Shown: piece by piece, positions 1 to 36,987 of the stretch | Layout: each line of letters starts with the position of its first letter | How positions within the stretch are numbered: the first letter of the stretch is position 1 | Assembly: GCA_016926835.1 (NCBI GenBank) | Contig: JAFGNX010000164.1 | Location: 1 to 36,987 of the forward strand | Origin: Candidatus Aminicenantota bacterium | GTDB lineage: Bacteria; Acidobacteriota; Aminicenantia; UBA2199 | Length of the DNA: 36,987 nucleotides | Direction of reading: 5' to 3' | Made by a program: the position numbers and the translations under genes | Notes under the pieces: generated by a model | Databases searched by the model: none | The model's input: only the letters and a program-made list of their open reading frames with translations | What the model was told of the DNA's origin: nothing

Positions 1-2
1 TC

Positions 3-2399
3 GGACTTACAGTCAGCCTGGTGGCGGCGGTTTTTTTCTGTAACCTTCGGGCTCAAGACGAAGTGGTTGAACGGGTTGAGATTTTAAACCGTGAGTTGGT
101 GGTACGCGTGTTTGCCGGCGGTGACCCGGTCTCCGGGCTGACGCGCAAGGACTTTTCCGTATTTGAAGACGGACGGTCGGTCCCCATCACCAGTTTTCGC
201 GAAGTCCGCCGCGCCCTTTCGCCGGAAATGAAATTCAGGCCGGAAACAGCAAGCGGCAAGCGGGGGCGGCTTTTTCTCTTTCTCTTGTGGTGGAACGAGG
301 AAAGCCGCAATTGGCCGGAGACCTGGACATATTTTGTTGACCACATTTTCCGTCCCGGAGACCAGGTTATTCTCAGCAGTGACCGTTACGCGATTCAGAT
401 CAATTCTCCGGAAAAGCAGAAAGAAAAACTGACCGCTTTTTTTCACGACCTGTCCAGTGATCTGAAGCAGAAAAAAGTTGATAAAATCCATTTGGCTTCC
501 ATGTTGGAACAGAGTGTGAAAAACTTTCATGAAGCCCTGCTGGAGAACGCGGAAAAAAAGGCGGCATTCAAAACTCCGGAACAGGCATTGCGCAATGAAT
601 TCAAGAACCGCTACAACGGCATCCTGGACGACTACCGCCTGACCCGTTTGCGCGCACAACCCGCCATGTTGCAGCGCCTGGCCACGGCATTGCGGGCAGT
701 GGAAGGGGAAAAGTGGGCCCTGCTTTTCATGCAGAACGAACGCCTGCCCATGATCCATACCAAGAGCCGCCTCTTTCTGGACGCGCCCATGAGCCATGAA
801 ACCTCGGCGGAACTGAAGCGCTTCGTCGATGACTGTGACAAAAAGATGCGCATGGCCACGGACATGGCCGCTCAGGCTCGGGACCTGAGGTCGCTGTTCA
901 TCGGCGCCGGGGCGACTTTCCATCTCTTTCTCAGTGATGCCGGCAATGAAAGTCCGGATACCACGCAGTTGCGCTGGATGCCCGTGTTTTCATCATGGGA
1001 GTCCACTTTCCGCGAAATCGCCTCAGACACCGGCGGGGAAGTGCAAAATACCACTCATTTGAGAACCGCGCTGGAAAAAGCGGCATCCACGCCGGACATC
1101 TACTACGTACTGACCTACAAACCGGCTGTTCCTTCCCGCAAACCCGAAGTGAAAATCCAGTTGGCCCAACCCGGCCTGGAGGCGGTCTATGCCCGCAAAC
1201 TGATGGCCCGGGAGATTCGGCCCCTGAAGATCTCCGACCCCGTTTTCAATAACGGTCAACTGCGCTTTGAACTCGCCGGCTATCTTCAGGAAACAACAGA
1301 ATCCGGCGAACTCAAAGGAGATGTCCATATCACCGTTCGCGCCGAAATAAGCGCCGGACAGCCCCTGGAGTACACAAAAATCCTGTCTCCCCATGGTGAG
1401 GCGGCCATGGTGGAGATTAAGATGAACTTTCCCGAACCGGGCGAATACCTCGTTACCGTAGCGGTCCGGGATCGCCTGTCGGGAAACAGCACCCGGGGCC
1501 ACACCCGGGTCCACATCAAGTCACCGCAACCGGAACCAGCAGAGGTTGCCCTGGAAAAGCCCATGGACCCGCAACTGAAAGTGGTGATGGACAAAGTCGC
1601 GAATTATTGCAGGCGGCTCCATGGCGCGGCTTTCCGTTTTACCTGCACCGAGTGGGTCAGTGAAACCGCCCTGGAAAAGAATCCCCTCAGCCGGCGGGTT
1701 GAAAAAGTCGACCGCCATTGGCAGTACGACTACCAGGTGGTTGGAGAAGGTGCTGTTTCCGAACAGCGCCGCTTGATTCGCGAAGGACACAAACGGGTCA
1801 ATATCCCGAACGCCAGACTGGGCACGCGTTTTGCCTCGCAATACTCCGTGTTCATGCCCGTCACGCTCCTGGGAACATTGAATCGACCGGCATACAATTA
1901 CCGTTTGATCGGCAGCGAACGCCTGCAAAAACAAAATTGTGCCGTGGTGGAGGTGACGCCCAAAAACGCGAAACAGGGGCCGCTGGCCCAGGGACGGGTC
2001 TGGGTGAATGTGGATAACGGAGCGGTACTCAAAATCGAGATGTATCCGCGTGGCGTGCATGGCAGCGAGGCCCTTGAAGAGGCGGCGGAGAAGATGTCCG
2101 CCAAACTGGACCTGAACGTGACCCATTGGTATCTGGAAGAACGCCATGGGCTCCGCTTCCCTTCCATGACGGAATTCTCAGAGAGTTACATATTCGACAA
2201 ACAGGTGGGCACACGCCGCGCGCTTATCCCTTACGCGAGCGAGACCCATGGCGGAAGGGCCACGACCGTGGTCATCCCCTATCTGGAAACCCGGCATCGC
2301 CAGGTGGAATTTTACCGCCTGACCCAGGAATACAAAGACTACCGTTACTTCGAGGTCGAGAGCAGCGTAGAGGAATTGAACCCGGATGACTCCGAATAA
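3..2399 (+). CDS. Secreted VWFA-related (acidobacterial-type) protein with C-terminal extension; 5' end outside window
   Basis: ORF stays open to the window edge through a hydrophobic signal-like stretch (GLTVSLVAAVFFCNLRAQ). N-terminal motif VERVEILNRELVVRVFAGGDPVSGLTRKDFSVFEDGRSVPITSF is typical of VWFA-related proteins and paralogous to the two ORFs at 18435-21607. Confidence 0.75.
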   Translation, partial: GLTVSLVAAVFFCNLRAQDEVVERVEILNRELVVRVFAGGDPVSGLTRKDFSVFEDGRSVPITSFREVRRALSPEMKFRPETASGKRGRLFLFLLWWNEESRNWPETWTYFVDHIFRPGDQVILSSDRYAIQINSPEKQKEKLTAFFHDLSSDLKQKKVDKIHLASMLEQSVKNFHEALLENAEKKAAFKTPEQALRNEFKNRYNGILDDYRLTRLRAQPAMLQRLATALRAVEGEKWALLFMQNERLPMIHTKSRLFLDAPMSHETSAELKRFVDDCDKKMRMATDMAAQARDLRSLFIGAGATFHLFLSDAGNESPDTTQLRWMPVFSSWESTFREIASDTGGEVQNTTHLRTALEKAASTPDIYYVLTYKPAVPSRKPEVKIQLAQPGLEAVYARKLMAREIRPLKISDPVFNNGQLRFELAGYLQETTESGELKGDVHITVRAEISAGQPLEYTKILSPHGEAAMVEIKMNFPEPGEYLVTVAVRDRLSGNSTRGHTRVHIKSPQPEPAEVALEKPMDPQLKVVMDKVANYCRRLHGAAFRFTCTEWVSETALEKNPLSRRVEKVDRHWQYDYQVVGEGAVSEQRRLIREGHKRVNIPNARLGTRFASQYSVFMPVTLLGTLNRPAYNYRLIGSERLQKQNCAVVEVTPKNAKQGPLAQGRVWVNVDNGAVLKIEMYPRGVHGSEALEEAAEKMSAKLDLNVTHWYLEERHGLRFPSMTEFSESYIFDKQVGTRRALIPYASETHGGRATTVVIPYLETRHRQVEFYRLTQEYKDYRYFEVESSVEELNPDDSE

Positions 2400-2419
2400 T
2401 CCGGGGGTACCGGTCCGGA

Positions 2420-2953
2420 TTACTGGTGGAAAGGTTCGAAATTGAGGAAATCCGCATGGTGGACGATAATGGCTTCCACCGTGCGCTTGGCGAAATTGCC
2501 TTCCTTGGAATGGGAACCGATAATGTGCACCACCTCATCCGGCAGGCCATGCTTGGCCGCCATGGCCGCGCCGCTGATGGGATGGCGCAAATACTGGCCC
2601 ATCTCGCTCTTGACCACCTTGCCGTCACGCCGATCGTACTCCATCAGTTTGGCCACATCATGCAGCAGGGCTCCGGCCAGCAGGACGTCCATGTCGATTT
2701 TCAGCCCGTCATAGTATCCATCCAACTCTTTGGCAATCACCAGGGCGGTGCGGGTGACGTTGTTGGTGTGTTGAATCAGGTCGATCTTTGTGTCCGCAAT
2801 CAGCAGGGTGAAAGGGACATCCTTGAGTTGCTCGACTTCCCAGCCTCCCTTGCGGATCGATTCGGCCCAGGTCTGGACCACTTTCTCGCGCAGTTCCTTT
2901 TTCGAAATTTTATGCAGGTCCGGAAAAATCGTTTCAATTTTTTTGTGGTTCAT
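2420..2953 (-). CDS. HD-domain phosphohydrolase family protein
   Basis: HD motif ...LLAGALLHDVAKLMEY... plus downstream histidines (LRHPISGAAMAAKHGLP, IIVHHADFLNF). Confidence 0.8.
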   Translation of the reverse strand: MNHKKIETIFPDLHKISKKELREKVVQTWAESIRKGGWEVEQLKDVPFTLLIADTKIDLIQHTNNVTRTALVIAKELDGYYDGLKIDMDVLLAGALLHDVAKLMEYDRRDGKVVKSEMGQYLRHPISGAAMAAKHGLPDEVVHIIGSHSKEGNFAKRTVEAIIVHHADFLNFEPFHQ

Positions 2954-2980
2954 TCGCTCCTCCCGGTATTGATTTCCGCC

Positions 2981-3739
2981 CTATTCTACGTCAGGCGAAC
3001 GCTTTTGTAAATGCTTTCTTTGAGGGTCCCAATCCGCGATGCAAAGCTTTCCCGCCTCCCCCACGATACAGGAGCGATGCTCCAGCCAGTCGCCGCAGTT
3101 GGCATACACCCGATCGCCTTCACGCAACATCACCGGTTCATGCACATGACCCAGCACCACCCCGTCAAAACCGTTTAAAAAATACCTTCGCGCGGCCTCC
3201 AGGTAATCTTTTGCCCATGCCTCACGATCGATACGGCGATAGCGACGGCTTCCATGTGAACTGAGGCGAGCCAACCCCATGCCCCAATCGGGATGCAGGA
3301 AATGGCGGAAAAGCCATTGCGACAAGGGGCTATGCAGAATCTTTTTCAGAACCCGGTAGCCGCGATCCCTGGCGGCCAGGCCGTCACCATGGCTGAGAAA
3401 ATACCGCTTGTCCTCCACTTCCAGGACCATGCTCTCACCGGGAAGCTCAATGCCCACCTCTTGAGAAAGAAAAGCGCCGGGGGCGAAGTCATGGTTTCCC
3501 GGCAAAAACACCACCCGCCAGCCGGCATCAACCAGACGGCGCAACTGATAGAGAATGTCAAAAACCCCCTTGGGCACAACATGGCGCCATTCAAACCAGA
3601 AGTCGAACAGGTCTCCCAGAATAAACAACTCACCTTTCTGGTTCTCCAGAAAACAGAGAAAATCCAGGAAATCACGCCGACCCGCTTCGCCGGCAGGATC
3701 ACCGGCATGAATGTCGGATACCAGGTAGATGGGCGCCAT
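2981..3739 (-). CDS. lpxH: LpxH-like UDP-2,3-diacylglucosamine diphosphatase / calcineurin-like metallophosphoesterase
   Basis: Metallophosphoesterase motifs YLVSDIHAGD, LGDLFDFWFEW, LPGNHDF, LSHGDGL, VLGHVHEP; adjacent to Kdo biosynthesis genes. Confidence 0.8.
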   Translation of the reverse strand: MAPIYLVSDIHAGDPAGEAGRRDFLDFLCFLENQKGELFILGDLFDFWFEWRHVVPKGVFDILYQLRRLVDAGWRVVFLPGNHDFAPGAFLSQEVGIELPGESMVLEVEDKRYFLSHGDGLAARDRGYRVLKKILHSPLSQWLFRHFLHPDWGMGLARLSSHGSRRYRRIDREAWAKDYLEAARRYFLNGFDGVVLGHVHEPVMLREGDRVYANCGDWLEHRSCIVGEAGKLCIADWDPQRKHLQKRSPDVE

Positions 3740-3787
3740 CGCCTGATTGTAGGCGAATCACTTCCCCGAAGTCAATGAAGCAGCCAA

Positions 3788-4354
3788 TCAGCCGTTGATC
3801 TTGCGCAGGGTTTCCTCTGCGTTCTCCTGGCTGTTGAGCTTGACAAAAATTTCCGGCCAGCGCTCCTGCGCGTCCAGGATGAAATCGATCACTTCACGCA
3901 CCGCCCCCCGCCCGCCGTAACGCTTGGCGATAAAATGGGAAATGCGCTTGATCAGGGGATGGGCATCTCCAACCGCCGCGGAGAACCCCACCATGCCCAT
4001 TACTTCCGCATCACCAATATCGTCACCGATATAGGCCACCTCTTCCTTTGACAAGTCGTACTTTTCCAGCAGTTCGTTGAAAGGTATGGTTTTGTTGTGG
4101 ACGCCTTCGTAGTATTCGTTGATGCCCAGTTCCTCCGCACGGCGACGCACGGCCTCGCTGCATTTACCCGTTATAATGGCCGTAATGATTCCAGCCAAGC
4201 CCGCAAACACGATGCCGGTGCCGTCCTTGACGTCAAAGGACTTGACCTGCTGCCCATCGGGAAGCACAAAAAAACGGCCGTCCGACAACGTCCCGTCCAC
4301 ATCAATCACGATCATCCTGATCCGCCTGGCCAATTCCTTTTGATCCATGTTCAT
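3788..4354 (-). CDS. kdsC: 3-deoxy-D-manno-octulosonate-8-phosphate phosphatase (HAD family)
   Basis: HAD motifs VIDVDGTLSDGRF and YIGDDIGDAEVM; next to kdsD and kdsA. Start placed at MNMDQKEL, just inside the kdsD stop. Confidence 0.88.
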   Translation of the reverse strand: MNMDQKELARRIRMIVIDVDGTLSDGRFFVLPDGQQVKSFDVKDGTGIVFAGLAGIITAIITGKCSEAVRRRAEELGINEYYEGVHNKTIPFNELLEKYDLSKEEVAYIGDDIGDAEVMGMVGFSAAVGDAHPLIKRISHFIAKRYGGRGAVREVIDFILDAQERWPEIFVKLNSQENAEETLRKING

Positions 4355-4355
4355 A

Positions 4356-5315
4356 TTAAAACATCTCCGTACGCCACAAGTCATGCAGATGCAGCAATCC
4401 CGCAAGGCGTCCGCCCCGGGTTACGACAAGGGAAGTAATGCGGTGGTCTTCCATTTCTTTGAGGGCTTCCACCGCCAGCCGATCTTCCGTTACCTGTAAG
4501 GGATTTGGGGTCATGCAATCAACAGCCCGGCGCTGCAGCAGCCCGGGATCCCGCAACAGGTTGCGCCGCAAATCACCGTCCGTAATCACACCCACCACCA
4601 CCTCGTCCGCGTCCGCCACCACGGCCACACCGAAGCGCTTTTGATCGATTTCCCGGATCACCGTGTCCATGGGGTCATCCGGCCGTACCCGCGGCACGGC
4701 TTCTCCCGAATGCATGAGGTGAACCACCTTGAGCAGCTTCTTGCCGATTGTTCCCCCGGGGTGGTTAAAACGGAAGTTTTCTTCCCGAAAACCCTTTTTC
4801 TCCATCAAGGCAATTGCCAGGGCGTCACCCATGGCCAACGTCAGGGTCGTTGACGTGGTGGGAACCAGCCCGATGGGACAGGCTTCGCTTTCCACACTGC
4901 AATCGATATGGCAATCGCTCTCTCGTGCCAGGGTGGAACCTTCACGCCCAACCAGGGCGATGAGTTTCACCCCGATACGGCGGATCAAATTGATCAGGCG
5001 CACTACTTCCAGGGTTTCTCCGCTGGTTGAGAGCGCCACGACAACGTCATCTTCCATGATAATGCCGATATCCCCGTGCAAAGCCTCGGAAGGGTGGAGA
5101 AACACCGCCGGTGTTCCCGTGGAGGTCAGTGTTGCCGCGATTTTCTTGCCGATCAACCCGGATTTTCCCATTCCAGTAACCACCACGCGCCCGCGGGTTT
5201 CGAACACCAGGTCAACGGCCATGGTAAACTGCGCATCCAATCGCTGCACCGCCAACTCAATGGCCCTGGATTCGGTCCGAAGTACATGACGGGCGATTTC
5301 CAAACAGTCCATCAA
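4356..5315 (-). CDS. kdsD: Arabinose-5-phosphate isomerase, SIS + CBS domains (KdsD/KpsF/GutQ)
   Basis: SIS motif VVVTGMGKSGLIGKKIAATLTSTGTPAVFLHPSEALHGDIG and C-terminal CBS pair. Confidence 0.92.
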   Translation of the reverse strand: MMDCLEIARHVLRTESRAIELAVQRLDAQFTMAVDLVFETRGRVVVTGMGKSGLIGKKIAATLTSTGTPAVFLHPSEALHGDIGIIMEDDVVVALSTSGETLEVVRLINLIRRIGVKLIALVGREGSTLARESDCHIDCSVESEACPIGLVPTTSTTLTLAMGDALAIALMEKKGFREENFRFNHPGGTIGKKLLKVVHLMHSGEAVPRVRPDDPMDTVIREIDQKRFGVAVVADADEVVVGVITDGDLRRNLLRDPGLLQRRAVDCMTPNPLQVTEDRLAVEALKEMEDHRITSLVVTRGGRLAGLLHLHDLWRTEMF

Positions 5316-6121
5316 GTCACCCCATGCAACTTGCGCAGGCGAATCAGCAGCTTTCTCAATTGCTCGAGAGGAAGTGAATTGGCTCCATCAGAGAGAGCCT
5401 TTTCCGGCCGTGGATGGACCTCCAGGAACACGCCGTCCGCCCCGCACACCACGCCTGCGGCCGCGATATGGGGAATAAATTGGGGCTTCCCGCCGGACAC
5501 GTTGCCTTCCGCCGGGCGTTGCACCGCGTGGGTGGCGTCGATGATGACGGGCACCTCCAGGGACTTCATGATGGGAATGGAGCGGAAATCCACCACCAGG
5601 TCATGGTAGCCGAAAAAAGAGCCCCGTTCGGTCAACATCACGCGCCGATTGCCCGTGGAATGAATCTTTTCCACTACCCGGGCCATGTCCCCGGGAGCCA
5701 TGAATTGCCCTTTTTTTACATTCACGGGCAACCCTGTATCGCCGGCGGCCAGAAGCAGGTCGGTCTGGCGGCAAAGAAAAGCGGGAATCTGCAAGGCATC
5801 CAACACTTTGCCGGCCGATTCGGCCTGGGCGGGTTCATGGACATCTGAAATCACCGGCAATCCGGTTTCTTCCCGGACCGCGCGCAACACCTCGAGACCT
5901 TCCCTTAAACCGGGGCCACGAAAAGATGCCAGAGAGGATCGATTGGCCTTGTCAAACGATGCTTTAAATACTATGCCCAGGTTCAACTCATCCGCCAATT
6001 TGCGGAGTTGCCGGGCGATTCCGATGGTTTCCGAGCGCCCTTCGATTACACATGGGCCCAGGATGAAAAACGGGGGGTTTGCCGTGATGTCCAGATTCCC
6101 AACGGAAAACCCGCGTTGCAT
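5312..6121 (-). CDS. kdsA: 3-deoxy-8-phosphooctulonate synthase (Kdo8P synthase)
   Basis: FFILGPCVIEGRSET, VFKASFDKANRSS, DATHAVQRP motifs; overlaps the kdsD start by 4 nt. Confidence 0.95.
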   Translation of the reverse strand: MQRGFSVGNLDITANPPFFILGPCVIEGRSETIGIARQLRKLADELNLGIVFKASFDKANRSSLASFRGPGLREGLEVLRAVREETGLPVISDVHEPAQAESAGKVLDALQIPAFLCRQTDLLLAAGDTGLPVNVKKGQFMAPGDMARVVEKIHSTGNRRVMLTERGSFFGYHDLVVDFRSIPIMKSLEVPVIIDATHAVQRPAEGNVSGGKPQFIPHIAAAGVVCGADGVFLEVHPRPEKALSDGANSLPLEQLRKLLIRLRKLHGVT

Positions 6122-6189
6122 GCCGCCATTCTACCACAAAGGAGATTCAGGAAAAAGACTTGATTAACAAACCACGTTATCTACGCAGA

Positions 6190-8478
6190 TCAATCTTCCA
6201 GATCGTCCTCCGTAACGTTCAGGTTTTCCAAATCGCTCATGCTCATCAACACATCCCGCTGGCTGCGGCTGTTTGGCGGTGAAACCACTTCTTTTGCCTC
6301 CAGTTGATCGATCAACCGACCGGCACGGGCATACCCGATGCGCATGCGCCGCTGCAGGAATGAAGCGGAGGCCTGGCCGGTTTCAATCACTATGGCCGCG
6401 GCTTCATTAAACAATTCGTCCAGATCACCTTCTCCAGCACCGCCGGTAGTGGCGGAACGCGGCTTGATCACCTGGGTGTCATATCTGGGTTTCTCTTTCT
6501 TGGCCAGGAAATTGATAACCCGCATGGCTTCCTCTTCGGAAACATAGGCACCGTGAAGGCGGATCAGGCTGGCCGTCTTGGGGGGAAGAAACAACATGTC
6601 GCCGTTTCCGAGCAGTTTTTCCGCTCCCATGACGTCGACAATGGTTCGCGAATCGAATTTGGAAGGAACGGCCATGGCGATCCGGGAAGGGAAATTGTTC
6701 TTTATCGTACCGGTGATTACGTCCGTGGAGGGCCGTTGCGTCGCCAGGATCAGGTGAATCCCCACCGCCCTGGCTTTCTGGGCGATCCGGGCCACGTCAT
6801 CCTCGATTTCCCGCGAGCTTTCCAGCATGAGGTCGGCAAACTCGTCTATAATGATTACCACGTAAGGAATGCGTTCCGTATCTTCGAGACGTTCGAGCAG
6901 TTCGTCACCGCTCTGGATTAAAAGATCCAGTTTCTTGTTGTATTGATCGATATTGCGAACCTGGAGTTTGGCGATCTTCTGATAACGTTGCTCCATCTCC
7001 CATACCGCCCAATCCAAAGCGTTCTTCGCCAATTTATTGTTGACCACTACCGGAGTCAACAAGTGGGGCAAGCGGTTGTAAATGGCCAATTCCACCCGCT
7101 TGGGATCGATGAGCACGAATTTGACATCCGTGGGAGGCGCCTTGTAGAGGATGCTGAGAATAATGGAGTGGATGGCCACACTCTTGCCGCTCCCCGTGGC
7201 GCCGGCCACAATCAAGTGCGGCATCTCGCGCAAATCCGTGATAAAGATTTCTCCGCTTTTGGTTTTGCCCAATGCCAGTGTGAGCGGTGAACTGGAACGC
7301 CGGTATTCCTCGGATTCAAGGATTTCACGCAAATGAATGATTTCCCGCTTGCGGTTGGGAATTTCGATACCGATGGCCCGCTTACCGAGGATGCGTTCGA
7401 TGCGAACGTACTGCGCTTTTACCGCCAGTGCCAGGTCCTCGGACAGGTTGGTGACGTCCTTGACTTTCACACCGCTATCCGGTTCAAACTCATAGGTGGT
7501 AATTACCGGTCCAGGCGTGTATTCGCGGATATTTCCCTGGATACGGAACTCTTCCAAAGCCGCGGTCAATTCATCCCGCTTGCGATCCAGTTCCTTGAAG
7601 TCGATCTGGCTCTGTTCCGTCACAGCGTCCAGGTAGGTCAATGGTGGAGCGGTATAGGCCGAGCTCTGCATCAAACCGGTTTCTTCATCCGCAAACAGAA
7701 AGCTCTCTTCCGGAAGACGGCTGGGCTCCCTGGCAATGCGCCTGGTTTCCGCCGCTTTTGGAGCGGGGCCGGCCTTTTCCTTACTGGATGGGACCTTTGC
7801 TCTTCCCGAAGGCACCTGAGTCTCCCGGCGGTACTTGGCCTGGACCCTGCGTGCGCTCCGGCGTTTCTGAAATACCTTCCAGGCCTCCCGCAACCATTTT
7901 CCAAATACCTTCAGCAACTCCCAAACCGACTGCAGCAACCGTCGCAAAGACACCTTGGCGATCACCACCAAAGCCACAAGCATGAAGACCAAAAAAAGTC
8001 CGCAGGCGAAAAAGGGTTTCAATTCCACGCGGAAAAAGCGGTTAAGGAAAAAGCCGATCATCCCGCCCGTATGGATGGGCATGCCGTCAATAACTGTCTG
8101 GGGATGCAAACAGGTAACAAAGCCCGATGCGGCCAGTACAAGAAGCAGGTACCCGGCGCTTTTGGTGCCCATGCGGGCGATTCCCCGGTTCAGAAAAAAA
8201 TGAACCGTCACCATCAGCAGGTAAAACACCACCCCATAGGCAGCATATCCCAGCAGGTTAAACAACACGGCGGCGAGTTGGGCTCCCAGGCGCCCACCGT
8301 AATTGGAAATCGACTCGCGCATGGTGGAATGAAAGAAACTGGGGTCAACCGGAGAATAACTGAAAACGGAAAAAATCAGGAATACGGATAAGAACAGAAA
8401 AATGATTCCCAGGACCTCATTGCGCAGTGTCAGTTCCGGTTCCGGCCCCTTTGTAGAGCGATGCTTCACCATTTGCAT
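6190..8478 (-). CDS. ftsK: DNA translocase FtsK/SpoIIIE family
   Basis: N-terminal TM segments; Walker A LIVAGATGSGKSVAIHS; Walker B VVIIIDEFADLM; C-terminal gamma winged helix (ASASFLQRRMRIGYARAGRLIDQLE). Confidence 0.95.
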   Translation of the reverse strand: MQMVKHRSTKGPEPELTLRNEVLGIIFLFLSVFLIFSVFSYSPVDPSFFHSTMRESISNYGGRLGAQLAAVLFNLLGYAAYGVVFYLLMVTVHFFLNRGIARMGTKSAGYLLLVLAASGFVTCLHPQTVIDGMPIHTGGMIGFFLNRFFRVELKPFFACGLFLVFMLVALVVIAKVSLRRLLQSVWELLKVFGKWLREAWKVFQKRRSARRVQAKYRRETQVPSGRAKVPSSKEKAGPAPKAAETRRIAREPSRLPEESFLFADEETGLMQSSAYTAPPLTYLDAVTEQSQIDFKELDRKRDELTAALEEFRIQGNIREYTPGPVITTYEFEPDSGVKVKDVTNLSEDLALAVKAQYVRIERILGKRAIGIEIPNRKREIIHLREILESEEYRRSSSPLTLALGKTKSGEIFITDLREMPHLIVAGATGSGKSVAIHSIILSILYKAPPTDVKFVLIDPKRVELAIYNRLPHLLTPVVVNNKLAKNALDWAVWEMEQRYQKIAKLQVRNIDQYNKKLDLLIQSGDELLERLEDTERIPYVVIIIDEFADLMLESSREIEDDVARIAQKARAVGIHLILATQRPSTDVITGTIKNNFPSRIAMAVPSKFDSRTIVDVMGAEKLLGNGDMLFLPPKTASLIRLHGAYVSEEEAMRVINFLAKKEKPRYDTQVIKPRSATTGGAGEGDLDELFNEAAAIVIETGQASASFLQRRMRIGYARAGRLIDQLEAKEVVSPPNSRSQRDVLMSMSDLENLNVTEDDLED

Positions 8479-8514
8479 CCACTATACCCGCCGGGGGCAA
8501 TCAAGTCAAGATTG

Positions 8515-8770
8515 CACTACAGGCGATTGGCAAGTGGCGAGGGGCCATTGGCGAGAGGCCTGGGAGGTAGGACAAAACTCTGAATAAAGAATAAGGAAGA
8601 ATGAATAAAAAAACAGGAAAAGAGCGGAATCGCAAAGTATTTTTGGTGCTTTATTCGGCTTTTACTTTCAACTTTCGACTTTTACCTTTTCACTGATTTT
8701 TCCTGTGTCAAGTCCTGATACCTGTTACCTTCTTTTCAACTCTTCAACTTTTCAACTCTTCAACTTTAAC
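8515..8770. repeat. Composite intergenic repeat, locus A
   Basis: GGCGATTGGCAAGTGGC (8522-8538), CTTTCAACTTTCGACTTTTACC-type words, and a perfect 2 x 16-nt tandem TTTTCAACTCTTCAAC (8733-8764). Words shared with loci B-D. Confidence 0.8.
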
Positions 8771-9708
8771 CTGGGTGTCAAGGTTTGAATCATGTCCGCG
8801 GTCATGGTTTCCAGGTCGAACTCCGGAGCCCACCCCCATTCCCGCCGGGCCGCGCTGTCATCCATGCGATCCGGCCATGAATCGGCGATCGCCTGGCGCA
8901 TGGGATCGACTTCGTACTGAATCTCAAAGCCGGGAATGTGTCGGCGGATCTCCTGTGCCAAATCGGCTGGAGTAATACTCATCGCCGTAACGTTAAACGC
9001 GTTGCGATGGATCAGTTTATCACTCGGAGCCTCCATGATCTTGACCGCGGCATTCAGGGCATCGGGCATGTACATCATATCCAACGCCGTATCGGGTTTC
9101 AGGAAGCATGTATATCGGCCTTTGCGGATGGCCTCGTAAAAGATCTCCACCGCGTAGTCCGTGGTACCGCCGCCGGGGAGCGTTTCGTTGGAGACGATCC
9201 CCGGATAACGCACACCGCGGACATCCACTCCGAAGCGTTCGTGGTAGTAATCACACAAAAGCTCACCGGCCACCTTGGTCACACCGTAAATACTCGTGGG
9301 ACGTTGAAGCGTATCCTGCGGGGTGTCCAGTTTGGGGGTTTCCGGACCGAAGGCGGCGATCGAGCTGGGCACAAAAACCGCGCAACCGTGACTCCTTGCC
9401 AATTCCAACACATTGAACAAGCCGTCCATGTTGACTTTCCAGGCCAATTGCGGTTTGCGCTCGCCCACAGCTGATAGAATCGCAGCCAAGTGAAACACCG
9501 TATCGATCCGGTACTTTTGAATCACCTGCTCCATGTCTTTGACACAAGTGACATCCAGACGCTCAAACGGGCCTTCGCGCATGAACTCGTCAGGAGGCGC
9601 CTTCAGGTCACCGCCCACGACGTTTTCACTTCCGCAACGTTTGATCAAAAGTCGCTTTAACTCGGTTCCAATCTGGCCGGAAGAGCCGGTCACCAGGATT
9701 CGCTTCAT
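8752..9708 (-). CDS. NAD-dependent epimerase/dehydratase, probably SDR-type L-threonine 3-dehydrogenase
   Basis: Rossmann motif ILVTGSSGQIGTEL; SDR YGVTK active site; GVRYPGIVSNETLPGGGTTDYAVEIFYEA and LDMMYMPDALNA are typical of the short-chain TDH family. Confidence 0.82.
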   Translation of the reverse strand: MKRILVTGSSGQIGTELKRLLIKRCGSENVVGGDLKAPPDEFMREGPFERLDVTCVKDMEQVIQKYRIDTVFHLAAILSAVGERKPQLAWKVNMDGLFNVLELARSHGCAVFVPSSIAAFGPETPKLDTPQDTLQRPTSIYGVTKVAGELLCDYYHERFGVDVRGVRYPGIVSNETLPGGGTTDYAVEIFYEAIRKGRYTCFLKPDTALDMMYMPDALNAAVKIMEAPSDKLIHRNAFNVTAMSITPADLAQEIRRHIPGFEIQYEVDPMRQAIADSWPDRMDDSAARREWGWAPEFDLETMTADMIQTLTPRLKLKS

Positions 9709-9884
9709 GCATACACCTCAACCCAGTCTGGAATGCCCCAGTGTAGCGGATCATCTGGAACCTTGTCAAGCACAATCAGGGGGATTTGAGATTGATTTGC
9801 CCTTATTGGGGGAGTAGTATACGCCTTCGGGCACCTGACTGCCGCAAAATTTTTCCGGATCACCTACAGGCGCAGGAGTCCAGA

Positions 9885-10058
9885 ATGAACAGCCTGGATA
9901 CGTCGGCGCTCCCGGCCCGGAAACACCTGTTTTCAACCAACCCTCAACCCGTTCTGGGTATGCTGTCCATTGTTCTGACATTGCTGGCGGTATTGATGGC
10001 CATCAAAGGATGGAAACTGCTCTTCGCTCGCCACAGGTTGCATCCCTCCGGAAAATAG
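9885..10058 (+). CDS. Small single-TM membrane protein (57 aa)
   Basis: ATG preceded by AGGAG 6 nt upstream; one hydrophobic helix (VLGMLSIVLTLLAVLMAIKGW). Confidence 0.5.
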   Translation: MNSLDTSALPARKHLFSTNPQPVLGMLSIVLTLLAVLMAIKGWKLLFARHRLHPSGK

Positions 10059-10158
10059 GGTATATTCACGGTCTGCGCTCACGGGACGGACCTGGCAGAT
10101 CGGTGACTTCGCACCCGGCCCAATCGCAACAACAACGATACCGAACCGAGGAGGCCCC

Positions 10159-10764
10159 ATGACGGAACAGAAAGCCACGAACGTGGTCTGGCATGAACAT
10201 ACGGTGAAACGAGAAGAACGGGAACAACTGTTGAAACAGAAGGGAGTGGTCCTGTGGTTCACCGGCCTGCCCTCGAGCGGAAAATCCACCGTGGCCAATG
10301 CCTTGGCCCGGCGATTGCACCAGGAGGGAAGGCTCTGTTACGTCCTGGACGGAGACAACGTGCGGCACGGGTTAAACAAGGACCTGGGATTTTCACCTCA
10401 GGACCGTGAGGAAAATATCCGCCGCATTTCCGAGGTAGCCGCGCTTTTTGCCGATTCCGGCGCTATCACCACCACGGCTTTTGTATCTCCCTACCGTAAA
10501 GACCGGGATTTCTGCCGCCAGTTGCTGGGTCCGGGGCGGTTTTTTGAGGTGTATGTCAAGACTTCAGTGGAAACCTGTGAGGAACGTGATCCCAAAGGAT
10601 TGTACAAGAAAGCCAGAAATGGCGTAATTCCGGAATTCACCGGCATCTCCGCTCCCTACGAAGCTCCTTTGCATCCGGAAATCATCCTGGAGACCGAGTC
10701 CCTGGACGTCGATGCGGAAGTCAACCTCATCCTGGACCACCTGAGGGAGAAAGGAGTTATTTAA
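10159..10764 (+). CDS. cysC: Adenylylsulfate kinase
   Basis: P-loop LWFTGLPSSGKSTVANAL; DGDNVRHGLNKDLGFSPQDREENIRRISEVA; RBS GGAGG upstream. Confidence 0.93.
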   Translation: MTEQKATNVVWHEHTVKREEREQLLKQKGVVLWFTGLPSSGKSTVANALARRLHQEGRLCYVLDGDNVRHGLNKDLGFSPQDREENIRRISEVAALFADSGAITTTAFVSPYRKDRDFCRQLLGPGRFFEVYVKTSVETCEERDPKGLYKKARNGVIPEFTGISAPYEAPLHPEIILETESLDVDAEVNLILDHLREKGVI

Positions 10765-10767
10765 ATA

Positions 10768-10935
10768 AAGTTGGAGAATTGGGTTTAGGGGCGACCGGCC
10801 GGTCGCCCGTACTTGAAAAGAAGGTGGCAGTAGACAGGAAACAGTCCTCTTGCCACTTGCCGATCGCCACTAGCCTCTGGCCTCTTGCCCGTTTCACTTT
10901 TCCCTTTCGCTTCGCTTCCAGGTAAAATCTAAAAC
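10768..10935. repeat. Composite intergenic repeat, locus B
   Basis: 20-nt perfect palindrome GGGCGACCGGCCGGTCGCCC (10789-10808) and GCCACTTGCCGATCGCC (10852-10868), the latter matching the reverse complement of locus A at 16 of 17 positions. Confidence 0.8.
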
Positions 10936-10940
10936 AAACC

Positions 10941-12092
10941 ATGATTGCCAAAATCCGTGATGTGGGCCGGGGCGGCTTCGGTGTGGCATCAGGACCGGAC
11001 GGCCCGGTCATGATCCCACACGTCCTGGCCGGTGAAACAGTCCGTTTTCGCATCCAGCGACACAGCCACAACGTGTACTGGGGTGAAGCGATTGAGATAA
11101 TCCATCCCTCTGCCCACAGGGTCTCCCCTCCGTGTCCCCTTTACCTTGAATGCGGCGGATGCAACCTGCAACACGCCTCACCCGAACACCAGGTTGAGAT
11201 CAAGTCCGGTATCCTGAGACGGAACCTGCGGCGCATCGCCCACATCATTGACCCGCCGCCGATTGCCATTTCAGCATCACCGCCCTTTCACTACCGTACC
11301 CGCATGGTGTTGAAAATACAAAACGGGCGCGCGGGATTCTTTCAGCGAAACAGCCATCGGGTCATCCCGGTTAATTCCTGTCCGCTCATGCCCTCAGTCA
11401 TGCAAGAGCGATTGCGTGAACTCTGCCAGTATTCGCAAATCCGGAATATCGAGGACGGACAGCTGGTGCTCTTGAGCAACGGCGAGGAAGTGGCCGCCTC
11501 TGTAGCGGACGGCAGGGAATGGCAAGATCTGGATGAACCTGGGCGAATTGTGTTTCACCTTCCTGATGGGAGCTTTTGTGTGAATCCCCACAATTTTGTG
11601 CAGGCCAACCGTTTCACCATGGCCTCCATGCAGGCCTACGCGCATCCCAGGTCCGCACGTATCCATCAAGGTGTGGACCTGTATGCCGGAGCTGGATTCC
11701 TGACCCTTTCACTGGCGCGCGCCTGCAACCGCAAAGTTTGGGCTGTTGAGTCCGATCCCGGCAACCTGGAAATGTTGCGGCACAATCTGGCGGCCAATGG
11801 GCTCGATCACGTCCTGCCGCTGCAGCGAAAAATTTCCGGACGACATTGGCCGCAAGCGGACTTCATTCTGGCGGACCCCCCCCGCAAAGGCATGCCAGCG
11901 CGAGTGCTCTCTGCGCTTGCAAGCGCCCCACCCGTGGAAATGGTCTTATTCTCATGCGACTCGGCCACTTTCAGCCGAGACCTGGCATTTCTGCTGAAGC
12001 GGGATTTTTCCCTGGTGGAATGCGCGTTAATCGACAATTTTCCCCAATCAGATCACATTGAGGTCATCGCCCGCCTGCAAGGACCGGTATAA
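10941..12092 (+). CDS. 23S rRNA (uracil-5-)-methyltransferase-like protein (TrmA/RlmD/RumA family)
   Basis: TRAM-like N-terminus; Fe-S cysteines CPLYLECGGC; SAM motif DLYAGAGFLTLSLA; ADPPRKG; catalytic FSCDSATFSRD. Confidence 0.88.
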   Translation: MIAKIRDVGRGGFGVASGPDGPVMIPHVLAGETVRFRIQRHSHNVYWGEAIEIIHPSAHRVSPPCPLYLECGGCNLQHASPEHQVEIKSGILRRNLRRIAHIIDPPPIAISASPPFHYRTRMVLKIQNGRAGFFQRNSHRVIPVNSCPLMPSVMQERLRELCQYSQIRNIEDGQLVLLSNGEEVAASVADGREWQDLDEPGRIVFHLPDGSFCVNPHNFVQANRFTMASMQAYAHPRSARIHQGVDLYAGAGFLTLSLARACNRKVWAVESDPGNLEMLRHNLAANGLDHVLPLQRKISGRHWPQADFILADPPRKGMPARVLSALASAPPVEMVLFSCDSATFSRDLAFLLKRDFSLVECALIDNFPQSDHIEVIARLQGPV

Positions 12093-12105
12093 TCGGATTG
12101 AAAGG

Positions 12106-12993
12106 TCAGGAACGGCGAAAATCCGGCCAGAAAACGAATCGCTTGCCGGAAAAAATCAGGTCGCGGCCGGAATAATCCCGATATACGCCTTCCTGATCAA
12201 AACCCTGGAATTCCCCGTCACTTCCGGCTGAAGCAATCCAGAAGCGTGCGCCGTCGGCCCGATAGTAAAAATCATTCCCCCAGGCGTCCTTGAGTATCAG
12301 GTCCCGAAAATAGGCGGCAAAACGCGGGTAGAGGTGGAGATCGTTGATGGACTCAACTTCAGGGGCGACACCGTACTCCGCGACATATTGGTCAACCGCT
12401 TCTCCCAGCTGCATGATGGTACGCATGGTGATTTTCAACTTGGATGTCAGGCTGGCCCGGCCCATATGGCGGGAAAGGTTCGCCATCGCCCCGTCGCCCC
12501 GGATTCTCCCCTCCAGCAAATCGTTATAGGCCTGGCGAATCCGTTCTTCCTCAACCGGTAGATTGGAGACGTCGATCTGCTGATAGGCTTCCACCAGGCC
12601 GGTCTGCATTTCCGCGATGCGCGAATGGTTCCCAAAGCGTTGCAGATCCATCTGGACAAGGAAATCCATGAGCCTCAGAAGGCTGATCATTCGGGCCAGG
12701 GCGTTTTTCTGTGGATCCGTCAATGTGTTTCCGGACCGTCGAGCCGTATCAAGGTGGAGGTTGATATCCGGGGTCAGGCGATGAATACCGTCTAAATACT
12801 CTTGCATGCGGGCCGTCACATCCTCGAGCTTGCCGGCCATCTGGATGCCATCGATGTATTTCTGAATCAGGATGCTCTGATCTTCCAGCAAATTCTCCAC
12901 CCGGGCCACGTCCAGGGTGGAATTGCGACAACCGGCAACCAATAAGAACACCGCGGCAGTCCACCCGATCGCACCGCCACGAATCCATTTCAT
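12106..12993 (-). CDS. Lipoprotein with GspG-like C-terminal domain
   Basis: Lipobox-like FLLVAGCRN; C-terminus LILKDAWGNDFYYRADGARFWIASAGSDGEFQGFDQEGVYRDYSGRDLIF resembles the type II secretion GspG region; GGGAGG upstream of the ATG. Confidence 0.65.
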   Translation of the reverse strand: MKWIRGGAIGWTAAVFLLVAGCRNSTLDVARVENLLEDQSILIQKYIDGIQMAGKLEDVTARMQEYLDGIHRLTPDINLHLDTARRSGNTLTDPQKNALARMISLLRLMDFLVQMDLQRFGNHSRIAEMQTGLVEAYQQIDVSNLPVEEERIRQAYNDLLEGRIRGDGAMANLSRHMGRASLTSKLKITMRTIMQLGEAVDQYVAEYGVAPEVESINDLHLYPRFAAYFRDLILKDAWGNDFYYRADGARFWIASAGSDGEFQGFDQEGVYRDYSGRDLIFSGKRFVFWPDFRRS

Positions 12994-13145
12994 ACAACCT
13001 CCCACGACGGGTTTGGAAATTTTTCGCCGCCTCAAAGCCCACGTTATAGCAATTCCTTTTGAAAAAATCAATGCCGGTGGGAAAACGGGCTTTTCTCAAA
13101 CGATTCCGGCTACGTGAAAGCGGTTTCAAATTCCGGTTGAATGAT

Positions 13146-13328
13146 TCACCCGGCGCGTTGGGTCTCCATGGAGATCTGGCTGTGACTCCATTCTAAAAAG
13201 TACCGGAACTCAAGTTCCAGGAACTCATCCAGGTCCAGGGGTAAGTGGCGACCCTCCAGATGCTTTTCCAGTCCGGTGTAGTATTCCGCGGGTAAACCGT
13301 CTTCGAGATTGGCTGCATAATCGCTCAT
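13146..13328 (-). CDS. Small acidic hypothetical protein (60 aa)
   Basis: Intact small ORF in otherwise empty intergenic space; no recognised family. Confidence 0.4.
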   Translation of the reverse strand: MSDYAANLEDGLPAEYYTGLEKHLEGRHLPLDLDEFLELEFRYFLEWSHSQISMETQRAG

Positions 13329-13395
13329 GTTTTGCCTCGCACTTCAAGTGTACGGCGACCAAATGAAATTTCCATGAACATCCGGTTAAACCAGT

Positions 13396-15960
13396 GTGAA
13401 TTCCGACACCTTTTTTGCTTGTTATTGCAATCCCCAGGCAGCCTGGACTAAAATGCCAGGGGCCGAACCAATGAGCAACCACCTATTTCTCCAGCGGATT
13501 GTTATGTTGCGCAGATACGCAGGGTTGCGCCGCTCGGCTTTTCTACGGATCATCTCCACGCTTTTGTTTGTCTCGGGACTGGCAGCGGCGATTCCCATGG
13601 CTCTTGCCCCGCTCGGCGCCTGGCGTTTTGTCCTGCAGTTTCTTCTCGTCTGCGCCTGCTGGCTGTTTGCCATAATGGTGGATGTGGAATCTCCTGTGAT
13701 CCGTCATTCCGGCTTTCTCTCCACCCAACCCCCAGATCCGTGGATGGGGGCTCCCGCCTTGATACTGATTTTCGCCCTGTTGATTCCAACCGGCTTCCAG
13801 TTCTATCGTGCACTGCCACACAGTGCCAGCGCCGATTTTCGCATCGTGGTGGCGGGATTTTCAGGACCCAGCCCCGCACTCTTCCCGGTAACCACCACAC
13901 TGGTTGATCACATCAGGCGGGAAACTCTCGGCCAGCCGAATATTCGCCTCATCCAACTCGACAAACCAATTGCGGAAAACCTGGACAGCGATTCAGCCCG
14001 GCTCCTGATGAAACGGCACCGGGCGGATTTGGTGATCTGGGGATGGTATGGGGACACAGCGGATGCAGTCGTCGTGGGCATGCACGTACGCATTGCCGGA
14101 AACACGGTTCGTGTGGCCGGAACAAAGCAGCTGTTACACAAACAATTGCGCCCGGCCGCATGCCCTCTTCCGGGACGTTTCACCCTGCAATCCAACTGGG
14201 AACAACAATGTCGTGACCTGGCACTCTTTACGAGCGGACTCTGTCATTTTTTGCAGCAACGCCCACGCCGAGCCGTTCTGGAATGGAACACGGCATTGAG
14301 GCATTCGCCGTCTTCTCGCAACGGCTTAATCACGCTTTTCCGCGGCAATGCGTTGTTGTCATTGGCACAACTTCCTCAAGCAATAGCCGACACCAATGAG
14401 GCGGTTTCCCGGGCCCCGCAACTGGCGGAAGCCTGGAACCAACAAAGCCTTGTAGCCGCTTTGCAAAAAGATCATGTCGCAGCCCTTCGATATCTGGATC
14501 AGGCCCGGGAACTCGATCGTGCCTGGCCGGAACCGTTATGCAACCGTGGAATCATTCTTGCGGGTAACGGAAAAATCGATGCCGCCGTTCAATCCTTCGC
14601 AGCGGCACTGAATCGGGATCCGGACCATGTTGATTCACTGTTCAATCAAGGCGCGTGCGCAATGATGCAGGAAAAGTGGGGCCCGGCGATACGCTTCTTC
14701 ACCCGTACCATCCGAGACGAACCCGGAGCAGCTGATGCCTGGTATTTTAGGGGTGTCTGCCATTTTCATGACAACAACCTGACCCTGGCGCAAAGGGACT
14801 TGACCCGTGCCGTACGACTGAAACCCGCCTGGTCAAGTGCGTTGCACGATCTCGGAGTGGTTCATGCCCGAAGGGGTAACCTCTTTATGGCCATCCGCGC
14901 TTTTAGCCGCGCGCTGGCCCGTCAGCCCCGGAGAAGCGATTCCCGCCATCAACTGGCGGCGGCCTTCTATCTTGACCGGGATTTTTCCCGGGCCGCGCAA
15001 GAGTACAACCGAATTCTCAAGACCGATCCAAATGATTCAGCCGCATTGGCAGATCGCGGGCGGGCTCTTTTTCGCATCGGGGACCTTGCGCGGGCTCTGC
15101 GCGACTTTACCCTTTTGATCAAACGCCTGCCGCTTAAAACGGACCCCTATATCATGCGAGGAAAGGTTTTTCTGGAAGCCAGTGAACCTGAATCCGCTGA
15201 AAAAGATTTTGCCCGCGCCCTGGCGTTAAACCCGGAAAAAGTCCAGGCCTGGGCGGGACGGGCCCTGGCTTATGCCATGCAGGAACGTTTTCCGGAAGCG
15301 GTGTCCGACTTGAAACACGCCCTGGCCCGCGATCCGGACAACCCTCATTACTGGATGATCAGTGGGTTGATTCATCGCTGGATGGATCAATATGAAGTCG
15401 CGGTAATTCACATCCGCAAAGCAGCTGAACTGTCACCGCAATTGCCCGAACCGGTTTTTCAATTGGGATTGACCCACTTCCTGGCTGGGAATAACCGGTT
15501 GGCCCTGGCTCAATTCAACCGCGTGTTGGAGATTCAGCCGGACCATCATGAAGCCGGTCATTTCCGCGGTATCGTGCTGCTGGTGTCCGGCCATACGGCG
15601 GCCGCGAAAAAGGAGTTTCTGCAAGCCGTTAACCTGGTTCCGGAAGAAGCCGCCTATCACCTCTCCCTGGCCAACACTCATCTGATTGCCGGCGAAATGG
15701 AATCGGCCATACGGGAGTACCAGGCTGGGGCTAAACTGGTTCCAGATGACCCGATCCCCGCCCTTTTCGCCGCCCAGGCTCTGGAAGAAGCAGGTAAACC
15801 CCGCGCGGCCCTGAAAATTTACATCCACACTTTGAAAAAAGCAGGCCCCCAAGCCCTGCCCTTTTTTCAGGCTTTGAAACGGCGCATAACGGAACTCGAA
15901 CGTGAGTTGCTTCGATTGCAGCCTGATGCGACACCGGATCAAGGAGAAGACGCTCCATGA
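13396..15960 (+). CDS. Membrane-anchored TPR-repeat protein
   Basis: Two N-terminal TM helices, then many TPR units (e.g. AWYFRGVCHFHDNNLTLAQRDLTRAVRLKP). Exact start uncertain. Confidence 0.85.
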   Translation: MNSDTFFACYCNPQAAWTKMPGAEPMSNHLFLQRIVMLRRYAGLRRSAFLRIISTLLFVSGLAAAIPMALAPLGAWRFVLQFLLVCACWLFAIMVDVESPVIRHSGFLSTQPPDPWMGAPALILIFALLIPTGFQFYRALPHSASADFRIVVAGFSGPSPALFPVTTTLVDHIRRETLGQPNIRLIQLDKPIAENLDSDSARLLMKRHRADLVIWGWYGDTADAVVVGMHVRIAGNTVRVAGTKQLLHKQLRPAACPLPGRFTLQSNWEQQCRDLALFTSGLCHFLQQRPRRAVLEWNTALRHSPSSRNGLITLFRGNALLSLAQLPQAIADTNEAVSRAPQLAEAWNQQSLVAALQKDHVAALRYLDQARELDRAWPEPLCNRGIILAGNGKIDAAVQSFAAALNRDPDHVDSLFNQGACAMMQEKWGPAIRFFTRTIRDEPGAADAWYFRGVCHFHDNNLTLAQRDLTRAVRLKPAWSSALHDLGVVHARRGNLFMAIRAFSRALARQPRRSDSRHQLAAAFYLDRDFSRAAQEYNRILKTDPNDSAALADRGRALFRIGDLARALRDFTLLIKRLPLKTDPYIMRGKVFLEASEPESAEKDFARALALNPEKVQAWAGRALAYAMQERFPEAVSDLKHALARDPDNPHYWMISGLIHRWMDQYEVAVIHIRKAAELSPQLPEPVFQLGLTHFLAGNNRLALAQFNRVLEIQPDHHEAGHFRGIVLLVSGHTAAAKKEFLQAVNLVPEEAAYHLSLANTHLIAGEMESAIREYQAGAKLVPDDPIPALFAAQALEEAGKPRAALKIYIHTLKKAGPQALPFFQALKRRITELERELLRLQPDATPDQGEDAP

Positions 15961-16036
15961 GCCACCACGACTTGAGGATGCGCATCAAGCAATTACTTTC
16001 AATCCTACCGGAATGCCCATGCGGAGAGCATCGCGC

Positions 16037-16687
16037 ATGAATTCATCCGGAAAAAACAATCCCCCCGGAAAAAGTCAACCCGGTGACCCTTCTTCACGTC
16101 CAAACTATGATCACAACACAGAGGAGGTTGCCGCATTGGTCCGTCTTGCCAAAGCCGGAAATCAACAAGCCATGGGACAATTGTACCGTCTCCACCGACC
16201 AATGCTTCAGGCCTTGATCTGGCGTTTCACCGGCGGTGGTGGAGAAACTGAAGACTTAATCCAGGACTCATTTTTGCGGGCTTTCCGCAACATATCCTCT
16301 TTCCGCGCGGAACGGGCTTCATTCCGAACATGGTTGTACCGCATTGCCTCCAACGCGTGCCTGGATTCCATGCGCCGCCGCAAAACCCGTCGCACCCATA
16401 TGGAAGAGTTCTACTTGCTGGACGTCGAACAGGCATCCGCGCGTTTCACTTCACCGGAATCCCTGGCCGATACGGAGCAGAGGCGGAAACTTTTGCGGGT
16501 AGCTTTGACCCGACTTCCGGCTAAGCAGCGCATGGCCCTGGTACTCAAACACTTTGATGGCTTATCCATCCGTGAAATCGCCGAAGTCATGAAATGCACG
16601 GAAGGAACGGTCAAACGCCACCTTTACCGCGCCGTCCGCCGCCTGCGCCGGGAGATTGCTACTCCGGGAGAAGCCGATGAAGTGTAA
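16037..16687 (+). CDS. ECF-family RNA polymerase sigma-70 factor
   Basis: Region 2 (DLIQDSFLRAFRNISSFRAERASFRTWLYRIASNACLDSMRRRK) and region 4 (LPAKQRMALVLKHFDGLSIREIAEVMKCTEGTVKRHLYRAVRRLRR). Confidence 0.93.
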   Translation: MNSSGKNNPPGKSQPGDPSSRPNYDHNTEEVAALVRLAKAGNQQAMGQLYRLHRPMLQALIWRFTGGGGETEDLIQDSFLRAFRNISSFRAERASFRTWLYRIASNACLDSMRRRKTRRTHMEEFYLLDVEQASARFTSPESLADTEQRRKLLRVALTRLPAKQRMALVLKHFDGLSIREIAEVMKCTEGTVKRHLYRAVRRLRREIATPGEADEV

Positions 16688-17399
16688 TGCCGTCCGCCGC
16701 AAAATGCATCTGTTCTACTACCGTGAGCTTACTCTCAACGAGAGAGAACAAATCAGTGAACATCTGCGCCATTGTGCGCAATGCGCCGGCGAGTACTCGC
16801 GCATGGAAAGCATGATGCTTGATCTGACCCAGGCGGTCATGGAACCCCGCGCCGTCAGCGAAGACGTCACCTGGCGACGGATCCAGGCAAGACTGGAACC
16901 GCCGCCGGGAGCCCGGACCGCACACTTGCTGCGATTGGCGGCGGCTTTACTGATTTTCGCCATCGGCCTCGGAGCCGGACTCTGGTTGAACCGCAGCCAG
17001 ACTGATCCTTCACTGACCACATCGCCCCGGCTGATTGTGACTCGAAGCGAGTGGAACCAGTACCTCGGCGACCTGGAACTCCTGCTTCTGGATGCGGGAA
17101 ACAATGGTTTGCCCGTCTCTGCGGCTACCGCTCCCGGAGAACAAACCCTTGATCGCCTTTTGTTTCAAAACCGCTGCCTGAGTCGAGCCGAACTGAATTC
17201 CCCGGAAGCGCACCGCCTATTGGAAGAAACAGCCCTGTTGTTGCAGGAAATCCGCAACCGCTCCGATGCATCCCGGCAGGACCCGGAATGGCTGCCGCGA
17301 ATCATTGCCGAGCGACGCATGTTGGAGCGCATTCGCTTGTTGCTTTCGGGAGATATGGCTGATTCCCGCTTGGAGGCTGAACGTGCACCGGTTATCTAG
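16677..17399 (+). CDS. Putative zinc-finger anti-sigma factor, single TM
   Basis: HC2-type zinc finger (C..ISEHLRHCAQC), TM helix LLRLAAALLIFAIGLGAGLWL; start overlaps the sigma factor 3' end. Confidence 0.8.
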   Translation: MKCNAVRRKMHLFYYRELTLNEREQISEHLRHCAQCAGEYSRMESMMLDLTQAVMEPRAVSEDVTWRRIQARLEPPPGARTAHLLRLAAALLIFAIGLGAGLWLNRSQTDPSLTTSPRLIVTRSEWNQYLGDLELLLLDAGNNGLPVSAATAPGEQTLDRLLFQNRCLSRAELNSPEAHRLLEETALLLQEIRNRSDASRQDPEWLPRIIAERRMLERIRLLLSGDMADSRLEAERAPVI

Positions 17400-18399
17400 T
17401 TTCATTGCCATCTCTTTTTTATGCGGATCTTTGCTGGCAGCCGCCGATGCGGGACCATTAACCACAGAACAGCGGGTTGCGTTTGATCTTCGCGGCCGGG
17501 TGGAAGATATGAACGGCGTGGCTGTGAGCGGAGCCCGGGTCATATTGCTGAATGCCTCCGGTCCGGCCAAAGCCCCCCGCCAGACCCGGTCGGACTCCCA
17601 GGGAGAATGGTTGTTTCGCCAGGTCAAACCAGGCAAGTGGAAAATCCAGGCCCTGAATCCCAACGCCCTGTCCGAGATTTACCACCTGACCATATCCTGG
17701 CGACAAGATAATCGAGAGTTGATGCCGGTCATTCTGAAACTGGAGATCAAGGCACATGATATCCTGGCTGAAGGCAAAGCCCACCTTTACAACCACGAAT
17801 GGGAGTCGGCACAACGGGCGCTTGATTTTTTCACCACGAATTTCATTGAAAGTCCGATGCTGGAAGAAGCCTTGTTCTGGAATGCTTATGCCTGTTTCCG
17901 CAGATCTCGAAATCATGGGGGTGATGCGCCTGCCATGCGCAGAAAGGCCCTGATGATGATCAGCCACCTGCTGGAAAAATACGCCGAAGGACCCTGGTCG
18001 GATGACGCCCGCGTGCTTCGCCTGGATCTGTGGTGCGATCAACTGCGAGCCGGTGATCGCAAGGATTTGAAACCACTGTTACACGCAACTGATTCCGAAA
18101 AAGAAAGCGATGCGCGCGTCCGCCGTGCGGCTATTGAGATCCTTATCCCCATCAAGCCACAGTTTGCCTGGGACTCCTTGCTGCGGGAGCTTGCCGCTAC
18201 CCAGTCGGCGAAACTGCGCGGGGATTTGTTGATTCTGATCACCCGTTTCCCCGCCAATCGCGCTATTGCCGAACTCAACCGCGTTGCTCAGACGGACCCG
18301 GATTCCATGGTGAGGGCCAAAGCCAGATACTGGCTGCAACGACTGAGCCGTTTGCCCGGAGCTGATTCATCAGGCCAGAAGACCGCAGATCAGCCATGA
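17383..18399 (+). CDS. Secreted protein with carboxypeptidase-regulatory-like domain and HEAT-like helical C-terminus
   Basis: GTG start preceded by GGAGG; signal peptide; FDLRGRVEDMNGVAVSGARVILLNASG...TRSDSQGEWLFRQVKPGKWKIQA. Confidence 0.65.
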   Translation: MHRLSSFIAISFLCGSLLAAADAGPLTTEQRVAFDLRGRVEDMNGVAVSGARVILLNASGPAKAPRQTRSDSQGEWLFRQVKPGKWKIQALNPNALSEIYHLTISWRQDNRELMPVILKLEIKAHDILAEGKAHLYNHEWESAQRALDFFTTNFIESPMLEEALFWNAYACFRRSRNHGGDAPAMRRKALMMISHLLEKYAEGPWSDDARVLRLDLWCDQLRAGDRKDLKPLLHATDSEKESDARVRRAAIEILIPIKPQFAWDSLLRELAATQSAKLRGDLLILITRFPANRAIAELNRVAQTDPDSMVRAKARYWLQRLSRLPGADSSGQKTADQP

Positions 18400-18434
18400 A
18401 AGAAAATCCGGGAATCCCGCACAAGAGAGGTACC

Positions 18435-20039
18435 ATGAGCACAATATGTCGGAACCGCCGGATCGGAAAACTGTTGTTTCCGGTTCTCATTCTGCTGATC
18501 ACTCCCCAAACCGCTTTTCCCCAGGAGCAGATCCGCGAATATGTGCAGGTCAAACAGGTGGAATTGATCGTGCGGGTGATTGATCCACAAGGAATCCCCC
18601 TTTCCGGATTGACGGAAAAGGACTTTGTCGTAACGGAGAACGGTCTCCCTGTCCCCATTACCAGTTGTGTGGAAGTCAAGCGCCGCATCAACAGCGATTC
18701 AGCCTCATCCAGCCGTTTACCGGAAACGCCCCGCTTCTTTCTCATCTACTTCTGGGTCTGGCAGGACAATCAAGTGTATGCCAAGGCCTTGGATTACATC
18801 TTTACCCGGATCTATCGCGAGGGAGATACGGTGGTGCTTTCTCTGCCCAACGCAACCCGCGTTATCCAGCACCGGGAAGATATTCCGAAAATTCGCGGGG
18901 AGTTCGAATATGATCTGCAGGAATGGACCCGGCAACGCTCACAAAGCCTGAACAGCATTGTCGCCAACCTGAACCGCCTGCTGCGCGATTTAATCGATAA
19001 TGAAAGGCTTATGCGGACTGCGGACAACGATTGGGGGTTCAGGCGTGCTTTCGAAACATTCAGAAGCTCGGTTCTGAGCGATTGGCAATTTTTCCGCAGC
19101 AGTTTTCTGGATATCCCCAATCGCAATTTCAAACGATTGGCCGAATTGATGCGCGGCATCAAGCATCAGAAATGGGCCATCGTTTTTATTCAGCCTCCCA
19201 CATTCCCCACAGTTCATCCCAATGCACTCATCTGGACACGGTTTGAAGACCCCGGCCAGGCGGAACAATTGAGAAATTTCTCCAACGAAATGATCCGTAC
19301 CATGAACTCTCCCCATGAACCGGAAGTCCAGCTGCAGGGCATTGAACAGGCTTTTATCGGCTGCAACACCACTTTTCACCTGATACGCATGGACACCGCA
19401 AACGATGAGGTGGACGCTTATCCGGATCTGACCTTGCGCGAGGTTTTCTCGGATCGGCAATGGACATTTCAACGCCTGGTTCAGGCCACCGGCGGCAAAA
19501 GCATCAGCGACAATATTCCTGACCGCGGCCTTCAGCGGGTGGCTGATGCCGAGGATGTATACTATCGCCTGACCTACCGCCCCGCCCTGGAGAAAAAAGA
19601 AAATTCCGCGGACCAACGCCGCCTGGTCATTACTTCCAACCGTCCCCGAGCTCGTATCTACCATGTGCGCAGCATGCGTTTGAGCGAAGTGGAAGAAATC
19701 CGCCTGGCGGAATTCCACTGCGATGCCACACGGCTCAAATTCATTCTGACCGGATATGCAGTGCGACTGGAAGGCGAGCGTCTGCAATCAGACGTCCAGG
19801 TTCGCATCACCGCTGAATCCGCCCAGAAGGAACTCCAGACCTTCACCCGCCATTTCGACACCGCCGAGCCTTTTCTCCAGGTTTCCATGGCTATCCATTT
19901 TCCCCGCTCCGGTCATTACCGGCTCAATTTCCACGCGGAAGACCGATTTACCGGCCGCAGCGTGGAAGAGAGTCAGGTAATCCAGGTCATCCTGCCGAGC
20001 CATTCCGCCGTCCAACCTTCAGGAGATGAAAGCCCTTGA
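18435..20039 (+). CDS. Secreted VWFA-related protein, paralog 1
   Basis: Signal peptide; VKQVELIVRVIDPQGIPLSGLTEKDFVVTENGLPVPITSC; strongly paralogous to the next ORF. Confidence 0.78.
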   Translation: MSTICRNRRIGKLLFPVLILLITPQTAFPQEQIREYVQVKQVELIVRVIDPQGIPLSGLTEKDFVVTENGLPVPITSCVEVKRRINSDSASSSRLPETPRFFLIYFWVWQDNQVYAKALDYIFTRIYREGDTVVLSLPNATRVIQHREDIPKIRGEFEYDLQEWTRQRSQSLNSIVANLNRLLRDLIDNERLMRTADNDWGFRRAFETFRSSVLSDWQFFRSSFLDIPNRNFKRLAELMRGIKHQKWAIVFIQPPTFPTVHPNALIWTRFEDPGQAEQLRNFSNEMIRTMNSPHEPEVQLQGIEQAFIGCNTTFHLIRMDTANDEVDAYPDLTLREVFSDRQWTFQRLVQATGGKSISDNIPDRGLQRVADAEDVYYRLTYRPALEKKENSADQRRLVITSNRPRARIYHVRSMRLSEVEEIRLAEFHCDATRLKFILTGYAVRLEGERLQSDVQVRITAESAQKELQTFTRHFDTAEPFLQVSMAIHFPRSGHYRLNFHAEDRFTGRSVEESQVIQVILPSHSAVQPSGDESP

Positions 20040-21607
20040 CGGTTATCCGCGCTTTTACCCTGTTGGCCATGCTGATAATGATTTCAGCGGGAACCACAGC
20101 TGAGGCGGACATTGACCAGATTAAAGAATACGTTCGTGTCAGCCAGATGGAGTTGATTGTCCGTGCCCTGACCCCGGACGGAATCCCCAGAGCGGGCCTG
20201 ACAGCGGACGATTTCATGGTTTTTGAATACGATAAACCCGTTCCCGTGACCAGTTGCACGGAAATCCGGCGCCGCCTGGGTACAGTCGATCTGTCCGGCA
20301 ACAATGCAATTGGTGGAAAAGTCCCCCGTGTAATTCTGGTCTACTTCTGGGTCTGGCAGCAAAACGACTCACTGACCCGGTCATTGAATTACCTGTTTGA
20401 GCGCGTATACCGGGACGGGGACACAGTCATACTGATGCTGCCAACCTTTTCACGAGTTATTTACAAACGGGATGAAGTGGCACCGGCCCTGTATGCATTC
20501 AATCAACATGTTGTGAAATGGACCCAGCGCATGGAACAGGATATCACAAGCACGGCCCGCCATTTCAGCGTTCTGTGCGATGACTTCGTACCGAAATTCC
20601 GCAGCCGACAAGGCTCAGACGAACCGGAATCGCTGACCTTTCAACGAGTCTTCAACGAATTCAGAAGCCGCATTGAGATGGAATGGCGCAGCTTTCAGCA
20701 ACGCCACCTGGAAGCCGGCCAGCGCAGATTGCGCAACCTAGCCACTGCCCTGAAATCGATGAAAAACGAAAAGTGGGCGCTGGTCTTTTTCCAACAACCG
20801 GTTTTTCCGGCTCTGCACCCCTATGCGAACCTGATGATGCGTTTTGAGAACCCGGATTACATTAACCAGTTACGGGGATTCGCCCAAAAAATGATCCGTG
20901 ATTTGAACAGCCCCCGCAATACCGCCACGCAGTTGGCCGATATTGAGCAGGCGTTCATCCAGGCCGGGGCCACTTACCAATTGGTGCAACTGGATTCACG
21001 CTCCCTTCCCACTGATCACTCCCAATACCTGGTCATGCGCGACGTGTTTTCAGACTGGAAGTGGGCTTTCCAACGCATCACACGGGCCACCGGAGGGCGG
21101 ATTGTCACCGACAACCAGGCTGATCGCGCCCTGGCGCGACTGGTAAACGCAGAAGATGTCCACTACCGGATTACGTATGCCCCCCAACGCGTGGAAACGG
21201 AAAAGGTCCGTGACCTCAGGCGTGTCAACGTGCGCGCCCGGAACAAAACGCTGGAAGTATTTCACCAGGAACGTCTCCTGCTCAGCGAAATCGACGAAAT
21301 CAAACTGGTGGATTTTCAATGCCGTCCCGATCACTTGAATTTTGTTCTCTCAGGATACTCAGTGCGGCTGCAAAATGGCGCGCTTCATTCCTCTGTCCAG
21401 GTCTGGCTTACCGCGGAAACCCCGCGGGGAGAAACCATGGAATTTCAGCGGCATTTTTCCGTACCAGACCCTTTCCTTGATGTATCCATGTCATTGAAAT
21501 TTCCCCGACCCGGCCCGTACCGTGTTTACTTTTCAGCCGAAGACCGGCACACCGGACTTTCCGTATCCCGCAGCCAACGGATTGTAGTTCCCAAAGCCCA
21601 GGAATAA
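20036..21607 (+). CDS. Secreted VWFA-related protein, paralog 2
   Basis: VSQMELIVRALTPDGIPRAGLTADDFMVFEYDKPVPVTSC; 4-nt overlap with paralog 1; collinear similarity along the whole length. Confidence 0.78.
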   Translation: MTVIRAFTLLAMLIMISAGTTAEADIDQIKEYVRVSQMELIVRALTPDGIPRAGLTADDFMVFEYDKPVPVTSCTEIRRRLGTVDLSGNNAIGGKVPRVILVYFWVWQQNDSLTRSLNYLFERVYRDGDTVILMLPTFSRVIYKRDEVAPALYAFNQHVVKWTQRMEQDITSTARHFSVLCDDFVPKFRSRQGSDEPESLTFQRVFNEFRSRIEMEWRSFQQRHLEAGQRRLRNLATALKSMKNEKWALVFFQQPVFPALHPYANLMMRFENPDYINQLRGFAQKMIRDLNSPRNTATQLADIEQAFIQAGATYQLVQLDSRSLPTDHSQYLVMRDVFSDWKWAFQRITRATGGRIVTDNQADRALARLVNAEDVHYRITYAPQRVETEKVRDLRRVNVRARNKTLEVFHQERLLLSEIDEIKLVDFQCRPDHLNFVLSGYSVRLQNGALHSSVQVWLTAETPRGETMEFQRHFSVPDPFLDVSMSLKFPRPGPYRVYFSAEDRHTGLSVSRSQRIVVPKAQE

Positions 21608-21850
21608 TGAAAGTTGAAGAGTTGGAGAGTTGGAAAGTTGAAGAGTTGGAGAGTTGAGAAGAAGTTGAGAATGTAGTGGCAGGTGTAAACCCGACCTGGA
21701 TTAGAAACGTTGAGATAGTTCCTTGCCGCTTGGTTTTCCCTTTCGACTTTCAACTTTAGACTTTCGACTTAGCCTCCTGCCCCTCGCCTCTTGCCGTCAG
21801 CCATTAGCCGGCATTACTTTTCACTTGCCACCCTCGACTTCCTCAACTGG
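21608..21850. repeat. Composite intergenic repeat, locus C
   Basis: Perfect 2 x 24-nt tandem GAAAGTTGAAGAGTTGGAGAGTTG (21609-21656); CTTTCGACTTTCAACTTTAGACTTTCGACTT; 21776-21802 matches the reverse complement of locus D (25093-25119) at 22 of 27 positions. Confidence 0.8.
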
Positions 21851-21857
21851 CTTTCCC

Positions 21858-21886
21858 TTGACAGTTTGGCTTGCAACTGATATATC
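21858..21886 (+). promoter_or_regulatory. Predicted sigma-70-type promoter of the GRE operon, overlapped by a palindrome
   Basis: TTGACA (21858-21863), 17-nt spacer, TATATC (21881-21886); 12-nt palindrome CTGATATATCAG at 21877-21888. Confidence 0.55.
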
Positions 21887-21896
21887 AGATATCAGC

Positions 21897-22667
21897 ATGG
21901 CGCCCGTAAGCGGATGGATATTCGACACAAAACGCTTTGCCGTCCACGACGGTCCCGGGATTCGTACCACGGTTTTTTTTCAGGGTTGTCCCCTGCATTG
22001 CCCCTGGTGCCACAATCCGGAGTCGATGCCCTTTGCCCGCTCCGGCCGGCCTGTACCGCCCGGAGCTCGACAGGTGACGGTTGCCGAACTGATCAGCCGC
22101 GTGGAAAGGGACCGGGTTTTTTACGAAGAGTCCGGAGGCGGAGTCACCTTTTCAGGCGGCGAACCCCTTTCTCAGCCCCGCTTCCTCGAGGCTCTGTTGA
22201 CTGCTTGCCGTGAAAAAAAACTTCAGACCGCCCTGGACACCTGCGGACATGCCTCCCCGCAAACGGCACGGCCCCTCTTGCGACACGCCGACCTGGTCCT
22301 TTTTGATGTCAAGTTTTTTCTATCCCGCGAACTGCTCCGCCACTGCGGTGCAACAAACCGCTACATTTTCAGTAACCTGGAGCAATTGCTGACCGATGGC
22401 CCCCGCTTGTGGCTGAGATTTCCCCTGATCCCCGGTTACACGGACACGCCCGATAACCTAAACGCCTTTGAAGAACGGGTCCGCGAATGGCGCGATCGCA
22501 TCGAGCGTGTTTCCATCTTACCCTTTCACCCGGCGGCGGCCCACAAATACCGGCGCCTGCAAATCAGGAATCCCATGCGGCAAGTTCCCCAAGTACCCGA
22601 GACAATCGCCCTGGCCTTGGCGAAACGGCTGCAAGCTATTCACCCGGATATACACATTGGAGGTTGA
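21897..22667 (+). CDS. Glycyl radical enzyme activating enzyme (radical SAM)
   Basis: GPGIRTTVFFQGCPLHCPWCHNPES (CxxxCxxC), GGGVTFSGGEPL, directly upstream of a GRE. Longer ORF start at 21723 lies in repeat sequence and is rejected. Confidence 0.9.
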   Translation: MAPVSGWIFDTKRFAVHDGPGIRTTVFFQGCPLHCPWCHNPESMPFARSGRPVPPGARQVTVAELISRVERDRVFYEESGGGVTFSGGEPLSQPRFLEALLTACREKKLQTALDTCGHASPQTARPLLRHADLVLFDVKFFLSRELLRHCGATNRYIFSNLEQLLTDGPRLWLRFPLIPGYTDTPDNLNAFEERVREWRDRIERVSILPFHPAAAHKYRRLQIRNPMRQVPQVPETIALALAKRLQAIHPDIHIGG

Positions 22668-22668
22668 C

Positions 22669-25032
22669 ATGAATGAACGCATCCGTCGCCTGCGCGAGAA
22701 AAGCAACAACACCCACCCCGGCATCTCCACGGAACGCGCCCTTCTGCTCACGCAGTTTTGCGCGGATCCGGCGCATGCGGCCATGCCGGCCCCGGTATTG
22801 CGCGGGTCCGTCTTTCGCCATATCATGGAAAACAAAACCCTTTTTCTTGACCCGGATGAACTGATTGTGGGCGAACGCGGTCCATCTCCCCGGGCCACCC
22901 CCACTTATCCCGAAATCTGCCTGCATTCTCTTGAAGACCTTGAGGTATTGCATTCCCGACCCAAGGTTTCGTTTACAGTGGATAGTGAAACCCGGCGCGT
23001 GTACGATCAACAGATCATCCCCTTCTGGACGGGACGTTCATTGCGCGAATACATGTTTAAGGAGCTTTCACCTGAATGGCGCCGGGCTTACGAAGCCGGT
23101 GTTTTTACGGAGTTCCAGGAGCAGCGCGCGCCGGGACACACCGCCGGCGGCAGTCGCATATTCGAAAAAGGTTTTCTGGATATACTTTGTGAGATCCGCT
23201 CGCAAATGCAGGAACTGGACTTCGCCACAGACCCACACGCCCTGGAAACCCGCGAAAACCTGCAGGGAATGGAACAGGCCGCGCTGGGAATCATAGCCCT
23301 TGGGCACCGCTACGCCGACCTCATAAGAGAACAGGCCCGAAAGGAAAACAATTTATCGCGCCGCAACGAATTGGAAACAATGGCAGATATCTGTTCCCGG
23401 GTTCCCGAACATGCACCGCGGACTTTCTGGGAAGCGCTGCAACACTACTGGTTTGTACACCTCGGGGTGATCACGGAGTTCAACACCTGGGATTCTTTTA
23501 ATCCCGGCCGCCTGGATCAACACCTGCTTCCCTTTTACCGCCGTGACCTCGCGGAGCGACGCCTGACCCCGGAACGCGCCAAGGAATTGCTGTGCGCTTT
23601 CTGGATCAAGTTCAACAACCAGCCCGCCCCCCCCAAAGTCGGCGTTACCGCCCAGGAAAGCAACACCTACACCGACTTTTGTTTGATCAACCTGGGCGGG
23701 GTGGATCGTGACGGCAAAGATGGGGTCAATGAACTGACCTACATGATCCTGGACGTGATCGAAGAGATGCGCATCCTTCAGCCCAGCTCCATGGTACAGA
23801 TCAGTTGCAAGAACCCGGATCGGTTTGTAAAAAGGGCTCTGGAGATTGTGGCCACCGGATTCGGCCAGCCCTCAATGTTTAACACTGAAGCCATTATCAC
23901 TGAACTGCTGCGCCAGGGGAAAACCCTGAAAGACGCCCGTGAAGGCGGCGCCAGCGGCTGCGTGGAGACCGGCGCCTTCGGCCGGGAGGCTTACTTTCTG
24001 ACAGGATATTTCAACCTTCCCAAAATCCTTGAACTGACACTGCACAACGGCAAAGATCCGCGCACCGGAATCCAGCTCGGCCCGCACACGGGTGAGGTTG
24101 CTGATTTCAAAGACTTCACGCAGTTGTTGCAGGCTTTCGCGCAGCAGGTGGCGTTTTTCGCAGATCTGAAAATTCAGGGAAACAACCTGATTGAACAGAT
24201 TTACGCACGTAATATGCCCGCGCCGTTTCTGTCTCTGGTGATTGAAGATTGCGTATCCGCCGGCCGTGATTACCACTGCGGAGGCGCACGTTACAACACC
24301 TCCTATATTCAGGGCGTGGGCCTTGGCTCCGTCACGGATTCCCTGTCCGCGATAAAGCGTCATGTATTCGAAACCGGCGCCATCTCCCTCGAAGCGTTGG
24401 TTGCCATGCTGGACCGCGATTTCAATGATGCCGAGCAATGGCGGAAATGCCTGTGGAACGATACACCGCGCTGGGGCAACGACGAAGAAGCGGCCGACGG
24501 GTTGGCGGCCGAAGTATTTGAAATCTTTTTCTCTGCTGTTGACGGTCGCCCCAACACCAGGGGCGGAGTTCACCGTATCAACCTTCTGCCCACCACCTCG
24601 CATGTCTACTTCGGCAGCGTGACCGGGGCCAGCGCCGACGGGCGCAGGGCCGGAACGCCCCTGTCCGAAGGCATCTCTCCCGTGCAGGGAACCGACCGCA
24701 ACGGCCCCACGGCGGTAATCCTGTCGGCCGCGCGCATCGATCACCAGCGCACCGGCGGCACCCTCCTGAACCAGAAATTTTCCCCGGACCTGTTGCAGAG
24801 CCCCGAGAGCCTGGGAAAAGTCCTCAGTCTGGTGCGTGCCTATTTTCGACTGGGAGGGCATCATGTCCAGTTCAACGTAGTGGACGCGAAAACCCTGCGC
24901 GATGCGCAGAAAGAACCGGAAAAGCACCGTGACCTCATTGTGCGTGTGGCCGGATACAGTGACTATTTCAACGATCTGGGCCGTGACCTGCAGGACGAAA
25001 TCATCCGTCGCACCGAGCACCAGGGGTTCTGA
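22669..25032 (+). CDS. hypD: Glycyl radical enzyme, probable trans-4-hydroxy-L-proline dehydratase
   Basis: Cysteine loop GGASGCVETGAFGREAYFLTGYFNLPKILELTLHNG; glycyl radical motif LIVRVAGYSDYFNDLGRDLQDEIIRRTE; GDSP-like GERGPSPRATPTYPEICLHSLEDLEV; these blocks match remembered HypD sequences closely. RBS GGAGG. Confidence 0.82.
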   Translation: MNERIRRLREKSNNTHPGISTERALLLTQFCADPAHAAMPAPVLRGSVFRHIMENKTLFLDPDELIVGERGPSPRATPTYPEICLHSLEDLEVLHSRPKVSFTVDSETRRVYDQQIIPFWTGRSLREYMFKELSPEWRRAYEAGVFTEFQEQRAPGHTAGGSRIFEKGFLDILCEIRSQMQELDFATDPHALETRENLQGMEQAALGIIALGHRYADLIREQARKENNLSRRNELETMADICSRVPEHAPRTFWEALQHYWFVHLGVITEFNTWDSFNPGRLDQHLLPFYRRDLAERRLTPERAKELLCAFWIKFNNQPAPPKVGVTAQESNTYTDFCLINLGGVDRDGKDGVNELTYMILDVIEEMRILQPSSMVQISCKNPDRFVKRALEIVATGFGQPSMFNTEAIITELLRQGKTLKDAREGGASGCVETGAFGREAYFLTGYFNLPKILELTLHNGKDPRTGIQLGPHTGEVADFKDFTQLLQAFAQQVAFFADLKIQGNNLIEQIYARNMPAPFLSLVIEDCVSAGRDYHCGGARYNTSYIQGVGLGSVTDSLSAIKRHVFETGAISLEALVAMLDRDFNDAEQWRKCLWNDTPRWGNDEEAADGLAAEVFEIFFSAVDGRPNTRGGVHRINLLPTTSHVYFGSVTGASADGRRAGTPLSEGISPVQGTDRNGPTAVILSAARIDHQRTGGTLLNQKFSPDLLQSPESLGKVLSLVRAYFRLGGHHVQFNVVDAKTLRDAQKEPEKHRDLIVRVAGYSDYFNDLGRDLQDEIIRRTEHQGF

Positions 25033-25245
25033 ACCAAAGGCAGTGAATAGTGAAAAGAGAGAAGTGAAAAGTGAAAAGTGAAAAAGGCCGGAGGCTGATG
25101 GCCAGAGGTAATGGGCAGGCGTAGGGGCGGCCCCCCGTGGCCGCCCAGTAGAAAGTAGAAGGTAGAAAACAGCATTTACAGGCTGTCGCTTTTCATTGCT
25201 GCTCAACTTTTCACTTAGTGCCCCCTGCCTCCTGCCACCTTATAC
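25033..25245. repeat. Composite intergenic repeat, locus D
   Basis: GTGAAAA tandem tract (around 25063-25085); hairpin GGGCGGCC-CCCCGT-GGCCGCCC (25125-25146); words shared with loci A-C. Confidence 0.8.
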
Positions 25246-25393
25246 ACCAAGGAGTTTTAGTGATGAGGAATCCGGCCAGGCAGCTTAGATCAGAATGCCT
25301 GTCCGAACTGTGATGATGCGCTTATGAGCACTGTGATGAAAATTGGAGGCGCCCCCAAGACCGGCAGCAAGCAGGTTATGGTATACTGTTTTC

Positions 25394-25801
25394 ATGTCTG
25401 AGTCCACCCCCCAGGTGAGTGAAGCCAGAATCGACCGCTGGCTCTGGGCCGTGCGCATTTTCAAGTCGCGTTCCCAGGCCACGCGCGCCTGCCGCAGCGG
25501 CCGCGTGCTGGTCAACAAGCGCACGGCCAAAGCCAGTCAACCCGTGAATCAAGGTGATGAAATAGACGTGCGCATGCCACCGATTACCCGCAGCTGGCGG
25601 GTCCTGGCCCCGGCCGTCAAAAGGGTGTCCGCGCGACTGGTTGCCGAATTGGCTGAAGAGATCACCGCGGACGAAGAACTGCAGAAGATGGCCGACTTCC
25701 GCCGGGATCCCGTGGGTTTTATTGTGGCAAGGCGCCCCCCGGGCAGCGGGCGCCCCACCAAGAAAGAGCGCCGCCAGGTGGAACGATTGAAAGACGGTTA
25801 A
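25394..25801 (+). CDS. S4 RNA-binding domain protein (HslR/Hsp15-like)
   Basis: S4 motif RIDRWLWAVRIFKSRSQATRACRSGRVLVNKRTAKASQPVNQGDEI. Confidence 0.85.
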   Translation: MSESTPQVSEARIDRWLWAVRIFKSRSQATRACRSGRVLVNKRTAKASQPVNQGDEIDVRMPPITRSWRVLAPAVKRVSARLVAELAEEITADEELQKMADFRRDPVGFIVARRPPGSGRPTKKERRQVERLKDG

Positions 25802-25814
25802 TGACCTGTATCGC

Positions 25815-25844
25815 TTGCTGGGCCTGAACCGGGCGTGGTATAAT
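25815..25844 (+). promoter_or_regulatory. Predicted promoter of the sulfatase-family gene
   Basis: TTGCTG (25815-25820), 18-nt spacer, extended -10 TGGTATAAT with TATAAT at 25839-25844; ATG at 25852. Confidence 0.5.
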
Positions 25845-25851
25845 TCAAAGC

Positions 25852-27186
25852 ATGAAAAAAGCCCTGATTGTGATTGCCTTGTCAACGTTGCTTTGGGGTT
25901 GCGGAAGCCGCTCCTCCAATAACGCGCTTCCCAATATCATCCTGCTCACCGTCGACACGCTGCGGGCCGACCACCTGCATTGCTATGGATATGAATACGA
26001 GACATCTCCCAACATCGACCGTTTCGCCTCGCAATCAACTCTGTTTGAATACACGTATACTCCCATTCCCAAAACCTCGGCCGCATTCTGTTCCATGTTA
26101 ACCGGCCTTCATCCCTTTATCCACAAATGCGCTCCCAACCGCGGCACCGTAAATAAAAGACTGACCACGCTGGCTGAGGCCCTGGGTTCCAAAGGCTACC
26201 AGACCGAAGCCGTGGTCGCCAATGCCAATCTGGCCAAGGTTTTCCAGTTTGACCAGGGATTTGACAATTACACTGAAGTCTGGAACCGGATCGAAACCAA
26301 AGAGGAGTCCGCCCCTTTTATCACCGCAAAAGTGATCGATTTCCTGAAACACCCCCCCAAAAAACCCTTTTTGATCTGGGCCAATTATATCGATCCCCAT
26401 ACTCCCTACATTCCACCGGCTGAACATGTTCAACCACGACCACAGGGACGCGATATCCGCGAAGTCAAACCCAGGTTGATCGCCGGCATGCAACGCGAAA
26501 TGAACCAGAAAGGCCATTTCAATGAAGGTCATTTCACTTCCCTCTACGATGGCTCCATCCACTACGTAGACAGCCAGATCGGACGTATCCTGGATCACAT
26601 CGAAAAAAGCGGCCTGCTTGAAAACTCCATCATTATCATCAGCGCCGATCATGGAGAAGACCTGGGCGAGCGTAACTTTTACTTTAACCATGGGCCCCTT
26701 ACCTTTAACGCCGCGTCCCGGGTACCCCTCATAATCCGCTGGCCGGGAAAACCGCCAAGGCGGGTACGCCGGGTCGTCAGCATTATGGACATCACGCCCA
26801 CCCTGTTTGATGCCCTGGACATTCCCGCACCCAAATATCCTGTCCAGGGACGCAATCTGTTTACGGATCGTACCCAACGTCGCCTCAAACTCTATGGACA
26901 ATTGGGCACGTTCGGCATGGTGGCCGGTCATTTCCACTACATTGAAGTCCTTCCCCAACTGCAACGCCAGTTGGGATTGGAACCGGGGTACATATTCAAT
27001 ATCCTTAAAGACCCGTATGAAAAAGAAAACCTCATTGCCGGCTTCAGCAATCTGGCCGACTCATTGTCCAGGGAGTACAAAGCGTATTTTTCCCGTCACG
27101 GTTATATGAACAGCAAACACAAACCGCCCGCCCCTGAATTGACGGAAAAGGAAAAACGTGATTTAAAAACCCTTGGCTACCTGTAA
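25852..27186 (+). CDS. Sulfatase / alkaline-phosphatase-superfamily lipoprotein
   Basis: Lipobox LLWGCGS; ILLTVDTLRADHLHCYGYEYETSPNIDRFA; IISADHGEDLGERNFYFNHGP. Confidence 0.85.
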   Translation: MKKALIVIALSTLLWGCGSRSSNNALPNIILLTVDTLRADHLHCYGYEYETSPNIDRFASQSTLFEYTYTPIPKTSAAFCSMLTGLHPFIHKCAPNRGTVNKRLTTLAEALGSKGYQTEAVVANANLAKVFQFDQGFDNYTEVWNRIETKEESAPFITAKVIDFLKHPPKKPFLIWANYIDPHTPYIPPAEHVQPRPQGRDIREVKPRLIAGMQREMNQKGHFNEGHFTSLYDGSIHYVDSQIGRILDHIEKSGLLENSIIIISADHGEDLGERNFYFNHGPLTFNAASRVPLIIRWPGKPPRRVRRVVSIMDITPTLFDALDIPAPKYPVQGRNLFTDRTQRRLKLYGQLGTFGMVAGHFHYIEVLPQLQRQLGLEPGYIFNILKDPYEKENLIAGFSNLADSLSREYKAYFSRHGYMNSKHKPPAPELTEKEKRDLKTLGYL

Positions 27187-29973
27187 TTCGGTCATACGAC
27201 GCCGGGCGGCGTCGGCCAGGTATGTATGGGGATTGGCGGTAATGCAGGCCCGGTATCCCCGCAGGGCCTCTTTGAACTGGCCCAACTCATCCATAATGCG
27301 CCCAAACACCCAGGCGTCGTAAAACCACCAGAAACGGGTTTCCAAGTCACCTCGAATCCGTTCCTGCAAGTTCGCGAACGCGCTGCGGGCCATGCGCTCC
27401 GCCTCGTCTGCGCGATTGTCTTTCAGTATATACCAGGCCATGGACATGGCTGCCAGGTGGCGCCGTAAGCGCGAATTGTTGTGTACGTCAAGAAAACAGA
27501 ACTCGCCCCGCCCGTTTGTGTCACCGGCAAGCAGATGGGCCCGTCCCTCCAGCAAGCGGTATTCCTCCCAGGTGTACAGCAGGGACATGTCTCTGTTGTT
27601 TCTCGGCAATTTCCCGGCAATGGGTTCGCCGCGCATGAGTCCGATCAGGGAACGCAACAATTCGGCATTTCGGGGCTCTTCCTGTTGCACGCGCCCGGAG
27701 AACAGCCGGGCGGATGCAAAGTCTCCCTTCTGCAACAGGCATAAGCCCCGGAAAAACTCCCGTCCAAAAGCCAAACCCCAGAAATATCCGTATTTTTCAA
27801 GCTCCCCGTCCATCAGGGAGAGCGCTTTCTCAGGGCCGCTTTCGATAAAAACGGCTTCCAGCAACCTGTGGGCGGCATCGTTGTTCTCGGGATACAGGTC
27901 CAGGGCACGGCGCAACAGGCGGCGCCCGTTGGCATACCTGCCGCGGCGCACTTCCACGTCTCCGCGCAAAAAAGCAACCGCCGATTTCAACCAGGGGTTT
28001 TCCAATCCCGTGTTTTCGGCGCTTTCAAGGCGCACAGCGGCTTCCTCCAGATCGTAACGCAGGTCCCGGGCCTGAAGAGCCAGATGGATCTCCTTATAGG
28101 CTTTTGCCAGCGTTTGCGGCGAATCGGGAAACACCTGCTGCCGGTCACCATCCTGCAAGCGCACGGTACCGTTGTCCTCAATACGCAACCGGTCGCCTGA
28201 TCCAGTCACCAGCTCAATGGAACCCGTGGCCGCAAGCGATCTGCCTTCCGGAAAACGGGCATTCCGGGGCACATAAATCAGCCATGACACCTGCATGTCG
28301 CTGCCCATACGCTTGTCGTCCAGATGTGGAATCAACTTGACCAAAAAACCGCTACCGTCACCGCTATAGCGAAGTCGCAGGCGCGCAACGAATTTGAGAT
28401 GCGCCATGCGGTTGCCTTGGCCCTCTATGGTAAGAAGCCAGGCCCGATCCTGTTCCGGAACAACCGACCAGTTTCCAATATGGCCGGGAGCAGTCACCTG
28501 GAACAGACGTCCTTTGGCCAGCAGCAGCAGGGCGCCGGGAAACATGCCCCTGGCGTGAACAACACTCGTCAACACTTCCGGTAAACCGTCCCCGTCCAGG
28601 TCGCGTTCGTCATACCCGGCCAGATACGCCCGGGGAATGAAGCCGTAATCTCCGGCACGAATCAGGGCTGAGAGCGATATGTTCCGGACGGTTTTTCCGG
28701 AGGCATCGATCTGCATCAACCGTCCGTCCGCTTCAGTAGACCCCAGGGTGGGCTGGTTTTGGAAATCCATGCTTTCGTTGGAAGAAAGGAACACGTTGAC
28801 CAGGTAATTGACACCCACGTTGCTGCGAAAAAGTTGCAGGGGAGGACGACATGGCTGGAGCACGGCCCGGTAAACCGAGCGCGGGCTGAAATCCTTGACC
28901 CACATGATCTGGCCCCGGTCATCCAGCAGTTGAAGATGGTTGCCCTCGATCTGCACCCGGGCGGGAATGGCCGGCTCACGCGAAGTCCAGAACCAGGTTG
29001 CGGCCACAACACCCGCTATGAGCAAGAAAGCCGCCACGGGAACCGATTTGCGCAACCAGGTCCAAAACACGGTGCGGCTGACCTGAGGAGACGAAAAATA
29101 GGCGTGCATGGCAATGGCATCGCGGAACCTGCCTGCGGGCAACCTGCGCAAAGCCCGTTGCAGACCCAGCCGAACCTGAACGGGAACACGCAGTCCGTCC
29201 AATTTCAGGGCAACCGGGGTTCTGCCCATGCGGTGGGCCAGGACGGAAAGAGTGTCCAGGTCCTTCAACGGCGGTGCACCCCGCAACACCGTCTGCAGCA
29301 ACAGACCCAATTGAAACACATCGGAACGCACATCCACTTCCGCCGCCTTGAGTTGCTCCGGCGAAAGATAGCGGGGGGTGCCGACCACTTCATCCAGACG
29401 GACACTGCGCTCCGGGTCACCCAATTCCTTGGCCAACCCGAAATCCAGTATCTTGACTCCCCCGTTGCGGATCAGCATGACATTGGAAGGTTTGATGTCG
29501 CGGTGAACAACACGAAGGGCATGCAACGCCGAGACCCCGGCCAGGATCTCCAGAAAGACGGGCCGGAATGCCTGCCATGACCAGGCTCCCTTCCGGTCCA
29601 GGTGTTGTTGCAGGGTCTCGCCTTCCACCAGCTCCATGACCAGGAACCAGCGGTCCCGCCAGCGGTCCAGCGAGAACACCTTGACCACCCGGGGGTCCGC
29701 AATGCGTCGGGAGAGGTTGATTTCGCGCTTGATGCGCAGCATGCGGTTGCGCTCAAGGTTGACGTCCTGATGGAACACCTTCAGGGCGACTTTCTCATTC
29801 AGAATTTCGTCAACAGCCTCATACACTGCGGCAAACCCGCCGCTGCCCAGAAAACGCACCAGCCGATACCGGTCGGCAATGCGCGTGCCTGCAGGTATGG
29901 ACGTGGACGCCTTGTCTGCCGCGAGGGTGTGCCCGCAATGGGTGGATTGAGGGTCATCCTGGTTACGCTTCAT
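27163..29973 (-). CDS. Transmembrane Ser/Thr protein kinase with C-terminal TPR-like sensor region
   Basis: Kinase motifs LGSGGFAAVYEA, VALKVF, VVHRDIKPSNVML, ILDFGLAKE, GTPRYLSPEQ; TM helix VAAFLLIAGVVAATWFW; FG-GAP-like ERDLDGDGLPEVLT; TPR-like C-terminus. Confidence 0.92.
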   Translation of the reverse strand: MKRNQDDPQSTHCGHTLAADKASTSIPAGTRIADRYRLVRFLGSGGFAAVYEAVDEILNEKVALKVFHQDVNLERNRMLRIKREINLSRRIADPRVVKVFSLDRWRDRWFLVMELVEGETLQQHLDRKGAWSWQAFRPVFLEILAGVSALHALRVVHRDIKPSNVMLIRNGGVKILDFGLAKELGDPERSVRLDEVVGTPRYLSPEQLKAAEVDVRSDVFQLGLLLQTVLRGAPPLKDLDTLSVLAHRMGRTPVALKLDGLRVPVQVRLGLQRALRRLPAGRFRDAIAMHAYFSSPQVSRTVFWTWLRKSVPVAAFLLIAGVVAATWFWTSREPAIPARVQIEGNHLQLLDDRGQIMWVKDFSPRSVYRAVLQPCRPPLQLFRSNVGVNYLVNVFLSSNESMDFQNQPTLGSTEADGRLMQIDASGKTVRNISLSALIRAGDYGFIPRAYLAGYDERDLDGDGLPEVLTSVVHARGMFPGALLLLAKGRLFQVTAPGHIGNWSVVPEQDRAWLLTIEGQGNRMAHLKFVARLRLRYSGDGSGFLVKLIPHLDDKRMGSDMQVSWLIYVPRNARFPEGRSLAATGSIELVTGSGDRLRIEDNGTVRLQDGDRQQVFPDSPQTLAKAYKEIHLALQARDLRYDLEEAAVRLESAENTGLENPWLKSAVAFLRGDVEVRRGRYANGRRLLRRALDLYPENNDAAHRLLEAVFIESGPEKALSLMDGELEKYGYFWGLAFGREFFRGLCLLQKGDFASARLFSGRVQQEEPRNAELLRSLIGLMRGEPIAGKLPRNNRDMSLLYTWEEYRLLEGRAHLLAGDTNGRGEFCFLDVHNNSRLRRHLAAMSMAWYILKDNRADEAERMARSAFANLQERIRGDLETRFWWFYDAWVFGRIMDELGQFKEALRGYRACITANPHTYLADAARRRMTELQVAKGF

Positions 29974-30035
29974 GCCGCCGAATCATTTGCTGACCGTGTT
30001 CCCGAATGGGGATTTCCGTACTTCAAAGAATTTTG

Positions 30036-30064
30036 ATTATAGAGGGGATGCGGACATGAGTCAA
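30036..30064 (-). promoter_or_regulatory. Predicted sigma-70-type promoter of the kinase gene
   Basis: On the minus strand: TTGACT, 17-nt spacer, TATAAT. Confidence 0.55.
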
Positions 30065-30171
30065 GCCGGAACCGGCAGACTCCCTCACGCAAAACCGGTG
30101 GGGAAGACATGCGACAGCGAGCGATCAGGACTGATTGATTCAGCGGATCGTGTTTCCAAACAAAAGAAAAA

Positions 30172-30244
30172 CGCTCCCGGAGGGACTCGAACCCCCAGCC
30201 TACTGATTAGAAGTCAGTTGCTCTGTCCGTTGAGCTACGGGAGC
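30172..30244 (-). tRNA. tRNA-Arg (anticodon TCT)
   Basis: Minus strand GCTCCCG...CTGACTTCTAATCAG...GGTTCGAGTCC...CGGGAGC; 7-bp acceptor stem, anticodon loop CTTCTAA. Confidence 0.95.
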
Positions 30245-30256
30245 ATTCTCGGGACA

Positions 30257-30330
30257 TCGGGGCGAGAGGATTTGAACCTCCGACCCTCGGTTCCCAAAAC
30301 CGATACGCTACCAGACTGCGCTACGCCCCG
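30257..30330 (-). tRNA. tRNA-Pro (anticodon TGG)
   Basis: Minus strand CGGGGCG...TCGGTTTTGGGAACCGA...GGTTCAAATCC...CGCCCCG; anticodon loop TTTGGGA. Confidence 0.95.
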
Positions 30331-30377
30331 GCAATCCCGAATGTATGAGCTACGGACGGCGGTTCGATGTTACGGGT

Positions 30378-30581
30378 TTACAGGTCCGATAATTCGCGTT
30401 TGAGCCGTTTGCGCATCCGCTTCTTGGCCTGGGCCTCTTTCAATCTGCGCTTTTCTCCCGGCTTGAGGTACACGGAATGTTTCTTGATCTCTTTGATTAT
30501 GGCTTCCTGCTGTACCTTACGCTTAAAACGCCGCAATGCGCTTTCTACGGACTCGTTGGCATTCACTTCAACATACGCCAA
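30378..30581 (-). CDS. rpsU: 30S ribosomal protein S21
   Basis: (M)AYVEVNANESVESALRRFKRKVQQEAIIKEIKKHSVYLKPGEKRRLKEAQAKKRMRKR; TTG start with AGGTGAT upstream. Confidence 0.92.
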   Translation of the reverse strand: MAYVEVNANESVESALRRFKRKVQQEAIIKEIKKHSVYLKPGEKRRLKEAQAKKRMRKRLKRELSDL

Positions 30582-30617
30582 GGATATCACCTGCCTTATG
30601 TGGAAAATTCCGTTGTC

Positions 30618-30646
30618 AATATACCTGAATGAGACATCGATGTCAA
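30618..30646 (-). promoter_or_regulatory. Predicted sigma-70-type promoter of rpsU
   Basis: On the minus strand: TTGACA, 17-nt spacer, TATATT; it overlaps the stop of the upstream gene. Confidence 0.6.
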
Positions 30647-31956
30647 GGCCCATCCCCGGAATCAAGGCGGGCCAATTTGCGGGTCAGGCGCTGCAGCCGG
30701 CGTTCAAGATCCAGTTGCTGGGGACTGGACAGATCGCTTGATTTCAAGGCGTCGCGTACCAGGCTCAGGGCGCGCTGAAAATCCCTCTCCCGGTGCTCGT
30801 AATGAATCGACAATTCACGAACGGCCTGCGGATCCCCCATTTGCCGCATTTCCTCCCACAAAGCCAGGGCCTCGTCATAGAGTTTCTTTTTCTTGCGGAT
30901 TCTCGACAACCGTCGTAAGGCCAGCGCCTGGACATCCGGGCGTTCCGCCGCAACGCGAATGGTTTCCAGTCGTTCCGCCGCCTTGTCGAGTTCACCGGCA
31001 TTTTCCAGTAAACGCGCGGTCCCCAGGATTTCGCCTTCGTCGCGGGTATGAGACATGTCCTCCAGGCAGCGGGCACCCAGGTTCACCAGCATGGCCAATC
31101 CCAGAAGATCCAGAGCGTTGTGTTCCATCACCGCATCCAGAACGGCAAGCTCTCCGGTGCGCAAAAAATCAAAGTACAGGCGGGGAATCTCCGACCCGTC
31201 CACATCCTCTTCGCGGCTCAACCCCAACAACATATCCCCCAAATACCCCAACCGTCGCGATGGATACGTATGGCGCCATAGCGTGCGGGCGGGATACAGA
31301 AAATCCAGGTGCGGCAGAGAAAGCAGGGGAAATCTCCGCCTTTGCAGAATATAACGCGTTTCCATCAGGGGATAGTCAAAGCACTTGCCGTTGTAAGTCA
31401 CTCCGGCGCTTGGAGAGCGCTCGCAGAGAAAAGCGTCCACCCGGTCCAGGAATTCATTTTCCCGATTCAAATCGGAAAGTACAAAGATATGGACCTGGAA
31501 ACCTCCATCCACCAGGAAACCGAACCCCAGCATGAAGGCCACTGTACCGGTACCCCCGGCCAGACCCGTGGTTTCCGTATCAAAAAAGAGCATGCCACCG
31601 GCATCAATTCCTCGCCAGCCGGCGTCTCCAGCCAGTATCTCCAGTTCAACGGGTCGAAGTTTGCGCAAATCACCGATGGTAAACCGGCCCAACCGGGTTG
31701 TATCCGCATAAAAATACTCCCGTTCCACAAAGGGGGGGATTTCGCGCGGGAAAACCGATGGCATTACCGGACCGGGATCCAGGCCGGCAGGATCCGGAAG
31801 GCGTGAACGAACAAGGCGATCCAATTTTTCCCGGGTGGTTAGTGTGGATTCTGACTCCAAGTGGATCCACTGTTTGCGGATGGATTGATCCAGTCGATCC
31901 AGTTTATCTCTCGTTTTCGCCAATAGAGAGCCCCCTCCGCAGGAGGTGTCAGTCAA
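30643..31956 (-). CDS. YprB-like ribonuclease H-like exonuclease with TPR-like C-terminus
   Basis: DEDD-type motifs MLFFDTETTGLAGGTGTVAFMLGFGF, VTYNGKCFDYPLMETR, MEHNALDLLGLAML. Confidence 0.8.
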   Translation of the reverse strand: MTDTSCGGGSLLAKTRDKLDRLDQSIRKQWIHLESESTLTTREKLDRLVRSRLPDPAGLDPGPVMPSVFPREIPPFVEREYFYADTTRLGRFTIGDLRKLRPVELEILAGDAGWRGIDAGGMLFFDTETTGLAGGTGTVAFMLGFGFLVDGGFQVHIFVLSDLNRENEFLDRVDAFLCERSPSAGVTYNGKCFDYPLMETRYILQRRRFPLLSLPHLDFLYPARTLWRHTYPSRRLGYLGDMLLGLSREEDVDGSEIPRLYFDFLRTGELAVLDAVMEHNALDLLGLAMLVNLGARCLEDMSHTRDEGEILGTARLLENAGELDKAAERLETIRVAAERPDVQALALRRLSRIRKKKKLYDEALALWEEMRQMGDPQAVRELSIHYEHRERDFQRALSLVRDALKSSDLSSPQQLDLERRLQRLTRKLARLDSGDGP

Positions 31957-32863
31957 TCATGTAATTGAGGGGATTGCGGGGTTTGCCAAAAACCCGGATT
32001 TCGTAGTGCAGGTGAGGCGCGGAACTCATCCCCGTGTTGCCGACATAACCGATGATATCGCCGCGCTTGACCCGTTGGCCTTCACGAACATTAAAGGAAG
32101 CGAGGTGGCCATACCGGGTGGTAAATCCGTAACCGTGATCAACAATGATCAGGTTACCGTAGTAGGAACGTTTCTCCGCGCACAGCACCAGACCGTTTGC
32201 CGGGGCGATCACCCGGTTTCCCAGTTGCGTTGCGATGTCCAGGCCATAATGAAAATCCTGTTTGCCGGTAATGGGATGGCGTCTCCGGCCGAAAACGTCG
32301 GTCAGGTATCCTCGGGTCGGCCATATGGAAGGGGTTGAAGCCAGACGCATCTTCTGTTTGTCAATCACGCTGCGGACATACTTGAGGGTGTTTTCCAATT
32401 CCCGGGACTTGGTATTGAGTTGATTGGCTTTCCCCAGAATATCCGTGCTCCCGGCAACACTGATGGGATCGGTGGCGGGAAGGATGGGATCCGTGCGAAA
32501 CTCAACCGGTCCCCCACTGCCCACTTCCCGCAAGGCCAATGGAGATTTCAGCCCCGCGGCCACCAGGATCCGGTCCGTGTAGATCTCCATGCGTTGAACG
32601 CTGCGATCAAGGGTTTCGACTTTCTTACCCAAATCGGCAATCAAGCGGTCTTTTTCAACCACATCGGCTTTCAATTGATTCAACTTGTGGTGGTCCGAAA
32701 CGGTATTGAGGTAATCAAAGATGGCGAGCCCGGATATGGTCAGAAGCGTCAGAACCGCGACCGCAGCGCTGCGCAGGAAACGCCCGGATACCGCGAACTC
32801 TCTGCTGGAAGTGGTCGCCCCGGAAACCACAATTATGGAATAGACCTTGTCCTTTTTACGCAT
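31949..32863 (-). CDS. M23-family metallopeptidase, membrane anchored
   Basis: FHYGLDIATQLGNRVIAPANGLV...SAPHLHYEIRVFGKPRNPLNYM; TM helix and coiled coil at the N-terminus. Confidence 0.9.
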   Translation of the reverse strand: MRKKDKVYSIIVVSGATTSSREFAVSGRFLRSAAVAVLTLLTISGLAIFDYLNTVSDHHKLNQLKADVVEKDRLIADLGKKVETLDRSVQRMEIYTDRILVAAGLKSPLALREVGSGGPVEFRTDPILPATDPISVAGSTDILGKANQLNTKSRELENTLKYVRSVIDKQKMRLASTPSIWPTRGYLTDVFGRRRHPITGKQDFHYGLDIATQLGNRVIAPANGLVLCAEKRSYYGNLIIVDHGYGFTTRYGHLASFNVREGQRVKRGDIIGYVGNTGMSSAPHLHYEIRVFGKPRNPLNYMID

Positions 32864-33006
32864 ACCAATTACATGCAATACAACAAAACAAATCAAAAGT
32901 CAACAACTTTGCGCCATATACCCGCCTTTCCCGGCTCGGCCAAATGCCGTAACTTGACTTTCTGAATCAAACTTGATACACCAAAAACAGGGTCACAGGA
33001 GGATGA

Positions 33007-34446
33007 ATGAGCAAATACAGAGTTTTGCTGGCTGACAGCAGTTACACCATCCGCCGGATCGTTGAATTGTCGTTCTCAGAGGAATCCGATATAGAACTCA
33101 TCACTTTTGAAAGTGGCACCCCGTTGCGGGAAAAGTTACTCGAGTTGACTCCCCACGTTGTATTGGTGGACATCCGTCTGCCCGAGTTCAACGGTTATCA
33201 GGTTTGCAAGTTTGTCAACGAAAGCGACGCCCTGGCCCACACCCGCGTTCTCCTTCTAAAGGGGGGATTCGAGCCCGTAAACGAGGAGTTGCTCAAAGAG
33301 TTGAAATACCAGGAAATCATTACCAAGCCTTTTGATTCCAACGCTTTGGTAAAAACGGTCAGAGACATCCTGGAAGAGGGCCGTCCCCAAACCGCTCCGC
33401 CGCCTGGAGAAGAAGACGAAATCTCGGACTCATTTCCCGAAGACCTTCCGGAGATTTCCGGTTTTGAAGATGAATCCGTTGAAGGCATCAATTTTGCGGA
33501 TGTGAGTGAAGACGTCTCCTCAGAGCAGGCACTTGGAACGACACAGAAATCAGACACCTCGGATACCGATGATTTTATCCGTGACGAGGTTATTCCCTCC
33601 GAAGAAATCACCCAGGGAGCGCAACCGGATCGCGACGATTCATTAAAACCGGATGACAACGCGGAAGATATCCCCAACCCGTTCCAGGAGAACTCGCGGG
33701 AAAGCGATATCGATGAATTGCTGGAGAGAGAAATTGAACGCGAGCGCCAAACCCATGAAGATGAGCCCGATTTCGGCGTTCCCCAGACGGATGAGTTCCG
33801 TTTCGACCCCGCGGAACCAGCCGATCCCTTTCAAAAAGAAGCCGAAGACTCTGAAACCGGCCTTGCGGAAGTAGAAACGGAACCGGCAGCCACCGATGAT
33901 ATCGCCCCGGATGAAGAATCATCCCAGGAGCCCGGCACTTCGGATACTCTTTCTGAAGCCGAACTCGCCCAGGCATTCGCTGAAGCACCGGAACCGCGCC
34001 AGAGAGACGATATCTTCGCGCCGTCAGACACGATGGAGTCCGATTCAGAAATTCCACCTCCGATTCCGGAGCCGGAAATGCCTTTGGAACCGGAACCTGC
34101 GACTCCTCCCGAAACCGAACCCTCTTTTCAAACCGATACCGAAGAGCCCGTTTACTCAATCGACGCGGACACCGATGCCGAGCGCATGCTGGAAAGTTTG
34201 AATAACCTTTCCGTTGAGACAAACACCCAGGAAACCACTGCAGCAACTGAGCAGGTGCAGGAAGAAAAAGAATCGCTGCCCCGAGAGGAAGTTGTTGATT
34301 CCCAGCAACTTACCAGCCGTCTGGAAGACAAATTGAGTATCGCGGTTAAGGAGATCCTCTGGGAAGTGGTCCCCCCGTTGGCCGAAAGGATCATCAAGGA
34401 AGAGATCCGCCGCTTGGAATCAGAGGTCGAATCCAGCGAGACCTGA
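33007..34446 (+). CDS. Response regulator receiver domain with long acidic linker and C-terminal helical domain
   Basis: KYRVLLADSSYTIRRIVELSFSEE...VVLVDIRLPEFNGYQVC...ITKPFDSNALVKTV; acidic/Pro-rich ~270 aa; C-terminal EDKLSIAVKEILWEVVPPLAERIIKEEIRRLE. Confidence 0.85.
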   Translation: MSKYRVLLADSSYTIRRIVELSFSEESDIELITFESGTPLREKLLELTPHVVLVDIRLPEFNGYQVCKFVNESDALAHTRVLLLKGGFEPVNEELLKELKYQEIITKPFDSNALVKTVRDILEEGRPQTAPPPGEEDEISDSFPEDLPEISGFEDESVEGINFADVSEDVSSEQALGTTQKSDTSDTDDFIRDEVIPSEEITQGAQPDRDDSLKPDDNAEDIPNPFQENSRESDIDELLEREIERERQTHEDEPDFGVPQTDEFRFDPAEPADPFQKEAEDSETGLAEVETEPAATDDIAPDEESSQEPGTSDTLSEAELAQAFAEAPEPRQRDDIFAPSDTMESDSEIPPPIPEPEMPLEPEPATPPETEPSFQTDTEEPVYSIDADTDAERMLESLNNLSVETNTQETTAATEQVQEEKESLPREEVVDSQQLTSRLEDKLSIAVKEILWEVVPPLAERIIKEEIRRLESEVESSET

Positions 34447-34465
34447 TCTTCAATCCGGTATTCGC

Positions 34466-35794
34466 ATGTTCTGCCCCCCGTTGCCGAAACATTGCAATCA
34501 TCGTGCAATTGAAATCCGCTGGAGAAATGTATGGCGGCGGCTCGGTTCCTCGTTGCGTGCAGATCTTTGTGATATCGAATCAAATGACTTGTTGTCCAGC
34601 ATCCACGCGGATATCCTTTTAAGACACCGAATCATGCGGGAAATCTCCTCGCAGACACCTGCCGTTACACCATTCCTCTCAAAAGAAACCACCGACAGCG
34701 TTTCACACAACTTCCACAGACTTGCCCTCCTGTGCCCCCAAGCCGAAGACAACGAAATGGATGTGGATTCCCGGGAGATGGTCAAGACTCATGGCGAGGA
34801 TGTTCTGCGCTTTGCCAGCGCCATGCAATCCGGATGGCCTCCCGGTCCAAGTCGCCTGCAAGGAGCATCCGCTCTGGCAGACAAATTCTGGAACTGCATG
34901 CGTTTTGCCTGTATCCATTTGCGGGGTGACGAACCCCTGTCACCGGATCTTCAGGCTTCCTCAGACATGGAACGCTGGTTCCTGCAGCGGCTCAACACCG
35001 CCACCGCGCACTTGAACGATCATTTTGAACGCAACCGGTTGTCCCCTGCCTGCGCCCGGCTGCAGCAAATGATCCGGCATGATCTGAGCGGATGGTTCCT
35101 GGAATCCTCCCGGCGCCACATGCACAATCCAACATCACGCCAGTGTGTTCGCTACGCCATGCTGCATGTTGCCCATCTGCTCCACCCGCTGATGCCCAAT
35201 ATTACTCAGGAAGCCTTCTTTCGACTGTCGGCCTCTCCGGAAAAGTTGTTTCTTCAACTGCCGTTTCCGGAATTCCGCAGTGAGCTGGTCTTTCCCCAGG
35301 CCACGCGTAGGACACAACAACTTCACAAACTGGTCGGAGACATTCGCGGTATCGTGAACCTGCACTTACTTCCCGCCTCTATTCGACTCACCGTTATCCT
35401 GAGCAGCGAAGATCCGGCTATACGGCGTTTAATGCGCAGTCACACAGAAGATATCACTCAGCTTTCCGGGATCAGTGACCTGAGGACACATGAATCTCCA
35501 CCCTCGCACGCGATCAGAACCGCTTCCCGTTCATGGTCGATCTTCATCCCCCTGAATGATTTCCAAACCCACGCGTCCATCCGGATTGTTCTGCGAAAAG
35601 AAAAAGAAGAACTGAGCCGACGCATTCACCGCATGCAACGCAAGCTAGGTGATCGCAATTTCATGGATTCCGTTACCCCGGATACGGCTCGGCGTTGGAA
35701 ACTGCGGTTGCAACAGGATCTGCGCCGTAGAGAGCGGGTTATTCGCACCCTCGGTCTGTTGACCGAAGCCCCCGCCGCAACCACAGAAAAATGA
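34466..35794 (+). CDS. Valyl-tRNA synthetase-like protein lacking the catalytic and editing domains
   Basis: N-terminal LPKHCNHRAIEIRWRNVWRRLGSSLRAD; then MDVDSREMVKTHGEDVLRFA (the region normally just after KMSKS), anticodon-binding blocks LADKFWNCMRFACIHL / WFLQRLNTATAHL / LLHPLMPNITQEAF, and tRNA-binding arm IPLNDFQTHASIRIVLRKEKEELSRRIHRMQRKLGDRNFMDSVTPD. Confidence 0.72.
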   Translation: MFCPPLPKHCNHRAIEIRWRNVWRRLGSSLRADLCDIESNDLLSSIHADILLRHRIMREISSQTPAVTPFLSKETTDSVSHNFHRLALLCPQAEDNEMDVDSREMVKTHGEDVLRFASAMQSGWPPGPSRLQGASALADKFWNCMRFACIHLRGDEPLSPDLQASSDMERWFLQRLNTATAHLNDHFERNRLSPACARLQQMIRHDLSGWFLESSRRHMHNPTSRQCVRYAMLHVAHLLHPLMPNITQEAFFRLSASPEKLFLQLPFPEFRSELVFPQATRRTQQLHKLVGDIRGIVNLHLLPASIRLTVILSSEDPAIRRLMRSHTEDITQLSGISDLRTHESPPSHAIRTASRSWSIFIPLNDFQTHASIRIVLRKEKEELSRRIHRMQRKLGDRNFMDSVTPDTARRWKLRLQQDLRRRERVIRTLGLLTEAPAATTEK

Positions 35795-36558
35795 TGAAAC
35801 CACAAATCGCAGGAACCCGGTGTATCCACCTGGCCACATGTTCATCCACGCAGGATTACCTCCACAATCACCTGGACGAATGGCTAAAGATACTTCCCGT
35901 TTGCGTCACCGCCACACATCAGAGCGGGGGCCGCGGACGCGAGAACCGCATCTGGCATTCACCGCCCGGTCTCGGGTTGTATTTGTCCTGGGGGTTCCGG
36001 CTGCGACAAGAAAAGTCCCTGCCCTGGGTTCCCCTGGCCGTGGGTGTGGTGATCGCGGAAATCCTGGAAACCTACTGCGGCAAAAAATCGGTCCAACTCA
36101 AATGGCCCAACGATGTGCTCCTGAAAGGCCGCAAAGTTGCCGGCATCCTCAGTGAAAGCCGTCTCGGCCCGCAAGGCGCCATCTGTATCTGCGGCATCGG
36201 TATCAATGTGAACCAGGTTGAAACTGATTTTCCTCCGGATCTGGCGCAATCAGCCACATCCCTGCGCCTGAGTTGCGGCCCAACCCCCTCCGTTGAAGAA
36301 CTGTTAAACCTGCTCCTGAAACGCCTGACAGACGTCCTCAACAACCTGGAAAAACAAAAAATCCGCGGATTGCGCAGCCGGGTCCGGCGATTGACGAAAT
36401 GGATGCGACTCGATTCCCTGGTATTTCAACAGGGAAATGATCAACACAAAGGACGGTTCCTGGGAATCGCCCCGGACGGGGGAATGATCATGCTTACGGG
36501 AAAAGGCGAAAAAAGAGTTTTTTACAGCGGTGAAATAAAAATGAGCGGACCGGGTTGA
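35791..36558 (+). CDS. birA: Biotin--[acetyl-CoA-carboxylase] ligase (no HTH domain)
   Basis: QSGGRGRENRIWHSPPGLGLYLSW; LKWPNDVLLKGRKVAGILSE; ICGIGINVNQ. Confidence 0.92.
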   Translation: MMKPQIAGTRCIHLATCSSTQDYLHNHLDEWLKILPVCVTATHQSGGRGRENRIWHSPPGLGLYLSWGFRLRQEKSLPWVPLAVGVVIAEILETYCGKKSVQLKWPNDVLLKGRKVAGILSESRLGPQGAICICGIGINVNQVETDFPPDLAQSATSLRLSCGPTPSVEELLNLLLKRLTDVLNNLEKQKIRGLRSRVRRLTKWMRLDSLVFQQGNDQHKGRFLGIAPDGGMIMLTGKGEKRVFYSGEIKMSGPG

Positions 36559-36565
36559 GATTCAG

Positions 36566-36987
36566 CTAATCGCCGTTAAAGATCTTCATCCACTGATCCA
36601 CTTCCTGATCTGAAAGGCGGGTGTCGATGCGTTTCTGGGTTTCTTCCTTTTTCCCCGTTTCCCGATACTCCCGTTTCAGTTTAAAGTAGAATTCAATGGA
36701 GTTGATGGTTTTGGCACCCAACTTGCGGGCAAAAGATTTCAACTCGCGATCCGAAGTAATCAGTACGACATCACGAAAATCATTGTACGCGTTCAGAATC
36801 CGTTTAATCTCATCGTCCGCGCTGCGACCGTAGCGGGGATACAACACCAGAAATTTTGGACTGATCTCCTGCCGGTGCGCCGTACCTTCGGGTTCACCGT
36901 CAAATACCACGACAACCTTGCTTTTGCGGTTCTGCTGAAACTTGCGCACAACATGAAGGATCTTCTGTCTGGCGCCGGCTTCATCCA
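36566..36987 (-). CDS. NYN/PIN-like (YacP-type) RNA-binding nuclease-like protein; 5' end outside window
   Basis: KVVVVFDGEPEGT, GRSADDEIKRIL, VVLITSDRELKSFARKLGAKTINSIEFY; frame open to the window end. Confidence 0.75.
   Translation of the reverse strand, partial: DEAGARQKILHVVRKFQQNRKSKVVVVFDGEPEGTAHRQEISPKFLVLYPRYGRSADDEIKRILNAYNDFRDVVLITSDRELKSFARKLGAKTINSIEFYFKLKREYRETGKKEETQKRIDTRLSDQEVDQWMKIFNGD

Follow-up and report, generated by a model that had tools for sequence, protein, structure and literature searches.

The locus described here, in a window of 36,987 nucleotides (the whole stretch of DNA that was analyzed), raises the question of what a gene for valyl-tRNA synthetase (ValRS) does once its catalytic part is gone, or whether it does anything at all. 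The open reading frame of its product, P0001, has an ATG start and a TGA stop and is intact. The original prediction had placed it between a response regulator (RR) and birA, and this location was confirmed, with the birA start codon (ATG, 35791) overlapping the end of the reduced valS by 4 nt (ATGA). Coordinates are collected in Table 1. The acidic extension of the RR (33007-34446) is long and fast diverging, and the protein has a conserved C-terminal helix, LEDKLSIAVKEILWEVVPPLAERIIKEEI; in two other genomes of the family (G007 and G018) the extension is proline-rich and not acidic. PADLOC gave no match.

Table 1. Features of the reduced valS locus, and loci of other families used for comparison
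Feature	Position or locus	Strand	Basis or remark
Response regulator (RR), receiver domain and long acidic extension	33007..34446	+	Conserved upstream neighbor
Reduced native ValRS P0001, 442 aa	34466..35794	+	ORF, profile matches, 1GAX alignment, model
Degenerate N-terminal remnant and linker, aa 1-104	34466..34777	+	Alignment, dN/dS 0.56, low pLDDT stretches
Post-KMSKS stem and helix-bundle anticodon-binding domain, aa 105-280	34778..35305	+	PF08264, 1GAX, dN/dS, model
Arg204 (CGG)	35075..35077	+	Trp in every full-length ValRS examined
Helix bundle end and small alpha/beta linker ahead of arm, aa 281-365	35306..35560	+	Model, 1GAX
C-terminal helical hairpin at the position of the ValRS tRNA arm, aa 366-433	35561..35764	+	Model, 1GAX
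birA-type biotin protein ligase	35791..36558	+	Conserved downstream neighbor
YacP-like NYN-domain protein, runs off the window	36566..36987	-	Neighbor conserved in part of the family
Loci with valS missing between RR and birA	L236, L237, L238, L239, L242		

Residues 100-429 of P0001 align to residues 537-858 of Thermus thermophilus ValRS (1GAX, E 4e-13), a stretch which runs from just past KMSKS to the end of the enzyme. The sole Pfam match is Anticodon_1 (PF08264, E 7e-17), while matches to the NCBIfam valS models are confined to residues 100-422 and lie far below the cut-offs: TIGR00422 gave 113.3 bits (cut-off 612.1) and PRK05729 gave 125 bits (cut-off 704). An AlphaFold2 model of P0001, built from 49 sequences, reached a pLDDT of 86 and a pTM of 0.84, with low confidence at residues 28-40 and 69-94. 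Its best PDB match by Foldseek is again 1gax (E 2e-14), and its anticodon-binding domain (ABD) matches the anticodon domain of Pseudomonas aeruginosa ValRS (4xkz) with a TM-score of 0.79 on the target. The architecture that had been read from the sequence, a short N-terminal piece fused to the ABD and a putative tRNA arm, is borne out by the alignment and the model. Helices 366-395 and 405-433 are modeled as a long hairpin; the Pfam family of the arm, PF10458, does not match P0001, which is too diverged, yet the arm region aligns to 1GAX up to residue 858, and PF10458 is weakly matched in two other reduced forms (G008 and G013). The supposed ValRS-style N-terminus is upheld: about 57 residues, a weak remnant, line up with full-length native ValRS. 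Compared with bacterial ValRS (TIGR00422/PRK05729; 1GAX), from which it descends directly, P0001 keeps the ABD, the C-terminal hairpin and the operon position, but at 442 versus about 875 aa it has no Rossmann core and, as the original prediction had it, no HIGH, KMSKS or CP1, none of which was found in its sequence or alignment. P0001 is derived from ValRS through loss of the core, and it cannot be expected to charge tRNA.

The genome that contains the window (G000) is a fragmented assembly from the Aminicenantes family (2.05 Mb, 79% complete, 216 contigs), and all 34 genomes of our family sample are fragmented and apparently metagenome-assembled. Conservation of the shortened form in related genomes, which had been proposed as a check, was found: a reduced valS of 350-676 aa is present at the RR-valS-birA locus in 10 of the 34, belonging to five genera. 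In G005, G011, G007 and G018 the protein measures 668-676 aa and lacks CP1 as well as an intact pair of HIGH and KMSKS; a 558-aa form is found in G004, forms of 438-443 aa in G000, G001, G008 and G014 (438 aa in the last), and a 350-aa form in G013. Like P0001, its short orthologs have neither HIGH nor KMSKS. The ABD and C-terminal arm region is kept in all ten, and CP1 is missing from all ten alignments. A full-length native valS with HIGH and KMSKS occupies the locus in genera g2, g3, g6 and g9 and in one genome of g7 (G021), some of the genes so counted being split by contig ends; in G046 neither a full-length nor a reduced native valS was found. Outside the family no reduced native form was found among 130 genomes of the class, nor, Aminicenantes aside, in the 80 best named loci after contig-end fragments were removed. 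In a Thermotoga metagenome-assembled genome valS is present as two overlapping ORFs of 513 and 444 aa (L189:3485-6122), with the break near residue 411-426, which is a frameshift, either real or a sequencing error.

A collapsed or chimeric valS in the assembly or bin of G000 is one conceivable explanation, and the fragmentation of this genome, in which a contig end truncates the second ValRS, could be taken as a hint of it. It is refuted by G001, of the same genus, in which a 443-aa form with 65% identity to P0001 lies in the same layout between RR and birA, and by the reduced forms at this locus in separately assembled genomes of four other genera, so that its probability is practically negligible and an artefact was rejected.

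In all ten genomes with a reduced valS a second ValRS is encoded, at least in part, and of the 23 genomes with a full-length native valS one (G021) has such a second gene; the co-occurrence has a Fisher p of 1e-7, calculated on genomes that are not independent of each other. In genera g1, g5 and g7 the second enzyme is of archaeal type, about 880 aa long and without the C-terminal arm (L089-L092, L001). It scores 1116 bits with alt_ValS (NCBIfam NF000540, cut-off 900) and 1026 bits with PRK13208 (cut-off 738), and four of these acquired genes are complete, with HIGH and KMSKS. This archaeal-type alt_ValS is likely the replacement enzyme in the three genera and is not to be confused with the reduced protein. 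The original prediction had pointed to a search for a full-length valS elsewhere in the genome of the window: another ValRS is indeed there (contig C78), 64% identical to the G007 enzyme and with KMSKS intact, but a contig end leaves of it only the C-terminal 488 residues (391-878), while in G001 contig C164 holds the N-terminal half of an archaeal-type ValRS, with HIGH. In g4 and g8 the second ValRS is a 1079-aa bacterial type with HIGH, RMSKS and an intact ABD and arm, which in G004 is split over two contigs. G021 has the native valS with HIGH and KMSKS and also an archaeal-type gene interrupted only at a single N (L084 and L093, on G021:C628 and C503), and it probably holds two intact ValRS genes, as expected of an intermediate; its contig is not foreign, because its birA groups with g7. 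Native ABD-arm sequence is retained in all 11 family genomes that have a second ValRS.

The second ValRS was apparently acquired horizontally. It had been suggested that the reduced gene could be a valS paralog caught after deletion of its core. The core loss is confirmed, but there was no duplication: the reduced gene lies at the native locus with vertically inherited neighbors and the other ValRS is foreign, so a paralog was rejected in favor of a native, vertically inherited valS that has been displaced. The opposite case named at the outset, in which there is no structural match to ValRS, or no other valS together with an assembly deletion, was tested as well, and the data speak against it, with the second ValRS of G000 represented by its C-terminal 488 residues.

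In a tree of RpoB the genomes with reduced valS do not form one clade (AU p 9e-13). The topology implies at least four changes, a minimum under this one-gene tree in which the base of the family is unresolved. G021, with the full-length gene, is sister to G013, with the 350-aa form (support 100/99), and g8, reduced, groups with g9, full-length (89/90). The tree of the ABD leaves one versus several origins undecided (AU p 0.28, long branches), and the argument for several origins therefore rests on RpoB, implying that native valS lost its catalytic part several times separately.

Selection on the reduced ORF was estimated, as had been proposed, from dN/dS, which between G000 and G001 is 0.36 overall (LRT against 1, p 3e-14). 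It is 0.56 in the first 104 residues and 0.25 in residues 105-280, the most constrained part of P0001, with 79.5% amino acid identity to the G001 ortholog; birA of the same two genomes gave 0.33. Other reduced pairs have values of 0.33 (G007/G018) and 0.27 (G005/G011), and G008/G014 of 0.12 with dS saturated and both ORFs intact. In full-length pairs the corresponding C-terminal part gave 0.04 to 0.26. Reduced forms are clearly constrained, if less tightly than the enzyme. Neutral simulation at a dS of 0.72 produced on average 15 stops, and none of 500 ORFs stayed open. The reduced ORF is under purifying selection. With intact ORFs, dN/dS of 0.25-0.36 and no open ORF among the 500 neutral ones, a pseudogene was rejected.

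Fifty-nine positions are conserved in at least 85% of full-length ValRS; 30 of them are unchanged in P0001 and 25-49 in the other reduced forms. With so many residues lost, P0001 may have relaxed or given up its specificity for tRNA(Val). All ten reduced forms share K140, W142, N143 and W171, and all but that of G007 also have R146; judging from these residues the class Ia ABD core is retained. The anticodon contacts of the T. thermophilus enzyme, which we take to include K581, R587, F588 and L650, align to K140, R146, F147 and L212, a correspondence that may serve as a lead and not as a test. Position 204, an invariant Trp in full-length ValRS, is Arg in eight of the ten reduced proteins from separate lineages; a single nucleotide change (TGG to CGG) is enough, which makes such convergence easy. 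All reduced forms have a more basic anticodon-arm part than any full-length ValRS, and birA shows no comparable shift. Neutral simulation yields a basic shift of the same direction and size, and since drift reproduces it we dropped the charge as evidence of RNA binding.

Retention of the gene could be attributed to the architecture of the operon, and the other families of the class serve here as a control. The order RR-valS-birA is present across the class, but in several Aminicenantia genomes from other families, equipped with the 1079-aa ValRS, the RR directly adjoins birA and valS is gone (Table 1). There, native valS has been cleanly deleted from the operon. Since the gene can be removed in this way, its persistence in the present family does not simply follow from operon structure, and retention forced by the operon is disfavored; the same loci indicate that the 1079-aa enzyme needs no native remnant in those families.

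Starting from the computed results, namely descent, loss of the catalytic motifs, retention, selection and co-occurrence with a second ValRS, we infer RNA binding, a partner and a purpose for the reduced protein as follows. We give an even chance to the explanation that the displaced native ValRS was retained as a catalytically dead protein binding tRNA(Val) or another RNA, and possibly the partner of the acquired ValRS. The acquired enzyme (archaeal-type in g1, g5 and g7, the 1079-aa bacterial type in g4 and g8) would have taken over the charging of tRNA(Val), and native valS in its operon would then have been freed from catalysis. It could have lost CP1, then HIGH and KMSKS, and finally most of the core, several separate times, with the ABD and C-terminal arm common to all reduced forms staying under purifying selection. 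Most likely the reduced ValRS would be a stand-alone protein that holds the anticodon stem-loop and elbow of tRNA(Val), or of a tRNA-like RNA, without charging it. It may assist the acquired ValRS as an accessory subunit or chaperone, in the manner of SLIMP with SerRS2-alpha, or it may be a regulator which senses tRNA(Val). The idea of an accessory arm fits g8 and g4 less well, as the ValRS acquired there already has an arm.

It is also conceivable, if rather unlikely, that the ABD-arm half already had a second, non-catalytic job in regulation at the protein-protein or mRNA level, possibly connected with the RR or birA of the operon. The acquired ValRS would have been unable to do this job, so that only this half was kept, and tRNA binding would be incidental. 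Reduction in separate lineages has arrived at the same minimal module, the order RR-valS-birA holds throughout the class, and ValRS-typical residues of the ABD drift while the ORF stays constrained, all in accordance with such a job; as the gene disappeared altogether from other Aminicenantia families once the 1079-aa enzyme had replaced it, such a job would have to be family-specific. An obligatory heteromer is a stricter form of the favored explanation, in which the acquired enzyme alone charges tRNA(Val) poorly and the reduced protein is its necessary subunit; we consider it unlikely. Archaeal-type ValRS without the arm are ordinary monomers elsewhere, and the 1079-aa enzyme has its own intact ABD and arm and occurs in other families without a native remnant. 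For the heteromer speak the lack of an arm in the archaeal-type enzyme together with the retention of the native ABD-arm wherever the family has two ValRS, and the precedent of SLIMP and SerRS2-alpha (PMC10570016).

The reduced gene could finally be a redundant valS eroding by in-frame deletions and open for now only by translational coupling to birA. The graded series of 877, 676, 558, 442 and 350 aa looks like such decay, and so do the long branches of reduced forms, dN/dS above that of most full-length pairs and a charge shift equal to the neutral expectation. A decaying relic is nevertheless disfavored, and quite improbable in our estimate, by dN/dS well under 1 in four pairs and by the failure of any neutral ORF to remain open. 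The g8 pair has both ORFs intact in spite of saturated dS, in no reduced form has erosion taken away the ABD and arm region, and in other families valS was removed from between RR and birA.

The retention of a displaced, catalytically dead ValRS can be compared with several known systems. Trbp111, YgjH and Arc1p are free tRNA-binding modules related to synthetase appendages, but they are built of OB-fold or EMAPII-type domains and P0001 of a class Ia anticodon helix bundle. In HisZ the catalytic fold is present and the ABD missing, which is the reverse of P0001. To our knowledge, the known dead relatives of synthetases either still have the catalytic fold or an editing domain or are OB-fold modules that were recruited. 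Like P0001, HisZ is a dead synthetase relative retained in bacteria, and PMC9734150 describes it as a HisRS paralog that regulates HisG. The nearest precedent is SLIMP, a SerRS relative with an ablated active site which is the tRNA-binding partner of the active animal mitochondrial SerRS2-alpha, one subunit having lost its active site and the other having collapsed a domain (PMC10570016). P0001 likewise has an ablated active site, a retained module predicted to bind tRNA and, in the same genome, a second synthetase of the same specificity predicted to be active from its motifs (KMSKS in G000:C78, HIGH in G001:C164). SLIMP is a class II protein of animal mitochondria, whereas P0001 is class I, bacterial, and the product of a displaced native gene that was reduced several times; SLIMP forms a heterodimer, while the reduced ValRS is known here from sequence and a model. 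No description of a ValRS-derived protein consisting only of the anticodon domain was found in the literature searched.

What sets the present case apart is that a class I synthetase was stripped in place to its anticodon-binding half, repeatedly, after a foreign enzyme took over. We think it possible, somewhat short of an even chance, that in this bacterial lineage selection acts on a function of the C-terminal half of ValRS which is independent of aminoacylation and which gene replacement repeatedly uncovered, and that the reduced forms make up a new anticodon-domain-only class whose target would be tRNA(Val) or the acquired ValRS. A single family contains genomes in the full-length, the two-ValRS, the CP1-less and the ABD-only state, which makes it a natural experiment with the sister families, in which valS was deleted, as controls, and functions of a synthetase besides tRNA charging become directly testable.
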